Shown here piece after piece: positions 1 to 64,000 of a stretch of DNA of 64,000 bases (positions are counted from its first letter, which is position 1; every line of letters starts with the position of its first letter). The translations under genes and the position numbers were made by a program. The DNA is from Nguyenibacter vanlangensis (GTDB lineage Bacteria > Pseudomonadota > Alphaproteobacteria > Acetobacterales > Acetobacteraceae): NCBI RefSeq assembly GCF_038719015.1, contig NZ_CP152276.1, positions 1,436,001 to 1,500,000 on the forward strand. The letters run 5' to 3'. The notes beneath the pieces are model-generated. The model saw only the letters and a program-made list of their open reading frames with translations. It did no database searches and was not told the DNA's origin.

Positions 1-212
1 ATGTCGCCCAGGGCACGCTGACCATTCGTGGCGTCAGCCAGCCCGAGACCCTGCCCTTCACGCTGGATATCACCGGCGGCACCGCGCATGCCAAAGGCCA
101 TCTGGACCTGGTCCGCACGCCCTTCGGCGTGGGCCAGGGACCGTGGGCCAGCGGCCAATGGGTGGCGCTGGAGGTCGGCATCGACATCGACATCACCGCC
201 CACGGCGCCTGA
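1..212 (+). CDS. YceI family protein, C-terminal fragment
   Basis: The frame is open from the left edge (codons begin at base 3) to a TGA at 210-212, giving about 69 residues, so only the 3' end is in the window. The peptide has the alternating beta-strand pattern of the YceI lipocalin-like fold, including the LTIRGVSQPETLPF stretch and the late 'RTPFGVGQGPWAS' segment typical of the family C-terminus. YceI proteins are small, usually exported, and bind isoprenoid or other lipophilic ligands. The upstream signal peptide cannot be seen. The 245 bases after it hold no gene. Confidence 0.7.
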   Translation, partial: VAQGTLTIRGVSQPETLPFTLDITGGTAHAKGHLDLVRTPFGVGQGPWASGQWVALEVGIDIDITAHGA

Positions 213-457
213 GCCGAGACATATCCGGGCATTCGCCCATTCTTCATCCCGTCATTGACGACGACACCGGCTATTACGACAGCGGCGCCGCGTGACCCAT
301 GGGTCGCGCGGCGCTTGGCGTTTCTGGGGCCGGAAATCCATGGCATTCGATCATGCATCTTTTGGAATCAATGCATTTCCGTCATTTCCATTTAAACGAT
401 GATCGCCGCGATCTATCTCTTTTCGTGTAGCAGGCCGATGCGGCCGGGAGGCATCAC

Positions 458-1156
458 ATGATAGACGTCAGATCATTCGACAGCCTGGGCGGAGCCGATC
501 ATGGCTGGCTGAAGGCGAAACATCATTTCTCCTTCGCGGAATATCGCGACCCCGAGCGCGTGCATTGGGGCAATCTGCGGGTCTGGAACGACGACACCAT
601 CGCGCCGGGCACGGGCTTCCCCGCCCATCCGCACCGCGACATGGAAATCATCACCTATGTCCGCAAGGGCGCGATCACCCACCAGGACAATCTGGGCAAC
701 AAGGGCCGTACCGAGGCCGGCGACGTGCAGGTGATGTCCGCCGGCACCGGCATCACGCACAGCGAATACAACCTGGAGCCGGGCGAGACCCAGATCTTCC
801 AGATCTGGATCATCCCCACCGGGCACGGCAAGGCGCCAAGCTGGGGCGCGCGTCCGTTCCCCAGGGAGAACCGGGCCGGTCATTTCGTCACCCTGGCCTC
901 GGGCTATGACAGCGATGCCGACGCGCTGCCGATCCGCACCGATGCCCGCGTTCTGGGCGCAACGCTGAAGGCCGGCCAGACCGCCGAGTATGTCCTGGGC
1001 ACCGAGCGCTTCGCCTATCTGGTGCCCGCCACGGGCGCGGTCGAGATCGACGGCGTGCGGGTCAATGCCCGCGACGGCGCCGCAATCTCAAAAACCGACA
1101 CCCTGCGCGTCACCGCCCTGGAGGACGCCGAAATCGTCCTGGTCGACGCCGCCTGA
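458..1156 (+). CDS. Pirin family protein (YhaK-like bicupin)
   Basis: 232 residues, the usual length of the short bacterial pirins. The N-terminal cupin has the metal-binding set His57, His59 (in FPAHPHRDMEII), His101 and Glu103 (in GITHSEYN); the C-terminal cupin is degenerate, as is normal. Family members bind Fe(II) and some have quercetin 2,3-dioxygenase activity in vitro; YhaK acts as a redox-sensitive cytosolic protein. The start ATG is the first in the frame. A perfect hairpin follows the stop, so it is probably a single-gene unit, upstream of an FMN reductase on the same strand. The physiological substrate is unknown. Confidence 0.9.
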   Translation: MIDVRSFDSLGGADHGWLKAKHHFSFAEYRDPERVHWGNLRVWNDDTIAPGTGFPAHPHRDMEIITYVRKGAITHQDNLGNKGRTEAGDVQVMSAGTGITHSEYNLEPGETQIFQIWIIPTGHGKAPSWGARPFPRENRAGHFVTLASGYDSDADALPIRTDARVLGATLKAGQTAEYVLGTERFAYLVPATGAVEIDGVRVNARDGAAISKTDTLRVTALEDAEIVLVDAA

Positions 1157-1162
1157 CAAGCG

Positions 1163-1192
1163 GCACCCGCCCGCCGGTCGGCGGGCGGGTGC
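1163..1192 (+). terminator. GC-rich hairpin after the pirin gene
   Basis: A perfect 13-bp stem (GCACCCGCCCGCC / GGCGGGCGGGTGC) with a 4-base GGTC loop starts 6 bases after the pirin stop codon. There is no strong T-run after it, so it may be a weak or Rho-assisted terminator. Confidence 0.6.
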
Positions 1193-1214
1193 TCTGCCGC
1201 GTCGCGGCACTCCT

Positions 1215-1259
1215 GAAAGCAACTCTGGCGAAAGCAACTCTGGCAAAAGCAACTCTGGC
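1215..1259. repeat. Three tandem copies of a 15-bp unit
   Basis: Units GAAAGCAACTCTGGC at 1215-1229 and 1230-1244, and AAAAGCAACTCTGGC at 1245-1259. They lie in the intergenic region between the pirin and FMN reductase genes. Other 12-15-bp tandem repeats in this window sit inside or beside gene ends. Confidence 0.9.
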
Positions 1260-1322
1260 CGCCGACGCGCTCTTATCGCTGGACGGCAGTCGGAGTCCGT
1301 TCGGCGACGGAGCAAGAACGCC

Positions 1323-1871
1323 ATGATCAAGATCCTGGGCATATCGGGCAGCCTGCGGCGGGCGTCCTTCAACACCGCGCTGCTGCATGCCGCCCCGCCC
1401 CTGCTGCCCGAGGGCGCCAGCCTGGAATTCCATGCCGGGCTGCGCGACATCCCGCCCTATGACGAGGATGTTCGCCAGGCCGGGTTTCCCGCCGTGGTGG
1501 CGGAACTGCGGCAGAGCGTGCGCGACGCCGACGCCCTGCTGATCGCGACGCCGGAATATAACCGGTCCATCTCCGGCGTCCTGAAGAACGCGATCGACTG
1601 GGTGTCCCGCCCGCCGGACCAGCCCTTCAACGGCAAGGTGGTCGCCATCATGGGCGCCAGCCCCGGCGCCCTGGGGACCGGGCTGGCCCATTACCATTTA
1701 CGCCAGGTGCTTTCGACCCTGGGGGCCTATGCGGTGCCGGGGGCGGAGATGCTGGTCGGCAACGCCGCGACCAAATTCGACGCCAGCGGCGCCCTGACCG
1801 ACGATCCGACACGCGTGCACCTTCAGAAACTGCTGAACCAACTGGTGGTGCTGGCCGGCCGGCTGCGCTGA
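1323..1871 (+). CDS. NADPH-dependent FMN reductase (ChrR/YieF-like flavodoxin fold)
   Basis: 182 residues from the ATG at 1323. The frame stays open further upstream, but homology to the fold begins at MIKILGISGSLRR. The flavin phosphate loop GSLRRASFN (about residues 9-17) and the ATPEYNRSISGVLKNAIDW segment (about 76-94) are hallmarks of the NADPH-dependent FMN reductase family. These cytosolic flavoproteins reduce quinones, chromate or azo compounds with two-electron chemistry, protecting against redox cycling. The gene is convergent with the LysR gene at 1913, 41 bases away. Substrate preference cannot be read from sequence. Confidence 0.9.
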   Translation: MIKILGISGSLRRASFNTALLHAAPPLLPEGASLEFHAGLRDIPPYDEDVRQAGFPAVVAELRQSVRDADALLIATPEYNRSISGVLKNAIDWVSRPPDQPFNGKVVAIMGASPGALGTGLAHYHLRQVLSTLGAYAVPGAEMLVGNAATKFDASGALTDDPTRVHLQKLLNQLVVLAGRLR

Positions 1872-1912
1872 CGCGGTCGGAGGCGGCGCGCGCAAAAGGC
1901 GCGGAACAGGGA

Positions 1913-2809
1913 TCAGCGCGGCGCGGCGTAGACGGCCAGTTCATGCGCCAGATGGTCGCAGACCGCCCGGACGCGCCGCACCGGCTTGAGGTCCTGGTGC
2001 ATCACCAGCCAGAGTTCCAGCGCCATCGCGAACTGCGCGGGCAGGACGGGCAGCAGGGACGGCGCGCGCCGGGCCAGGGGCTGCTGGCAGATGCCGATGC
2101 CCAGGCCCGCGCGGATCGCCGCCAGTTGCGCGACATGGTCATCGATCCGGATCGCGAAATCCTCCCGCGCCAGGCAGAGCCCCGCCTGGCGGATCATCGC
2201 GAGGTCGCCTTCCCGCCGGTCCGGCCCGATCAGCGCATGGCGGGCCAGGTCCCCGGTCCCGGCCGGCAGGCCGTGCCGCTCGGCATAGGACGGGGCGGCG
2301 AACAGGCCCAGCTTCACCGCGCCGATCCGGCGGGCCAGCAGGTCCCCCTGGCTGGGCCGGACCATCCGCACCGCGATATCCGCGTCACGCCGCAGCAGGT
2401 CCTGGTTGCGGTTGTCCAGGTGCAGTTCGATGACCAGTCGCGGATGACGAACGCGCAATGCGGCCAGCATCGCCGGCAATACCTCGGTCCCCATGGTCTC
2501 GCTGGCCGTGATCCGCACCACCCCGGAAACGGCCCCGGCGGGCGCCGAGGACGCCCGCATGAAGGCGGCGGCTTCCGACGCCATGGCTTCGGCGTGCCGG
2601 CCCAGCACCAGGGCGTCCTGGGTCGGGGTCAGCCCCGCCGGGGACCTGGTGAAGAGCACCGTCCCGATGCTGCGCTCCAGGGCTTCGAGCCGCCGGCGCA
2701 CGGTGGGTTGGGCCACGCGCAGCGCCCGCGCGGCCGCCGACAGGCTGCCTTCGTGCAGGATGGCGAGGAAGACGCGCCGATTGTCCCAGTCGAACGGCTG
2801 GGGGCTCAT
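1913..2809 (-). CDS. LysR family transcriptional regulator
   Basis: 298 residues. An N-terminal winged helix (about residues 8-66: 'NRRVFLAILHEGSLSAAARAL' followed by 'QPTVRRRLEALE') precedes a periplasmic-binding-like effector domain. It is divergent from the epimerase-like gene at 2912 with about 100 bases between the starts, the usual arrangement in which a LysR protein controls both itself and its neighbour. The recognition helix carries QPTVRRR in place of the commoner QPAVSR. The effector is unknown. Confidence 0.92.
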   Translation of the reverse strand: MSPQPFDWDNRRVFLAILHEGSLSAAARALRVAQPTVRRRLEALERSIGTVLFTRSPAGLTPTQDALVLGRHAEAMASEAAAFMRASSAPAGAVSGVVRITASETMGTEVLPAMLAALRVRHPRLVIELHLDNRNQDLLRRDADIAVRMVRPSQGDLLARRIGAVKLGLFAAPSYAERHGLPAGTGDLARHALIGPDRREGDLAMIRQAGLCLAREDFAIRIDDHVAQLAAIRAGLGIGICQQPLARRAPSLLPVLPAQFAMALELWLVMHQDLKPVRRVRAVCDHLAHELAVYAAPR

Positions 2810-2911
2810 GAATTGGGGCTCATAAATTTCATACTAGCCGATCGACGGATTCGGACAATTCCGTTTACCCCCGAGATCGGCTCGTCATGAGTCATGTCAC
2901 AGGAGGACGAC

Positions 2912-3898
2912 ATGACCATACCCGGAACGGCCTTGATTATCGGCGCGCGCGGCGGCATCGGCCGCGCGGCCGCCGGCACATTGCTGCGCCATGGCTGGCG
3001 GGTCCGCGGCCTGGTCCGCGGCACGGCGCCGGGCGGCGCATCCCATCCGCCGCCGATCGAATGGGTCGTCGGCAACGCAATGGATTCCGCCGCCGTGATG
3101 GCGGCGGCGCGTGGGGCCGATGCCGTGATCCATGCCGTCAATCCGCCCGGCTACCGCCATTGGGACAGGCTGGTCATGCCGATGCTGGAAAACAGCATCG
3201 CCGCCGCGCAGGCCGCCGATGCGCGGCTGGTCCTGCCCGGCACCGTCTATAATTTCGGCCCCGACGCCGGCTGCGCACCCGATGAGGACGCGCCGCAGAA
3301 CCCACTGACCCGCAAGGGCGGGATCCGGGTCGCCATGGAGCGCAGGCTGCATGACGCGGCGCGCGGCGGGCTGCGCGCGCTGATCGTCCGGACCGGCGAT
3401 TTCTTCGGCCCCGGAGCGGGAAACAACTGGTTTTCCCAAGGACTTTTGGGCAACGGACGCCCGGTGCGGGCCTTGACCGACCCTGGACGGCCGGGGGTCG
3501 GGCATCAATGGGCCTATCTGCCCGACGTGGCCGAAACCATTGCCCGGCTTCTGGCGCGGGAGGAGGCGCTGGAGCGCATGGCGCGCTTTCACATGGCGGG
3601 CCATTGGGACCCGGACGGGCGGCACATGATCGCGGCCATCCGGCAGGCGCTGGGCGATCCGGATATGCGGGTGCGCCGCTTTCCGTGGTGGCTGGTCGGC
3701 CTGATCGCGCCCGCCGTGCCGTTCTGCCGCGAGTTGCACGAGATGCGTTATCTGTGGCGGACCGGGCTGCGGCTTGGCAATGCGCGGCTGCTCGGCCTGC
3801 TGGGGAGCGAGCCACATACGAGGCTGGACATTGCCGTCCACGCGACGTTGCAGGCCCTGGACGCCTTTCCCCAGGAGGCTCTTCCCCGGCACGCATAG
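2912..3898 (+). CDS. NAD-dependent epimerase/dehydratase family protein
   Basis: 328 residues. The ATG at 2912 is chosen because AGGAGG at 2901-2906 lies 5 bases ahead; an upstream in-frame ATG at 2894 has no such site. A Rossmann motif GARGGIGRAAAG lies near residues 11-22. The protein resembles the atypical extended SDRs that act as NAD(P)-dependent sugar or small-molecule dehydrogenases; no classical YxxxK is obvious. It is probably controlled by the divergent LysR gene. Specific substrate unknown. Confidence 0.85.
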   Translation: MTIPGTALIIGARGGIGRAAAGTLLRHGWRVRGLVRGTAPGGASHPPPIEWVVGNAMDSAAVMAAARGADAVIHAVNPPGYRHWDRLVMPMLENSIAAAQAADARLVLPGTVYNFGPDAGCAPDEDAPQNPLTRKGGIRVAMERRLHDAARGGLRALIVRTGDFFGPGAGNNWFSQGLLGNGRPVRALTDPGRPGVGHQWAYLPDVAETIARLLAREEALERMARFHMAGHWDPDGRHMIAAIRQALGDPDMRVRRFPWWLVGLIAPAVPFCRELHEMRYLWRTGLRLGNARLLGLLGSEPHTRLDIAVHATLQALDAFPQEALPRHA

Positions 3899-4128
3899 GC
3901 GTAGGCGGCGGCGCGTTCCGGATGCCGATCACGAATCCACGAGCGCGATTGCAGCCATGCCGGACCGCACGCATGTCGAGACAGCGACTTGGAGCCGGTT
4001 TCTTCCGCTATCGGCCGGTATCGGCTGGCGGTATCGGCGGGACGCCGTCTCTGAAAAGTTCGTGAGAGAGCATCCGTGTGACCGGGCCCACCGCCCAGCC
4101 GCGCATGCTTGAGAGAAGGCTGCCTGTC

Positions 4129-4842
4129 ATGCAAGTCAAGGACGTCATGACCTCGCCGGCGATCGGGATCGCGCCGACCGATGCCATTACCGATGCCATC
4201 CGGCTGATGCTGGAACACAGGGTCAGCGGGCTGCCGGTCATTACGCCGACCGGGGAACTGGTCGGTGTCGTGACCGAAGGCGACCTGATGCGCCGCAGCG
4301 AGCTGGACACCGAGGCCGCCGTTTCGTGGTTCGGGAACCTGTTCCGCACGCCCGGCCGGCAGGCATCGGATTACGTGCACAGCCATGGGCGCCGGGTCGG
4401 TGACATCATGTCGGAGCGGCCGGTTTCCATCTGGCCCGAGGCGCCGCTGCGCGATGCCGTCATGATGCTGGCCCTGCACAATGTCCGGCGGCTGCCGGTC
4501 GTGAAAGACGACCAGGTGGTCGGCATTATTTCCCGTTCCGACATTCTGCGCGCCTTGCTGCCCCTGGTTCCGCAGGACCATGCCGTCTCGGACGACCGGA
4601 ACATCCGCGAGGCGATCCTGCGGGAACATCGCAGGGTCCTGCCCTGGAGCGCGCGCACGCTGATCGGCGTCGACGTCGCGAACGGCGTGGTGGAACTGAC
4701 CGGCACGGTCACGGACGATCGCGTGCGCACCGCCGCCCGCGTGGCCGCGGAAAACGTCAAGGGAGTCGTATCCGTGGTCGACCATGTCGTCTACACCAAC
4801 CCCTATGAAGGCGTGACGATCCCGCCGCCGCCGCTGCTTTAG
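4129..4842 (+). CDS. CBS-domain pair protein with C-terminal BON domain
   Basis: 237 residues from the ATG at 4129, with a purine-rich GAGAAGG about 9 bases upstream; GTG 4078 and ATG 4105 are alternative starts. Two CBS motifs, the first beginning MQVKDVMTSPAIGIAPTD and the second VGDIMSERPVSIWPEAP, form a Bateman module that usually binds adenosine nucleotides. A BON segment follows (about residues 160-230, ending VVSVVDHVVYTN), a fold linked to membrane or lipid binding. It is the first gene of a co-directional run with a host-attachment-like protein, PEP synthase, PfkB kinase and PRPP synthetase, so an energy- or stress-sensing role is plausible but inferred. Confidence 0.88.
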   Translation: MQVKDVMTSPAIGIAPTDAITDAIRLMLEHRVSGLPVITPTGELVGVVTEGDLMRRSELDTEAAVSWFGNLFRTPGRQASDYVHSHGRRVGDIMSERPVSIWPEAPLRDAVMMLALHNVRRLPVVKDDQVVGIISRSDILRALLPLVPQDHAVSDDRNIREAILREHRRVLPWSARTLIGVDVANGVVELTGTVTDDRVRTAARVAAENVKGVVSVVDHVVYTNPYEGVTIPPPPLL

Positions 4843-4934
4843 GCCGGCGCGCGCCGGACAATCCCCAGGAAACCAACCGAGAGAGCACGGGATCGGCGCC
4901 GCCGGTCGCACGCGGCTTTGGACAGGAGCAGACG

Positions 4935-5381
4935 ATGACCCGCAATATCGTGATCGTCATTGCGGACGGCGAGCATGCGCGCTTCGTGCGGCCCGCCGAG
5001 AACCATGCCCTGCATACCGTGGATTCCTTCGATTCCGTCGTCGCGCACCGCCAGACCTCCGACCTGGGCGACGATGCGCCCGGCGCCAGCTTCCATAGCG
5101 GGTCGAGCGCCCATCATGCGCTGAATCCGCGTCATGACCGGCACCATGTCGAAATGGAGAAATTCTCCCGCCTGGTGGCAAGCCATATCAACGACCATTA
5201 CCAGGGCTGCGAGGGGATGGTGATCTTCGCCCCGTCACGCAACCTGTCGATCATCGTCGATCACCTGAAGCCGGACCTGAAGGGGCGACTGGTCGGCACC
5301 GACGACAAGGACCTGGTGAAAATCCCCGACCACGCGCTGATGACGCATGTGGCGCCTTTCCGGCTGAAGCTGGGCATATGA
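4935..5381 (+). CDS. Host attachment family protein (Host_attach, eRF1-like fold)
   Basis: 148 residues, beginning MTRNIVIVIADGEHARF, which matches the family start 'VVADGxxARfl'. The central part is rich in His and Asp, and the C-terminal 'EGMVIFAPSRNLSIIVDHLKP' corresponds to the conserved 'vapPrfLGeLR' region. The family was named from Agrobacterium plant attachment mutants but is structurally related to the eRF1 middle domain, and its biochemical role is not settled. It sits 92 bases after the CBS-BON gene and 46 before ppsA, so it is probably cotranscribed. Confidence 0.85.
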   Translation: MTRNIVIVIADGEHARFVRPAENHALHTVDSFDSVVAHRQTSDLGDDAPGASFHSGSSAHHALNPRHDRHHVEMEKFSRLVASHINDHYQGCEGMVIFAPSRNLSIIVDHLKPDLKGRLVGTDDKDLVKIPDHALMTHVAPFRLKLGI

Positions 5382-5427
5382 TCCGCCCATCCCCCGTCCA
5401 CCCATCACTGGCCGCATGAGGTGCGCC

Positions 5428-7842
5428 ATGACGGTGTCGTCCGACACGCTTCGCTGGTTCGACGCGATCCGGCTTGAGGATCTGCCGCTGGTCGGCGGGA
5501 AGAATGCGTCGCTGGGCGAGTTGTACCAGGCGCTTTCGGCGCAGGGCATCCTGGTGCCCAACGGCTTCGTCCTGACGGCGCGCGCCTATGACGACGCGCT
5601 GCGGGACGCCGGCGCGTGGCCTGCCCTGCATGCGCTGCTGGACGGCCTGGACACGACCGACATCGCGCTGCTGGCGCAGCGCGCGGCCCAGGCGCGGCAG
5701 ATCGTTTATGCCGCGACCGATAGTGCGCCGCTGCGCGAGGCCGTCGCCGGGGCCTATCGCCGGCTGGAGGCGCAATATGGCGCGGGCGTCCCGGTGGCGG
5801 TGCGCAGTTCGGCGACCGCCGAGGATCTGCCCGCCGCCAGTTTCGCCGGCCAGCACGATTCCTTTCTGAATATCGGCGGCGCGGAGGCCGTCTTCGACGC
5901 CTGCCGCCATTGTTTCGCGTCGCTGTTCACCGATCGGGCCATCGTCTATCGTGCCAATAACGGGTTCGATCATTTCAAAACGGGCCTGTCGGTCGGAGTC
6001 ATGAAGCTGGTCCGCGCGGACCGCGCGGCCAGCGGCGTCGTCTTTACCCTGGATACCGAATCCGGCTTCCGCGACGTGGTGCTGATCACCGGGACCTGGG
6101 GACTGGGGGAGAATATCGTCCAGGGCACGATCGACCCGGACGAGTTCTATGTGCACAAGCCGAGTTTTCGCCAGGGACACCGCGCCGTGCTGCGCCACGT
6201 GCTGGGCGGAAAGCAACTGACGATGGGCCTGGCGCCGGATGAAGGGGGCACGGCCACTCGCAATGTGCCGACGCCGGAGGCGCTGCGGGCGCGCTACTGC
6301 CTGGAAGATGACGAGATCCTGCATCTGGCCGGGCAGGCGATGCTGATCGAGGCGCATTATTCCGAGCGTGCCGGCCATCCGGTGCCGATGGATATCGAGT
6401 GGGCCAAGGATGCGGACGACGGCCGGCTGTATATCGTCCAGGCCAGGCCGGAAACCGTGGCCGCGCGCAAGAATGTCGCGATGCTGGAGAGCTACGCGCT
6501 GAAGGGAAGCGGGCGCGTGCTGGCGCGCGGGCGGGCGGTGGGCGAGAAGATCGGCAGCGGCGTCGCCCGCATCGTGGCCAGCCGGGACGACCTGAAATTC
6601 TTCCGCCCCGGCGAGGTGCTGGTCGCGCCGTCGACCAATCCGGACTGGGAAGCCGTGATGAAGACGGCTTCGGCCATCGTCACCGACCATGGGGGCCGGA
6701 CCTGCCATGCCGCGATCATCGCCCGCGAACTGGGCGTGCCCGCCGTGGTGGGCACCGACGCGGCGACCCGGGTGCTGCGCAGCGGGCAGGCCGTCACCGT
6801 GTCCTGCGCGGGCGGCGAGAGCGGCACGGTCTATGACGGCGCCATTCCCTTCGCGGTCAGCCGGGTCGATGCCGGCCTGCTGCCGCGCCCGCGCACGCCC
6901 GTCATGGTCAATCTGGGCAATCCGGACCTGGCGTTCCGCACCGCTCTTATGCCCTGTGCCGGGGTCGGGCTGGCGCGCATGGAATTCATCATCAGCGAGG
7001 CGATCGGCATCCATCCGATGGCGCTGGCGCACCCCGAGCGCCTGCCGCCCGAGGACCGCGCGCGGATCGCGGCGCGCACCGCCGCCAGCCCGTCGCCGGG
7101 CGACTATTTCGTGCGGACGCTGGCCGAGGGGGTCGGCACGATCGCCGCCGCCTTCTACCCCCGGCCGGTCATCGTGCGGCTGTCGGATTTCAAGACCAAC
7201 GAATATGCGGCGCTGATCGGCGGGCAGGTGTTCGAGCCCACGGAGGCCAATCCGATGATCGGGTTTCGCGGCGCGGCACGCTATGCCCATCCGGCCTATG
7301 CCGACGGGTTCGCCCTGGAATGCGCGGCCCTGGCGCGGGTGCGCGGCGCAATGGGCCTGACCAACCTGATCGTCATGGTGCCGTTCTGCCGGCGGGTCGA
7401 GGAAGCCGAGCGCGTGCTGGCGGCGATGCGCGAACACGGGCTGGCGCGCGGCAGGGACGGGCTGAAGATCTACATGATGTGCGAGATCCCCAACAACGTC
7501 ATCCAGATCGATTCCTTTGCCGCCGAATTCGACGGATTTTCGATCGGGTCGAACGATCTGACGCAATTGACGCTGGGGGTGGACCGGGATTCCGACCTGG
7601 TCGCGTTCGATTTCGACGAACGCGACCCCGGCATGCTGGAAATGCTGCGCCTGGCCGTGACCGGCGCCCGGCGCAATGGCCGCAAGATCGGAATCTGCGG
7701 CGAGGCGCCGGCCAATTATCCCGAGATCGCGCGCTATCTGGTGGCGATCGGCATCGACTCGCTGAGCGTCAATCCGTCGAGCCTGCTGCGCACCATGGAG
7801 ATCGTCCGCCAGGCGGAGGAGAACGAGAGCCGCGCGGCGTAG
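5428..7842 (+). CDS. ppsA: Phosphoenolpyruvate synthase
   Basis: 804 residues, the normal family length. The enzyme converts pyruvate, ATP and water to PEP, AMP and phosphate, the entry to gluconeogenesis from lactate, pyruvate or alanine. Domains in order: ATP-grasp-like pyruvate/PEP binding domain (about 1-340, with VGGKNASLGEL at the start), mobile phosphohistidine domain with the catalytic His in GGRTCHAAIIARELG (about residue 427), and a C-terminal PEP-utilising TIM barrel ending in SIGSNDLTQL and GICGEAP. ATG 5428 is preferred over 5416 because TGAGGTG lies just upstream. The next gene starts about 20 bases downstream. Confidence 0.96.
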   Translation: MTVSSDTLRWFDAIRLEDLPLVGGKNASLGELYQALSAQGILVPNGFVLTARAYDDALRDAGAWPALHALLDGLDTTDIALLAQRAAQARQIVYAATDSAPLREAVAGAYRRLEAQYGAGVPVAVRSSATAEDLPAASFAGQHDSFLNIGGAEAVFDACRHCFASLFTDRAIVYRANNGFDHFKTGLSVGVMKLVRADRAASGVVFTLDTESGFRDVVLITGTWGLGENIVQGTIDPDEFYVHKPSFRQGHRAVLRHVLGGKQLTMGLAPDEGGTATRNVPTPEALRARYCLEDDEILHLAGQAMLIEAHYSERAGHPVPMDIEWAKDADDGRLYIVQARPETVAARKNVAMLESYALKGSGRVLARGRAVGEKIGSGVARIVASRDDLKFFRPGEVLVAPSTNPDWEAVMKTASAIVTDHGGRTCHAAIIARELGVPAVVGTDAATRVLRSGQAVTVSCAGGESGTVYDGAIPFAVSRVDAGLLPRPRTPVMVNLGNPDLAFRTALMPCAGVGLARMEFIISEAIGIHPMALAHPERLPPEDRARIAARTAASPSPGDYFVRTLAEGVGTIAAAFYPRPVIVRLSDFKTNEYAALIGGQVFEPTEANPMIGFRGAARYAHPAYADGFALECAALARVRGAMGLTNLIVMVPFCRRVEEAERVLAAMREHGLARGRDGLKIYMMCEIPNNVIQIDSFAAEFDGFSIGSNDLTQLTLGVDRDSDLVAFDFDERDPGMLEMLRLAVTGARRNGRKIGICGEAPANYPEIARYLVAIGIDSLSVNPSSLLRTMEIVRQAEENESRAA

Positions 7843-7862
7843 AGCAGATCCCTGACCGATGG

Positions 7863-8849
7863 ATGCCGGATATGTCCCAGATCATCGCGAGCCAGGTCAT
7901 CGCGACCCAGGTCATCGCAACCCAGATCATCGCAACATTGACGCTGAATCCCGCCGTGGACGTGGCTTGCGTCGCCGCCGAAATCCGCCCCACGCACAAG
8001 ATCCGCACCATGGACGAGCGGCTGGACCCCGGCGGGGGCGGCATCAATGTCGCGCGCGTCGTTCATGAACTGGGCGGCGAGGCCCTGGCCGTGATCATGA
8101 CCGGCGGCGTCACCGGCCGGCTGGTCGAGGAGTTGCTCGACCAGGCGGAGGTGCCCTGGCAGGGGCTGCCGATCGGCGGCCGCACCCGGATCTGCCTGAA
8201 CGTGCAGGAGCGCGCGACCCGGCTGGAATATCGCTTCGTGTCCGAAGGGCCGCTGATCGCGGAGGCGGAATGGCGCAACAGCCTGGACCTGCTGCACGGG
8301 ATCGATGCCGGCTGGATCGTGGCCAGTGGCAGCCTGCCGCGCGGCGTGCCCGATGATTTCTATGCGCGTGTCGGCCGCATCGCCGCGGCGCATGGACGGC
8401 AATTCGCCATCGACACCTCGGGCCCGGCCCTGCACGCGGCGATCGGCCCCGACGTCGCGCTGCTGAAGCTGAGCCACGGCGAGCTGGAATCGCTGGTGGG
8501 CCATCCGGTCAGGGACGCCAACGGGATGGCGATGGAGATCGCGGAGCTGATGCGCCGGGGCGCGGCCCGCATGGTCGCCGTCAGCCTGGGGCAGGACGGG
8601 GCCATTCTGGGCCATGCCGACGGCATCGTGCGCCTGCCGGCACCGCCCGTGGAAACCTGCGGCACCGTCGGCGCCGGCGACAGTTTCATGGCCGGTCTGC
8701 TGGTCGGCCTGACGCGCGGCATGCCGGCCTGCGACGCGCTGGCGCTGGCCATCGCCGCCGGTTCGGCCAGCGTGGAGATCTACGGCACCGCCCGGGCCCG
8801 GCGCGACAAGGTGGAGGCCCTGTTCCGGCAGATCAGGGAAAAGGCATAG
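7863..8849 (+). CDS. PfkB family sugar kinase (1-phosphofructokinase / 6-phosphofructokinase II type)
   Basis: 328 residues. The core begins IATLTLNPAVDV, the usual N-terminus of phosphofructokinase II/tagatose-6-phosphate kinase. It has the substrate loop LDPGGGGINVAR and the catalytic GAGD (about residues 270-273) within CGTVGAGDSFMAGLL. About 20 residues before the core are made of a 15-bp DNA repeat. Starts at 7863 or 7872 are both possible; no clear Shine-Dalgarno was seen. Placed between PEP synthase and PRPP synthetase it would phosphorylate a hexose or pentose phosphate in the cytosol; acetic acid bacteria commonly lack a classical PfkA, so the substrate matters. Confidence 0.9.
   Translation: MPDMSQIIASQVIATQVIATQIIATLTLNPAVDVACVAAEIRPTHKIRTMDERLDPGGGGINVARVVHELGGEALAVIMTGGVTGRLVEELLDQAEVPWQGLPIGGRTRICLNVQERATRLEYRFVSEGPLIAEAEWRNSLDLLHGIDAGWIVASGSLPRGVPDDFYARVGRIAAAHGRQFAIDTSGPALHAAIGPDVALLKLSHGELESLVGHPVRDANGMAMEIAELMRRGAARMVAVSLGQDGAILGHADGIVRLPAPPVETCGTVGAGDSFMAGLLVGLTRGMPACDALALAIAAGSASVEIYGTARARRDKVEALFRQIREKA
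7878..7937 (+). repeat. Four 15-bp tandem repeats forming the N-terminus of the PfkB kinase
   Basis: Units CAGATCATCGCGAGC, CAGGTCATCGCGACC, CAGGTCATCGCAACC and CAGATCATCGCAACA run back to back at 7878-7892, 7893-7907, 7908-7922 and 7923-7937. They encode Q-I/V-I-A-S/T and end exactly where the conserved PfkB core (ATLTLNPA) begins, so the extension looks like expansion of the native first codons. Confidence 0.92.
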
Positions 8850-8865
8850 ATCTTGGAGAGAATCG

Positions 8866-9870
8866 ATGACGGATCGTCCTTCCCTGCCCTTACCGGCGCC
8901 CCGCCTGTTCGCGCTGGCCGGCACCGAGGCGCTGGGCCGGGACATCGCGCGGCATATGGGCATCGCGCTGGGCCGGCATGAGGAACGCGATTTCGAGGAC
9001 GGCGAGCACAAGGCCCGGGTGCTGGAGAGCGTGTGCGGTGCCGAACTGTATGTGCTGCACAGCCTGCATGGGATGGGCGTGGGCAGCGCCAATGACCGGC
9101 TATGCCGGATGCTGTTCTTTATCGCCGCCTGCAAGGATGCCGGCGCCGCGCGCGTGACGGCGGTGACGCCCTATCTGTGCTATGCGCGCAAGGACCGGCG
9201 GACGAAACCGAACGACCCGGTCACGTCGCGCTATGTCGCGGCATTGTTCGAGGCCGCCGGCGCCGACCGGGTGATGGCGCTGGACGTGCATAACGAAGCC
9301 GCCTTTGAAAACGCGTTTCGCTGCCGGACCTTGGCCCTGACCGCGGCACCCTTGCAGGTTGCCGCGATCCTGGCCGTCACGGCCGATGAACGGCTGTGCG
9401 TCATATCGCCCGACCTGGGCGGGGGCAAGCGCGCCGAACGGCTGCGCGAGGCGCTGGAACGCGCGGCCGGCCGGCCCGTCGGCCACGCCTTCGCCGAAAA
9501 ATACCGCAGCGCCGGGATCGTGTCGGGGGACCTGTTCGCCGGCGATGTCCGTGATGCGACTTGCATCATCGTCGACGACCTGGCCAGTACGGGGGGCACC
9601 CTGGTCCGGGCCGCCCGCGCCGCGCGCGAGAACGGGGCGCGGCGGGTCCTGGCCTGCGTCACCCACGGGCTTTTCGCCCGCGCGGCGGGGCCGGTCCTGG
9701 CCGATCCGGCCATCGAGCGGATCATGGCGACCGACACCATCGACCCGGTCCCCCTGCCCGGCGGACCGGCGCGGGACAAGCTGGAAATCGTGCCGACCGC
9801 CGCCCTGTTCGCCGAGGCCATCGGCCGGTTGCACCGCGGCGAATCGCTGGCCGACCTGCTGGTGCTGTAG
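8866..9870 (+). CDS. Ribose-phosphate pyrophosphokinase (PRPP synthetase family)
   Basis: 334 residues, with AGAGAA upstream of the ATG. The family makes PRPP from ribose 5-phosphate and ATP in the cytosol. Visible motifs are the catalytic flexible-loop region YARKDRRTKPNDPVTSRY (about 106-123), the ribose-phosphate/pyrophosphate region VISPDLGGGKRAE (about 179-191) and the PRPP-binding motif CIIVDDLASTGGTL (about 233-246). It is 17 bases after the PfkB gene. The sequence is unlike the usual housekeeping Prs of alphaproteobacteria (for example in the catalytic loop), so it is probably a second, accessory copy; that comparison is from memory. Confidence 0.88.
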   Translation: MTDRPSLPLPAPRLFALAGTEALGRDIARHMGIALGRHEERDFEDGEHKARVLESVCGAELYVLHSLHGMGVGSANDRLCRMLFFIAACKDAGAARVTAVTPYLCYARKDRRTKPNDPVTSRYVAALFEAAGADRVMALDVHNEAAFENAFRCRTLALTAAPLQVAAILAVTADERLCVISPDLGGGKRAERLREALERAAGRPVGHAFAEKYRSAGIVSGDLFAGDVRDATCIIVDDLASTGGTLVRAARAARENGARRVLACVTHGLFARAAGPVLADPAIERIMATDTIDPVPLPGGPARDKLEIVPTAALFAEAIGRLHRGESLADLLVL

Positions 9871-9964
9871 GCCGGGCGGATACCGTCGAGACCCTGGCGC
9901 CGTTGAAAATCCTGACGATCGCCGCCATGTTTTCATAAACAATCGGAAGATCGATACAGGTGTC

Positions 9965-10348
9965 ATGCCGTACTGGCCCATATCCCGTCGCGGCGCGCGG
10001 ATATTGTCCTCCGCCCTTGCGGCCTGCTGCGTGCTGACGGCGCCTCTGCCGGGTCTGGCGAGCGGCGCCGCGCCGGCGCGGACCGAAATCGAGGTCAAAA
10101 TCACCGATACCGGCTTTATCCCCGCGACCTTGACGATCGGGACCGGCGCCACGGTAACCTGGACCAACACCGGCGACACGGCGCACGAACTCGTCGCCAC
10201 CGTCCAGGGAGTGCCCGAGCCGGAGATTTTCAGGTCACCGCCGCTGGATATCGGCGACAGGTTTTCCTTCCGGTTCGCCGCACCGGGCCGGTATCGCTAT
10301 TTCTGCGCGTATCATCCGGAGATGACCGGAACGGTGACCGTGCGATAG
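9965..10348 (+). CDS. Secreted cupredoxin (plastocyanin/amicyanin-like)
   Basis: 127 residues with an N-terminal signal peptide ending near ALASG (about residue 34). The mature part is a single blue-copper domain: His74 in DTAHELV, then Cys114, His117 and Met120 in YFCAYHPEM supply the type-1 copper ligands. Such proteins shuttle electrons in the periplasm. The start ATG at 9965 follows 94 bases after the PRPP synthetase stop. Its 3' end overlaps the oppositely oriented COG2187 gene by 119 bases. Whether it donates electrons to the aa3 oxidase encoded 12 kb away is speculation. Confidence 0.9.
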   Translation: MPYWPISRRGARILSSALAACCVLTAPLPGLASGAAPARTEIEVKITDTGFIPATLTIGTGATVTWTNTGDTAHELVATVQGVPEPEIFRSPPLDIGDRFSFRFAAPGRYRYFCAYHPEMTGTVTVR

Positions 10349-11393
10349 GAAAGCTGCCCCCGTCGCCGCGGGTCAGGCGTTGCAGCCTCAACGCGTCGGA
10401 CAGTGCCAGGCGCAGATAGGCACGCGCCTGGCGCGGCCATTTTTCCGGGGTACGCTGCCGGGCGTCGCGCAGATGCATGATGGCCAGCCGGGCCCGCAGC
10501 ATGGCGCGATGGCTGCGATAGAACAGCAGCAGGGCATCCGTGCGGCGCCCCTGCATCACGGGCTTCAGGCGCCGCGCGATGCGCGCCCCGGCCCACGGCG
10601 CGCCCAGTCGCGCACATTCCAGTTGCAGGAAGGCGATTTCGTCGAGCGGATCGAGCGCCCGCAGGCGCGCGTCGAATTCCAGGCAGTCGATGATGGTGAC
10701 ATCCCGCGCCAGCCAGATATGTTCGGGCCGCAAATCGCCATGCGCGTCGACAATGCGTCCGGCCCGGATGCGCGCCAGGATCGCGCCGAAATGACGATGC
10801 AGGAACCGCGTCTGGATCCGGTCGATCCGCGCCACGATGCCCCAGGGCAGGTGCCAGGGCGGGGGAAAGCCCGGATCCAACAGCACATGCCGGTTATAGG
10901 CCAGGGCGAGGTCCCAGGTGCGCCGCAGGGCGGGCGCAGCCGACCGGACGGGAACGGACGCCGCGTGCGCGTAGAACCGCGCCAGCGCGGCCGACAGCCG
11001 GTCCAGGCTGGCGGATGGCAGCGCGCGGGCGCGCAGCGCGGCGTCGAGAAACCCCCGATCGTCGAGGCGCCGCATGACGACCAGCCAGTCGACGGCGCGC
11101 CCCGCCCCCCCGATGCCGAGACCCAGGGGCCCGGCGACCAGCGGGACGACCCCCAGATAGACGTCGGGCGCCAGGCGGCGATTCAGGCGATCTTCGGCCC
11201 GGCATGCCGCCGCGCGACGACCCGGCGTGGAAAAATCGAGATAGGGGAAGCGAACCGGCTTCTTGAGCTTGTAGACGCGTGATCCCGCCAGGAACACCCA
11301 GGACATATGCGTCTCGCGCATGATGACCGACCGGGGATGTCCGGGATAGTGCCGCGGATCGGACAGAAAGCGCACTTTTTGGTCCAGAGACAC
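10230..11393 (-). CDS. COG2187 family protein (aminoglycoside phosphotransferase-like fold)
   Basis: 387 residues if it starts at GTG 11393, where the product begins VSLDQKVRFLSDPRHYP, matching the usual family N-terminus; the frame remains open to an ATG at 11561, but that extension overlaps a better small gene in another frame. The segment HMSWVFLAGSRVYKLKKPVRF has the Lys of an APH-type nucleotide site, and DAHGDLRPEHIWL is the Brenner-like catalytic loop, followed by IIDCLEFD with the metal-binding Asp. In other bacteria COG2187 is often fused to a P-loop kinase domain (AAA_33), absent here. The last 40 residues are antisense to the cupredoxin gene. Substrate unknown. Confidence 0.8.
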   Translation of the reverse strand: MSLDQKVRFLSDPRHYPGHPRSVIMRETHMSWVFLAGSRVYKLKKPVRFPYLDFSTPGRRAAACRAEDRLNRRLAPDVYLGVVPLVAGPLGLGIGGAGRAVDWLVVMRRLDDRGFLDAALRARALPSASLDRLSAALARFYAHAASVPVRSAAPALRRTWDLALAYNRHVLLDPGFPPPWHLPWGIVARIDRIQTRFLHRHFGAILARIRAGRIVDAHGDLRPEHIWLARDVTIIDCLEFDARLRALDPLDEIAFLQLECARLGAPWAGARIARRLKPVMQGRRTDALLLFYRSHRAMLRARLAIMHLRDARQRTPEKWPRQARAYLRLALSDALRLQRLTRGDGGSFPIARSPFRSSPDDTRRNSDTGPVRRTGRKTCRRYPAAVT

Positions 11394-11430
11394 GGGAGGT
11401 TCCGGCGATACGTGCCGGAGCGCCGGCGGG

Positions 11431-11610
11431 TTATCGGCAGATTCCCCCTTGTCCCGGCGTGCGGACGATCTTCGGCGCACGCCCCGGTTTTTGATCCCTT
11501 TCGGCCGCGGCGGAACCGGATCCTGTCTTTTCTCCTGCACGCGTCGCTCGGTGATCGTCATGCGGTGATGGCTTTGGCGATGATGGCTTCGACGGCTTTT
11601 TGGCGGTCAT
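11431..11610 (-). CDS. Small basic hypothetical protein
   Basis: 59 residues, Lys/Ser/Pro-rich at the N-terminus (MTAKKPSKPSSPKPSPHDD) and ending APKIVRTPGQGG. A good Shine-Dalgarno (GGGAAGGGA) precedes the ATG at 11610. Small soluble proteins of this general composition with a 'RAPKIVRTPGQGG' type tail occur in related alphaproteobacteria as far as I recall; function unknown. It would lie 37 bases upstream of the COG2187 gene if that starts at GTG 11393, giving a small two-gene unit. The low-complexity composition leaves doubt. Confidence 0.5.
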   Translation of the reverse strand: MTAKKPSKPSSPKPSPHDDHRATRAGEKTGSGSAAAERDQKPGRAPKIVRTPGQGGICR

Positions 11611-11801
11611 GTCGTCCCTTCCCGAGGCGCTGCCCAGAGGATGGTTCGGAGAATGATCAGAAGATGGGCCGGAAAGGAATTTTCGGAAGGCGGGGCGGAA
11701 CGCGTTCCGCCCCGTGCCTGCATCACGTTCGCGCGCCGTTGATTGAACCATGATCACGTACTCCCAGATGCAGGCCCGATTCAGATGCATGGAGAAGGAA
11801 G

Positions 11802-11996
11802 ATGTTACGTCTGAAGCCGGTTCCCGCGGCGGCGATGGAACTGGTGGAGCGCCATGGCGATCAGGCCGCCGGCGTCGCGCGGACCAGGCGGGATGAGGCG
11901 ATGGAGGCCGATGACGCGGAATTGACGGCCTATTGGAACGCGGTGCTGGAAGCGTCCGAATACCTGATCGAAGAGACCCCCAAACCCCTTTGCTGA
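11802..11996 (+). CDS. Small hypothetical protein
   Basis: 64 residues, acidic in the second half (EADDAELTAYWNAVLEASEYLIEE). A strong ribosome binding site (GGAGAAGGAAG) lies just before the ATG, and the gene ends 21 bases before the deacetylase start. No domain recognised. Coding status rests on the ribosome binding site and the protein-like composition. Confidence 0.6.
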   Translation: MLRLKPVPAAAMELVERHGDQAAGVARTRRDEAMEADDAELTAYWNAVLEASEYLIEETPKPLC

Positions 11997-12017
11997 CGTG
12001 TGGAGCCACCCGACGGC

Positions 12018-12893
12018 ATGATGCTGCGCACGGGATATTGGCGGTATGCGGGTCGGCCGGGCATCCTTCGCGCCGGCCCGCATGTGCTGGCGACCCTGCT
12101 GATGGTGGCGGCCGCGCTCTCCTGCACCGCGCCGTCCTGCATGGCGGAGACGATCGGCACCGGCGCCATTCCGATCCTGGTCTATCATCGCTTCGATCCC
12201 GTGCGGCGCGGCCCGACGACCGTCACCATTGCCGCATTCGAACGGCAACTGGACTGGCTTGCCGCGCATCGGTACCGCATCGTGCCGCTGCGGCAGGCCG
12301 TCGATATCCTGCAGGACATCGCAGCCTCCGACGGCCCCGTCGCCGCGATCACGGCCGATGACGGCCATGTATCGGTCTATACGCAGCTTTATCCGATCAT
12401 CCTGCGCCGGCATGTTCCGGTGACCCTGTTCCTCTATCCCTCGGCCATTTCCCGGGCGTCCTATGCGCTGACCTGGGCGCAACTGGCCGAGATGCTGCGA
12501 TCGGGCCTGGTGTCGGTGCAGTCCCATACCTATTGGCATCCGAATTTCCGCGTGGAACGCGCGCGCCTGGCGCCAGATGCCTATCGCACCTTCATCGCGG
12601 ATCAACTGGCACGATCGAAATCGGTCCTAGCGCAGCATCTGGCGGTGCCGATCGACATGCTGGCCTGGCCGTTCGGCATCGCCGATCCCGAACTGTGCGC
12701 GGCGGCGCGGCGCGCCGGCTATCGCGCGGCCTTCGGCTATGGCGGCGGGGCCGCGCGTCCGGGCGTCGATCCGATGGATATTCCCCGTATCCCGATGTCG
12801 GATATCTCCATGCCAGGCGCCATCGCGGAGCATCCGCCTGCCGCCCGGCTGACCACCCGGCTGACCACAACGCCGGAGCGGGCGGCGCCATGA
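12018..12893 (+). CDS. Secreted polysaccharide deacetylase family protein (carbohydrate esterase 4 fold)
   Basis: 291 residues from the ATG at 12018 (GTG 12000 is an alternative). A signal peptide with a hydrophobic core around residues 22-43 ends near CMAE. The NodB-type core carries ITADDGH with Asp114/Asp115 (the usual catalytic Asp and zinc Asp) and the zinc-binding His pair in SHTYWHP (His170, His174). These enzymes remove N-acetyl groups from extracellular or periplasmic amino sugars. The stop codon overlaps the start of the downstream glycoside hydrolase-like gene (ATGA), so the two are translationally coupled and probably act on the same polymer. Confidence 0.88.
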   Translation: MMLRTGYWRYAGRPGILRAGPHVLATLLMVAAALSCTAPSCMAETIGTGAIPILVYHRFDPVRRGPTTVTIAAFERQLDWLAAHRYRIVPLRQAVDILQDIAASDGPVAAITADDGHVSVYTQLYPIILRRHVPVTLFLYPSAISRASYALTWAQLAEMLRSGLVSVQSHTYWHPNFRVERARLAPDAYRTFIADQLARSKSVLAQHLAVPIDMLAWPFGIADPELCAAARRAGYRAAFGYGGGAARPGVDPMDIPRIPMSDISMPGAIAEHPPAARLTTRLTTTPERAAP

Positions 12894-14257
12894 GCGACAT
12901 GCGCCATTTCCGCCGGCCTGCCCTGGTCCTTGCCCTGGTTCTTGCCCCGGTCTTTGCCCCGGTCTTTGGCAGCCTGGCCTGGGGGTTGCCGCCGGCGCCG
13001 GGCGGCCGGGCGGCGGCCGTGACGCTGCATGTCGTCGATGCCGCGACCGGCCGCCCCGTCGCGGGCGCGCGCATCGTGCTGGGTGGCCAGGTGCCGGATG
13101 ACCAGGTGCTGGAGACCGATGTTTCGGGGCGCGGCGTGATTGCTCGGACGGACGGGCGGGCCTTCATCCGCGCCCCCGGCTATCGCGCCGGCACGGCCGA
13201 CATCGCCGCTCTGCCGCCCGATGGGACGATGGCTCTGACCCCCTTCGTGCCGAAGGCGCTGTATCTGTCCAGCTACGGCATCGGTTCGGCCGCGTTGCGG
13301 AACCGGGCGCTGGCGCTGATCGGGCAGTCCGGGCTGAACGCACTGGTCATCGACGTCAAGGGCGATCGCGGCCTGGTCCCCTATCCCAGCCGCATTCCCC
13401 TGGCGATCGCCGACGGGGCGCGCCGGATGACGACCATTCCCGACCTGGGTGCCCTGGTGCGCATGCTGCATGCCCGGAACCTGTATGCCATCGCGCGGAT
13501 CGTCGTCTTCAAGGACCTGCCGCTGGCCTCGGCCCGGCCGGACCTTGCGGTGCGCCTGCCCGATGGCCGCCTGTTTCACGACCGGCAGGGCATGGCCTGG
13601 ACCGATCCGTCCCAGCCCGCGGTGCGCCAGTACAACATCGCGGTCGCGATCGAGGCCGCGCAGGCCGGGTTTGACGAAATCCAATTCGATTACATCCGTT
13701 TTCCCGACGAGGCCGCGCGCAGCCGCTTTTTGGGCGCGGCCAGCCAGGCCGGCCGCGTCGCCGCCGTCACGGCGTTCCTGGCCGAGGCGCGCCGGCAGCT
13801 TCTGCCCTATAACGTCTATCTGGCCACCACGATTTTCGGCTATGTCGCGTGGAACCGGGACGATACCGGCATCGGGCAGCAACTGGAACGCATGGCGCCC
13901 CTGGTCGATTACCTGTCGCCCATGCTCTACCCGTCGGGCTTTACCTTCGGCATTCCCGGCGTCGGCGCGCCGACGCGCCATCCCTATGAGATCGTCTATC
14001 GCAGTCTGGAGATGGCACGGCGGCGCCTGGATATTTCGCCGAAACGCTTCCGCCCGTGGCTGCAGGCGTTTCGGGATTACGCATTCGACCGCATTCCGTT
14101 CGGACCGGACGAGATCGCAGCACAGATCCGGGCCGCGACCGATTTCGGGTCCGATGGATGGATGGTGTGGAATCCGCGCAATGTCTATGACGCGCTGCCC
14201 GCGAGCGCGTCCATGTCCGCGACCGCGCCCATGCCCGTCATCGCGGCGGGGCGTTAG
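12890..14257 (+). CDS. Putative glycoside hydrolase (DUF4015/GHL family), exported
   Basis: 455 residues from the ATG at 12890, overlapping the deacetylase stop by 4 bases. The signal peptide core is built of a 12-bp-type repeat (LVLALVLAPVFAPVFG). A carboxypeptidase-regulatory-like beta segment (about 42-115) precedes the TIM-barrel domain, which has the family motifs VIDVKGDRG, ARIVVFKD, WTDPS and FDEIQFDYIRFPD; the Asp-Tyr-Ile-Arg-Phe stretch is the likely active-site strand. Members are linked to polysaccharide processing, but activity has been shown for few. Pairing with a deacetylase recalls PgaB-like systems, which is inference. Confidence 0.87.
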   Translation: MSDMRHFRRPALVLALVLAPVFAPVFGSLAWGLPPAPGGRAAAVTLHVVDAATGRPVAGARIVLGGQVPDDQVLETDVSGRGVIARTDGRAFIRAPGYRAGTADIAALPPDGTMALTPFVPKALYLSSYGIGSAALRNRALALIGQSGLNALVIDVKGDRGLVPYPSRIPLAIADGARRMTTIPDLGALVRMLHARNLYAIARIVVFKDLPLASARPDLAVRLPDGRLFHDRQGMAWTDPSQPAVRQYNIAVAIEAAQAGFDEIQFDYIRFPDEAARSRFLGAASQAGRVAAVTAFLAEARRQLLPYNVYLATTIFGYVAWNRDDTGIGQQLERMAPLVDYLSPMLYPSGFTFGIPGVGAPTRHPYEIVYRSLEMARRRLDISPKRFRPWLQAFRDYAFDRIPFGPDEIAAQIRAATDFGSDGWMVWNPRNVYDALPASASMSATAPMPVIAAGR

Positions 14258-14419
14258 TCCGACCCGGCGGCCGATCACCCCGGCCGGCATCGTCCAGAAA
14301 CCCGAGGGACGAAACGGACGTTGTCCGGCCGGCCGCGGAACGCGGCCCAGCAGTGGAGGTGCGCATGCCGCCGATCCCGCCCCTGCCCGCCCTCCGGCGC
14401 TGATCCGGAATGGCCGGCC

Positions 14420-15070
14420 ATGGCGCTGTTCAGCCCCGTCAGCAATCTTTACGCCCGGATCGGCGTGATTGCGGTCGCGCTGCTGCTGGCGGGCGGCGTG
14501 GGATGGTGGCTGGCATGGCCGCGCACGCATTATGCGCGCGGCGTGGGGTTCGATCGCGACCAGCCGGTGCCGTTCAGCCACCAGCATCACGTCGCAGGCC
14601 TGGGGATCGATTGCCGGTTCTGCCACAGCACGGTCGAGATCTCGTCGGACGCGGGGATGCCGCCCACCTATACCTGCATGACCTGCCATTCGCAGATCTG
14701 GACCAATGCCGCCCTGCTGGCGCCGGTGCGCCGCAGCCTGGCCGAAAACCACCCGATCGCCTGGCGGCGGATCACCGACCTGCCGGATTATGTCTATTTC
14801 AACCATGCGATCCACGTCGCCAAGGGCGTGGGCTGCGCGTCCTGCCATGGGGCGGTGGCCACCATGCCGCTGATGTACAAGCAATATAGCCTGACCATGG
14901 CGTTCTGCCTGGCATGTCATCGCAACCCCGGGCCGAACTTACGCCCCGCCGATGCGATCTTCGATACGGAATGGGTGCGCGGCCCGTCGACCCCGCCGCC
15001 GGCCGCGCTGATGGCGCGCTACGGGATCGGGGGGCGCAACCTGACCGAATGTTCGATCTGTCATCGCTAA
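14420..15070 (+). CDS. actA: Alternative complex III subunit ActA, pentaheme cytochrome c
   Basis: 216 residues. One N-terminal membrane anchor (about residues 10-29) is followed by five CxxCH heme sites: CRFCH, CMTCH, CASCH, CLACH and CSICH. This is the heme count and layout of ActA, the periplasmic electron-transfer subunit of the quinol:electron acceptor oxidoreductase ACIII. The gene opens a run of overlapping or abutting genes for ActB-F and an aa3 oxidase. The stop is immediately followed by the actB start. I chose the ATG at 14420, just before the anchor. Confidence 0.95.
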   Translation: MALFSPVSNLYARIGVIAVALLLAGGVGWWLAWPRTHYARGVGFDRDQPVPFSHQHHVAGLGIDCRFCHSTVEISSDAGMPPTYTCMTCHSQIWTNAALLAPVRRSLAENHPIAWRRITDLPDYVYFNHAIHVAKGVGCASCHGAVATMPLMYKQYSLTMAFCLACHRNPGPNLRPADAIFDTEWVRGPSTPPPAALMARYGIGGRNLTECSICHR

Positions 15071-17974
15071 ATGTCCGGTCACGGAACAGCGAGGGCACGG
15101 AACAGCGAGGCCCGCATGGATGAGATTGCCGGCATGGACGCCGCACGCAGCGTTGCCGATGCCTGTCGCGGCCGCTGGCACAGGCTGCTGGACGGGCCGG
15201 CCGATCACAGGCTGGGACGGCGGCAAGTGATGCAGGCCGTGGCGGCATCACTGATGCTGGATGGGCTGGCGGGATGCGGCCAGGGCGAATCCCTGTTTCC
15301 TGCCGTGCGCGCGCCGGCGGGGATCGTGCCGGGGCGGCCGGACCATTATGCCAGCGCCCATGTGCTGGGCGGCGACGCGCTGGGCATCGTCGTGCGCCAC
15401 ACCACCGGCCGGCCGATCAAGATCGAGGGCAATCCGCATCACCCGGCCAGCCTGGGGGCCACCGACCCGTGGGCCCAGGCCAGCCTGCTGGATTTCTACG
15501 ACCCGGACCGGGCGGCCGGCCTGCTGTACCGCGGCAGGCCGGCCGGCGCGGCGGCGCTGCGGGCCGAGCTGGCGGCGTTGCGCGACCGGCTGCAGGCGCG
15601 CCAGGGGGCGGGGCTGCGGCTGGTGACGGGACGCGTGACCTCGCCGACCCTGGGGCGGCTGATCGACCGGGCGGTCACCCGGTGGCCCGGGGCGCGGTGG
15701 CATCAATGGGAGCCGGCCTGGCGCGCGAATGCCGATGCGGGTGCGGTGCGCGCCTATGGCCGGCCGGTCGACCTGCTGCCCTATCCGGCCCGCGCCGACG
15801 TGATCCTGGCGCTGGACAGCGACCTGATCGGGTCGGCGCCGGGCCATGTCCGCCATGCGCGCGACCTGGCCGGACGGCGCAACCCGGCACGGACGGCGCG
15901 GATGAGCCGCCTGTACGCCATCGAGCCGACGCCGACCCTGATCGGCGCCGTCGCCGATCACCGTTTCCCCGCCGCGCCGGACGCGTTGCGGCGCCTGCTG
16001 GGCATGATCGGGGCGGCGATCCTGCAGGGCGCGGCCTTGCCGTCGGACGCGCCGCGCTGGCTGGCGCCGCTGATCCGCGACCTGCAGGCCCATCGGGGGG
16101 CGGCGCTGCTGCATGCCGGCCCTTCCCTGGCGCCCGAGGACCATGCGCTGGTCCTGGCGGTCAACGAGGCGCTGGGCGGACGGGGCCGTACCTTCGACCT
16201 GATCGACCCGACCGCCTATCGCAGCGTGGACATGGCGTCCGACATGGCCGAACTGCTGGACGACATGCAGGCCGGCCGGGTGGAGGCGCTGCTGGTCCTG
16301 GACAGCAACCCGGCCTTTACGCTGCCCGGCTTCGCCGACGCGATGGCGCGGGTGGACCTGACCGTCGCCCTGGCCCGCGCGCCGGACGAGACATCCGCCC
16401 TGGCGCGGTGGTCCGTGCCGCTGGCCCATGATTTCGAATGCTGGGGCGATGCGCGGGCCTTCGATGGCACCGCCACGATCATGCAGCCGCAGGCGCTGCC
16501 GCTGTTCGGCGCCGTCAGCGCGCCGGCCATCCTGGACGCGCTGGCGGAACCGGAGGGCGCTGGCTCTCCGGGGTCCTACGACGCCTGCCGCCTGACCTGG
16601 CGGGATCGGCTGGACGATGCGGCGTGGCGCGACGCGCTGGCGCTGGGGGTGGTGGGCGGGACGGCCCATGCCCCGCTGGATACGCCGCTGCGCCTGCCCT
16701 TGCGCGACCTGGCGCCGCCCCTGCCGCCCGTCCTGCCGCCTGCCGCCCCGGATGGGCCGCGCCTGGCCTGCCGCCCCGACCCGCATCTGTGGGACGGGCG
16801 GTTCGCCAATAATCCGTGGCTGCAGGAACTGCCCCGCCCGGCGACCAGGCTGGTCTGGGACAATCCGCTGCTGATCGCCCCCGCCACGGCGCGGGCGCTG
16901 GGCCTGGTGAACGGGGCGGAGGTCGAGATCGCGGCCGGCGGCCGGACCATGCGCCTGCCGGTCTGGATCGTGCCGGGCCAGGCGGCGGGAATCGTGGTCG
17001 CGCAGTTCGGCGCGGGCCGCCATGTGGTGGGGACGGTTGGGCGCCACGCCGGCTATGACACATATCCGTTGCGCCCGGCCGAGGGCGCCGCCGTCACGTT
17101 GCGCCCGACCGGCCGGCAGGTCGCGATCGCCAGCACCGATCATCACGACATCATGGATGCCGGCCCCGGAGACATCGCGCGCCAGGGCACGCTGGCCGAA
17201 TTCCTGGCCCGTCCCGATTTCCTGAAAGGGGACGCCGTCGGTCCCGAACTGTACCGGCTGCCGCCCGGCGGGCAGACCGCCTGGGGGATGAGCATCGACC
17301 TGAATGCCTGCATCGGCTGCAATGCGTGCGTCGCCGCCTGCGGCGCGGAAAACAACGTGCCGGTGGTCGGCAAGGATGCCGTGCTGCATCAGCGCGAAAT
17401 GCACTGGCTGCGCATCGATCATTATTTCGACGGGCCGGAGGACGCGCCCGACATCCGCCGGCAGCCGGTGCTGTGCATGCAGTGCGAGCAGGCGCCGTGC
17501 GAGGTCGTCTGCCCGTTCGGCGCGACCATGCACGATCAGGAGGGCCTGAACGTCATGGTCTATAATCGCTGCGCCGGCACGCGCTTCTGTTCCAATAACT
17601 GCCCTTATCGCGTGCGGCGCTTCAATTACGGCGCCTATGCCGCCGCGGAACCGCGCCCCGCGGAATCGCGCAATCCCGACGTGACCGTCCGCGCCCGGGG
17701 GGTGATGGAGAAATGCACCTTCTGCATCCAGCGGATCGCGCAGGCCCGGATCGCGCACGATATCGACGGCACCCCCGAGCAGGTCACCACCGCCTGCCAG
17801 GCCGCCTGCCCGACCCGGGCCTTCACCTTCGGCGACCTGAACGACCCGGCATCCGACGTGGCGCGGCGCAAGCGCAGCCCGCTGGATTACGTGCTGCTGC
17901 CCGAGCACAACACGCGGCCGCGGGTGACCTATGAGGCGCAAATCCGCAATCCCAACCCGGAGATCGGCACATGA
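15071..17974 (+). CDS. actB: Alternative complex III subunit ActB (molybdopterin oxidoreductase-like plus ferredoxin domain)
   Basis: 967 residues. The N-terminus has a Tat-like RRQVMQAVAAS segment. The large molybdopterin oxidoreductase-type domain (to about 680) is known in ActB to lack the cofactor. The C-terminal ferredoxin domain has four cysteine clusters: CIGCNACVAAC, CMQCEQAPCEVVCP, CAGTRFCSNNCP and CTFCIQ with CQAACP, for four Fe-S clusters. It sits on the periplasmic side and passes electrons from quinol toward the ActA and ActE hemes. ATG 15071 directly follows the actA stop; ATG 15116 is an alternative. Confidence 0.95.
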   Translation: MSGHGTARARNSEARMDEIAGMDAARSVADACRGRWHRLLDGPADHRLGRRQVMQAVAASLMLDGLAGCGQGESLFPAVRAPAGIVPGRPDHYASAHVLGGDALGIVVRHTTGRPIKIEGNPHHPASLGATDPWAQASLLDFYDPDRAAGLLYRGRPAGAAALRAELAALRDRLQARQGAGLRLVTGRVTSPTLGRLIDRAVTRWPGARWHQWEPAWRANADAGAVRAYGRPVDLLPYPARADVILALDSDLIGSAPGHVRHARDLAGRRNPARTARMSRLYAIEPTPTLIGAVADHRFPAAPDALRRLLGMIGAAILQGAALPSDAPRWLAPLIRDLQAHRGAALLHAGPSLAPEDHALVLAVNEALGGRGRTFDLIDPTAYRSVDMASDMAELLDDMQAGRVEALLVLDSNPAFTLPGFADAMARVDLTVALARAPDETSALARWSVPLAHDFECWGDARAFDGTATIMQPQALPLFGAVSAPAILDALAEPEGAGSPGSYDACRLTWRDRLDDAAWRDALALGVVGGTAHAPLDTPLRLPLRDLAPPLPPVLPPAAPDGPRLACRPDPHLWDGRFANNPWLQELPRPATRLVWDNPLLIAPATARALGLVNGAEVEIAAGGRTMRLPVWIVPGQAAGIVVAQFGAGRHVVGTVGRHAGYDTYPLRPAEGAAVTLRPTGRQVAIASTDHHDIMDAGPGDIARQGTLAEFLARPDFLKGDAVGPELYRLPPGGQTAWGMSIDLNACIGCNACVAACGAENNVPVVGKDAVLHQREMHWLRIDHYFDGPEDAPDIRRQPVLCMQCEQAPCEVVCPFGATMHDQEGLNVMVYNRCAGTRFCSNNCPYRVRRFNYGAYAAAEPRPAESRNPDVTVRARGVMEKCTFCIQRIAQARIAHDIDGTPEQVTTACQAACPTRAFTFGDLNDPASDVARRKRSPLDYVLLPEHNTRPRVTYEAQIRNPNPEIGT

Positions 17975-19317
17975 CCGGCACAGGCGAGGCGCCGCTGGTG
18001 GCCCCGGGCCAGACCGCGACCACGATGACCGACGCGGTCTGTGCCGTGCCGCTGGGCGGCGCGTCCTATCGCTGGTGGTGGGCGGCCTTCGTGCCCGCGC
18101 TGGCCCTGCTGGCGGGAATGGCGGTCGCGGTGGGGCGGCTGTTCTATCTGGGCATCCGGATCTGGGGGAACAACTGGCCCAATGTCTGGGGTTTCGACAT
18201 TCTTTCCTATGTCTGGTGGATCGGGATCGCCAGCGGCGGCACGTTCATTTCGGCGTTCTTCTTTCTGGTGCGGGTGGAATGGCGCACCGCGATCAACCGC
18301 ATCGCCGAGACGATGACCCTGTTCAGCGCGCTGTGCGCCGCGCTGTATCCGATCCTGCACCTGGGGCGGCCATGGTATTTCTACTGGCTGTTCCCGTATC
18401 CAAACACCATGGATCTGTGGCCGAATTTCAAAAGTCCGCTGATGTGGGACTTCATCGCCATCCTGACCTATGTCGTCGCGTCGGCGCTGTTCTGGCTGTT
18501 CGGGCTGCTGCCGGACCTGGCGACCTTGCGCGACCGGGCCGCGGAGCGGCGGACGCGGATCCTGTATGGCATCGCGGCGCTGGGCTTTCGCGGCGACGGC
18601 CGGCAATGGCGGCATTTCCGCGCCATCTATGCCGTGATGGCCGCGGTGATGGCGCCGCTGGTCTGTTCGGTCCACAGCGTGGTCGGGCTGGATTTCGCGG
18701 GCGGCGAGGCGGCGGGCTGGCATGCCAGCTTCTATCCGCCCTTCTTCGTCTTCGGGGCGGTGCTGTCGGGTTTTGCCGCCGTGCTGCTGCTGGTCATCCC
18801 GCTGCGGCGGATCTGGCGTTTCCACGCCTATATCACCGCGCGCCATATCGACGTGCTGTGCCGCCTGACCCTGACCGCCAGCCTGTGCGTCAGCTATGCC
18901 TATCTGGTCGAGATCTTTACGGTCTATTACGCGCAGGACGCGACCGAGCTGCGCATGTTCCACGAGCGTCTCTTCGGCTTCGATTCCGGCGTGTACTGGG
19001 CGACCATCGTGCTGAACTGCCTGCTGCCGCAGCTTTACTGGTGGCGCGCGGCGCGGCGGACGATCCCGACCGTGCTGGTCGTCTCGCTGGGCGCGGTGGT
19101 CGGGATGTGGCTGGAACGGTACGGCATCGTCATCCAGATCCCGCGCATCGGGCCGCTGCCGTCCTCGTGGGGCTATTACCACCCGACCCTGTGGGACTGG
19201 ACCCTGTTCGCCGGCACGGTGGGGCTGTTCGCCACCGGCTTTCTGCTGACCATCCGCGTGGTGCCGGCGATTTCCATGTTCGAGATGCGCGCGCTGCTGC
19301 CCGCGCGGCGCGCCTGA
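17971..19317 (+). CDS. actC: Alternative complex III subunit ActC (NrfD-like quinol-binding membrane protein)
   Basis: 448 residues with about ten hydrophobic segments, the PsrC/NrfD fold. The start overlaps the actB stop (ATGA). The first helix region (about 30-50) is followed by conserved polar positions such as SGGTF and LHLGRPWYFYWLFPYPN, typical of ActC, which carries the quinol site. Together with ActF it forms the membrane arm that may link quinol oxidation to proton movement. Confidence 0.95.
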   Translation: MTGTGEAPLVAPGQTATTMTDAVCAVPLGGASYRWWWAAFVPALALLAGMAVAVGRLFYLGIRIWGNNWPNVWGFDILSYVWWIGIASGGTFISAFFFLVRVEWRTAINRIAETMTLFSALCAALYPILHLGRPWYFYWLFPYPNTMDLWPNFKSPLMWDFIAILTYVVASALFWLFGLLPDLATLRDRAAERRTRILYGIAALGFRGDGRQWRHFRAIYAVMAAVMAPLVCSVHSVVGLDFAGGEAAGWHASFYPPFFVFGAVLSGFAAVLLLVIPLRRIWRFHAYITARHIDVLCRLTLTASLCVSYAYLVEIFTVYYAQDATELRMFHERLFGFDSGVYWATIVLNCLLPQLYWWRAARRTIPTVLVVSLGAVVGMWLERYGIVIQIPRIGPLPSSWGYYHPTLWDWTLFAGTVGLFATGFLLTIRVVPAISMFEMRALLPARRA

Positions 19318-19331
19318 GCGGGACAGGGCCC

Positions 19332-19910
19332 ATGGCGCCAACACATCCTGTCCACCGTCATGTCCTGGGCGGCTTCGCCACCGCCGCGCAGCGCGATGCG
19401 GCCATGGCGCGGCTGGGCGCGCAGGGCTTTCCGCCCGCTTCGTCGTACGGCCCGACGGAGCCGGACGCCGGGATGGGCGCCGGGATGGGGAGCGGGTCGC
19501 GGTTGCCGGTCGTCATGCTGCTGGGCGGGATGGTCGGCGCGCTGGGCGCGTTCGGCCTGCAATCCTATGCCACGGTGGCGGCGTATCCGCTGGATATCGG
19601 CGGGCGGCCGCATTTCTTCTGGCCGGCCTATATTCCCTTCGCGCTGGAGGCCGGCTTCATGGGCGCCATGCTGAGCGGTTTCGCGAGCTATCTGGTCGCC
19701 GCACGGCTGTTGCGGCTGTATGACCCGGTCGACGAAAACCCGTCCTTCCGCCGGGCGATGATCGATCACTGGTTCGTCGCGGTCGCGGCCCCCGACGACG
19801 CGGCGGGCGCGCGGATCGCCGACCTGCTGGGCGCGGAGGGCGCGTCGAGCATCGAGGAATACGCGGCCGATGCGCAACAGGCCGGTATGCGAGAGGAGCG
19901 CCGGGAATGA
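19332..19910 (+). CDS. actD: Alternative complex III subunit ActD (DUF3341)
   Basis: 192 residues. Begins with HVLGGFATAAQRDAAMARLGAQG, the small cytoplasmic domain of DUF3341, followed by two transmembrane segments (about 62-82 and 100-125), and a short C-terminal ferredoxin-like beta region (DHWFVAVAAPDDA). In known ACIII complexes ActD wraps around ActC and ActF. The gene starts 14 bases after actC and its stop overlaps actE (ATGA). Confidence 0.93.
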   Translation: MAPTHPVHRHVLGGFATAAQRDAAMARLGAQGFPPASSYGPTEPDAGMGAGMGSGSRLPVVMLLGGMVGALGAFGLQSYATVAAYPLDIGGRPHFFWPAYIPFALEAGFMGAMLSGFASYLVAARLLRLYDPVDENPSFRRAMIDHWFVAVAAPDDAAGARIADLLGAEGASSIEEYAADAQQAGMREERRE

Positions 19911-20434
19911 GAGATCGGCGGCGCCTTCTGCTGGCCGTGCTCTGCCTGCTGCCCGCCGCCGGGTGCGACGACATGCGCCACCAGCGCAAGGTCCTGCCCT
20001 GGTCGGACGCGCGGGGCGACCCGCCGCCCGTGCCGCCGCATGTCGTGGCTTTCGAGAGCCGTCCAGAGGCGCCGCCGCTGAGCCTGGCGCTGTTGCAGCG
20101 CGGGCAGCAGCGCTATCGCATCTTCTGCGCCCCGTGCCATGGCGAGACCGGCGACGGGCGCGGCATGATCGTCCAGCGGGGCTTCGCCCCCACGCCCGAC
20201 CTGGCGGACGCGCGCATCGTCCGGGCCCCGACGCAGCGCTATGTCACGGTCATCGCCCAAGGCACGGGCAACCAGGGGACGGGCAACCAGGGGATGGGCA
20301 AGATGTACGGCTTCGCGCAGCGCATCCCGCCGGCCGACCGCTGGGCGATCGCGGCCTATGTCCGCGCGCTGCAGGCCGCCCGCGCCACCCGGCTGGCCGA
20401 TCTGTCGCCCGGGGAGCGGAGCCGGCTGCCATGA
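19907..20434 (+). CDS. actE: Alternative complex III subunit ActE, monoheme cytochrome c lipoprotein
   Basis: 175 residues. The N-terminus is a lipoprotein signal with lipobox LPAAGC (Cys about 20), so it is tethered to the outer face of the inner membrane. One heme c site CAPCH lies near residue 73 in RIFCAPCHGETGDGRG. The axial Met is expected in MGKMYGFAQR (about 127-136). The loop just before it holds two copies of GTGNQ from a 15-bp DNA repeat. ActE is the likely exit point for electrons to the oxidase or a soluble carrier. Confidence 0.94.
   Translation: MRDRRRLLLAVLCLLPAAGCDDMRHQRKVLPWSDARGDPPPVPPHVVAFESRPEAPPLSLALLQRGQQRYRIFCAPCHGETGDGRGMIVQRGFAPTPDLADARIVRAPTQRYVTVIAQGTGNQGTGNQGMGKMYGFAQRIPPADRWAIAAYVRALQAARATRLADLSPGERSRLP
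20261..20305 (+). repeat. 15-bp tandem repeat inside actE
   Basis: GGCACGGGCAACCAG (20261-20275) and GGGACGGGCAACCAG (20276-20290) are followed by a decayed third unit GGGATGGGCAAGATG. They encode GTGNQ-GTGNQ-GMGKM and lie just before the probable heme-ligating methionine. Confidence 0.85.
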
Positions 20435-21516
20435 TGATGATGACGCCGCCCCGCCGTCCGGACGCGTCGATCCTCGGGCCCGCATTGGCCTGCGCGGTGC
20501 TGGGCGGGAGCGGCGCGCTGCTGGGCTGGCTGCTGGATCCCGCCGATTTCGCCGGGGCGTGGCTGGGCGCGCTGCTGCTGTGGATCATGTGGTCGCTGGG
20601 CAGCATGGCGCTGCTGCTGACCCATGCCCTGACAGGCGGGCGCTGGGGGCATGCCCTGCGCCCCGCGCTGCGCGATGCGGTGGCGGCGCTGCCGCTGCTG
20701 CTGCCGCCGCTGCTGGTGCCGCTGCTGCTGAACCTGTCGCCGCTCTATCGCTGGGCGCGGCCCGAGGCAGGGGCGGAGGCGGGGGCGGCGCTGCGCAATG
20801 GCCTGTGGCTGAACGCGCCTTTCTTCTCGGCCCGGGTGGTGGCCTATGCCCTGTTGTGGAGCGTGCTGTCCGCGATGATCGTGCGGCGGCTGCGCGCGGG
20901 GGCGTCGGTGGCGTCCTTTGCCGGACCGATGCTGTTCGTGCTGGCGGTAAGCTTCACCCTGGCGATGTTCGACCTGGCCATGTCGCTGGAGGATTTCACG
21001 TCCGGCATCTATGGCATGCTGTGTGCCGCCGATGCCGCGATCCTGGCGCTGTCGGTCGCGACCGCCAGTTCGCCCGAGCGGATTGGCGGCGCGGTGCGGG
21101 ACGATCTGGGCCGGCTGCTGCTGGCGCTGACGGTCCTGTGGGCCTATCTGGCCTTCTGCCAGTTGCTGGTCGTCTGGCAATCGAACCTGGCCAGCGATGC
21201 CGGGTGGTATCTGCGCCGGCTGACGCCCTTCTGGACCGGGATGGGCGTGGCCCTGGCGGTGCTGCGCTTCGCGGTGCCGTTCTTCGTGCTGATCTGGCCC
21301 GCGGCGCGGCGCCGGGCGCGCGTGCTGCGGGGCATCTGCGTCCTGACCGCGGCCACCACCGTGCTGCATGTCTGGTGGCTGGTCCTGCCCGCGCTGGGGC
21401 GGCGGCCGGACGGGCTGGATGCGGCATGCCTGCTGGCCTTCGGCGGGGTGACGGCGCTGGCGTGGCTGTATTACCGGCCGCCGGCGCACCCGACCCGCGC
21501 GGGAGGCGGCGCATGA
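20431..21516 (+). CDS. actF: Alternative complex III subunit ActF (membrane protein)
   Basis: 361 residues with about nine or ten predicted membrane segments; related to ActC. The start overlaps the actE stop. The conserved MFDLAMSLEDFTSGIYGM region (about 177-194) resembles the ActF 'D...W.S..yGl' motif. It ends in an overlap with the next small gene (ATGA). Confidence 0.9.
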   Translation: MMMMTPPRRPDASILGPALACAVLGGSGALLGWLLDPADFAGAWLGALLLWIMWSLGSMALLLTHALTGGRWGHALRPALRDAVAALPLLLPPLLVPLLLNLSPLYRWARPEAGAEAGAALRNGLWLNAPFFSARVVAYALLWSVLSAMIVRRLRAGASVASFAGPMLFVLAVSFTLAMFDLAMSLEDFTSGIYGMLCAADAAILALSVATASSPERIGGAVRDDLGRLLLALTVLWAYLAFCQLLVVWQSNLASDAGWYLRRLTPFWTGMGVALAVLRFAVPFFVLIWPAARRRARVLRGICVLTAATTVLHVWWLVLPALGRRPDGLDAACLLAFGGVTALAWLYYRPPAHPTRAGGGA

Positions 21517-21893
21517 GCCGCTATGGCGAACATGACCTGCCGCCCGCGCGGCGCGAGGAGGCGGATATTTCCTTCCGCGCGGCGGCGCTGGGCCTGGGCG
21601 CCACGCTGCTGACGCTGGCGGGGCTGGCGGGGGCGTGCATCCTGCTGTTCGGGCCGGCGATGCGCGACCAGGCCACGATGCTGCCGCTGCCCGTCCTGCC
21701 CGCGCCGCGCCTGCAGGCCCGGCCGGACATGGACATGGCGCGGGACCGGCAGCGGGACCTGGCGGCGCTGAACGGGCTGTACTGGGTCGATCGCGGCGCG
21801 GGGCTGGTGCATCAGCCGATCGACGCGGCGATGGCGCGGCTGGCGCGGCAGGGGATCGGCGACTGGCCGGCCCCGCCGCCCGGCGGCCGCTAG
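21513..21893 (+). CDS. Small single-span membrane protein between actF and coxB
   Basis: 126 residues. One membrane segment (about 24-48) is followed by a periplasmic tail ending [29 protein letters not shown]. Proteins with a 'Y.W.dr..g...iPI..AM..l...G' tail occur in aa3/ACIII clusters of other proteobacteria, where they are unnamed. It overlaps the actF stop and ends 9 bases before coxB. A role in assembly or in bridging ACIII and the oxidase is possible but unproven. Confidence 0.8.
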   Translation: MSRYGEHDLPPARREEADISFRAAALGLGATLLTLAGLAGACILLFGPAMRDQATMLPLPVLPAPRLQARPDMDMARDRQRDLAALNGLYWVDRGAGLVHQPIDAAMARLARQGIGDWPAPPPGGR

Positions 21894-21902
21894 GCGGGCG
21901 GC

Positions 21903-22543
21903 ATGATCGCCGCCACCCGCACCGCCGCCGAGACCGACTGGCTGCTGCTGGCGCTGGTCGTGGTCAGCGCTTTGGTGCTGGTGCTGGTCTTCGGCCTGAT
22001 GGTGTATTTCGGCTGGCGGTTCCGGGCCGGCAACCCGATGCGGCGCAGGCCGTTGCCGACCCGGACGTTCGGGCTGGAAGTCGGCTGGACGGCGGCGACC
22101 ATGCTGGCCTTCTTCGTGCTGGATGTGTGGGCGGCGGACCTGTATCTGCGCCAGATGCACGCGCCGGAGGGCGCGATGAAGATCGCGGTCACCGCCAAGC
22201 AATGGATGTGGAAGGCCGAGCAGCCGAACGGCGTGCGCGAGATCAACCTGGTGCATCTGCCGGTGGATCGCGACATCGAGATCGTCATGACGTCCGAGGA
22301 CGTGATCCATGATTTCTCGGTGCCGGCCTTTCGCATCAAGCGCGACGTGCTGCCCGGCCGCTATACGATGATCTGGTTCCATACCACCCGCACCGGGCGG
22401 TTTCGCCTGTATTGCGACCAATATTGCGGATTGGACCATGCGCTGATGGTCGGCCACGTGATCGTCATGCCGGCCGCCGCCTATCGGGACTGGCTGGATC
22501 ATCCCGGCGGCGACGCGGCATCTCCGGCTGAAGGAGCGGCCCC

Positions 22544-22547
<4 letters not shown>
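21903..22547 (+). CDS. coxB: Cytochrome c oxidase subunit II
   Basis: 214 residues. Two N-terminal membrane helices (about 13-36 and 62-84) anchor the periplasmic CuA domain. CuA ligands are His136 (in IHDFSVP), Cys171, Cys175, His179 and Met182 (in CDQYCGLDHALM). The residue between the cysteines that gives a backbone carbonyl to copper is Gln173 rather than the usual Glu. There is no heme c domain fused to it, so this is an aa3-like rather than caa3-like subunit II. The stop overlaps coxA. Confidence 0.95.
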
Positions 22548-24162
<1,615 letters not shown>

Positions 24163-24166
<4 letters not shown>

Positions 24167-24798
24167 CGATCCAGGACCGGGTGGAATTCCAGTTTCGCGA
24201 CATGCGCGAGCAAGCCGCGACCGCGATTGCCGGCATGTGGCTGTTCCTGGCGACCGAGGGCTTGTTCTTCGGCGGGCTGTTCCTGGCCTGGCTGACCTAT
24301 CGGGTGCGTTTCCCGGCCGGTTTCGCCCAGGCGGCGCGGCAGACCGACCTTGCGATCGGCACGATCAACACGATGGTGCTGATGACCTCCAGCGCGCTGT
24401 TCGCCTGCGGCCTGCCGGCGGTCCGGCTAGGCCACAGGCGGCGCCTGATCCTGCTCTGCCTGGCGACCGGGCTGCTGGGACTGGTCTTCATGGGGCTGAA
24501 ACTTTACGAATGGCGCCTGGATCTTGCGCGGCACCTGCTGCCCGGCGCGATCGCCCGCGACCCGGCGACGCCGCCGGGCGCCGCCCTGTTCTGGATGTTC
24601 TACTGGCTGGGAACGGTCCTGCACATGGCGCATCTGGCGATCGGGCTGGGGCTGATCGCGTGGATCGGCCGGCTGGCCGCGCGCGGCCGGGTCCATCCGG
24701 GATATTACACCCCGGTCGAAGCGGTGGGGCTCTATTGGAGTTTCGTCGACCTGCTGTGGATGATTCTGTTTTCGCTGATCTATCTGGGTGCGTCGTGA
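24163..24798 (+). CDS. coxC: Cytochrome c oxidase subunit III
   Basis: 211 residues with five apparent membrane segments. Typical subunit III features are the first helix MWLFLATEGLFFGGLFLAW and the last helix YWSFVDLLWMILFSLIYL. It overlaps coxA (ATGA) and the next gene (GTGA). Subunit III stabilises proton uptake to subunit I. Confidence 0.94.
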
Positions 24799-25082
24799 AG
24801 CCGCCCGCCCGCCATCCCTACCTGCCCTATGGCCTGACCTGGCTGGCGCTGGCCGGGCTGCTGGCGGCGCAGCTTCTGGTCACGCGCGTGCTGGGGCGGC
24901 CGGACTGGGCGCCGCTGTTCGGCCTGGCCATGGCGGCGCTGGTTGCCCTGTTCTTCATGAATCTGCGCAATGGCTCGGCGTTGTCGCGCATCTTCGCGAT
25001 CGCCTGCGTGGTGTGGCTGACGGTCATGCTGGGGCTGGGGATCATCGATCCGCTGACGCGCACCGCCGTCATGCCCCCCTGA
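24795..25082 (+). CDS. Cytochrome c oxidase subunit IV (caa3-type small subunit)
   Basis: 95 residues, three predicted helices, starting from a GTG that overlaps the coxC stop. The length and position match the prokaryotic cytochrome c oxidase subunit IV family; FFMNLRNGSALSRIFA is a plausible match to the conserved core. Its 3' end overlaps the convergent SCO gene by 14 bases, so the oxidase operon ends here. Confidence 0.85.
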   Translation: MKPPARHPYLPYGLTWLALAGLLAAQLLVTRVLGRPDWAPLFGLAMAALVALFFMNLRNGSALSRIFAIACVVWLTVMLGLGIIDPLTRTAVMPP

Positions 25083-25704
25083 CGTCCGGCCCGGGCTCGC
25101 GCAGCAGGCGGTCCAGGTCGGCGGCGATGCATGCGGCCGGATCGTTGCCGTCATGCTCGGTGGAAATCAGCAGGCGTGCCCGCGACGCACGGTCGAAGAC
25201 ATAGAGGGCCTCGCTGTGCGTCACGCGATAGGGAGGGCCCGGGGTGACGTCGTAGGCCAGGCGATAGCGCGCGGCCAGGCGGGCCAGAGCGTCGTCCGAG
25301 CCGCGCAGCCCGACGAAGGACGGGCCGAACTGCGCGACATAGGATCCGAGGCGCGCATCGGTATCGCGCAGCGGATCGACCGTGACGAACAGCACCCGTA
25401 CAGCCCCCGCCGCCGCCCCCAGGCGCGCGAGGGCCGATGCCGCATAGTTCATGGTCATGGGGCAGAGATCGGGACAGAGCGTATAGCCCAGATAGAGCAT
25501 GCAGATCGTGCCGCGGAAATCGGCCTGCGTCACCGCCCGGCCCTGCGGCGCGCGATGCAGGGCGAAGGCCAGGTCGGGCGAGATGCCGCGCACGTCCATG
25601 CCGTACCAGGGAGCCTGGCGCCGGCAGGCGGCGAGCGCGACGCCGCCCAGCATCGCCAGCGCCGCGCGGCGCGTGACGGGCGGACGCCCGAGCGGGCCGG
25701 TCAT
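25069..25704 (-). CDS. SCO1/SenC family copper chaperone
   Basis: 211 residues with a Tat-like/lipoprotein N-terminus (TRRAALAMLGGVALAACRR; lipobox Cys near 27). A thioredoxin fold carries the copper motif CPDLC in YTLCPDLCPMT and the copper His in RVTHSEALYVFD. SCO proteins deliver copper to the CuA site of subunit II in the periplasm. It is the second gene of a leftward unit; its start overlaps the CtaG stop. It is convergent with the oxidase operon it presumably serves. Confidence 0.93.
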   Translation of the reverse strand: MTGPLGRPPVTRRAALAMLGGVALAACRRQAPWYGMDVRGISPDLAFALHRAPQGRAVTQADFRGTICMLYLGYTLCPDLCPMTMNYAASALARLGAAAGAVRVLFVTVDPLRDTDARLGSYVAQFGPSFVGLRGSDDALARLAARYRLAYDVTPGPPYRVTHSEALYVFDRASRARLLISTEHDGNDPAACIAADLDRLLREPGPDVRGA

Positions 25705-26669
25705 GCGGCCCCCCGGACGGTCGCGGCGGGCGTATCGTCGCGCCATAGCCGGCCGAACAGGATCAGGGCGGCGAGCGCGCTCATCATCCCGCCGCCATAG
25801 CAGACGATCGAACCGCCGATCTGCTGGTCCAGCCCGGCATCGATGCCGGGGACCAGCCGGCCGCATATGTCGTAATAGGGATAGATATCGCGCCCGGCGA
25901 AGGCGATCGCCGCCCCGGCGGCGATCTGCGGCAACTGCACCGCCGTCACCAGGAACAGGCGCGCCGGCTGGGAAAGGATGCCACCCCCTCCCCCCGGGCG
26001 CGGATCGAGGATCAGGAACCAGAACAGCAGGCCGTCGATCACCATGCCGGCATTCATGACCGCGAACAGGGTCGGGTCCAGCATCGCCCGGACATGCACG
26101 GGCGGGATCAGCCACAGCCAGACCAGTCCGAAAAACAGCAGGCAGGCCGGCACGGGATGCTGCACCCACCGCATGACCGCCCATATCGCCGGCCGGCCGA
26201 GGGCGGCCCGCAGCCGGCGCGGCGCCCCGTGACGGAGTACCGGCCCCGGGTCGGACAGCGCGATCAGGAACGGCCCCAGATGATGCATCGCCAGATGCTG
26301 CACCCGGTTGAAGGTGAAGAGATGCTGCGCGGCATAGAGGAAATGGGTCTGCAGCACCGCATAGATCGCCCCCACCCCCAGCAGGAAGAAGACGGGCGCC
26401 CGTCCCGGCCCGATCCCCGATATCATCCCCCGGCGGCGCAGGCGCCGCCAGCCGCGGCAATAGAGCCACAGCGCCAGCATGCAGCCGCCATAGACGGGCC
26501 AGGAAAAAACGCTGGGCATCCACCAGGGCAGATGGGCGGGCCAGCGATCGCACAGCACGTCCATCGCGCCGCCGGCCAGCACGATCGCGGCCGGCACGAC
26601 GCATTCCCCAGCCCGAGCCCGAGCCCTGGCCCAAGCCCTGGCCCAAGCCCTGGCCCAAGCCCTGGCCAT
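25701..26669 (-). CDS. ctaG: Cytochrome c oxidase assembly factor CtaG family (caa3-CtaG)
   Basis: 322 residues from the ATG at 26669; the frame is open further upstream but without a convincing start. Seven or so membrane helices are expected. Family features include the His-rich HFLYAAQHLFTFNRVQHLAMHHLG segment and FAVMNAGMVIDGLLFW. CtaG of this type assists copper/heme insertion into caa3 oxidases. The first 20 residues (MARAWARAWARAWARARARA) are encoded by a 12-bp DNA repeat that begins right at the start codon. Confidence 0.9.
   Translation of the reverse strand: MARAWARAWARAWARARARAGECVVPAAIVLAGGAMDVLCDRWPAHLPWWMPSVFSWPVYGGCMLALWLYCRGWRRLRRRGMISGIGPGRAPVFFLLGVGAIYAVLQTHFLYAAQHLFTFNRVQHLAMHHLGPFLIALSDPGPVLRHGAPRRLRAALGRPAIWAVMRWVQHPVPACLLFFGLVWLWLIPPVHVRAMLDPTLFAVMNAGMVIDGLLFWFLILDPRPGGGGGILSQPARLFLVTAVQLPQIAAGAAIAFAGRDIYPYYDICGRLVPGIDAGLDQQIGGSIVCYGGGMMSALAALILFGRLWRDDTPAATVRGAA
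26611..26664 (-). repeat. 12-bp tandem repeat at the ctaG N-terminus
   Basis: Three perfect units GCCCAAGCCCTG (26629-26640, 26641-26652, 26653-26664, plus-strand reading) follow two partial GCCCGA units. On the minus strand they encode repeated RAWA directly after the initiator Met. Confidence 0.92.
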
Positions 26670-26934
26670 GTCCCGCCATGCCGCACCAGACACGGCATTC
26701 CTCCTTTGCCGGCACCACCCTGTCCGCCGACCGTAACCGCGCGGATGCGGGCGGGTTCCGGCGGTATCTTCACCCCTGTTTTTCATCCCCGCCGTCTTTT
26801 TCACGTCGCGGTGACCATGGCTTCCATCCACGGAAGCGCGGGCGCACATTAGGCCCGCCAGCCGGCCCAGCCCTGGCATCATCCCGAGCGGGGGGCGATC
26901 CTGGCCCCGTCCGCGAAACGATGCGAGACGTGTC

Positions 26935-27438
26935 ATGGGACTTTTCACAAAAGACGTGCATTCGATGAATGATCTCTTCACGCATCAGTTGAAGGATATC
27001 TTCTATGCCGAAAAGCGAATCCTCGGCGCCCTGCCGAAGATGATCGACAAGGCATCGTCCCCCGAGCTCAAGGAGGGATTGCGGTCGCATCTCGAGGAAA
27101 CGAAAGGCCATGTCGTCCGCCTGGAACAGGTGTTCCAGATGCGCGGAATCACGCCCGCCACCGTGAAATGCCCGGCGATCGACGGCATTATCGAGGAAGC
27201 CGAGGACGTGTCGGGCGATGTGGACAATGCGCAGGTGATGGACGCCGCCATCGCCGCATCGGCCCAGGCGGTGGAACATTACGAAATCACCCGCTATGGC
27301 ACGCTGATCGCCTGGGCGAAGGAGCTGGGCCATCCGGAATGCGCGGACATCCTGGGCATGACCCTGAGCGAGGAATACGCCGCCGACGACAAATTGACGA
27401 AACTGGCCGAGGAGCGGCTGAACAAACAGGCGGCGTAA
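26935..27438 (+). CDS. YciE/YciF ferritin-like family protein (DUF892)
   Basis: 167 residues. The family core starts NDLFTHQLKDIFYAEKRILGALPKM and has the ferritin-like four-helix metal residues: Glu in the YAEKR helix, the E..H pair of HLEETKGHVVRLEQVF, and EHYEITRYG. These small cytosolic proteins are induced by osmotic and oxidative stress; iron oxidation or an antioxidant role is proposed. It stands alone, 78 bases before the Ku gene. ATG 26965 is an alternative start. Confidence 0.92.
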   Translation: MGLFTKDVHSMNDLFTHQLKDIFYAEKRILGALPKMIDKASSPELKEGLRSHLEETKGHVVRLEQVFQMRGITPATVKCPAIDGIIEEAEDVSGDVDNAQVMDAAIAASAQAVEHYEITRYGTLIAWAKELGHPECADILGMTLSEEYAADDKLTKLAEERLNKQAA

Positions 27439-27516
27439 CGCCCGGACGGGCCACCGGCCGCCCGGCGCGGCTGGTGGCGGGAGCCGCGTACGGAGGCGCG
27501 TAATGGCGATATCTGC

Positions 27517-28356
27517 ATGACGGCGCGGGCCAATTGGCGCGGCACGCTGCGGATCGGCGAACTGGATTGCCCGGTCGCGCTCTATACGGCCGTATCCACC
27601 GCCGAGCGCGTGGCGTTTCACATCATCAACCGCGCCACCGGCCACCGGGTTCGCCGGCACTATGTCGACGAGGCCACCGGCGAGCCGGTGGAGCGGGACG
27701 ACCAGGTCAAGGGTTATGAGACCGAGCCGGGCGAATACGTGATCCTGGATGCGGACGACATCGCCGAGGCGGTGCCGGACAGTGACAAGATCCTGTCGGT
27801 GACTGCGTTCGTGCGCAGCGACGAGATCGATGACCTGTACATGGATCGTTCCTATTACCTGGCGGCGGGCACGGCGGACGCGCGCGCGCGCCATGCCCTG
27901 GTCCGCGATGCCATGCGCGCCAGGCACGTGGGGGCGCTGGCGCGGACGGTGCTGTTCCGCCGCGTCCGCACCCTGTTGATCCAGCCGGAGGGCGACGGGC
28001 TGATCGCGACCGTCCTGAACACCAGGGACGAAATCCATCCGGCGCAGGAGGCGTTTGCCGACCTGCCCGACCTGGCGCTGGACGACGACATGATCGCGCT
28101 GGCGCAGCAGATCATCCGAAGCAAATCGGGTCATTTCGACCCCACGCAATTCACCGACCGGTACGAGGCCGCGCTGGGCGACCTGATCCGGGCGAAGCTG
28201 GCCGGCCGGGTGCCCCGGGCACCGCCGCGGCGTCCGGCCGGCCAGGTGATCGACCTGATGGCGGCGCTGCGGGCCAGCGCGCAGTCCGCGCCCCCTGCCC
28301 GCCCCGCGTCCGGCCACGCCAGGCGCGGAAAGCCGCAGCGTCGCAAGGCCGGATGA
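27517..28356 (+). CDS. ku: Non-homologous end joining protein Ku (first copy)
   Basis: 279 residues. The Ku core starts NWRGTLRIGELDCPVALYTA and includes the bridge region FHIINRATGHRVRRHYVDEATGEPV and 'KGYETEPGEYVILDADDI'. The basic C-terminal tail (ARRGKPQRRKAG) is typical of bacterial Ku and contacts DNA and LigD. Ku forms a homodimer ring on broken DNA ends. ligD follows 3 bases after the stop, so the two are one operon. Confidence 0.96.
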   Translation: MTARANWRGTLRIGELDCPVALYTAVSTAERVAFHIINRATGHRVRRHYVDEATGEPVERDDQVKGYETEPGEYVILDADDIAEAVPDSDKILSVTAFVRSDEIDDLYMDRSYYLAAGTADARARHALVRDAMRARHVGALARTVLFRRVRTLLIQPEGDGLIATVLNTRDEIHPAQEAFADLPDLALDDDMIALAQQIIRSKSGHFDPTQFTDRYEAALGDLIRAKLAGRVPRAPPRRPAGQVIDLMAALRASAQSAPPARPASGHARRGKPQRRKAG

Positions 28357-28359
28357 ACC

Positions 28360-30894
28360 ATGGGCCTGGCATCCTATCGCCAGAAGCGCGATTTCCGCGT
28401 GACGCCGGAACCCGCCGGCGATGCCGCCCCGGCGGGCGGGCACATGTTCGTGGTCCAGAAACATGCGGCGCGGCGCCTGCATTACGATTTTCGCCTGGAG
28501 ATGGACGGCGTGCTGAAAAGCTGGGCCGTCACGCGGGGGCCCAGCCTGGTCGCCGGCACGCGGCGGCTGGCCGTCCATGTCGAGGACCATCCGCTGGATT
28601 ATGGCGGGTTCGAGGGCGTGATCCCGCGGGGCCAATATGGCGGCGGTACCGTGGAAATGTGGGACCGGGGGACATGGACCCCGCTGCATGACCCCGCGGC
28701 GGGCCTGGCGAAGGGCCACCTGGATTTCGAACTGCATGGCGAAAAGCTTCGCGGGCGCTGGCATCTGGTGCGCATGCGCCCGCGCAAGCCGGAGCGGCGC
28801 GAGAACTGGCTGCTGATCAAGGGCGAAGACGATGCGGCCAGGGCGGCGAGCGATCCGGATATCCTGGAAGAACAGCCGGATTCGATCGCCACCGGACGGT
28901 CGATCGCCCAGATCGCAGCCGGCCAGAGCGCGGCCCGCCAGGGCACGGCCGATACCGTTACGGCCGATGACGCGGCGGCGCCCGGCGCGCCGGGCGGCCT
29001 GCCGGGGGCGCGGGCCGGAACGCTGCCCGATTTCGTCGCGCCGGCCCTGGCCAGCCTGGCCCGCATCGCGCCCCGGGGTCCGCAATGGCTGCATGAGATC
29101 AAGTTCGACGGCTATCGCCTGCTGGCCCGGATCGATGGCGGGCATGTCCGGCTGCTGACCCGGACCGGGCTGGATTGGAGCGATCGCTTCGGCCCGCGAC
29201 TGGCCGCCGCCCTGGCCGCCTTGCCGGTCCGGCATGCGCTGATCGACGGCGAACTGGTGGTGGAGCGGCCGGACGGCGCGTCCGATTTCTCGGCGCTGCA
29301 GGCCGATCTGAGCGCCGGGCGGACCGATCGCTTCGCGTTCTATGCCTTCGACCTGCTGTATCTCGACGGGTACGACCTGCAGGCGGCGCCGCTGGACGCG
29401 CGCAAGGGGCTGCTGCATCGGCTGGTATCCGCCGAGACCGGCGTGCTGCGCTTCAGCGCCCATTTCGGCGCGGCGGGGGACGCGGTGCTGCGCCAGGCCT
29501 GCCGGCTGGGGCTGGAGGGCGTCGTCTCCAAGCTGCGGAATGCGCCCTATCGGCCCGGGCGGAGCCGGGACTGGATGAAGACCAAATGCCGGGCGCGGCA
29601 GGAATTCGTGATCGGCGGCTACATGCCCTCGCGCAGCGCGCCGCGGGCGATCGGTTCGCTGGTGCTGGGGGTCCACGATGCCCATGACCGAAGCCGGCTG
29701 GTGCATGTGGGGCGGGCCGGCACCGGCTTTACCGCCGACATGGCGCGGGACCTGTTTCGCCGCCTGGCGCCGCTGACCATTCCGCGCAGCCCGTTCGCCA
29801 CGCCGCTGACCGCCGTGGAGCGGCGCGATATCCGCTATCTGCGCCCCGAACTGGTGGCCGAAATCGCCTTTCAGGGCTGGACGGCCGACGGGCATGTGCG
29901 CCAGGCGTCGTTTCGCGGCCTGCGCGAGGACAAGCCGGCCGCCGACATCATCCGGGAGGAGACGCCCCTTGCGTCGACAGGACGCGCCATGGACCTGACC
30001 CATCCCGACCGGCCCTATTGGCCCGATGCCGGCATCACCAAGCAGGATCTGGCCGCGTATTACGCGGCGATCTGGCCGCATATCGCGCCCTTCATCACCG
30101 ATCGGCCGCTGGCGCTGCTGCGTTGCCCGACCGGGATCGGAGGGGCGCGGTTCTTTCAGAAACATCCGTGGCAGGGCGCCGGCAAGCCTGTCGTTGCGCT
30201 GCACGATCCCCGGGCGGCGGCGGGGGAACGGCTCATCGGCATTCGCGACCTGGACGGGCTGATCGCGCTGGTACAGGCCGCAAGTCTGGAAATCCATCCC
30301 TGGGGGGCCACGAGCCGGGATTGGGAGCATCCCGACCTGATCGTCATGGACCTGGACCCCGGCGAAGGCGTGCCCTGGCCGGCGGTCGTCGCGGCGGCCC
30401 GCGAGGTCCGGGCGCGCCTGGAACGGGCGGGGCTGGCGGCGTTCGCCAAGCTGTCGGGCGGCAAGGGGCTGCATGTCGTCAGTCCGCTGGCGCCGCGGGC
30501 GGACTGGGACATGGTCAAGGCCTTCGCCCGCGGCCTGGCGCAGGACATGGCGGCGGACAGTCCGGGCGCATACGTCGCCACCCTCAGCAAGGCACGCCGC
30601 CATGGGCGGATTCTGATCGATTACCTCCGCAACCAGCGCGGCGCGACCGCCGTCGCCCCCTATTCCACCCGCGCCCGGCCTGGTGCGCCGGTCGCCACCC
30701 CGGTGGCGTGGGACGAGCTGGGCCCGGACATCGGCCCGGCCCATTTCACCCTGGGCACCATCGCCGCGCGGCTGGCGGCGCCGGCGGCGGACCCATGGGC
30801 GGCGTTCCACGCCGCCGCCCGGCCGCTGGAGGCGGCGCGGCGAACGACAGGCGGGCGGGCAGGAGGCGGGCGGGCAGGAGGTGGGCGGGCGTGA
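28360..30894 (+). CDS. ligD: Multifunctional ATP-dependent DNA ligase LigD
   Basis: 844 residues with domains in the order phosphoesterase, ligase, polymerase. The 3'-phosphoesterase (about 1-170) has GHMFVVQKHAARRLHYDFRLE. The ligase domain (about 225-540) has the adenylated Lys248 in EIKFDGYRL. The primase-like polymerase domain (about 555-830) has the metal Asp pair of MDLDPGEGV (Asp664, Asp666). It processes, fills and seals ends held by Ku. The last 14 residues are GGRA repeats from a 15-bp DNA repeat that includes the stop codon. Confidence 0.97.
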   Translation: MGLASYRQKRDFRVTPEPAGDAAPAGGHMFVVQKHAARRLHYDFRLEMDGVLKSWAVTRGPSLVAGTRRLAVHVEDHPLDYGGFEGVIPRGQYGGGTVEMWDRGTWTPLHDPAAGLAKGHLDFELHGEKLRGRWHLVRMRPRKPERRENWLLIKGEDDAARAASDPDILEEQPDSIATGRSIAQIAAGQSAARQGTADTVTADDAAAPGAPGGLPGARAGTLPDFVAPALASLARIAPRGPQWLHEIKFDGYRLLARIDGGHVRLLTRTGLDWSDRFGPRLAAALAALPVRHALIDGELVVERPDGASDFSALQADLSAGRTDRFAFYAFDLLYLDGYDLQAAPLDARKGLLHRLVSAETGVLRFSAHFGAAGDAVLRQACRLGLEGVVSKLRNAPYRPGRSRDWMKTKCRARQEFVIGGYMPSRSAPRAIGSLVLGVHDAHDRSRLVHVGRAGTGFTADMARDLFRRLAPLTIPRSPFATPLTAVERRDIRYLRPELVAEIAFQGWTADGHVRQASFRGLREDKPAADIIREETPLASTGRAMDLTHPDRPYWPDAGITKQDLAAYYAAIWPHIAPFITDRPLALLRCPTGIGGARFFQKHPWQGAGKPVVALHDPRAAAGERLIGIRDLDGLIALVQAASLEIHPWGATSRDWEHPDLIVMDLDPGEGVPWPAVVAAAREVRARLERAGLAAFAKLSGGKGLHVVSPLAPRADWDMVKAFARGLAQDMAADSPGAYVATLSKARRHGRILIDYLRNQRGATAVAPYSTRARPGAPVATPVAWDELGPDIGPAHFTLGTIAARLAAPAADPWAAFHAAARPLEAARRTTGGRAGGGRAGGGRA
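30850..30894 (+). repeat. 15-bp tandem repeat at the 3' end of ligD
   Basis: GGCGGGCGGGCAGGA at 30850-30864 and 30865-30879, then GGTGGGCGGGCGTGA at 30880-30894, whose last three bases are the ligD stop. Encodes GGRAG-type repeats. Confidence 0.9.
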
Positions 30895-30908
30895 ACGCCC
30901 GTGGGCGG

Positions 30909-31730
30909 TCAGGACCGTTTGCGCCGCTTTCCTTTTCCGCTTTCGTCCCCGCCGGTTTCCTCCAGGCTGGCCCGCAGTGCGTCCATGATGCTGACGACCT
31001 GGCCGCCGGGTGCGGGCGCCGCGCCGGCTTTCGCCCGCCTGCGGCCGCGATGCCTGGCCGCGATCATCTCCAGCAGTTTCTCGCGCACCGGGTCGTCCAG
31101 CATGTCCGGGTCCCAAGGGCGGCTCTGCCGGTCGATCAGTTTCTGCAGCAGGCCCATTTCCGCGCGCCCGTATCCGTCCTCGGCGGGGGCGAAATAATCG
31201 GCGGCGTCCCGGACCTCGTTCCCGTAATGCAGCGTCCACAGGACCATCCCCCGGTCCCTGGGTTCCAGCAGGACGGCGCGTTCGCGCCGGTACAGGACCA
31301 GGCGGGAGATCCCGACCATGTTGCCGGCCGCCATGGCCGCCCGGATGACCGCGAAGGCTTCCGCCCCGACCGGATCGTTGGGCAGCAGGAAATGCGGCGT
31401 GTCGTACCAGACCAGGCCGACCTGCCCGGCCGGCACGAACTGCGTGACGTCGATCGTATGGGTGCTGTCCAGCGCGACCGCGTCCAGTTCGGCGTCCTCG
31501 AGCAGGACGTAGGATTCCTCGTCGCGCGGATAGCCCAGCACCTGGTCGTCATCGGCCACCGGCCGGCCGTCCAGGGCATCGACATAGCGGCTGAGCACCC
31601 GGTGGCCGGTCCGGCGATTGAGCGTGTGGAAATGCAGCGCGCCGCTGTCGCGCCGCACCGGCATCATCGCCACCGGGCAGGTGACCAGGGACAGTTTGAG
31701 ATAGCCGGACCAGAATGCGCGTGCCGCCAT
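30909..31730 (-). CDS. ku: Non-homologous end joining protein Ku (second copy)
   Basis: 273 residues from the ATG at 31730, preceded by AGGGGGG; the open frame upstream of it is not Ku-like. The core starts FWSGYLKLSLVTCPVAMMPV and contains FHTLNRRTGHRVLSRYVD and 'LGYPRDEESYVLLEDAELD'. The tail is Lys/Arg-rich (GKGKRRKRS). It is convergent with ligD, 14 bases away, so Ku genes flank ligD on both sides. The two Ku proteins are clearly diverged; in other bacteria with two Ku genes, homo- and heterodimers act under different conditions. Confidence 0.95.
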   Translation of the reverse strand: MAARAFWSGYLKLSLVTCPVAMMPVRRDSGALHFHTLNRRTGHRVLSRYVDALDGRPVADDDQVLGYPRDEESYVLLEDAELDAVALDSTHTIDVTQFVPAGQVGLVWYDTPHFLLPNDPVGAEAFAVIRAAMAAGNMVGISRLVLYRRERAVLLEPRDRGMVLWTLHYGNEVRDAADYFAPAEDGYGRAEMGLLQKLIDRQSRPWDPDMLDDPVREKLLEMIAARHRGRRRAKAGAAPAPGGQVVSIMDALRASLEETGGDESGKGKRRKRS

Positions 31731-31885
31731 GGTGCCCCCCTGGCATGCCCCCCCGCCTGCCTCCCCCCGCCTGCCCCTTCGCCGACAGGCTGCGAACGCC
31801 GGCGCCGCGCCCGGGTTGCCCGGTGGCGGGGTTGCCGCGCGCCGGAGCAACCGAATCCGGATCTTGCGCGTCATCAGCGGTCGGG

Positions 31886-32266
31886 ATGAAAACGCAGCAC
31901 GCCATCCGCGTCAGGCGGATCTACGACCCGCCCGCCCCCGATGACGGGGCGCGCATCCTGGTGGACCGGCTGTGGCCGCGGGGGATCAGCAAGGCCCACG
32001 CCGGCCTGGCGCTGTGGCTGAAGGAGGTCGCGCCGTCGGCCGAACTGCGCGCGTGGTTCGGGCATGATCCGGCGAAATGGGCGGCGTTCGCGCGGCGCTA
32101 TCGCGCGGAACTGGACGCCAACCCGGCCGCCGTCGCGGAATTGATGCGGCAGGTCGCGGCGGGCCCGGTCACGCTGCTTTATGCCGCCCATGATCCCGCG
32201 CATAACCAGGCAATCGTGCTGGCCGCGTATCTGGCCGCATATCTGAAACGGGCGCGAGGCGGCTGA
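31886..32266 (+). CDS. DUF488 family protein
   Basis: 126 residues, starting IRVRRIYDPPAPDDGARILVDRLWPRG, the diagnostic N-terminus of the short DUF488 subgroup (YeaO-like). The Arg-rich RVDRLWPRG motif and a W-Y-x-H-type region (WFGHDPAKWAAFARRY) are conserved. Function unknown. Divergent from the second Ku gene and convergent with dhaM (4 bases apart). Confidence 0.9.
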   Translation: MKTQHAIRVRRIYDPPAPDDGARILVDRLWPRGISKAHAGLALWLKEVAPSAELRAWFGHDPAKWAAFARRYRAELDANPAAVAELMRQVAAGPVTLLYAAHDPAHNQAIVLAAYLAAYLKRARGG

Positions 32267-32269
32267 CGG

Positions 32270-34606
32270 TCAGGGCAGTCCGGTGGCGAAACACGTCCGC
32301 ACCGACGCCAGGCGCGCGACGCCCATCGACAGGCGCCGTATTCCGGCCTCGACCAGCAGCCGCGCCGTGCGGGGATCGCCCGCGGCCTCGCCGCAGACCG
32401 AGACCGGCCGGCCCGCCGCCTGGGCCACCACATGCGCGCACAGGTCCAGCACCGCCGGATGCGCCGCGTCGGCGAAGGCGGCCAGCGCCTGCTGCCCGCG
32501 TTCGGCCGCCATGACATATTGCGTCAGGTCGTTGGTGCCGATCGAAAAGAAATCGCAGCCTTCCACCAGGTCGCGCACCCGCAGCGCGGCGGCCGGGACC
32601 TCGATCATCGCGCCGACCGGCGGGACGGCGATCGCGAGCGCGCGGCAGGTTTCGGCCACCAGGGCGCGGGCGGCGCGCATTTCGTCGGCGACGGTGACCA
32701 TCGGCATCATGATGCGCAGGTCCATGCCGGCCCCGGCCCGCAGGATCGCGCGCAGATGGGCGCGGAAGAAATCCGGACGGCGCAGCAGCGCCCGCAGGCC
32801 ACGCACGCCCAGCGCCGGATTGTCCTCATGCGCCAGGGCCAGGAAGGGCATGGGCTTGTCCGCCCCGGCATCCAGGACGCGCAGCACGACCGGGCGGCCG
32901 GCCAGCGGTGCCAGCAGGGCGGCGATCCGGTCCTGCTGTTCGGCCTCGGACGGCGCGTCGGGCCGGTCGAGGAACAGGAATTCGGTGCGCACCAGGCCCG
33001 CGCCCGCCACCCCGGCGGCGGCGGCCGCCATGCTGTCGCGCACGCTGCCGATATTGGCCCAGAATTCCAGCATCGTGCCGTCGCGCAGGGGCAGGCTGGC
33101 GGGGCCGTCGGACAGCACGCCCGCGACGCGCTGCGCGAAACGCGCGGCGGTCGCGGCATCGGGGTCGGCCACGATCTCGCCCGTCGCGCCGTCGAAGGCG
33201 ACGGTGCGGGGCGTGCCGTCCAGCATCACGCCGGCCAGGGCGGGAATGCCGGCGCCGCGCAGCAGGATCGCGGCGTGGCTGGTCGCGCCGCCCTGCCGGT
33301 CCAGCACGCCGATGACCGAGGCCGGCAGCGACGCGGCCTCGGCCGCCGACAGCGCATCGACCAGCAGGATGCAGGGCGTGTCGGGGATGGCCGGACCCGG
33401 CCGCGCGCTTTCGGGCACCAGGTGCCACAGCACCGCGCGTCCGATTTCCGCCACGTCCTGCCCCCTGGCGCGCAGATAGGGCGCGCTGAGCGCGTCATAG
33501 CGGGCCTGGGCCGCCGTCACCGCGCGCCACCAGGCCGCGGCCTCGTTCAGCCCGTCCTGCCGGATCGCCAGGAAAGCGGGGTCGGTCAGTGCCGGGTCGC
33601 GCAGCAGCGCGGCCTGCGCCACCATGATGGGCGCCCCGGCGCCGAGTTGCGCGAAGGCGGCGTCGATCGCCGCCTGCAGGCGCTGCCGCGCCGCATCGCG
33701 GTCCTGGGCCGGGTGGTCGGGAATGGCCGGCATCGCGCGGCGGACGACATGCAGCGGCCCGGTCACCCGGCCGGGCGAGACCGGAATCGCCCCGGCGGGC
33801 GCGGATGAAGGGACCCCTTCGGCGGCCGGCGCGGAAAGCGGCGCCTGGGCGGGCTCCTGGACCGACTCCTTGGCGGGCGCCTGGGCCAGCACGGCCGCCA
33901 GGGCCGCCGCCGCGCCGTCGGCCTGCGGGCCCGCGGCCTCGATCACGCAGGTCGCGCCGCCCGTGGCGTCCAGGGTCAGCAGCGCCGTCAGGCTGTCGCC
34001 CCGGGCGCTGCGCCCGTTCACCGTCAGGCGGATATCCGCATCATAGCGCGCCGCCGTCGCGACGATGGATGCCGCCGGGCGCAAATGGAGGCCGGCTGGG
34101 TCGGCGATGACGACCTGGCGGCGCGCCGTGGCGGCAATGGGCGGCGGCGCCTCCTGGGGCGGCCCGATATCGGCATGTTTCGCACCCAGCGCGTTCGCGG
34201 CCTCGGCCAGGATCCGCGCCACCGGCAGGTCGGCGCCGGCCGCCGTCGCGGCCGCCAGCGCGCCTTCGACGAACGGGGCGGGCGAGAGGTACAATTTGGC
34301 GCGCAGCGCGTCCGGCACCATGTCGCGCGCCATGTCGGCGCTCAGCAGGGCGCTGCCGATATCCATCAGCACGACGATGGCGCGGCAGGTTTCAGGCAGG
34401 GCCTCGATCGCGGCGACGATGGCCAGCGGGTCGGTGCCCAGCTCGCGCCCGTCCGGGCCGGCGCCGGCGGCGCGCGCGACGGCGACGCGCGCGCCGGTCA
34501 TCTGCCGGACCAGCGTTTCGGTCGCCTCGGCCAGGGCCGCGCTGTGCGACACCAGCAGCAGGGCGACCGGCGCCGTGGGCGGGGCCGCCATGTCCGCCGC
34601 GATCAT
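32270..34606 (-). CDS. dhaM: Dihydroxyacetone kinase phosphotransferase subunit DhaM with fused HPr and complete Enzyme I
   Basis: 778 residues. Domain order: mannose-type EIIA (about 12-145, active His21 in LLVSHSAAL), HPr (about 163-245, His174 in AGLHLRPAAS), a Pro/Ala-rich linker, and full-length Enzyme I (about 272-775, His444 in GGATSHAAILL, PEP-binding TIM barrel with LRVLDAGADKP, SIGTNDLTQY and SVCGEA). It passes phosphate from PEP to ADP bound in DhaL, so dihydroxyacetone can be phosphorylated with PEP as donor. It is the third gene of dhaKLM, 15 bases after dhaL. Confidence 0.95.
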   Translation of the reverse strand: MIAADMAAPPTAPVALLLVSHSAALAEATETLVRQMTGARVAVARAAGAGPDGRELGTDPLAIVAAIEALPETCRAIVVLMDIGSALLSADMARDMVPDALRAKLYLSPAPFVEGALAAATAAGADLPVARILAEAANALGAKHADIGPPQEAPPPIAATARRQVVIADPAGLHLRPAASIVATAARYDADIRLTVNGRSARGDSLTALLTLDATGGATCVIEAAGPQADGAAAALAAVLAQAPAKESVQEPAQAPLSAPAAEGVPSSAPAGAIPVSPGRVTGPLHVVRRAMPAIPDHPAQDRDAARQRLQAAIDAAFAQLGAGAPIMVAQAALLRDPALTDPAFLAIRQDGLNEAAAWWRAVTAAQARYDALSAPYLRARGQDVAEIGRAVLWHLVPESARPGPAIPDTPCILLVDALSAAEAASLPASVIGVLDRQGGATSHAAILLRGAGIPALAGVMLDGTPRTVAFDGATGEIVADPDAATAARFAQRVAGVLSDGPASLPLRDGTMLEFWANIGSVRDSMAAAAAGVAGAGLVRTEFLFLDRPDAPSEAEQQDRIAALLAPLAGRPVVLRVLDAGADKPMPFLALAHEDNPALGVRGLRALLRRPDFFRAHLRAILRAGAGMDLRIMMPMVTVADEMRAARALVAETCRALAIAVPPVGAMIEVPAAALRVRDLVEGCDFFSIGTNDLTQYVMAAERGQQALAAFADAAHPAVLDLCAHVVAQAAGRPVSVCGEAAGDPRTARLLVEAGIRRLSMGVARLASVRTCFATGLP

Positions 34607-34621
34607 GCCGGGACCATCATG

Positions 34622-35248
34622 TCAGGCCGCCGTTTCGGCCAGCATGGACAGCAGCAGCGCCGAGGACGCGGCGCCCGGATCCATGTGGCCGGCCGAGCGT
34701 TCGCCCAGATAGCTGGCCCGCCCCTTGCGGGCGACCATCGGGATCGTCGCGTCCGCGCCCTTGCGCGCGGCATCGGCGGCCCTGGCCAGGGCCTTGCGCA
34801 CGCTGTCGGTCCCCGACAGGGCCGCCGCCGCCGGGATCAGGGCATCCAGCATGGTCTTGTCGCCGGCCGCCGCCTTGCCGCGCGCTGCGACACCCGCCAC
34901 GCCGGCGGACAGCAGCGCATGCCAGGCGGCCGCATCCAGCACCGGGACGCCCCTGGCCGCCTTGCCCATGTCCAGGAACAGCGTGCCGTAGAGCGGCCCC
35001 GAGGCGCCGCCGACCGAGCCGATCAGGGTCATGCCGACCAGCCGGAACAGCGAGGCCGCGTCGGCCGGCGGGTCGCGCAGCTTCTCGGCGACGGCGCGGA
35101 AGCCACGCGCCATGTTCGCCCCATGATCGCCGTCGCCGATCGCCGCGTCCAGTGCCGAGAGCACGTCGCGCCGTTCCTCGATGGCCTGCGCCGCGCGGCG
35201 CAGCCAGTCGCACAAAAAGGCGACGTCATCCGCCTGCTGCGCCTGCAT
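34622..35248 (-). CDS. dhaL: Dihydroxyacetone kinase ADP-binding subunit DhaL
   Basis: 208 residues. The two-magnesium ADP site is in LDAAIGDGDHGANMARG (about residues 33-49, three Asp). ADP stays bound and is rephosphorylated by DhaM, then donates to dihydroxyacetone on DhaK. The gene starts 4 bases after dhaK. Confidence 0.95.
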   Translation of the reverse strand: MQAQQADDVAFLCDWLRRAAQAIEERRDVLSALDAAIGDGDHGANMARGFRAVAEKLRDPPADAASLFRLVGMTLIGSVGGASGPLYGTLFLDMGKAARGVPVLDAAAWHALLSAGVAGVAARGKAAAGDKTMLDALIPAAAALSGTDSVRKALARAADAARKGADATIPMVARKGRASYLGERSAGHMDPGAASSALLLSMLAETAA

Positions 35249-35252
35249 CGGA

Positions 35253-36254
35253 TCACGCCCCCCAGCGCAGTGCCGGCGTCAGGCAGGGCGCGTCCCAATG
35301 GCGCAGCATGTCCTCGGTCAGGCGCAGCAGGGTGATCGACGTGCCGGCCATCTCCAGGCTGGTGATGTACGAGCCGACCAGCGAGCGGACGATCTGCAGC
35401 CCGTGCGCGGCGGCGATGCGGTGCGCGGCGCGATAGACGATATAGAGTTCGATCAGCGGCGTGCCGCCCAGCCCGTTGACGAACAGCAGGACCGGGTCGT
35501 TGCGGCGGAACGGCAGGTCGGCGAGAATGGGCGCCATCAGCATCTCGGCGATGCGGTCGGCGCTTTCCAGCGGGATGCGCCTGCGGCCGGGCTCGCCATG
35601 GATGCCGATGCCGAATTCGATCTCGTTCCCGGCCAGCTCGAAGCTGGGCCGCCCGGATTGCGGCACGGTGCAGGGCGTCAGCGCGGCGCCCATCGAGCGG
35701 ACATTGGCGTTGACCTCGCGGCACAGGCGGACCAGCGACGGCAGGTCGGCGCCGGCCTCGGCCGCGCCGCCGCAGATCTTCTCGGCCAGCACCGTGCCGC
35801 CGACGCCACGCCGCCCGGCGGTATAAAGAGAGTCCGTGACCGCCACATCGTCGTCGATGAGGACGGATTCGACCGGAATCCCGTCCTCTTTCGCCAGTTC
35901 GGCCGCCATTTCGAAATTCATGACGTCGCCGGTATAGTTCTTGACGATATGCAGCGCGCCCAGCGGGCCGGTCACCGCCCGGGTCGCCGCCAGGATCTGG
36001 TCCGGGGTCGGGCTGGTGAACACCGCGCCGGGACAGGCCGCGTCCAGCATGCCCAGCCCGACAAAGCCGCCATGCATCGGTTCATGCCCCGAGCCGCCGC
36101 CCGAGACCAGCGCCGTCTTGCCCGGCACCGGCGCATCGGCCCGGATGATGAAGTCGGGGTCCAGATTCACCTTCAGCAGATCCGGATAGGCCGCCGCCAT
36201 GCCCTGGAGGGCCTCGGTCACCACCTGTTCGGGGGCATTGATCAGCTTCTTCAT
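35253..36254 (-). CDS. dhaK: Dihydroxyacetone kinase substrate-binding subunit DhaK
   Basis: 333 residues. The substrate loop is [16 protein letters not shown] (about 51-66); His219 in GIGIHGEPG is the residue that forms a hemiaminal bond with dihydroxyacetone. First gene of dhaKLM. The product dihydroxyacetone phosphate enters glycolysis/gluconeogenesis, which fits a bacterium that oxidises glycerol to dihydroxyacetone. The LysR gene at 36399 is the nearest upstream gene, on the same strand, and is a candidate regulator by position only. Confidence 0.96.
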
Positions 36255-36398
36255 GCCGGTTCTCCGAAGCGCCGTCTCCGGCCTTCAGCGCTTCTTCTTC
36301 GGGGCCCCTTCTTCAGGGCTTCGTTCGGCGGCCCCGTTTTTCGCGGGCTCGGGCGCCCATATTGGTAAACCATGCGACCGCGCCCGGGTTTCCGCCGA

Positions 36399-37340
36399 TT
36401 ACGACACGGTGAGCGGGGCCGGCTGCCGATCGAGAGCGTTGTCGCGCAGGAAGGCCTGCAGGCGCGGCGCCATGAAGTCCAGAAACAGCCTGATGCGATA
36501 GGGCATGTGCGGGCCGCCCAGCGACAGGGCATGGATGTCCTCGGTCTCGCCCTGTCCGGCGTCGGCCAGGATTTCGACCAGGCGGCCGGCGCGGATATCG
36601 GCGCAGACATCAAAATCGGCCAGCCGCGCCAGGCCGACTCCGGCCAGCGCCATGCGATGCACGCTGGGGCCGTTATTGGCCAGCAGCGTGCCGCCGACGC
36701 TGCGGTCCACGATCCGCCCGTCCTGGCGCAGCGGCCAGACCGGCGCCGCGCGGCGGAAATTGAAGCCCAGGCAATTATGCCCGTCGAGATCGGCGACCGT
36801 CCGGGGCGTGCCGTGCCGGGCCAGGTAGAGGGGCGAGGCGACGATCACGCGCCGGGCGCTGCCCAGCCGGCGCGCCACCAGGCCGGAATCCGCCAGCGGA
36901 CCGACGCGGAACGCGATGTCCGTGCGGTCCAGGTACAGGTCCGCGATGTCGTCGGACAGCGAGAGGTCGATGACGATGTTGGGGTAGGCCTGCCAGAACG
37001 CGGGCAGCAGGGGCTCGATCCCGAGCGTGCCGAACGCCACCGAGGCGTTGATCCGCACCGTCCCGCCCGCATGGCGCGCGCCCTGGGCCAGTTCGCCCTC
37101 GATCGCGTCCAGTTCGGCCAGCAGGGTGGCGCTGCGTTCGTAATAGAGCCGTCCCTCGTCGGTCAGGGACAGGCGCCGGGTCGAGCGTTCGACCAGGCGC
37201 ACGCCCAGCCGTGCCTCGATCCGCGCGACCAGCTTGCTGATCGTCGACGGCGTCATGCGCATCTGCCGCGCCGCCTCGGAAAAGCTGCCGGCGGCGACCA
37301 CGCGGGCGAATGCCATCATCTCGCCGGCTCGATTATCCAT
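36399..37340 (-). CDS. LysR family transcriptional regulator
   Basis: 313 residues. The N-terminal helix-turn-helix reads MMAFARVVAAGSFSEAARQM then TPSTISKLVARIEARLG, of the large CrgA/YafC-like LysR subgroup. The effector domain follows. It is divergent from the NAD(P)-binding protein at 37481 (140 bases apart) and upstream of dhaK on the same strand. The divergent neighbour is the more likely target. Confidence 0.93.
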   Translation of the reverse strand: MDNRAGEMMAFARVVAAGSFSEAARQMRMTPSTISKLVARIEARLGVRLVERSTRRLSLTDEGRLYYERSATLLAELDAIEGELAQGARHAGGTVRINASVAFGTLGIEPLLPAFWQAYPNIVIDLSLSDDIADLYLDRTDIAFRVGPLADSGLVARRLGSARRVIVASPLYLARHGTPRTVADLDGHNCLGFNFRRAAPVWPLRQDGRIVDRSVGGTLLANNGPSVHRMALAGVGLARLADFDVCADIRAGRLVEILADAGQGETEDIHALSLGGPHMPYRIRLFLDFMAPRLQAFLRDNALDRQPAPLTVS

Positions 37341-37480
37341 GCCCGTTATCCATGCCCATCCCTTCTATATCCGTCCCTTCTGTGAAATCCGATCACAGAT
37401 CATGTGCGACACGGACGGATTATCAAGGGGCCGCCCGCCGGACAGAGTGGCGGAAGAGCGATCCCAAGCAGGAGAACACC

Positions 37481-38386
37481 ATGAAGATTTTCGTGACCGG
37501 TGCCAGCGGCTATATCGGCGGTTCGGTGGCGGCCGTGCTGGCCGGCCGGGGCCATGAGGTGCGCGGCCTGGTCCGCGCCCCGGCCAAGGCGGATGCCGTG
37601 CGGGCCCACGGGATCATCCCGGTGATCGGCACGCTGGACGACGCGGCGCTGCTGACGGCCGAGGCGCGGGCCGCCGATGCCGTCATCAATGCCGCCGACA
37701 GCGACCACCAGGGCGCGGTCGAGGCCCTGCTGGCCGGTTCGGGCGGCGGCAAGCCCTTCATCCATACCAGCGGGACCAGCCTGGTGGGCGACGAGGCGAT
37801 GGGCGAGCCGTCCGACAGGATCTTTACCGAGGACACGCCGGTCACGCCCGAGCCCGACAAGGAACACCGGGTGGCGCTGAACAGGCTGATCCTGGATGCG
37901 GCGCCCGAAATCCGCACGATCGTGCTGTGCAACAGCCTGATCTACGGCAACACGCTGGGCGCGCCGGCGCAAAGCGTGCAGATTCCGCCGCTGGTGGCCC
38001 AGGCGCGGGAAAGCGGCATTCCGCGCTATATCGGGCGGGGCCTGAATATCTGGTCGAACGTGCATATCGCCGACATGACGGACCTGTACCTGCTGGCGCT
38101 GGAAAAGGCGCCGGCCGGCAGTTTCTATTATGTCGAGAACGGCGAGGAATCCTTCGGCGCGCTGGTGGGGGCCATCGGCCGGGCGCTGGGGCTGGGGCCG
38201 GCGCAATCCTGGCCGGCGGCGGATGCCGTCGCCCGGTGGGGGCGCGAACTGGCGGTGTTCGCGCTGGGGTCGAACAGCCGCGTGCGCGCCGGCAAGGCGC
38301 GACGCGACCTGGGCTGGGCGCCGACGCGCGGCTCCGTCATCGACTGGGTGGAACGGGACATGAAACGGGACATGGAACGCGGCTGA
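37481..38386 (+). CDS. NAD(P)-dependent epimerase/SDR family protein
   Basis: 301 residues, with AGCAGGAG ahead of the ATG. The Rossmann motif VTGASGYIGGSVA (about 5-17) marks an extended or atypical SDR; 'HTSGTSLVGD' carries the Ser/Thr region. It resembles the YwnB/NmrA-like and 'NAD-dependent epimerase' groups often controlled by a divergent LysR protein. A perfect 11-bp hairpin follows the stop. Substrate unknown. Confidence 0.88.
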   Translation: MKIFVTGASGYIGGSVAAVLAGRGHEVRGLVRAPAKADAVRAHGIIPVIGTLDDAALLTAEARAADAVINAADSDHQGAVEALLAGSGGGKPFIHTSGTSLVGDEAMGEPSDRIFTEDTPVTPEPDKEHRVALNRLILDAAPEIRTIVLCNSLIYGNTLGAPAQSVQIPPLVAQARESGIPRYIGRGLNIWSNVHIADMTDLYLLALEKAPAGSFYYVENGEESFGALVGAIGRALGLGPAQSWPAADAVARWGRELAVFALGSNSRVRAGKARRDLGWAPTRGSVIDWVERDMKRDMERG

Positions 38387-38402
38387 CGCGCTTGTGACAC
38401 AG

Positions 38403-38429
38403 GGCGGCGGCAGCGCGGCTGCCGCCGCC
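38403..38429 (+). terminator. Hairpin after the SDR gene
   Basis: Perfect 11-bp stem GGCGGCGGCAG / CTGCCGCCGCC with a 5-base loop, 17 bases after the stop. No clear T-run follows. Confidence 0.6.
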
Positions 38430-38444
38430 TGTCGTTTCCGGCCC

Positions 38445-38483
38445 GATATGGGGGGCCGATATGGGGGGCCGATATGGGGGAAG
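38445..38483. repeat. 13-bp tandem repeat upstream of the AEC transporter
   Basis: Unit GATATGGGGGGCC occurs twice in full (38445-38457, 38458-38470) and a third time partly, then decays into related GATGTGGGG. Non-coding; lies about 90 bases before the transporter start. Confidence 0.85.
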
Positions 38484-38570
38484 ATGTGGGGCAAGACGTG
38501 GCGGAATAAGTGCGATTACAGCATCATCCCGTCCATTGACCGGCCTTTCCCCGCATGGCATGGCCGAATC

Positions 38571-39521
38571 ATGCATGCTATTCTTTCCGTTCTTCTGCCG
38601 ATCTTCGGCCTGATCCTGATCGGCTTCGTCGCGGCGCGGCAGAACTGGCTGGGCCAGGGGGCGACGGACATCCTGAACCGGTTCGTGATCCGGCTGGCGC
38701 TGCCGGCCGAATTGTTCCTCAGCACGGCGCAGGTCACGCGGGCGCAGATCGACCATCCGGGCTTTGCCGTCGCCTTCACGCTGGCGACGCTGGCGACCTT
38801 CGCCCTGGGCTGGATGTTCGACTGGTTTCGCCCGGCCGACCGCATGCACCGGCTGTCCGGCGCGGCGATCGAGGGGCTGACGGCGGGCTATGCCAATACC
38901 GCCTTCATGGGGCTGCCGCTGTGCCTGGGCCTGTTCGGGCCGTCCGCCCTGCCCGCGGTGGTGATTGCGACCCTGGTGACGGTCTGCGGCCTGTTCGCCG
39001 TCGCCATCGCGCTGGTCGAGCTGGAGGAACTGGCCGGGCGCAGCACGCTGCAATTGCTGGCGCGGGTGGGCCTGGCGCTGCTGCGCAACCCGCTGGTGTT
39101 CTCGCCGCTGGCCGGGGCGGCGGTCAATCTGTCCGGCCTGGGCCTGCCGGCGGCAGCGCAACAACTGGCCAGCCTGCTTGGGGCGGCGACCAGCCCGTGC
39201 GCGCTGGTCACGATCGGGCTCTTCCTGGCGGAGACCAGCGGAAGAAGCGCGCCCCTCGGCGCGGTGGCGCGGGTGGTCGGGCTGAAGATGCTGGTCCAGC
39301 CCGCGCTGACGGCGCTGCTGGTGTTCGGCGTGTTTCGCATCGACCCGGCCTGGGCGAACCAGGCCCTGGTCCTCAGCGCCCTGCCCACCGGCACCGGCCC
39401 CTTCATGCTCGCCCGCCTGTACCAGCGCGAAGCCGACGTCGCCAGCCGCGCCATCCTGACCTCGACGTTGCTTTCGGTGGTTTCGATTTCGGCGATCATG
39501 GCATGGATCGCGGCGCATTGA
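38571..39521 (+). CDS. AEC (auxin efflux carrier) family transporter
   Basis: 316 residues with ten predicted helices, starting MHAILSVLLPIFGLILIGFVAARQNWLG, the conserved N-terminus of the AEC/malonate permease family. The ATG at 38571 directly precedes the first helix. Bacterial members export or import small organic acids such as malate or malonate. No cotranscribed neighbour tells its substrate. Confidence 0.9.
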   Translation: MHAILSVLLPIFGLILIGFVAARQNWLGQGATDILNRFVIRLALPAELFLSTAQVTRAQIDHPGFAVAFTLATLATFALGWMFDWFRPADRMHRLSGAAIEGLTAGYANTAFMGLPLCLGLFGPSALPAVVIATLVTVCGLFAVAIALVELEELAGRSTLQLLARVGLALLRNPLVFSPLAGAAVNLSGLGLPAAAQQLASLLGAATSPCALVTIGLFLAETSGRSAPLGAVARVVGLKMLVQPALTALLVFGVFRIDPAWANQALVLSALPTGTGPFMLARLYQREADVASRAILTSTLLSVVSISAIMAWIAAH

Positions 39522-39577
39522 GGGCGACGGCCTAAGGATCGCTTGCGCAGAAGAAACCGGCTTCGTACCATGCCGCC

Positions 39578-40960
39578 ATGATCCATTCTCCGACGATCAT
39601 GTGGTTCCGGGAGGATTTCCGCATCTCGGACAATTTGGCGCTTCATGAAGCGGAAAGGCGCGGCCAGCCGGTTTTATGCATCGCTGTTCTTGACGACGAC
39701 CGCCTGCCCGGCGCTGCGGCGCGATGGTGGCTGCACGGCGCGATCCGGTCGCTTGACGAAAGCCTCCATAAAAAAGGAGGCGCGCTTCACGTGTTTCGCG
39801 GTCCGACCCTGAAAGTCCTTGCGGCCATCGTCCAGGCGACGGGTGCCGGCGCCGTGTTCTGGAATCGCCGCTACGATCCCCAAGGGCGAAAGACGGACAC
39901 CGCCGTGGAGACCATGCTGAACGCAAAGGGAATCACGGTCCGGAGCTTTTCCGGGGCACTTTTGCATGAACCTTGGACCGTCCGCACACGTTCCTGTCAG
40001 CCCTATAAAATCTTTACAGCATTCTGGCGCGCCGCCCGCGCGCTTCCTCCCGCGATTTTCCTTCATCCGGCGCCCGAAAAACTCGTCTTCGCGCGCCTTT
40101 CCCCAGCACTCGACCACCTGACCGTAAAGGACATGCGGTACGGATTGCGCCCCGCGCATCCGGACTGGGCGGCCGGGCTGCACGAAACATGGACACCTGG
40201 CGAAGAGAGTGCCCGGGACCGGCTCGCCGCCTTCCTGCAATACGACCTGGCACGCTATGCTGCCGAGCGGGATTTCCCTGCAAAGGACAGGACATCCCGG
40301 CTCTCGCCCTTTCTGAGGTTCGGCCATCTCAGCCCCGGCCGGATATGGGATGCGGCGATGCGCGGCGCTTATGCCGAAAAGTTTCTGACCGAGCTGGGAT
40401 GGAGAGAGTTCGCATGGTCGGTCCTGTACTCCACGCCGGATATAGCGACGCGAAATTTACGGCCGGAATTCGACGCGATGCCGTGGCGCGACAGTCCCGG
40501 CGAATTGGCGGCATGGCAGCAAGGCCGGACAGGATATCCCCTGGTTGATGCCGGGATGCGTGAATTATGGCATACCGGCTGGATGCATAACCGGGTCCGG
40601 ATGGTCGTCGCCTCCTTTCTGGTCAAGCACCTGCTTATCGACTGGCGAGAGGGAGAGCGATGGTTCGCGGACACGCTGGTCGATCACGACCCGGCCAGCA
40701 ACCCGATGAACTGGCAGTGGAGTGCCGGAACGGGCGTGGACGCTGCGCCTTATTTCCGAATTATGAACCCGCTTCTCCAGTCCCGGACTTTCGATCCTGG
40801 CGGGGACTATATTCGCCGCTGGGTTCCCGAACTTGCCCATCTTCCTGCCGACGCCATCCATGCGCCCTGGATCTCCGGCCGCCCCGACAACTATCCTGCC
40901 CCCATCGTCGATCATCGCATGGCACGTGAACGTGCCCTTAAAGCCTGGAAGACGATTTGA
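39578..40960 (+). CDS. phr: Deoxyribodipyrimidine photolyase
   Basis: 460 residues, class I CPD photolyase. The N-terminal antenna domain starts TIMWFREDFRISDN; the FAD-binding helical domain carries the conserved GYPLVDAGMRELWHTGWMHNR and DWREGERWFADTLVDHDPASN segments and the tryptophans of the electron-transfer chain (for example in WQWSAGTG). It splits UV-induced cyclobutane dimers with blue light. Base composition is slightly lower in GC than the genes to its left. Confidence 0.96.
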   Translation: MIHSPTIMWFREDFRISDNLALHEAERRGQPVLCIAVLDDDRLPGAAARWWLHGAIRSLDESLHKKGGALHVFRGPTLKVLAAIVQATGAGAVFWNRRYDPQGRKTDTAVETMLNAKGITVRSFSGALLHEPWTVRTRSCQPYKIFTAFWRAARALPPAIFLHPAPEKLVFARLSPALDHLTVKDMRYGLRPAHPDWAAGLHETWTPGEESARDRLAAFLQYDLARYAAERDFPAKDRTSRLSPFLRFGHLSPGRIWDAAMRGAYAEKFLTELGWREFAWSVLYSTPDIATRNLRPEFDAMPWRDSPGELAAWQQGRTGYPLVDAGMRELWHTGWMHNRVRMVVASFLVKHLLIDWREGERWFADTLVDHDPASNPMNWQWSAGTGVDAAPYFRIMNPLLQSRTFDPGGDYIRRWVPELAHLPADAIHAPWISGRPDNYPAPIVDHRMARERALKAWKTI

Positions 40961-40984
40961 CATCGGATGCCACCGGACGATGAC

Positions 40985-41016
40985 GGAGCCGTAGGCCCTT
41001 CCGGCCCACGGCCTCC
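40985..41016 (+). terminator. Imperfect hairpin between photolyase and convergent small gene
   Basis: GGAGCCGTAGGCC pairs with GGCCCACGGCCTCC with one bulge and one mismatch. It could serve both convergent genes. Confidence 0.45.
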
Positions 41017-41018
41017 GC

Positions 41019-41396
41019 TTAAACCCGATGCCAGCGCGGCAGACGACAGGACACCGTCCGCGCATGCTCCCGCACGGCTTTTGGCAATGCGACAGTCAGT
41101 TGCTGTTCGAGGGAGTCCACCGACAGGGCAAGAATGTCCGCCATATGCATGCGGTCCGTCGCGGGCAGCAATGTCCGTACTACCGCCACCGTCGTTGCGT
41201 CCGGGTGTGGCGATGTTCTCCAGCGGGCGACCCGGTCGTAAATCCCGTGGTCAGCAGCCCGACGCATCAAGGCTGCATATCCCCGATCCTGCTCGCCATC
41301 GCCCAGATAGTCGGCCAGCAGAACAGACAGGTCAGCGTTGATCTGAAATGCCGGGGGCATCGTGCTCCCGTTCTGGGTATAGGCATGAAGGGTCAC
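41019..41396 (-). CDS. Hypothetical protein, weakly YidB/DUF937-like
   Basis: 125 residues. The middle part (DHGIYDRVARWRTSPHPD ... LALSVDSLEQQLTVALPKAV) resembles the YidB/DUF937 pattern of a Gly/Trp turn followed by 'LA...gl....l...LP.vv', but the match is weak and comes only from reading. No signal peptide or membrane segment. It lies 10 bases after the STN-domain gene on the same strand, so the two may form a unit. Confidence 0.6.
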   Translation of the reverse strand: MTLHAYTQNGSTMPPAFQINADLSVLLADYLGDGEQDRGYAALMRRAADHGIYDRVARWRTSPHPDATTVAVVRTLLPATDRMHMADILALSVDSLEQQLTVALPKAVREHARTVSCRLPRWHRV

Positions 41397-41406
41397 GACA
41401 CACTCC

Positions 41407-42102
41407 TCAGACCGGCTCGTGAGAAGAGACCGCGCCTTGCGATCTCGCCGCGCTGCGGTTCAATGGTGCATGCAGTGCACGCGGTGCTGCGCGGGATAGC
41501 CGCGACGTCGCGACCGCGCTGTCATCCGGCCTCTGCCGGGCGTCGTCCGAAGCCAGAGCCTGCGCGTCCAGGGGACTGACGGTCAGACCGGAAATGGTGG
41601 TGGCGACGTCCACATGCGCGGCACCGAACAGATGCATCAGAGCGTTCCGGGCCGTGTAGACCCCCTTCACCGCCACCGCATTCCGCCCTGCCAGCAAGGA
41701 AGGGTCGACCAGGACCGGACACCCGGTCTGCCGGGCCAATGTCTGAACGGCCCGCGGTAACGACATGGACGCGATGTCGATGGGCTGAGTCTCCACCTCG
41801 CACGAGAGTGCATCATGCAGAGACTGAGCATGTGCCGGCGCAACGGTTCCGAACAGCAGCATCAGGACGAGGCTGGTCGCGAAGCGTGATCCTTTCTCTT
41901 CGCTGAGACGCCGGGCCTGCTTGCATACCAGTTCATTCCGGCCTGCGTTTTCACCTTGATACAGCCGTATTGACCGCATCACCCCCGATGACCGGTGCGT
42001 AGAGGAACGACGACGCCAATATTGTTGAAACGCCGTCAGGTTGAGAAAATGGATAAGGCTCGACATCTCCTTGCTCTCGCTGTTTCGATACATGGCGCTC
42101 AA
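41407..42102 (-). CDS. STN-domain (secretin/TonB short N-terminal domain) protein
   Basis: 231 residues as drawn; a start at 41979 (MRSIRLYQGENAG) is equally possible. A signal peptide core FATSLVLMLLFGTVAPAHAQS lies about residues 74-94. It is followed by a single STN domain (PIDIASMSLPRAVQTLARQTGC, then VAVKGVYTARNALMHLFGA), the signalling plug extension found in FecA-type TonB receptors. No receptor barrel follows; the tail is low-complexity. It may be a stand-alone periplasmic STN protein or the remnant of a receptor gene. Confidence 0.75.
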   Translation of the reverse strand: MSAMYRNSESKEMSSLIHFLNLTAFQQYWRRRSSTHRSSGVMRSIRLYQGENAGRNELVCKQARRLSEEKGSRFATSLVLMLLFGTVAPAHAQSLHDALSCEVETQPIDIASMSLPRAVQTLARQTGCPVLVDPSLLAGRNAVAVKGVYTARNALMHLFGAAHVDVATTISGLTVSPLDAQALASDDARQRPDDSAVATSRLSRAAPRALHAPLNRSAARSQGAVSSHEPV

Positions 42103-42226
42103 ACGCGGGGTCTCTCAGTGAAAGACCCCGCAACCGAAGGCCGCCGCCTCGTTCCACCATGCGTCCCGACCAGGACGACAAGTCCGGTCGAGAGGGACGC
42201 TTCCGATCCGGGACGCGCTCCGTGCC

Positions 42227-42496
42227 TTATGCTGCCACCGGCACCGGCGGTGCCGCTTTTGCATGCAAAGGCAGACGGAATGCGAGATCCGAGGCCAGAG
42301 GGTCACATCCGGCAGGCACGACCGCTCCGGTCTCGATCAGGCGTTCCAGCGTGGCGCGGAGTCTGATCCCGGGTATGCCCGTATGCGCCGCCAGGGACGT
42401 CAGGGTAACGCCTCTTCCGTCATGGCCGAGGCGCCGAAGCACCAGGAGGATACGCTCTGCCAGCGGGTCGTCGCCAAAGAAAGGACGCGTTACCAT
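42227..42496 (-). CDS. Small winged-helix-like hypothetical protein
   Basis: 89 residues from the ATG at 42496, chosen because AAGGAGG lies 6 bases upstream; the frame extends further to 42601. The segment LAERILLVLRRLGHDGRG to LTSLAAHTGIPGIRLRATLERLIETGAVVPAG reads as a winged helix-turn-helix (strand, recognition helix, wing). It may be a small DNA-binding regulator. It is 124 bases upstream of the STN gene on the same strand. Confidence 0.65.
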   Translation of the reverse strand: MVTRPFFGDDPLAERILLVLRRLGHDGRGVTLTSLAAHTGIPGIRLRATLERLIETGAVVPAGCDPLASDLAFRLPLHAKAAPPVPVAA

Positions 42497-43068
42497 GACG
42501 CGCCTCCTTCCAGTCGATTGCGCCATCTCCGGGCGGTCATACGCAGGGAGCGGCGATAGCGAAAATAGAGTCCTTTCAGCTTCGACATCCACATCCTCCA
42601 ATCAAAGCAACATGGATCCCAGTTTTCCGATCACACAACCGATGCCAGACCCGGTGGCGTCTGGCGGAGAGAAGATTGGAAGAGATTTTTGCGTCGTCAA
42701 GAGGGCACGAGGTGTAGATTTCTCCCTATGCATCGATTCGTCTTGGCTGGAGACGGGGAGATGAATTTTCCTCAAAAATTTACAATTATATTTCTGATTT
42801 TTTTTGAATATTTATTTATGATAGAACAATAATTACTGAAATATTTCTACAAATTCGATATCTTATCCTCTACGCTGCTACGGCGACCCGACAGTGCCGG
42901 GCCGCGCAGACTGCCCACGAATTCTTGCGCCGTGTCGATCAGCCCGGCTCGGCCCGGACGCACCTTCGGCGATCATGGCGTGGATCGCGGGGAGGTTGGG
43001 GACGTGTCGGGGATGCCGGCAAGGATTGATGTCCGGCATGGACGAGGCGTGAGCCGCCCTCTTGCTGT
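42497..43068. other. Long gene-free stretch with an AT-rich core and decayed sequence
   Basis: 572 bases without a credible gene. 42760-42860 is strongly AT-rich, unlike the surroundings. 42904-42962 is a degenerate copy of part of dadA, and 42965-42991 nearly matches the last codons of the AEC transporter gene at 39488-39513. It looks like a scar of past rearrangement at the edge of the resistance genes. Confidence 0.75.
42904..42962 (-). pseudogene. Fragment of dadA
   Basis: The 59 bases match 45223-45282 inside dadA with 5 substitutions and one deleted base by my alignment, in the same orientation. The segment corresponds to [19 protein letters not shown] of DadA; the deletion shifts the frame. 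It cannot encode a functional product. Confidence 0.8.
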
Positions 43069-43908
43069 TCAGCGTTCAAGAGCGGTGCTTGCCAGATCGA
43101 CGATCTGACGTTGGACCAGCGGAGTGAGGCCATCTTCCAGAAACCAAACCGCAGAAAGGGCGCTCCAGGCGCGTATCCAACGCAGCAGCCGAATGGGATC
43201 AAGGCCTGCCAGAGTAGAAACAAGTTGAACCCTGCACACAAAATGCGATGAGGCAGTAACGTGGCGACCATCTGGCTCAGCGAGATCAGGATTCAGAAAG
43301 AGAGCCGCAAAGTCAGCCGCTCGTTCACCGCGGAGCCCTTTCGGATCAATCGCCAACCACCCTTTCGGTCCAAAATCAAGAATATTCCCGTGATGTAAAT
43401 CACCATGCAAAATAGTGTGGTCAGCTTGCTCAGCAAGAAGATTCCGGGCCTCATGCGCACAGTCTGTTAGCCAGGTTTCAGCCGTAGCATCAAAGCGGAG
43501 TAAATCGTCAAACCAGTCTTCCAAGGGAAGTATATCCGGCGTACATGGCGCCTTGTGTGAATGCAGTTGTGCTGCCACTACACAAATTACTCGTGTTGCG
43601 TCGTCATCATCGCCGGCCAGAGATAGTTGAGCAAGCGAGCCTGGCCCCATAGCGCGTTCCAGCAATATCGCATTTCGATCGTGATTGATGACGGGCGCAG
43701 CACCACTACCATCCCACCAGGCCATAAGTGCGTTGCCTCTGCATTCATCTGTGTCGGCTGAGATTTTCAAGATAGCCTGTGTTCCGGCGTGAACAACCGG
43801 AAACAGATATGAGGTCGCCGTCACCGCCGGTCTCCCATCTTCTGTCAAACCCCACTCGGACAAATAACGGGCGGTTTTGACGGCGACGTCTTCGGGAATT
43901 TTCGTCAT
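43069..43908 (-). CDS. Aminoglycoside phosphotransferase APH(6)-like (streptomycin/hydroxyurea kinase family)
   Basis: 279 residues. The kinase loop HGDLHHGNILDFG (catalytic Asp) and the following AIDPKGLRGERAADFA are diagnostic of the aminoglycoside/hydroxyurea resistance kinase family (APH(6), streptomycin 6-kinase). The nucleotide Lys is in AILKISADTDE. These cytosolic enzymes inactivate streptomycin by phosphorylation, but chromosomal members often have unknown substrates. It is 85 bases downstream of fosA on the same strand. GC content is lower than in the core genes. Confidence 0.88.
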   Translation of the reverse strand: MTKIPEDVAVKTARYLSEWGLTEDGRPAVTATSYLFPVVHAGTQAILKISADTDECRGNALMAWWDGSGAAPVINHDRNAILLERAMGPGSLAQLSLAGDDDDATRVICVVAAQLHSHKAPCTPDILPLEDWFDDLLRFDATAETWLTDCAHEARNLLAEQADHTILHGDLHHGNILDFGPKGWLAIDPKGLRGERAADFAALFLNPDLAEPDGRHVTASSHFVCRVQLVSTLAGLDPIRLLRWIRAWSALSAVWFLEDGLTPLVQRQIVDLASTALER

Positions 43909-43993
43909 TTTTCGCAGGACTGCTCCTTGCGTTCATGTCTGCTACCGGGACTGGAATCGGATATGGCTATCGGCCGCCATGAGGCGATAATCG

Positions 43994-44407
43994 TCACACA
44001 TCGAACACGCGCACAGCTTTTGAAGGGTTCTCGCGATAATGAGACAGCCTGGTCTCAAGAGACCCCATGTGAATCTCAAGTTTATGTCCGTCCGGATCGA
44101 GGAAATATATCGAGTCTCCCTCGCTTTTATTGTCCTTCCAGATGATGGATTCAATCATGAGCCGTTCGCTTATAAGAGCGTATTCCGCCTCGGAAACGGT
44201 AAAGGCGATATGGGTATAATCCTGGCGCGGGGATGATGGAACATTATCGTCACGGGATAAACAAAGCCAGATCGACCCAGCTTCAAGATACGCGCCATCG
44301 GCCCAGAGGGCTCGTACCGTGCAACCAAGAACGTCGCGATAGAAGGTCAGAGACCGCTCCACTTCAGCCACCGCTAGGGTGATATGGCTCAACCCGGTTA
44401 TGCCCAT
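43994..44407 (-). CDS. fosA: Fosfomycin resistance glutathione transferase FosA
   Basis: 137 residues from the ATG at 44407, the normal FosA length; the longer open frame upstream is not conserved. Metal ligands His8, His66 and Glu111 are in the expected places, and the K-x-N-K-S-E-G-D-S-x-Y loop (residues 91-101) and Arg120 match the FosA fosfomycin/potassium site. It opens the epoxide of fosfomycin with glutathione in the cytosol. Glutathione-using FosA fits a Gram-negative proteobacterium. Confidence 0.93.
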   Translation of the reverse strand: MGITGLSHITLAVAEVERSLTFYRDVLGCTVRALWADGAYLEAGSIWLCLSRDDNVPSSPRQDYTHIAFTVSEAEYALISERLMIESIIWKDNKSEGDSIYFLDPDGHKLEIHMGSLETRLSHYRENPSKAVRVFDV

Positions 44408-44538
44408 CGCCGACCTCGCTATCGTCTTGATGTCCGCTCTTGCTCGTCGTTTTCTTTCAAGAAACCATAAACTCGTCTCAAGTGAGGGCATATGCCGGCA
44501 TGGAACCCGGGCGCATCCCGCCCATGCCGGCGACCCCG

Positions 44539-45795
44539 CTACTGCCCGTAGCGCACGACGCCCAGATCCTCGTGCGGGATCTCGGGCATGCGGCCGGAGA
44601 GCAGGTCGGCCAGGACCCGGGCCGAGCCGCAGGCCATGGTCCAGCCCAGGGTACCGTGGCCGGTATTGAGGAACAAATTGTCGATGCCGGTGCGGCCGAT
44701 GATCGGGGTGCCGTCGGGGGTCATGGGGCGCAGGCCGGTCCAGAAGGTGGCGCCGGCGATGTCGCCGCCGCCGGGAAACAAATCGGTGACCGAGTGGGCC
44801 AGGGTGGCGCGGCGCGGCGCGCGCAGGCTGGTGCTGAAGCCCGCCAGTTCGGCGGTGCCGCCGATGCGGATCCGCTGGCCGAGGCGGGTGATGGCGATCT
44901 TGAAGGTTTCGTCCATGATGGTCGAGACCGGGGCGCGGGCCTCGTTCACGATCCTGGCCGTCAGCGAATAGCCCTTGACCGGATAGATCGGCAGGTCGAT
45001 CCCCAGCTTGCGCACCAGCGCGGGCGAGTAGCTGCCCAGCGCCAGCACATAGGCGTCGGCCGTGAGCGTGCCGCGATCGGTGACGACGCCCGAAATCCGG
45101 CCGCCCTCCTCGCGCAGTGCCCGGATGGTGGTGCCGTAGCGGAAATCGACCCCGGCCTGCGCCGCCATCGCCGCCAGGCGCTGGGTGAACAGGAAGGCGT
45201 CGCCCGTCTCGTCCCCCGGCAGGCGCAGGCCGCCCACGAATTTATGCGCCGTGTCGACCAGCCCGGGCTCGGCCCGGACGCAGCCCGCCGCGTCCAGGAC
45301 CTCGTACGGCACGCCGTATCGTTGCAGCACCCGAATGTCGCCGGCCGCGGCGTCGAGCTGCTTTTGCGTGCGGAAGATCTGCAGCGTGCCCTGTTGCCGG
45401 TCGTCATAGGTGATGCCGGTATCGGCCCGCAGGTCGCGCATGACGTCGCGCGAATATTCCGCCAGCCGCACCATCCGGCCCTTGTTGCGGGCATAGGCGG
45501 CGGTCGTGCAATTTTCCAGCATCTGTACCAGCCAGGTCCACAGATGCGGGTCCGGCATCGGCCAGAAGACGAAGGGCCGATAGGACATCATCAGCCATTT
45601 CAGGGCCTTCAGCGGCACGCCCGGCCCGGCCCACGGCGCGGAATAGCCCGGCGAGACCTGGCCGGCATTGGCGAAGCTGGTTTCCATCCCGGCTTCGGGC
45701 TGGCGGTCGATGACCGTGACCTCATGCCCCGCCTGGGCCAGGTACCAGGCGGAGGTGACGCCGACCACGCCGCTGCCGAGAACGATGATTTTCAT
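44539..45795 (-). CDS. dadA: D-amino acid dehydrogenase small subunit
   Basis: 418 residues. The FAD-binding motif [19 protein letters not shown] is at the N-terminus, followed by [29 protein letters not shown], which is diagnostic of DadA. It oxidises D-alanine and other D-amino acids to keto acids and feeds electrons to the quinone pool. The alanine racemase gene lies 41 bases upstream on the same strand, the classic dad operon turned around (racemase first). Confidence 0.96.
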
Positions 45796-45836
45796 GCGTG
45801 ACGATGCTTTCGGAAAGGAAGGGAGCCGAAGGGCGT

Positions 45837-46964
45837 TCAGGCCGCGATATAGTCGCGATGATAGCGATGGCCCAGCGCGGTGAGGATTTCGTACCCGATC
45901 GTGCCGGCGGCTTCGGCCACCGCATCGACGCCACGGCGCGGGCCGATCAGATCGACCGTCATGTCCGGCGACAGGCGGGAATCCGGCACGTCCGAGATGT
46001 CGAGGGCAAGCGAATCCATCGAAATGCGTCCGACCACCGGCAGGCGGATATCATCCAGCCACGCGCAGCCCCGCGACGCGCCCTGGCGCGCGAAGCCGTC
46101 GGCATAGCCGGTGGCGATGGTGGCGATCCGGCGTGGCGCGGCCGCACGATAGGTCAGCCCGTAGCCGACGCCGTCGCCCGGCGCGATGTCGCGGATCTGC
46201 ATCACATGGGCGCGCAGCCGCACGACCGGATGCAGCGGGTTGGGCGCGGCGGCGGTGGGGGCCACGCCGTACAGCGCCGCCCCCGGGCGCACCAGGTCGA
46301 AATGATATCCCTCTCCCAGGAAGATCCCCGACGAGGCGGCGAGGCTGAGCGGCGCCCGGGGCAGCATGGAGGCCAGATGGCGAAACTGCGCGCGCTGCGC
46401 GGCGCTGGCCGGATTGGCCGGGTCGTCCGCGCAGGCCAGGTGGCTGATGACCAGGTCCGTGTCGATGCCGGCGAGCAGCGACCGGTCGGCGGCGATGGCG
46501 CGCACGTCGTGCGGCGACAGGCCGAAGCGCGACATGCCGCTATCGACCTGCAACGCGGCCGCGAGCCGCCGTCCATGGCGGCCGGCGGCCTGCCGCCATG
46601 AGGCCAGTTGTTCCATGCTGTTCAGGACCGGACGCAGATCGTGCCGGACGCAATCATCCACCGCACCCGGGCGCGGGCCGTGCAGGATGGTGATCCGCAC
46701 ATCCGGCGAGACATACCGGCGCAGGGCGATGCCTTCATCGACATGGGCGACGAAGAAATCCCGCGCGCCGGCCGCCTCCAGCACCGGCGCCACCCGGGCG
46801 GCCCCCAGCCCATAGGCATCGGCCTTGACCACCGGGGCGCACACCGCCCCCGCCGCCCGTTCGCCGAGCAGCCGATAATTGGCGGCGATCGCCGCAAGGT
46901 CGATCGTCAGCGTGGCCCCGGCCCGATCGGCCGGCCAGGCACCTGGAGCAAGGGACATCGTCAT
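45837..46964 (-). CDS. alr: Alanine racemase (catabolic, DadX-like)
   Basis: 375 residues from ATG 46964 (46958 is an alternative). PLP lysine Lys47 is in [12 protein letters not shown]; the catalytic-Tyr region is [12 protein letters not shown]. It interconverts L- and D-alanine, supplying DadA. It is divergent from the Lrp-type gene at 47079; the intergenic region holds two operator-like repeats. Confidence 0.95.
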
Positions 46965-47013
46965 GAGGCAGGAGCTTATACCGGATCGTAATGAAATATC
47001 CTGCCGATTGTTG

Positions 47014-47060
47014 GCATTATTCGTCGAAATATGACACATTAACGCATTATTCTACGAAAT
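47014..47060. promoter_or_regulatory. Pair of operator-like repeats between alr and lrp
   Basis: GCATTATTCGTCGAAAT (47014-47030) and GCATTATTCTACGAAAT (47044-47060) are direct repeats exactly 30 bases apart, about three helical turns, and each contains the near-palindrome TTC-N3-GAA. This spacing suits an Lrp-family octamer that wraps DNA and controls the two divergent genes. Confidence 0.75.
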
Positions 47061-47078
47061 TTGGCGGAAAATTTCATC

Positions 47079-47522
47079 ATGATCGTCGATCGCGTCACCG
47101 AAGCCATCCTGCGCCTGCTGCAGCATGACGGGCGAATCAGCAACGCCGACCTCGCCCAGCGGGTCGGGCTGTCGCCCTCGGCATGCCTGCGGCGGGTCAG
47201 GATGCTGGAGGAACAGGGGGTCATTCGTGGCTATCGCGCGATCATCGACGAGCGGTCGGCCCACAGCATGACCACCGTGATCGTGCAGATCACGCTGGAA
47301 CGGCTGACCGATGACGCGCTGCGCCGGTTCGAGGCCCGGGTGCGGGATTGCGCGGATGTGCGCGAGTGCTACCTGATGACCGGGGACGCGGATTACCTGG
47401 TGCGGGTCGAGGCCCGCGACCTGGCCGATTATGAGCGGATCCACAAGGAAGAACTGTCGCGCCTGCCGGGGGTGGTGCGGATCCAGAGCAATTTCGCCAT
47501 CCGGCCGGTGGTGCAGCGGTGA
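47079..47522 (+). CDS. Lrp/AsnC family transcriptional regulator
   Basis: 147 residues from ATG 47079 (TTG 47061 is in frame). The N-terminal helix-turn-helix ILRLLQHDGRISNADLAQRVGLSPSACLRRV is followed by the RAM ligand domain (VIVQITLERL ... YLMTGDADYLVRVEARD). Divergent from alr-dadA, so it is probably the alanine-responsive activator of the dad genes. A stack of four palindromes lies downstream. Confidence 0.93.
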   Translation: MIVDRVTEAILRLLQHDGRISNADLAQRVGLSPSACLRRVRMLEEQGVIRGYRAIIDERSAHSMTTVIVQITLERLTDDALRRFEARVRDCADVRECYLMTGDADYLVRVEARDLADYERIHKEELSRLPGVVRIQSNFAIRPVVQR

Positions 47523-47529
47523 AGATAGC

Positions 47530-47584
47530 CTAGTGTCCTGATTCCGAAATTCGCAAGCGAATTTCGGAATCGAAAGGACACTAG
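47530..47584. repeat. Palindromic element A
   Basis: Outer arms CTAGTGTCCT / AGGACACTAG enclose a perfect inner stem GATTCCGAAATTCG / CGAATTTCGGAATC with a CAAG loop; three unpaired bases GAA lie between the inner and outer right arms. About 24 bp of stem in total. Confidence 0.9.
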
Positions 47585-47595
47585 AATCAATATTT

Positions 47596-47649
47596 TAGTG
47601 GCCTGCTGGTCCGAGAAATTCTCATAAGAATTTCTCGGGCAGGACACTA
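47596..47649. repeat. Palindromic element B, same outer arms as A
   Basis: Outer arms TAGTGGCCTGC / GCAGGACACTA (one mismatch) enclose CCGAGAAATTCT / AGAATTTCTCGG around a CATA loop. The outer arms are those of element A; the inner stem differs. Confidence 0.88.
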
Positions 47650-47689
47650 GAGCATTTCCACTGAACACCGGTTCAGCGGAAATGCTCTA
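47648..47689. repeat. Palindromic element C
   Basis: TAGAGCATTTCCACTGAAC pairs with GTTCAGCGGAAATGCTCTA with a single mismatch around an ACCG loop. It shares its first two bases with the end of element B. Confidence 0.9.
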
Positions 47690-47715
47690 TGTTGTTATTT
47701 TATCGAGCATCTTCA

Positions 47716-47743
47716 CCCGTTCAAACGATTCCGTTTGAACGGG
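47716..47743. terminator. Palindromic element D, probable terminator for the convergent genes
   Basis: Perfect 12-bp stem CCCGTTCAAACG / CGTTTGAACGGG with an ATTC loop, 8 bases beyond the end of the leftward permease gene. It may terminate the permease transcript; no strong T-run follows in either direction. Confidence 0.6.
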
Positions 47744-47750
47744 ATCTGCC

Positions 47751-49223
47751 CTAACAATCGTCGGGGCCGCGCAGCACCCAGGCGCCACGCCGGCGCAGCA
47801 CCAGCCGGTAATAGAGCGCCGAGGCCACGCAGATCGCGCCGGTGGCGGCCAGGCTGGGCCGGCCGATCACCGGGTCGAGCCAGTTGGTATAGACGATGGA
47901 CAGCATGGCCAGCAGCGCGACGGCCGGCAGGAGGGGAAAGAGCGGCATCCGGTAATGGCCGTGGTCCGTGGTGCCGTTATGGCGGCCCATGATGACCGCG
48001 ACGCAGAGCAGTCCGGCGATCAGGACGAGGGTGGAACTGGTGATGACCAGCAGCGCGGTCTCGGGCACCAGGCAGGCCAGGCCCGCGATGACCCCGCAGA
48101 CCAGGGTCGCCACCCAGGGCGAATGGAACCTGCGGTGGGTGCGCGTCAGCGCGCCGGACAGGCCGGCGGGCCAGATGCGGTCGCGCCCGGTGCTGTAGGC
48201 GATGCGTGCCGCCAGCAGCATCATTGCGATCAGCGCGTTGAAGATGGCCAGCGCGATGCCCAGGCTGACCATCGTGGCCAGGATCGGCCCGCCGCGCGCC
48301 GCGATGAAATCGCCCAGCATGTTGCGCGCGCCCAGCAGCGCCCGCAGGTCTGGCGCCCCCATCAGGATGGCGATCACCGGAACCAGTTCCGACGCGATGG
48401 CGATGGCGAAGGCCCACATCACGGCCCGGGCGATATGGCGCCCGGCATCGTGGGTTTCCTCGCCGAAATATACGGCCGCGCCATAGCCGTTATAGGCGAA
48501 GAGAGCGACCGAGGTCGCCATGCCGATCATGGCGGGCGAGGCCGGCACCAGGCCGGTGCCGCCCGGCATCGCCGGGTGCAGCAGCAGGCCGGTGAGCGGC
48601 CGGGCGACATGCAGGAAACCCAGCGCGACCAGGACCAGCAGGGCAAGGATTTCAACGACCAGGAACAGGCCGGTGAGCACCGCGTTGGTCCGGATATTGA
48701 GGATACCGACCAGGGTGACGATTGCGATGGTGACCAGGGCGGTGGGCACCGGCGGCAGGCCGGGCAGCAGCACGCCAAGATACGTGGACAGGCCCAGCGC
48801 CATCACCGCCGGGATCAGGCAATTGCCGATCAGGCTGGCCCCCATGACCAGGAAACCCCAGAACGGCCCGACGACCCGGCCGACGATGGCGTATTCCCCG
48901 CCGCTGAGCGGATAGGCGGAGGCCAGTTCGGCGAAGACGAAAGCCAGGCACCAGGCGATGGCCGCCCCCGCCGCCATGCTGAGCAGCGCCCCCGACCCGG
49001 CCGTGGCCAGGACGCCCGGCACGATGATGAATACCGACGAGGCCGGCGAGATCGCGGACAGGGCGATCAGCAGCGCCCCCGGCAGGCGCATGCTGCGGCG
49101 CAGGCCGCCGGGTGCCGGGTGTCCGGGGGCCGAGTGTCCGGGGGCCGGATGACCGGCGGGTACGGCCTGCGGCGACCCGGTATCGAAGGGCGGGCGATCC
49201 AGCGTCTCGGCGTCCGGCATCAA
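47751..49223 (-). CDS. APC family amino acid permease
   Basis: 490 residues, twelve predicted helices. The first helix region LPGALLIALSAISPASSVFIIVPG and the SGGEYAIVGRVVGPFWGFLVMG motif are typical of the APC superfamily. The first 35 residues are a hydrophilic Pro/Gly tail with a repeated GHPAPGHSAPGHPAPGG encoded by 15-bp repeats. Placed near dadA-alr and a D-stereospecific-type peptidase, it may take up amino acids for that pathway. Confidence 0.93.
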   Translation of the reverse strand: MMPDAETLDRPPFDTGSPQAVPAGHPAPGHSAPGHPAPGGLRRSMRLPGALLIALSAISPASSVFIIVPGVLATAGSGALLSMAAGAAIAWCLAFVFAELASAYPLSGGEYAIVGRVVGPFWGFLVMGASLIGNCLIPAVMALGLSTYLGVLLPGLPPVPTALVTIAIVTLVGILNIRTNAVLTGLFLVVEILALLVLVALGFLHVARPLTGLLLHPAMPGGTGLVPASPAMIGMATSVALFAYNGYGAAVYFGEETHDAGRHIARAVMWAFAIAIASELVPVIAILMGAPDLRALLGARNMLGDFIAARGGPILATMVSLGIALAIFNALIAMMLLAARIAYSTGRDRIWPAGLSGALTRTHRRFHSPWVATLVCGVIAGLACLVPETALLVITSSTLVLIAGLLCVAVIMGRHNGTTDHGHYRMPLFPLLPAVALLAMLSIVYTNWLDPVIGRPSLAATGAICVASALYYRLVLRRRGAWVLRGPDDC

Positions 49224-49285
49224 GCATGCTCCTTGCGCGTATCGTGCCTGTTCGTCTTTCGTCTTCGTCTTTCGTCCGGCGGGTC

Positions 49286-50377
49286 CTACCGGGCACCCGG
49301 AACCAGCGCCCGCAGGCGCGCGGGGTCGATGGCGTGTACGACGCGGCCGGCCTTGCCGGTCATGGTCTCGGCCCCCAGCATGGCGTTGAGGATGGCTTCG
49401 TCCACCGCTTCGACCGTCGCCAGGAACAGGGCGTCCATGTCGTCATTGCTGACGGCCTCGAGACGCAGGCGCGGCGGCTCGGGCAGTGCGCCCTGGTCGT
49501 TGGCGGTGGAGAAGGCCAGGAAGATATCGCCCGAATTGTTGCCCGAGGGCGTGCCCCCGCGCCCCATGCCGATCGCGATGCGCCGGGCGATGCGCTGCAA
49601 CTGCACGGGCAGCAGGGGGGCGTCGGTCGCGACGATGGCGATGAGCGAACCGCGCTCGGAGGGAAACAGCGTGTGTTCCGGCATGGCGGGACCGACCGGC
49701 GCCCCGCAGACGGTCAGCCAGGGGCGGCGGCCGTGATTGGCCTGCACCAGCGCGCCCAGCGTGTAGGTGCCGATCCGCGTCGACACCAGGCGCGACGCGG
49801 TGCCGCTGCCGCCCTTGAATTCATAGGCGATCATGCCGGTGCCGCCGCCGACATTGCCCTCGGCCACCGGGCCGCCGGAGGCGCCGTCGATCGCGGCCAG
49901 CACGTGGTCTTCGGTCACGTGCTGGCCGGCGATGTCGTTCAGCCAGCCGTCGAATGTCTCGCCCACCACCGGCAGCGGCCAGAAACTCTCGCCCACCATG
50001 TCGGGGAAGCGCCGCGCCAGCCAGCGCACGATGGCATGGTGCGCGATGCCCAGCGAACAGGTGTTGGTGACGGCGATCGGCCCGGTCAGGCAGCCGGCTT
50101 CGCGGATCCAGTGGCAGCCGGTCAATTCGCCATTGCCGTTCATGGAAAACGCGCCGGCCCAGACCGGGTGCAGCAGGTCGGGCTTCGGCCGGGGCAGCAG
50201 GACAGTCACGCCGGTGCGGATCGCCGCGCCGTTCGGCGCCTCGCCGATCAGGGTCGTGTGCCCGACCGTGACGCCGGGAATGTCGGTGATCGCGTTCAGC
50301 GGTCCGGGCGTGCCCGGCATCGGCAGGCCGAGCGCACGGGCGCGCGGGCGCCCGCCGGGCGTGGATTGTCGCCGCAT
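49286..50377 (-). CDS. P1 family peptidase (DmpA-like aminopeptidase, S58)
   Basis: 363 residues from ATG 50377, chosen because GCGGAGTA lies upstream; the open frame extends to 50458. The N-terminal part has DIPGVTVGHTTL and NTCSLGIAHHAI; EGNVGGGTGMIAYEFKGG is the oxyanion region. Self-cleavage to expose the nucleophile is expected at Gly244-Ser245 in SERGSLIAIVATDAPLLP. DmpA and relatives remove N-terminal D- or L-residues (D-Ala, L-Ala, beta-Ala) from short peptides. The gene lies 62 bases upstream of the permease. Confidence 0.93.
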   Translation of the reverse strand: MRRQSTPGGRPRARALGLPMPGTPGPLNAITDIPGVTVGHTTLIGEAPNGAAIRTGVTVLLPRPKPDLLHPVWAGAFSMNGNGELTGCHWIREAGCLTGPIAVTNTCSLGIAHHAIVRWLARRFPDMVGESFWPLPVVGETFDGWLNDIAGQHVTEDHVLAAIDGASGGPVAEGNVGGGTGMIAYEFKGGSGTASRLVSTRIGTYTLGALVQANHGRRPWLTVCGAPVGPAMPEHTLFPSERGSLIAIVATDAPLLPVQLQRIARRIAIGMGRGGTPSGNNSGDIFLAFSTANDQGALPEPPRLRLEAVSNDDMDALFLATVEAVDEAILNAMLGAETMTGKAGRVVHAIDPARLRALVPGAR

Positions 50378-50479
50378 ACGATACTCCGCTTGTCCCAGCC
50401 CGCGCCGTGAGCCGGCGCGCATGGTGCGATCATGCCGGGATCGTTCCGATTCCGCCATCCCCCATGCGGGGCGCCGGTG

Positions 50480-51061
50480 CTATTCCACCAGCATGTCGGG
50501 CCGGAACAGGGCTGATTTGTCGATCACCCGCCCGGCCAGCATGAACACTCCCCTGCCCGTGTAATGCAGGGTTTCGGGGTGGGCCGGAACGGGCCGGACA
50601 TGGGCCTTCACGACCTCGAAAATGAAGAAATTATAGCGCTCCACCAGGGCATCGTCATGGAGCACGCATTCGAAGCCGGCATGGCATTCGTCGATCAGCG
50701 GGGCGGCGACATGCGTGGCGGCTTTCGCGGTCAATCCGAAATGCGTGAACTTGTCGGCCGCCGCGCCGGATATGTTGCCGATCCCCACGACCTGATCGAC
50801 CATTGATGCCGTCGGCAGGTTGATCACGCACTCCCGGCTCTGGCGGATCATCTCGAAACTCTGATTGCCGTTCCAGATCATGCAGCCGACCAGCGAAGGC
50901 GCGAATTCCAGGACCGTGTGCCAGCCCAGGGTCATGATGTTGCGCCGCCCCTGCCAGGACGACGAAACCAGCACGATCGGCCCCGGCTCCAGATAGCGGC
51001 GCACCTGCGCGACGGGGAAATCCTTGCGGGCCGTTTCCTGCCCGGCATGGGGCTTCGCCAT
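50480..51061 (-). CDS. Flavin reductase family protein (DIM6/NTAB-like)
   Basis: 193 residues from ATG 51061, which follows GGAGGG; the upstream open frame is ignored. The flavin-binding split-barrel motif PGPIVLVSSSWQGRRNIMTLGWHT is at the N-terminus, with NQSFEMIRQSRECVINLPT following. Members reduce or bind FMN as partners of monooxygenases or act alone. 102 bases upstream of the DmpA-like gene in transcription order. Confidence 0.9.
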   Translation of the reverse strand: MAKPHAGQETARKDFPVAQVRRYLEPGPIVLVSSSWQGRRNIMTLGWHTVLEFAPSLVGCMIWNGNQSFEMIRQSRECVINLPTASMVDQVVGIGNISGAAADKFTHFGLTAKAATHVAAPLIDECHAGFECVLHDDALVERYNFFIFEVVKAHVRPVPAHPETLHYTGRGVFMLAGRVIDKSALFRPDMLVE

Positions 51062-51244
51062 GACGCCCTCCGTTCGGATCGGGCCGGCGGCGCGATGCAC
51101 GCGGCCCGCAGGGGGACATAACCGCTGTCGCGAATCCCGGTTCGCCGCCACCGCCGCGCAGCCCGTTCAACCGATGGCGAGGACCAAGCCAACCGCCCGT
51201 GGAAACGTTTCCACAGGATGACGAGACGTGGGAGGAGAAGCCCG

Positions 51245-51742
51245 ATGCCGATGACACTCGAAGGATCCTGCCAGTGCGGGGCGATCACGTTCTCGGTCCA
51301 GAGTCAGGCGCCGGTTCCCTATCAGCGCTGCTATTGCTCGATCTGCCGCAAGACGGCGGGTACGGGCGGCTATGCCGTCAACCTGTCCGGCATGGCCGCC
51401 ACACTGCACGTGCATGATCCGGCCCACCAGAAGCGCATCGTCCATGCGGTGATGGGGCGCCGGGGCCGGCATGTCGAACATAGCAGCGCCGAGCGCCATT
51501 TCTGCGGGCGCTGCGGCACAGCGCTGTGGCTGTATGATGCCGAATGGCCGGACCTGGTCCATCCGGCGGCAGGAGCCATCGACACCGAACTGCCGGAACC
51601 GCCCGCGCGGGTGCATATCATGCTGGGGTCCAAGGCCGGCTGGGTACAGCCCGATATCCGGCCGGGCGACGGTGCCTTCGACGGATATCCCGAGCAGTCG
51701 CTGGAGGAATGGCACCGTGCGCATGGGCTGTGGCACGCATGA
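51245..51742 (+). CDS. GFA family protein (glutathione-dependent formaldehyde-activating/CENP-V fold)
   Basis: 165 residues from ATG 51245, preceded by GGAGGAG. Zinc cysteines: CQCG near residue 9, CYCSIC near 29 and CGRCG near 88. The family binds glutathione adducts, though most members are of unknown activity. Convergent with ohrR. Confidence 0.9.
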   Translation: MPMTLEGSCQCGAITFSVQSQAPVPYQRCYCSICRKTAGTGGYAVNLSGMAATLHVHDPAHQKRIVHAVMGRRGRHVEHSSAERHFCGRCGTALWLYDAEWPDLVHPAAGAIDTELPEPPARVHIMLGSKAGWVQPDIRPGDGAFDGYPEQSLEEWHRAHGLWHA

Positions 51743-51765
51743 CGGCCGCGTCGCCTCTGGCGGGA

Positions 51766-52227
51766 TCACGGCCGATCAAGCGTCGCCTGTTCCAGGCCGG
51801 CCCGCAGGGCGTCGATTTCGTCCTTGAGCCGCATGAGCTGCTCCGGCGTCCGGCCCGTGGCCCGAAGGATACCGGCTGGAACCGACGCGGCACGGGCCTG
51901 CAAGGCCGCCCCCTGCTCGGTCAGCGTCACCCGCACCTGCCGCTCGTCGCGCGCATCGCGGGTCCGGCGCAGCAGGCGGGCGGCCTCCAGCCGCTTGAGC
52001 AGCGGCGTCAATGTACTGCTCTCCAGCGCCAGCTTCTCGCCGATCTGCCCCACCGGCAACCCGTCCTGCTGCCACAGCACCGTCATGACCAGATATTGCG
52101 GATAGGTCAGGCCGAGCGCATCCAGCAGTGGCTTGTAGACGCGATTGAACGCGTGGCTGGTGGCATAGAGCGAGAAGCACAGGAAATGATCCAGCGTCGG
52201 TGCGGCGGTCGGAATGGCGTCGGGCAT
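51766..52227 (-). CDS. ohrR: MarR family organic-hydroperoxide regulator OhrR
   Basis: 153 residues. LDHFLCFSLYATSHAFNR carries the peroxide-sensing Cys17. The winged helix is in GQIGEKLALESSTLTPLLKRLE and DARDERQVRVTLTEQG. Oxidation of the Cys releases DNA and derepresses ohr, which is divergent with 197 bases between the starts. The two AAATCG-type boxes there are the expected binding sites. Confidence 0.94.
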   Translation of the reverse strand: MPDAIPTAAPTLDHFLCFSLYATSHAFNRVYKPLLDALGLTYPQYLVMTVLWQQDGLPVGQIGEKLALESSTLTPLLKRLEAARLLRRTRDARDERQVRVTLTEQGAALQARAASVPAGILRATGRTPEQLMRLKDEIDALRAGLEQATLDRP

Positions 52228-52255
52228 GGCGGGCCTCCTTCGAACCGCGCAAGAT

Positions 52256-52344
52256 AAATCGTGCGCGACCTTATCGACAGCGCACTGTCCGCATGGCAGC
52301 CATACGAATTATTATATAGCCAACGATCAAATCGTGCGCGATTT
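52256..52344. promoter_or_regulatory. Two OhrR operator-like boxes
   Basis: AAATCGTGCGCGA occurs at 52256-52268 and at 52329-52341, the second extending into the palindrome AAATCG-TGCG-CGATTT (52329-52344). One box lies near each divergent start. They are the only repeated palindromic sequence in this intergenic region. Confidence 0.72.
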
Positions 52345-52424
52345 ATTGGTCATCGAAGGCGGCGTCGATGGAACCGGCCACGGGCGCCGCGCCTTCGCCA
52401 CCCATTGCAGGAAGGATCAAGACC

Positions 52425-52853
52425 ATGTCCGTAAATGTCCTCTACCGTACCTCGGCCCGTGCTACCGGGGGTCGCGACGGCCGTTCCGCCACGCTGGACG
52501 GCGCGCTGGACGTCAAGCTGACCACGCCGAAGGAGCTGGGCGGTCCCGGCGGCGAAGGCAACAACCCCGAACAATTATTCGCCGCCGGCTATGCCGCGTG
52601 TTTCCTGGGCGCGATGAAGTTCGTGGCGTCGCAGGGCGGCAGCGCCAAGGTGCCGGCCGACACGACCGTGACGTCCACGGTCGGCATCGGGCCGCGCGCC
52701 GAAGGCGGGTTCGGGCTGGAGATCGCACTGGCCATCGCCCTGCCGGGCGTCGAGCGTGCCGCGGCCGAGGATCTGGTCGCCAAGGCGCATCAGGTCTGCC
52801 CCTATTCGAATGCCACGCGCGGCAATATCGACGTGAAGCTGTCCGTCGTCTGA
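52425..52853 (+). CDS. ohr: Organic hydroperoxide resistance protein Ohr
   Basis: 142 residues from ATG 52425 (GGAAGGA upstream). Catalytic Cys59 (AACFLGA) and Cys125 ([11 protein letters not shown]), with the conserved Arg20 and Glu49, make it an Ohr rather than OsmC. It reduces organic and fatty-acid hydroperoxides using lipoylated proteins. A perfect hairpin follows. Confidence 0.96.
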
Positions 52854-52864
52854 CCGTGCCCGAT

Positions 52865-52890
52865 CGGCCGGCCATCGCATTGGCCGGCCG
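52865..52890 (+). terminator. Hairpin after ohr
   Basis: Perfect 10-bp stem CGGCCGGCCA / TGGCCGGCCG with a TCGCAT loop, 12 bases after the ohr stop. No clear T-run. Confidence 0.6.
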
Positions 52891-52933
52891 GTGTTCCCGC
52901 GCCTTCGGGATTCGGGCGCAGGTTCGGGGCCGG

Positions 52934-53791
52934 TCAGAGCAGAAAGGCCAGGGCCTGGGCGCAGGGGCGTGAGATTTTCAGCGTGAACAGGTCGTCGGCC
53001 CTTGACCGCCCGAGGGTCACGGCCGCCACTTGCTTACCGGTTTCCACTGCCCGCCGCACGAAGCGATAGCCGGACGGGACCATCAGCGACGACCCCACGA
53101 CCAGCACCCCGTCGGCCCGTTCCAGGTGCGCCATCGCCCGGGCCTTACGCGCCCCGGGAATATCCTCGCCGAAAAAGACGATGTCGGGCTTGAGAAGGCC
53201 ACCGCACTGCAGGCAGTCCGGCACCGCGAAGCCCGAAAAATCCTGCGCGTCGAGATCGGCATCGCCATCGGGCGCGCTGTCCGCATCGAACCGCGACCAG
53301 GCCGGGTTCAACTGCTCCAGCCGGTCCTGCATCTCCAGGCGGGTCGTCCGATGCCCGCAGACGGTGCAGCAGACCCGCGCGAGCCGGCCATGCAGTTCGA
53401 TCACCCCCAAACTGCCGGCCGCCTGGTGCAGCCCGTCGACATTCTGGGTCACGACATGCTCGGTCCTGCCCATCGCCTCGAGCCGCGCGAGCGCGCGATG
53501 CGCGTCGTTCGGCCGGGCGCGCAGCAGATGCCGCCAGCCGACCAGGCTGCGCGCCCAATAACGCCGGCGAGCGGCATCGCTGCCCATGAAGGCCTGCCAG
53601 GTGATCGGACTGGCGCGTTTCCAATCGCCATTGAGATCGCGATAATCCTGGATTCCAGATGCCGTGCTGCATCCCGCTCCGGTCAGGACCAGAAGCCGCC
53701 GATGGCGATGCACGAAATGCCGCAGCGCGTCTTGCTGCTGCACATCCTTTCCTGCCGTCGTCGCATACCCCTGTCCGGTTCCCGCGCCCAT
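52934..53791 (-). CDS. NAD-dependent protein deacylase (sirtuin, class II-like)
   Basis: 285 residues. GAGCSTASGIQDYRD is the NAD-binding motif of class II sirtuins, TQNVDGLHQAAG and ELHGRLARVCC hold the catalytic His, and the zinc cysteines are in CCTVC and CLQC. It removes acyl groups (or ADP-ribosylates) using NAD. Convergent with ohr, divergent from the TetR gene. The Gln in SGIQDYRD replaces the usual Pro. Confidence 0.94.
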   Translation of the reverse strand: MGAGTGQGYATTAGKDVQQQDALRHFVHRHRRLLVLTGAGCSTASGIQDYRDLNGDWKRASPITWQAFMGSDAARRRYWARSLVGWRHLLRARPNDAHRALARLEAMGRTEHVVTQNVDGLHQAAGSLGVIELHGRLARVCCTVCGHRTTRLEMQDRLEQLNPAWSRFDADSAPDGDADLDAQDFSGFAVPDCLQCGGLLKPDIVFFGEDIPGARKARAMAHLERADGVLVVGSSLMVPSGYRFVRRAVETGKQVAAVTLGRSRADDLFTLKISRPCAQALAFLL

Positions 53792-53963
53792 CTCACCCCC
53801 TGTCCACCGTCCACGCGTTTCGGATGGGCTGGCTGGATCTTGTCAGAAATCCTCCCCTCCGTGCGGTCAAATCCGGCGGCGCGCCCCGCCCTTTTTCATG
53901 GTGCCGCGCCGCTTCCCGCCAATTCCTGTTCCCGGGCCGCACGACGATGTTTACACTGTCCGC

Positions 53964-54560
53964 ATGAAGGATGATGTGGCGAAGCCCGCCGTCAGGCGCC
54001 AGACCTACCACCATGGCGACCTGCGCGCCGCTTTGATCGAGGCGGGGCTGCGCCTGCTGGCCGATCGCGCCGTGGATGCGCTTTCTCTGCGCGAGGTCGC
54101 GCGGGCCGTCGGCGTCAGCGCGACCGCCGTCTATCGTCACTTTCCCGACAAGGACGCCCTGCTGCGCACATTGGCCGGTGAAGGGCTGAACCGCCTGGCC
54201 CGGGCGCAGCGCGCGGCGTCCGACGCGGCGGGCGGCGGCAGCGCGGGCTTTGCCGCCACAGGACGCGCCTATGTCCGTTTCGCGCTGGCCAATCCCGCAC
54301 TGTTCAGGCTGATTTTTGCCTCACCGTGCCAGGACGGAGTTGCCGGCGGAGCACCCGAGCCCGAAGCCCTGGCCCTGCTGCGGGCGAACGCCGCAGCATC
54401 CATCGGGAACGACCAGGACAGTGACGCGGCCCGGATCGCATCCATCCGAGCCTGGTCGCTGGTCCACGGCCTGGCCATGCTGATGCTCGATGGCCAGGTG
54501 CCGGTGGATGACGCGCTGATCGAGGCCGTCATCGATCGCGGGCCCCGCCCCATGCCATGA
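53964..54560 (+). CDS. TetR/AcrR family transcriptional regulator (WHG domain)
   Basis: 198 residues. The N-terminal helix-turn-helix reads LREVARAVGVSATAVYRHFPDKDALLRTLA. The C-terminal domain FAATGRAYVRFALANPALFRLIFA and SLVHGLAMLMLDG is the WHG type. No obvious target gene is divergent other than the sirtuin; the ligand is unknown. Confidence 0.92.
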   Translation: MKDDVAKPAVRRQTYHHGDLRAALIEAGLRLLADRAVDALSLREVARAVGVSATAVYRHFPDKDALLRTLAGEGLNRLARAQRAASDAAGGGSAGFAATGRAYVRFALANPALFRLIFASPCQDGVAGGAPEPEALALLRANAAASIGNDQDSDAARIASIRAWSLVHGLAMLMLDGQVPVDDALIEAVIDRGPRPMP

Positions 54561-55368
54561 CCGGCGTCGTACCATGACACGCGGGCATCCGGCAGGATCA
54601 CGGACGCGCGCGCGGAGATCTATCGCCGGTTGACGACATGACGGCCCGGTCCGCATCCGCCAGCGTGTCGCGGACCACGGGCAACAAAGCCCTTTTCCTT
54701 GCAATAGAGTTCCGGTTCCGGCTGCGCGGCGGCCGCCGGGATCATGGCGTCGACTGCAAAAAACCTGCCGAGTACCGGCTCACGCAAGCAGGCGCGATCA
54801 GCATGGAATTGTCCGGAAGGTAAAAAACCCCGGCCAAACCACGTGATTCACGGATACGGATGAAGCCGTCACCATGCGACAAGCGTCGCCTGACTCGCCG
54901 CGCGTTTATAATTTCATTGTAACGACTCTTAGTTCGTCAAATCCAGGCTACATGGACGATTCAGCCCCAAAACGTAACGCCGCAAGCTCCGCCATTCCCG
55001 GTTCCAGAAAAGAACCGAAATATCCCAAGGAAACAGAAATGATATTAGATAATATTCCAAAATCCGTTGGAAATTATAAAAAAATAGAACACCAGAACAT
55101 ATTGGAATTCTATTTTTATATAAAAAACTATATCAATCCATGACTCGGTCATGGATTGTTTGAAACGAAAAAACCTAAAGCAGAGACATTATGTCCATAT
55201 CTCGTCTCTCTTTCAAGAAAAATCGTTATCAATTAAATTTTAAAAGTCTTCCGCCGAATCTTCGTGGACTTCGTTTGTGTGTCGTCAACAAACTCTATCG
55301 TTCTGAAGCACCTTCTGGGTATTCGGAACCGCCTGATCACGTCACCTCGTTCAAAACCGGAGGTCGCT
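54561..55368. other. Gene-free region turning AT-rich
   Basis: 808 bases. The first 250 are GC-rich with no convincing gene. From about 54840 it becomes AT-rich (for example 55060-55135). An 89-codon frame (54874-55143) and a short frame from 55191 have no recognisable family and are not called. The last part is the probable promoter and leader of the Hint-domain gene. Confidence 0.6.
55134..55158 (+). terminator. Hairpin in the AT-rich region before the Hint gene
   Basis: Perfect 11-bp stem CAATCCATGAC / GTCATGGATTG with a TCG loop. It could be a terminator for an unrecognised small transcript or a leader structure. Confidence 0.45.
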
Positions 55369-56763
55369 GTGGAAGAACAAATGACTATCAACAATTCCCT
55401 CAATCTGTTGGGGGCTATTGGAACGGGCCTTACGCCTCTCGAAGGAACCGTGGTTGTCAACTATGCCGACAACACCGTAACGGGATCGCTGAATCTGCAA
55501 GCTGCGGGATTACTCAGCGCTCAGACCTACGATAACCTTACCTTAACCCAATCCGGCAGCAATTATACGATTTCCGGAACGAACGGCCTGACCAGCGTCG
55601 CCGTCACCTATACCGGACAGGCACCGACTTCTTCCACATCCACCGTTACCTTGCTCAGCACCGGCATCGCCGCGGCTTCAGGCACGGGCAGCGTGACATC
55701 GTCGGTCGTTTGCTTTGCTTCCGGAACGCTGATCCGGACTCCGGATGGCGACGTGGCGATCGAGACGCTTTCACCGGGCGATCGGGTGATCACGGCGTCG
55801 GGCGTCGAGCGCTCGATCAAATGGATGGGACATGCGACCATCGATTGCCGCAGGCACGCCAAGCCCAGCCAGGTCAAACCGATCAGAATCTCGGCCGGCG
55901 CATTTGCTCCGGGACTTCCGTCGCAAGATCTCTGGGTGTCGCCCGGTCACAGCGTGTGCGTTCCGGTCCTCGACGAAGTGCTGGTGCCGGCGGATCTGCT
56001 GGTAAACGGCTCGACGGTCCAGCAGATCAACTGCCAGGAAATTACGTACTGGCACCTCGAACTGGACAGCCACGATATCATCCTGGCGAACGGCCTGCCG
56101 GCCGAGAGCTATCTCGACGTGGACAATCGCTCCTTCTTCCTGACCGGAGAAGGCCTGCTCGATCCCGACAGGTCGGCATCCGATCTCAGTAACTATTGCC
56201 GCCCGTTCACTATCGACGAATTGATCATCAAGGCGATCAGGGCGCGCCTGCGTACCCGTGCCCAGGCCCTGGGTTGGCGCTTGACCGATTTTCAGCTCAA
56301 TGAAGTGCTGATCATCGCCGATGGCGATGTCTATCATCCTACGGTTCATGGGCAAACGCTGCGCTACGTGCTGCCGGCTTCGATCAAGAACGCGACGCTG
56401 GTCAGCCCGACGAACGCGGCGGCCTTCGTTACGGACAGTATGGACCGGCGCGAACTCGGTATCGCCATTCGGTCCGTCACCATCGATGACGGGATCGGTG
56501 CCTGCCGCACGGTATCGGCCGACGATGACGTGCTGAGCCTTGGGGCTTATGGCGCAGAGGGCCCGGCCGATGCACGTTTCCGCTGGACCTCCAACCGCCT
56601 GCCCCTGCCCTCATCTCTCTGGAACGACTGCAAGGGTCATTTCTTCATCCGCTTCGACCTCGGTCATAGCGGCCTGCCGCGCTGGAATGCGCCGGAAGCA
56701 GGAGAACCCACGCAGGGCAAAGACCCACAGTTTCATGCCGCCAAGCTGAATCGCGCCGCATAG
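55369..56763 (+). CDS. Hint-domain (Hedgehog/intein) protein
   Basis: 464 residues from GTG 55369, which sits 5 bases after CCGGAGG; ATG 55381 is an alternative. The N-terminal 115 residues are Thr/Ser/Gly/Asn-rich and beta-strand-like. The Hint domain begins at CFASGTLIRTPDGDVAIETLSPGDRVIT (catalytic Cys about 116) and includes VSPGHSVCVP with the usual TxxH/H block. Proteins of this type are common in acetic acid bacteria and rhodobacteria; self-cleavage or anchoring of secreted or surface proteins is suggested, not shown. Followed by a terminator. Lower GC than its neighbours. Confidence 0.88.
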   Translation: MEEQMTINNSLNLLGAIGTGLTPLEGTVVVNYADNTVTGSLNLQAAGLLSAQTYDNLTLTQSGSNYTISGTNGLTSVAVTYTGQAPTSSTSTVTLLSTGIAAASGTGSVTSSVVCFASGTLIRTPDGDVAIETLSPGDRVITASGVERSIKWMGHATIDCRRHAKPSQVKPIRISAGAFAPGLPSQDLWVSPGHSVCVPVLDEVLVPADLLVNGSTVQQINCQEITYWHLELDSHDIILANGLPAESYLDVDNRSFFLTGEGLLDPDRSASDLSNYCRPFTIDELIIKAIRARLRTRAQALGWRLTDFQLNEVLIIADGDVYHPTVHGQTLRYVLPASIKNATLVSPTNAAAFVTDSMDRRELGIAIRSVTIDDGIGACRTVSADDDVLSLGAYGAEGPADARFRWTSNRLPLPSSLWNDCKGHFFIRFDLGHSGLPRWNAPEAGEPTQGKDPQFHAAKLNRAA

Positions 56764-56772
56764 ATTTGATAA

Positions 56773-56800
56773 TGAGGAGGGAGTGCAAACCCCCTCCTCA
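56773..56800 (+). terminator. Terminator hairpin after the Hint gene
   Basis: 9-bp stem TGAGGAGGG / CCCTCCTCA around a 10-base loop, starting 9 bases after the Hint stop. Confidence 0.6.
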
Positions 56801-56842
56801 CCTTCCATCAGGCGGCCCGGAAACCAGCCAACCCATGAAAGA

Positions 56843-56867
56843 CCAGCCTGCCCATAGGGCAGGCTGG
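56843..56867. terminator. Terminator hairpin shared by the Hint gene and lsdA
   Basis: Perfect 11-bp stem CCAGCCTGCCC / GGGCAGGCTGG with an ATA loop. It is 13 bases beyond the end of lsdA on the minus strand, so it is probably the lsdA terminator. Confidence 0.7.
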
Positions 56868-56879
56868 CTTGGCTTATCG

Positions 56880-58622
56880 TTATTGCTTCGCGTTCAGGAA
56901 GGAATGGATCTGGCCATTGACATTCGGCCCGACCGGCGTGTTCTGGCTGGCCAGGTCCTGGATGAAGCCGGCGATGTTGACGTCCGCCCGGTTGGCCGGA
57001 ATGTCGCCATAGCCGCCCAGGCCGCCATTGCCGTAACGCAGATCGACCGCCGACGCGTCGGACTTGATCTGCACCTTCACCGTCGGCGACAGCGTGCCGC
57101 CACGGCGGTTTTCAACCGTGTCGATAAAGGATTCGACCAGCCCGCCCGGCATCACGTAGTGCGAGTAGGACTGGAACGCCCGCGGATTCTGCTGCGGGTT
57201 GGCGTCGTAATCCGTGCCCGCCGCCGTGTTGAGGTCCGTCGGGTTGCCCAGCACCAGGCCACTGCCATAGTTCATCGGCTGGAAGTCGCTGCGGATGCCG
57301 TTGCCGACGAAGCCGTACACACCGTCCGGACCATCCACGCCCGCCGCATAGGTCGTGCGGTGGCTGATCGTGAAGATGTAGTATTTACCGTCCTTGATAT
57401 ACATCTGCGGACGTTCGGTCTGGTCGTTGACGCAGTTGGCCTCGACCAGTGGCGTGAGGAACTTCCACTTCGACAGCGACGCGTCCTCGGCAACCGCCAG
57501 GCCGATCGCTGCCTTCTGGTAATAGGCGCCGCTATCCAGCACCTGCTGCAGGGTCTCGGCATGCGGATCGTTCGGGCGATAGCCCAGGTCCGTCGCGGTG
57601 CAGTTCGGGATACCGCGCTGGCCGGGGGTGTTGCCCTCGAACACCATGTAGTTCACGCCAGGATGGTTCGGATCCTCGAAGGTGAACGGATCACGGAAAT
57701 TATAGTACGGGTTCTGCGCCCCGTTCTGGTACAGCACCCCGTCGGGACGCAGCAGCGGCGTGTGCGTGGTAAAGCCGGTGAACCAGACATGGTTGAAGTC
57801 GGCATGGATCTGGCCCAGGCTCTGGGTGATCACCGCCTGGGCGGGGGTGATGTCCTGCCCGGCCGCATTCCGGTTGAATGCCATGTCGGTATAGAACAGC
57901 GACACCTGGTTGCTGTTCGGGTCCAGCAGGCGCATCGACCCCGACCATTCCGCCGTGATCGTGTAGGTCGTGCCGGCGAAGACCTGTTCCTGCGCGCCTT
58001 CGGGGATGATGTGCCCGCCATAGATCCAGCCGCCATTCGCCGGGCGCTTGTCGGCCGGAATGCCGGCGCGGCGGTAGAAGAAGCCGATCCGCGCATGGGT
58101 GTGGCGGTCATCGAAGCCATAGCCGGCATTCTTGTCGGCGGTCAGGCAGAAGATGACTTCCCAGCCGTTATAGCTGAACTGGTTGGCATGCTTGTCGATC
58201 AGCGTCCAGGTGTCCCACACCCAGACATCCGGATTGATCGTCGGGAAATCCGCCGGAATATCCGGCATGATCAACTGCCCGGGCAGCGAGTTCTGGCCCG
58301 CCGCGACCGACGGGTTGGAATGCGCCTTGATCTGCATCGCGTCGGCGCGCGTCCAGTGCGCGGTAAAGTCCGCATCGGGCGCATAGGCCTGCTGCGTGTG
58401 GATCGTCGGCAGCGGGAAGCCGGGCACGCCCGTCAGCGACGTTCCGGGGAACAGCCGGGCGGCATGCGGCATCATGCCGACATGCGGCGCGACGCGCACT
58501 GCTTCGCGCTGTTCGTCGGGCGTCACGTCGCGCGCCAGCGCGGCATGCGCCGTCGTGGTGAGAGCCAGCGTCCCGACCAGGGCCATTTTCAGGGTGAGAT
58601 TCCGTCGGCGTACGTTCGCCAT
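56880..58622 (-). CDS. lsdA: Levansucrase (glycoside hydrolase family 68), secreted
   Basis: 580 residues from ATG 58622, preceded by GGAGGA. A signal peptide ends near residue 27-30 (TTTAHAALA). The five-bladed GH68 fold shows all catalytic residues: nucleophile Asp137 (VWVWDTW), transition-state Asp311 (NFRDPF) and acid/base Glu403 (DQTERPQMY), plus the Cys341/Cys397 pair expected to be disulfide-bonded, as in Gluconacetobacter LsdA. It splits sucrose and makes levan and fructo-oligosaccharides outside the cell. No levanase gene (lsdB) follows; the next gene is a Hint-domain protein on the other strand. Confidence 0.97.
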   Translation of the reverse strand: MANVRRRNLTLKMALVGTLALTTTAHAALARDVTPDEQREAVRVAPHVGMMPHAARLFPGTSLTGVPGFPLPTIHTQQAYAPDADFTAHWTRADAMQIKAHSNPSVAAGQNSLPGQLIMPDIPADFPTINPDVWVWDTWTLIDKHANQFSYNGWEVIFCLTADKNAGYGFDDRHTHARIGFFYRRAGIPADKRPANGGWIYGGHIIPEGAQEQVFAGTTYTITAEWSGSMRLLDPNSNQVSLFYTDMAFNRNAAGQDITPAQAVITQSLGQIHADFNHVWFTGFTTHTPLLRPDGVLYQNGAQNPYYNFRDPFTFEDPNHPGVNYMVFEGNTPGQRGIPNCTATDLGYRPNDPHAETLQQVLDSGAYYQKAAIGLAVAEDASLSKWKFLTPLVEANCVNDQTERPQMYIKDGKYYIFTISHRTTYAAGVDGPDGVYGFVGNGIRSDFQPMNYGSGLVLGNPTDLNTAAGTDYDANPQQNPRAFQSYSHYVMPGGLVESFIDTVENRRGGTLSPTVKVQIKSDASAVDLRYGNGGLGGYGDIPANRADVNIAGFIQDLASQNTPVGPNVNGQIHSFLNAKQ

Positions 58623-59319
58623 TTCATCCTCCATACGGGAAAGAGACAAGCAACCTAAAGGGAGGGTCCGATTGCATGAGCGAAGCCTGAGCAGCGCGCG
58701 CGAATAGACTCCCCGAACGCTTTCAGGCTGCGGCCACGTAACCGTGAGAATGCTCGGAATGAAACGATAGACTTCAATAATAACCGCCACAAATGTGGCG
58801 AAAAACCGTAATAACACTTACATCAGGAATAACAACATTCGCGTATGTTTTTATTTACTAAACCGCGAATATATGAATAGTCCCTACCCTCCTCGCACGT
58901 TTAACCTCTAAAATTCCTCCGCAGCGCACCACCAACTGATGTGAAGCCTGCGGGACAGTAAGATCATGAAACGGCGATATCGACAACCGCCGATTTCGAC
59001 AAAAAGGAATTTTTTTTCATCCAAGCATTTCAGACATAAAATTGTCATATTTTCGAGACACGAACATCAATTCTACTCGATATTTCTTTATTTTCCGGAA
59101 ATGTATTTAACAATTTACCTGTTGATTTTGTTAAGTTATTTACTTGTTTCTACAAAAAATTTTGTGGATACACTCTCAATACCCGCGACAGTGCCCGCGA
59201 CAATGCGATGACGTCATCTTTGACCCCGCCCATCCCCATCACGCGATCGCGCAGCCCATGCCGGGTGAAAAGTCTCTATGATCGCCGCGGCGCGGCAGGA
59301 CAAGCAGGGCGACGGTGAC
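58623..59319. other. Intergenic region carrying the lsdA promoter
   Basis: 697 bases between the divergent lsdA and lipoprotein genes. 58800-59210 is AT-rich. An 81-codon Lys/Phe-rich frame at 58966-59211 is composed of AT-rich DNA and is not called. The lsdA promoter must lie within 58623-58960, where a 16-bp palindrome is present. Confidence 0.65.
58785..58800. promoter_or_regulatory. 16-bp palindrome upstream of lsdA
   Basis: CGCCACAAATGTGGCG is a palindrome with 7-bp arms around a central AA; it lies 163 bases before the lsdA start codon and may be an operator. Confidence 0.5.
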
Positions 59320-59805
59320 ATGCCTACCGGCAATCGGGGAATCGCAATATTATGCGCGGGGCTGATGATCGGCCCTTTCGGATGCGCCGGCCCGACCGGG
59401 CCGATCTTCGGCGATTGGTATGGCTATCAGCCCCTGCCCGGACCGCAGGCGCAACTGGCCGTCGAGCTTGTCCTGCATGGACCACCCACGGCACGGCTCG
59501 GCGCATTTCGCATGCACGTCCAGACGATGTGGATGGTCGCCAATCCGCAGAATCAGTCGGACTACCCGACCGGTACCTGGACGATGCAGCCTGTGACGAT
59601 CGATGGCCGGACCTATCGGCGGATCGACCTGTCCGGCCTGGATACCGCGATGCACCACGCGACGCTGATCGCCCATTACATCGAACTGCCGAACGGCACA
59701 CTGGTCCCCGCCACTGCCGACGGCAAGCCTGATCTCAGCCCGGGCGGCCTTGCCTTCCGCCTGGTGCCGCGCCCGCGCGGCAGTTTCGGCTATGGCCGCG
59801 TCTGA
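59320..59805 (+). CDS. Hypothetical lipoprotein
   Basis: 161 residues from ATG 59320 (59278 is an alternative). A signal with lipobox-like IGPFGC puts the lipid Cys at residue 22. The mature part is beta-rich (GTWTMQPVTIDGRTYRRIDLSGLD) with no known domain. Convergent with the saccharopine dehydrogenase-like gene. Confidence 0.72.
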   Translation: MPTGNRGIAILCAGLMIGPFGCAGPTGPIFGDWYGYQPLPGPQAQLAVELVLHGPPTARLGAFRMHVQTMWMVANPQNQSDYPTGTWTMQPVTIDGRTYRRIDLSGLDTAMHHATLIAHYIELPNGTLVPATADGKPDLSPGGLAFRLVPRPRGSFGYGRV

Positions 59806-59835
59806 GCACGCCGGGCCGCCGTCACGCCGCCATGG

Positions 59836-60942
59836 TCAGGCGCCATGGATGGGCGTGGGGCTTCTGTCGCCCCGATAGACGCGTCCGAACCGGTTTTCGA
59901 GAAAGGCCGCCAGCGCGATGTCCTCTTGCCGGACCACGCCGCGTTCCGGCAGGTGACCGTCCTTCAACAGGTCCAGCACCGCGCAGATCGCGCCGGCTGT
60001 CGTGATCTGGATCGCGGTACGCGGCCGGCCATGCACGATGTCGCCATGGATGCGGCGGACGAAGCTTTCCTGCATCAGCCGTCCGTCGCGCCGGCCGGAA
60101 ACCGTAACGAAGATCAAAACGACGTCCTGCCGGGTCGCCGGAATGGCATATTCCAGAATATCCTTTAACAAATCGCGTCGTTCCGCAAGGCGCAGGTCCC
60201 GCAGCAGCATCTTCATCGCCTGCGCGTGGCCGGGATAGCGAATGGTACGGTAATTCAGTTCCCGCACCGCGCCGGCATAGGTTTCACACAGCGAGCCGAG
60301 CCCCCCCGAGGTATTGAAGGCTTCGTAGGTCACGCCATCCACCCCCAGCGTTTCCAGCCCCTCCAACGCCGGAACCATGCGGCGTTCGCCCGCCACGATG
60401 GCCTCGCACGGTTCGATATATTCGTTGATGACGCCGTCCGTGCTCCAGGTCAGGTTATAGCCGAGGGCATTGGAGGGAAATTCCGGCAACGCGCCGACAC
60501 GCAGATGGATCGTGTCCAGGGCGTCGAACCGCCGGGCGATGTCATGGGCGACGATGGAGACGAAGCCGGGCGCCAGGCCGCATTGCGGCACGAAGGCGGT
60601 GCGCGCGCCGGCCGCATGGTCGCGTACTGCGCGGGTGCTGGCCACGTCCTCGGTCAGGTCCAGATAATGGAGCCCGGCCTCGGCCGCGGCGCGCGCGATC
60701 GTCGTGGTCAGATGATAGGGGGCCGCGGACAGCACGGCATAATGCCCATCCATCAGCGGGCGGAGCATGCCGGGCTCCGCGATGTCGGCCTGCAGCTTTC
60801 GGACCGAATCCGCAACGTCGGCGCGATGCAGGCCGGCCTGGTCCCGATCAACCAGGCTGACGGCATAATCGCCGGTGGCGTCAAGGAAATCCGCGATCGT
60901 CGCACCGATCTTGCCGGCGCCGACAACGAGTATCTTCTTCAT
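59836..60942 (-). CDS. Saccharopine dehydrogenase family protein (lysine dehydrogenase-like)
   Basis: 368 residues from ATG 60942 with GGGAGCGGA upstream. The Rossmann motif VVGAGKIGATIADFL is at the N-terminus; PQCGLAPGFVSIVAHDIAR and EAFNTSGGLGSLCETYAG match saccharopine dehydrogenase/lysine 6-dehydrogenase-type reductases. It probably acts on an amino acid with NAD(P). The divergent Lrp-type gene supports an amino-acid-responsive function. Confidence 0.87.
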   Translation of the reverse strand: MKKILVVGAGKIGATIADFLDATGDYAVSLVDRDQAGLHRADVADSVRKLQADIAEPGMLRPLMDGHYAVLSAAPYHLTTTIARAAAEAGLHYLDLTEDVASTRAVRDHAAGARTAFVPQCGLAPGFVSIVAHDIARRFDALDTIHLRVGALPEFPSNALGYNLTWSTDGVINEYIEPCEAIVAGERRMVPALEGLETLGVDGVTYEAFNTSGGLGSLCETYAGAVRELNYRTIRYPGHAQAMKMLLRDLRLAERRDLLKDILEYAIPATRQDVVLIFVTVSGRRDGRLMQESFVRRIHGDIVHGRPRTAIQITTAGAICAVLDLLKDGHLPERGVVRQEDIALAAFLENRFGRVYRGDRSPTPIHGA

Positions 60943-61063
60943 CCGATCCGCTCCCGCCATATGGAATCACGACATCGAACGAAGGAACGATATCGAAAAC
61001 AACTGGCCGTGTGACGCGTCGCGCGGGCTTTTTTTCGGCAGAATGTCGGATAAGATCGGCATT

Positions 61064-61510
61064 ATGCACATGGACGCCACGGACAAAGCCCTGCTCGCCC
61101 TGCTTCAGGACAATGCGCGGATATCGACCGCAGCGCTGGCCCGCCGCACGGGCCTGTCACGCACGACGGTGCAAAGCCGCATCGAACGGATGGAACAGAC
61201 GGGACTGATTGCCGGCTATACGGTCGTGACGGCGCCCGAGGCCGAGGATGCGGTGCGCGCGCACGTGATGGTCACCCTCGCCCCGCGCCATGCCGCGTCG
61301 GTGGAAGCCGCGCTGCGGCACATCGGGGAAGTGCGCGAGCTGCATGCCGTCAGCGGCACGGTGGACATGATCGCGATCGTCGGCGCGGCCTCGACCGAAA
61401 TCATCAATCGCGTCATCGACCGGATCGGATTGCTGGACGGTGTCGAGCGCACGATTTCGGCGATCATCCTGTCCACCCGGTTCCGGCGCCGCGGCACGCA
61501 CGGCCGCTGA
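61064..61510 (+). CDS. Lrp/AsnC family transcriptional regulator
   Basis: 148 residues from ATG 61064 (61043 and 61070 are alternatives; none has a clear ribosome binding site). The helix-turn-helix DKALLALLQDNARISTAALARRTGLSRTTVQSRI is followed by a RAM domain. Divergent from the saccharopine dehydrogenase-like gene with about 120 bases between, which is its likely target. Confidence 0.92.
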   Translation: MHMDATDKALLALLQDNARISTAALARRTGLSRTTVQSRIERMEQTGLIAGYTVVTAPEAEDAVRAHVMVTLAPRHAASVEAALRHIGEVRELHAVSGTVDMIAIVGAASTEIINRVIDRIGLLDGVERTISAIILSTRFRRRGTHGR

Positions 61511-61528
61511 ACACGCGCCCGGGCATGC

Positions 61529-61552
61529 GCAGACCGTCTGGAGGCGGTCTGC
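61529..61552 (+). terminator. Hairpin after the Lrp gene
   Basis: 8-bp stem GCAGACCG / CGGTCTGC with an 8-base loop, 19 bases after the stop. Confidence 0.5.
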
Positions 61553-61674
61553 CATACGGGCGGCAGGCTCGCGATAGAAGGACGGGGGTTTTGCGTCGTC
61601 GGCGCGATACCCCCCAACCGAGCGCACGCTCCCGGACCTCAGGCGCAACTCTCCGGCTCATGATGTTCATGATA

Positions 61675-61696
61675 GCTCCTACTTACAGGTAGGAGC
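61675..61696. repeat. Palindrome GCTCCTAC-N6-GTAGGAGC
   Basis: Perfect 8-bp arms around TTACAG. Position near the composition border; could be a terminator or an attachment-like site. Confidence 0.5.
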
Positions 61697-61819
61697 CCCC
61701 GGAAAACGGGACGCTTCACGTCCAGATCCGGGAACCGGCCGCATGACGATGAAAGGGGCGCAGGGACGGAATCGATTGCAAAAAACACAATTAAATGTTG
61801 CCAAAATAACAATTTAAAA

Positions 61820-61922
61820 TCGCAAAAAAATATGCGTGTTATTAAGAAAGGTACCCATCTGTATTGCACGAAGATTATCGCAAATACCAAACTCACTTCG
61901 CAAAATGACGTTTTTTTTGCGA
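61820..61922. promoter_or_regulatory. Cluster of four TCGCAAA boxes upstream of the SDR operon
   Basis: TCGCAAA at 61820-61826, 61878-61884 and 61898-61904 on the plus strand, and its reverse complement at 61916-61922. The last two form the inverted repeat TTCGCAAAA-N9-TTTTGCGAA, 55 bases before the SDR start. Four copies in 103 bases suggest regulator binding sites. Confidence 0.6.
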
Positions 61923-61978
61923 AATATTGATCCGCGGCACTTTAGGCGTGGTCACGCCCCGAACGTGGAGTAAATAAA

Positions 61979-62725
61979 ATGGCGAATGGCAAGACAGTTA
62001 TGGTTGTCGGAGCTGCCGGAGATATATGCTCTGAAGTCTGCCGTCGACTGGAGAGTGACGGTTACAAATTAATATTGATCGACCGCGATGAGGTTCGGCT
62101 CAACAGGTTGCTCAACACCCTCGACAGTGACCGTGTCACGCCGGTAATCGCTGATGCAGGTGCAACAGAGCCCGCAGACGGAGGCATAGCCGACGCGGTT
62201 GACCAACACCGGCCGGAGGTGCTCATAAACGGTGTCGGCGGCGACACCAAAGTATTAAGGATCGAAGACCTTACGGCAAGCTATGTTGCCGAAAAGATAA
62301 ATGAAAACCTGATAACGACGTTCAACGTAACCAAGCTCTGCGTGCCCCACATGAAAGCCAAACGTTATGGACGCATCGTCAACTTTGCGTCCGCCGGCGG
62401 GCGTACATACAGCCATTTCAATAACGCGGCGTATGTCGCTGCAAAAGCCGCGGTCATCGGGTTTACCAAACAAATAGCATATGAACTCGCTCCCTTCGAT
62501 ATTGTTGCGAACGTCGTTGCACACGGGCCGATGCTGACGAGCCGCATTGAATCCGCGTGGGAGCGGCGCCCCGAAGAGCAGAGGAAGGACGTGCTGAATA
62601 GAATCCCTCTCCGACGGATGGGCACTCTCGATGAAGCCGTCGGAAGCGTAATGTATTTGGCATCTCCTTCCGCGGGTTTCACAACAGGAAGTGTGATGGA
62701 CATCAATGGCGGTCTTTACATGTAA
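61979..62725 (+). CDS. Short-chain dehydrogenase/reductase
   Basis: 248 residues, with GTGGAG ahead of the ATG. Nucleotide motif VVGAAGDICSEV (Gly11, Gly14, but Cys17 in the place of the third Gly), Asp35 after the second strand favouring NAD, catalytic Asn110, Ser138 and Tyr152-x3-Lys156. It is a complete classical SDR. First gene of a likely operon with the YciI-like and GH3 genes. Its GC content is clearly lower than that of the genes to the left. Confidence 0.92.
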   Translation: MANGKTVMVVGAAGDICSEVCRRLESDGYKLILIDRDEVRLNRLLNTLDSDRVTPVIADAGATEPADGGIADAVDQHRPEVLINGVGGDTKVLRIEDLTASYVAEKINENLITTFNVTKLCVPHMKAKRYGRIVNFASAGGRTYSHFNNAAYVAAKAAVIGFTKQIAYELAPFDIVANVVAHGPMLTSRIESAWERRPEEQRKDVLNRIPLRRMGTLDEAVGSVMYLASPSAGFTTGSVMDINGGLYM

Positions 62726-62746
62726 ACTGGCCCAAGGAGATAGGTG

Positions 62747-63022
62747 ATGATTACATTTATTGTAAAATACATATATAACGTTACCAGATCTGCGCGAGAA
62801 CAGGTTATGGCGTCGCATCGAGAAAATCTGGAACAACAAGCGCAGTCGGGCGCCTTGATTTGTGCGGCGCGCGTCGAAGGCGAAGAGGCGGGTGTTCTGA
62901 TATACAAGGCCGAAGATCGCGAGAAACTGGAAAACATACTACAAAAAGAGCCCTATAAGAAAAATGGATTTATAGAAAAGACCGAGATATCGGTTTTGAA
63001 TCCAACAATAGGGCTCCTCTAA
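62747..63022 (+). CDS. YciI-like protein (dimeric alpha-beta barrel)
   Basis: 91 residues from ATG 62747, 7 bases after AAGGAG. FIVKYIYNVTRSAREQVMASHRENL and ALICAARVEGEEAGVLIYKAEDREKLENIL match the YciI/monooxygenase-like fold, including the conserved His in ASHREN. Such small proteins act as catalysts or helpers (lyase, dehalogenase or cyclase-like) in various pathways. Starts 21 bases after the SDR gene. Confidence 0.85.
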   Translation: MITFIVKYIYNVTRSAREQVMASHRENLEQQAQSGALICAARVEGEEAGVLIYKAEDREKLENILQKEPYKKNGFIEKTEISVLNPTIGLL

Positions 63023-63119
63023 CGATCGCAACACCTCAAAAAACGTGAAGACTGGCCATCAGAATATAAAATATTCCAATATCGAATGACGAAGATCCAA
63101 CTCCTGGGAGACCAAAACC

Positions 63120-64000
63120 ATGGCTATCACCGACTGGTCGCTCAATTGGTTCGATCGCAGGTCAAGTTTCATCGAAGAGTGCAACGCTGCGCGCAACGCG
63201 CTTATCGATGATCTAGCCGATGGGGCTGCCACGCAGCAGCGCGTATTGGACGATATATATCGCATTTGCGGCCCATCGCAATCATGGCAACAATCGGGGT
63301 ATAGCGACGCCATCCGGCGTGGCGCAACTTTCCGGGAAATTGTACCAATTCGGACATACGCGGATTTTGAACCGCTCATTGACAGCGAAGTGCACACCAA
63401 GGGTGGCGTTCTGTCGACCAGTCCTGTCCGTCGCTGGTTAAAAACAAGTGGCACGACCGGAAAGCCCAAGCGTATCCCCTATACGGACCACTGGATGACG
63501 GCTTATCGCGTGCCCGCGATGAAGGCGATGTGGGGCACGTTTCTGCTGAATTGTCCGGAACTTCTTGCCCATCCGTATGCGACGTTCGACACCCAGACAG
63601 TCCGCGAAGTCCCCGGCGATCACATCTTTGGCGTGCCTTATCAGGGGATCAGTAACCGCAACCCGCCACTCGGCGCCTCAGATTGGACGCCACCCTGGTA
63701 CGAAGCCCCTTGGTATATCCCCTCTCTCCCCAGCGACCATTTAACCAAAATGTATTACCGGCTACGATGGCTCGTCACGAAAGATGTCCGGTTTTTGACT
63801 GCAATAAACCCAAGCACCATCTTGTCCATACTCGATAGTCTCAAACTGTTCGCATCAGTTCTGGTCAAGGAGATAGCGGACGGATCCGTGGCCGGGATAA
63901 ACATGGTTGCGCCGGATCCGGAAGCGGCTCGGCGGCTGGAGAAAATTCTCGGACGATCCACTTATTCATTGAATGATGTCTGGCCCAACTTGATACATTA
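63120..64000 (+). CDS. GH3 family acyl-adenylating enzyme, N-terminal part
   Basis: The frame is open from ATG 63120 (GGGAG upstream) to the right edge, 293 codons and incomplete. The ATP motif LKTSGTTGKPKRIPYT (Thr109 to Lys117) and the later 'FLTAINPSTILSILDSL' with a following helix are features of GH3 proteins, the plant acyl-acid amido synthetase superfamily within the ANL enzymes. GH3 enzymes adenylate a carboxylic acid (such as indole-acetate or jasmonate in plants) and transfer it to an amine or amino acid. Bacterial members occur in scattered gene clusters and few are characterised. The acceptor-binding C-terminus is outside the window. Confidence 0.85.
   Translation, partial: MAITDWSLNWFDRRSSFIEECNAARNALIDDLADGAATQQRVLDDIYRICGPSQSWQQSGYSDAIRRGATFREIVPIRTYADFEPLIDSEVHTKGGVLSTSPVRRWLKTSGTTGKPKRIPYTDHWMTAYRVPAMKAMWGTFLLNCPELLAHPYATFDTQTVREVPGDHIFGVPYQGISNRNPPLGASDWTPPWYEAPWYIPSLPSDHLTKMYYRLRWLVTKDVRFLTAINPSTILSILDSLKLFASVLVKEIADGSVAGINMVAPDPEAARRLEKILGRSTYSLNDVWPNLIH

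Follow-up and report, generated by a model that had tools for sequence, protein, structure and literature searches.

The operon that crosses the right-hand end of the stretch of DNA analysed here was probably acquired, and probably represents a minimal form within a family of specialised-metabolite clusters that seems not to have been described so far. The family has a core consisting of a GH3 enzyme, an alpha/beta hydrolase with a cysteine nucleophile, and an enolase-superfamily enzyme. The probability of this reading, with the enzymes working as proposed below, is put at about 0.6. The stretch, referred to as the window, comprises 64,000 nucleotides (bases 1436001–1500000) of the 4.75 Mb single-contig genome of Nguyenibacter vanlangensis, and the genes beyond its end were followed in a second segment termed L002 (genome 1495001–1515000; window numbering = L002 + 59000). 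A preliminary description had drawn attention to the GH3 gene. The observation is correct, and it is more interesting than first stated, although for another reason: the GH3 gene is part of a conserved, apparently undescribed biosynthetic module.

The genes and neighbouring features are listed in Table 1. Three genes are found within the window, encoding a short-chain dehydrogenase (SDR), a small YciI-type protein and the N-terminal part of the GH3 enzyme. All three are on the + strand, separated by gaps of 21 and 97 bases and preceded by purine-rich sites, and all are confirmed by Pfam families; coordinates, gaps and ribosome binding sites agree with what was described earlier. Downstream, the starts at L002 5810 (GTG), 6864 (ATG) and 8057 (ATG) were chosen from ribosome binding sites and homologues and are therefore predicted.

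Table 1. Features of the operon and its surroundings. Positions are in window numbering unless prefixed with L002.
Feature	Position	Strand	Basis and remarks
AT-rich leader	61770..61978	+	composition drop and sequence; probable promoter/operator region of operon
SDR, 248 aa	61979..62725	+	adh_short_C2 PF13561, 4.9e-35
YciI / muconolactone-isomerase-like small barrel protein	62744 (GTG) or 62747 (ATG)..63022	+	YCII 4.8e-11, MIase 1.7e-7
GH3-family enzyme (acyl acid amido synthetase type), 568 aa	63120..64826 = L002:4120-5826	+	N-terminal part in window (to 64000)
Alpha/beta hydrolase	L002:5810-6676	+	PF12146, 2.6e-21; 17-base overlap with GH3 end
Enolase-superfamily enzyme	L002:6864-7988, possibly from 6747	+	PF13378, 1.6e-38
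GguC-like FAH-fold protein	L002:8057-8911	+	NF040903, 2.2e-24, under cut-off
IS3-transposase-like remnant	L002:8903-8965		at end of GguC gene
LysR regulator	L002:9141-10046	+	PF03466, 8.5e-23
MFS transporter	L002:10154-11359	+	NF003477, 432 bits, cut-off 374
Further LysR gene	after MFS gene	other strand	

A sharp drop in composition had been placed at about position 61770, and the GC fraction does fall from 0.66 (61001–61500) to 0.53 (61501–62000). It stays at 0.47–0.60 until about 70500 (L002 2501–11500) and then returns to 0.63–0.73. It should be pointed out that the window has other stretches as low, 0.51 at 55–56 kb and 0.55–0.57 at 42–44 kb, and thus composition by itself is a weak sign of transfer. 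The first of these stretches coincides with a gene for a Hint_2 domain protein (PF13403, 5.6e-47; 55264–56760, + strand). A GH68 levansucrase/invertase gene (PF02435, 7e-162; 56883–58817, − strand) is also found upstream of the operon. A scan for promoters and terminators gave results near chance, with 10 promoters found versus 7.1 expected; in the leader it listed no + strand promoter and only one promoter in all, on the − strand.

The GH3 frame remains open past 64000, and the complete protein carries the GH3_M and GH3_C domains in addition to the N-terminal domain (Pfam, 4.3e-32). All three domain models exceed their cut-offs of 23.6 (PF03321, 112 bits; PF23571, 47.4; PF23572, 39.7), and the GH3 fold extends across the whole chain. 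The nucleotide-binding motifs, taken from plant GH3 enzymes as quoted in the accessible part of PMC12493201, are all three present: TSGTTGKPK at 109, FMSCGTEGV at 321 and RLYTGD at 395. Residues S110, G111, T113, K117, E327, G399 and D400 are invariant in all 17 aligned GH3 sequences. The protein belongs to the GH3 acyl acid amido synthetase family, as had been proposed from its N-terminal half, and amide formation is predicted from the sequence. In a protein database search, 7,995 candidates were scored, 120 of 249 proteins were listed and 20 aligned; the nearest relative among the matches listed (P0005, 442 aa) has 65% identity over 72% of the query.

The partner enzymes for the most part also retain the residues expected for catalysis. 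The SDR triad S138, Y152 and K156 is identical in 23 of 23 aligned SDRs, its own sequence counted. In the YciI-type protein H25 is kept in all 18 sequences, and several residues common to the other 17 are altered in the window protein; both this protein and the GguC-like protein are without some residues conserved in relatives. The hydrolase retains the triad Asp and His. Its nearest solved relatives by profile are monoglyceride lipases (2.7e-16), which have the usual Ser nucleophile, whereas the nucleophile in this family is Cys in 39 of 51 copies; the window hydrolase likewise has Cys. The hydrolase of one locus, L037, is unaligned at this position and was not scored as Cys.

In the enolase-superfamily enzyme, K165, K167, D195, E221, D246 and K273 are invariant in 20 of 20 sequences. 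In a wider set of 51, the two lysines and the first aspartate are each present in 50 and the other catalytic residues in all 51. The enzyme has the signature that we take to mark the muconate-lactonizing subgroup, i.e. KxK, a metal-binding D-E-D set and a lysine on the opposite face. The solved structures closest to it by profile are 2p88 (given only as a family member), which presumably acts on N-acyl amino acids, the dipeptide epimerase 3jva and the Ala-Glu epimerase 1jpm. Dipeptide epimerases and N-acylamino acid racemases (3jva, 1jpm, 1sja; also 2p88) share these catalytic residues, but the window enolase family differs from the dipeptide epimerases in having its own invariant N-terminal residues F16, H18, R47, Y49, V50 and T51. 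The enzyme also misses the cut-offs of the equivalog models for dipeptide epimerases and N-acetyl-D-Glu racemase (DgcA, 93.5 of 400 bits; Ala-Glu epimerases, 82.1 of 500 and 62.2 of 343).

The GguC-like protein has the FAH fold, with a profile match of 9.8e-15 to 2q19 and further FAH-family entries ranked below. The fold is common to 2-keto-3-deoxy-D-arabinonate dehydratase and the FAH superfamily, and identity to 2q19 is 16%. No Pfam family matches the protein at 0.01, and the GguC/AraD1 equivalog NF040903 gives 86.1 bits against a cut-off of 340. Residues E132, E133, E135, D158 and D161, together with K176, are invariant in 22 of 22 sequences, and the metal ligands would be sought among the five acidic ones.

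Of major interest is the conservation of this gene set in other bacteria. GTDB representative genomes were scanned with the 20-sequence GH3 alignment, and 80 of 100 confirmed stretches were kept, representing at least 77 distinct loci. With the conspecific locus L004 left out, the 76 loci divide into 52 with 33.7–53% GH3 identity and 24 with 26–30%. Homologues of both the hydrolase and the enolase are found within 4.5 kb of the GH3 gene in 49 of the 52 loci, and in one of the 24 low-identity loci (L078). The exceptions among the 52 are L021, without the enolase, and L051 and L054, without either partner; the contig of L054 ends just after the gene. Fisher's test for 49/52 versus 1/24 gives 3.5e-15, although the genomes are related and the counts are not independent. 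A maximum-likelihood tree was built from 76 rows, with the window protein but without L004 and the short L061. In it the clade-level group of 52 rows, window protein included and 49 carrying both partners, forms one side of a branch with support of 100/100. The presence of both partners changes five times on this tree, with a mean of 22.1 when labels are shuffled; the five changes indicate that the trio was not gained once without later losses. According to a warning from the tree program, some long branches meet, that of the window row (0.98) included, and thus the place of the window GH3 inside the clade is unsure.

The clade spans Actinomycetota, Pseudomonadota and Gemmatimonadota, and includes Streptomyces, Kitasatospora, Nocardiopsis, Kutzneria, Burkholderia, Pseudomonas, Brenneria, Xenorhabdus, Zooshikella, Bradyrhizobium and a Gemmatimonadaceae genome. 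Additional partners were counted with profiles built from the same 52 loci, with matches taken anywhere in the stretch up to 10 kb on either side of GH3. FAH-fold proteins, whether GguC-like or canonical, are present in 44 loci and an SDR in 43, a count to be read with the caveat that SDRs are common genes. Small proteins of the barrel or tautomerase-like kind (YciI, CHMI or Dabb) are found in 32 of the 52, and all six classes likewise in 32; some of the contigs stop before the cluster does. Accessory families include an aldo-keto reductase (21/52), ATP-grasp (14/52) and luciferase-like monooxygenase (12/52). PKS and AfsA-type neighbours are typical of specialised-metabolite clusters, and eight loci match a PKS profile and eight an AfsA profile; one of each was checked by Pfam, L020 with a single-module KS-AT-DH-ACP and L036 with PF03756.

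Of the 52 loci, 23 have a TPP enzyme and 17 a PLP aminotransferase, and the two sets do not overlap. All 15 loci with a CHMI protein share one SDR type and all 17 with a YciI protein share the second, which looks as though one core were fed by either of two precursor routes. In the window operon the SDR and the YciI protein are of the types that accompany the PLP set; the PLP and ATP-grasp enzymes themselves are absent. A search of the window genome with the PLP aminotransferase of a Streptomyces relative gave no close match (best E 5e-19, 31% identity over 180 residues). Of the window operon and the 52 loci, only the former and L025, a Streptomycetaceae metagenome-assembled genome with a canonical FAH protein, combine the full six-class core with a lack of all ten accessory families that were profiled. 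As the window operon is without the PLP/ATP-grasp and TPP/aldo-keto reductase sets of most relatives, its product may differ from theirs or be simpler. The enolase-less locus in Streptomyces sp. UNOC14_S4 (L021 10001–12570, no enolase within 4.5 kb) has Gly at the hydrolase nucleophile and may have decayed; L047 is a second locus in this strain.

Most of what is known about GH3 enzymes comes from plants, and the window GH3 is about 18–21% identical to the plant proteins GH3.5, GH3.6, JAR1 and PBS3; it differs from them also in being clustered with hydrolase, enolase and FAH-fold enzymes. The only characterised bacterial GH3 that was found in the open-licence literature is OlsH of Singulisphaera acidiphila, which belongs to an ornithine-lipid pathway together with OlsI (PMC12493201, accessible part). 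OlsH–OlsI resembles the window operon in that a bacterial GH3 shares an operon with an alpha/beta-hydrolase-fold enzyme, but the accessible part of that paper mentions no enolase or FAH-fold partner, and the window operon has both. The open-licence literature yielded no account of a GH3–hydrolase–enolase module, and subscription papers could hold one; the module is apparently undescribed so far. For the genome of Nguyenibacter sp. L1, antiSMASH 6 gave RiPP-like, PQQ and terpene clusters only, none of the GH3-module type, according to the accessible part of the report (PMC10752598).

The operon probably makes a small molecule, and the conserved hydrolase, enolase and FAH-fold partners argue for a pathway of several steps rather than one conjugation. 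From the enzyme families we infer an order of steps, with substrates and product, as follows. The SDR would set the oxidation level of a precursor, either an acid or an amine. GH3 would use ATP to adenylate a carboxylic acid and then join it to an amine through the amino group; the amine is most likely an amino acid, and the product would be an N-acyl amino acid. The enolase-superfamily enzyme would then abstract the proton beside the carboxylate of this product, leading to epimerisation, elimination or ring closure. The FAH-fold and YciI/muconolactone-isomerase-like proteins may carry out dehydration or keto-enol/double-bond steps, and the Cys hydrolase could form an acyl-enzyme from which the product is released or cyclised. 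That the MFS protein exports the product and LysR controls the operon is a guess, since both genes lie beyond the IS remnant and have almost no matches in the loci of relatives.

More tentatively, the clade may represent a biosynthetic logic free of NRPS enzymes, whereby GH3 would supply a free N-acyl amino acid, a dedicated enolase the alpha-proton chemistry, FAH/tautomerase-like proteins the keto-enol steps and the Cys hydrolase ring closure or release, to yield small cyclic amides in at least three phyla. If so, the window operon would be one minimal six-enzyme form, which would make the product easy to reach. That one clade of bacterial GH3s goes together with the same kinds of enzymes in hosts as different as these suggests that a type of natural-product cluster has been overlooked. 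The version described here has six enzymes and its host, an acetic acid bacterium of the rhizosphere, can be cultured, so that the product and every step are open to direct tests. Furanomycin was considered as a product, one Pseudomonas relative being, as we take it, close to a furanomycin producer; this was a guess, and a literature search showed no link to GH3.

The catB, catC and pcaD genes act in the beta-ketoadipate and chlorocatechol routes, and this raises the question of whether the operon is catabolic, with a similar trio of enolase, MIase-like protein and hydrolase, a GguC/FAH protein and SDR of the sugar-acid type, LysR sensing, MFS import, and GH3 activating an acid for breakdown. 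The MIase and muconate cycloisomerase-type (mucon_cyclo) similarities are consistent with this, as are the closeness of the FAH fold to 2-keto-3-deoxy-arabinonate dehydratase and the LysR and MFS neighbours; the subfamily model that the MFS protein matches bears no more specific name than MFS transporter, and an arabinose transporter model falls just under its cut-off (363.7 vs 364). However, the enolase is far from the muconate cycloisomerase cut-off (TIGR02534, 83.9 vs 334.95 bits), as is the YciI-type protein from that of muconolactone isomerase (TIGR03221, 17.9 vs 130.6), and the ten operon-region proteins scanned include no ring-cleavage dioxygenase or CoA transferase. Beta-ketoadipate/chlorocatechol degradation, suggested by the enolase, MIase-like protein and Cys hydrolase together, was rejected on the missed cut-offs and the missing dioxygenase. 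The same Pfam scan of the ten proteins found no PKS, NRPS, AfsA or carrier protein, but relatives of the operon adjoin PKS-, AfsA- or condensation-like genes, and a breakdown route would not be expected to contain a GH3 that spends ATP on forming amides. Thus a catabolic role is considered unlikely. An amino-lipid pathway is a weaker candidate still, and an improbable one: GH3 would make an N-acyl amino acid and the alpha/beta-hydrolase-fold protein would O-acylate it, as in the planctomycete OlsH–OlsI pair (PMC12493201, accessible part). The gene arrangement is the same and a Cys nucleophile could suit acyl transfer, but the accessible text assigns no role there to proteins of the enolase, FAH-fold or YciI type, and one Planctomyces GH3 locus (L058, not known to be OlsH) shows no hydrolase match within 4.5 kb. 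Ornithine lipids, considered for the GH3–hydrolase pairing, were ruled against by the OlsH equivalog (NF052613), with 39.4 bits and a cut-off of 620.

The preliminary description named two possible outcomes, a change in plant hormone pools or a new small molecule, and left the choice to the genes past 64000. The frame is unbroken to 64826 and the right-hand neighbours form no identifiable known pathway; the small-molecule suggestion gains from the conserved multi-enzyme module in relatives. Conjugation of IAA, jasmonate or salicylate to amino acids, tuning hormone pools in the rhizosphere, is very improbable and was rejected as the leading reading, given the distance from the plant enzymes, the partners that recur and would be superfluous for one conjugation, and the wide ecology of the relatives, which besides plant-associated bacteria include soil, marine, nematode-associated and animal-gut bacteria, judged in part by record title. 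Hardly probable at all is a transferred but non-functional remnant, despite the IS3 fragment within the low-GC region, the long GH3 branch and the missing accessory genes: eight frames are open with catalytic residues kept, and a second genome, N. vanlangensis LMG 31431 (L004), has the same operon with 97–100% protein identity. Codon differences between the two over the eight genes are 114 synonymous versus 42 non-synonymous, and with the open frames there also, the operon does not look decayed.

The favoured reading, a minimal specialised-metabolite cluster, includes acquisition from elsewhere, and the earlier suggestion of transfer is upheld as probable from several sequence-level signs taken together: the distribution in the genus and phylum, the unmatched flanks, the IS3 remnant and the composition drop. 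No GH3 match was found in 12 other species of the genus searched; over the 60 genomes of the same search, five have a match, the window genome included. A database protein 99% identical to the window GH3 (P0001) is taken to be from Nguyenibacter sp. L1. Six of 398 genomes sampled across the phylum match the GH3 profile at 1e-30; five of them score 111–165 bits, and the window genome alone reaches clade level, with 854.6 bits. The statement that bacterial GH3 proteins are rare therefore stands for this clade, with one in 398 phylum genomes, but not for the family, since homologues are described as widespread across phyla in the accessible part of PMC12493201. A search of plasmids placed the operon on none, with distant GH3 matches on five.

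Just upstream of the operon is a divergent pair consisting of a saccharopine-dehydrogenase-like gene and an AsnC/Lrp regulator (window 59839–61507); the dehydrogenase-like gene is present in six of the 12 other species of the genus. The pair (L002 869–2494) shows 80–82% DNA identity in the five species of the genus compared, and the rest of the 15–20 kb fetched from each has no match to 40 kb here, on either side of the pair. As these flanks match nothing in the five species, an empty site is not demonstrable. At the other end, the LysR and MFS genes follow the IS3 remnant and have almost no tblastn matches in the relatives' loci, and so may not belong to the operon. Just past the IS3 remnant, L004 has about 66 extra bases (L004 13773–13829 vs L002 8978–8988), with an 11-base overlap at the join.
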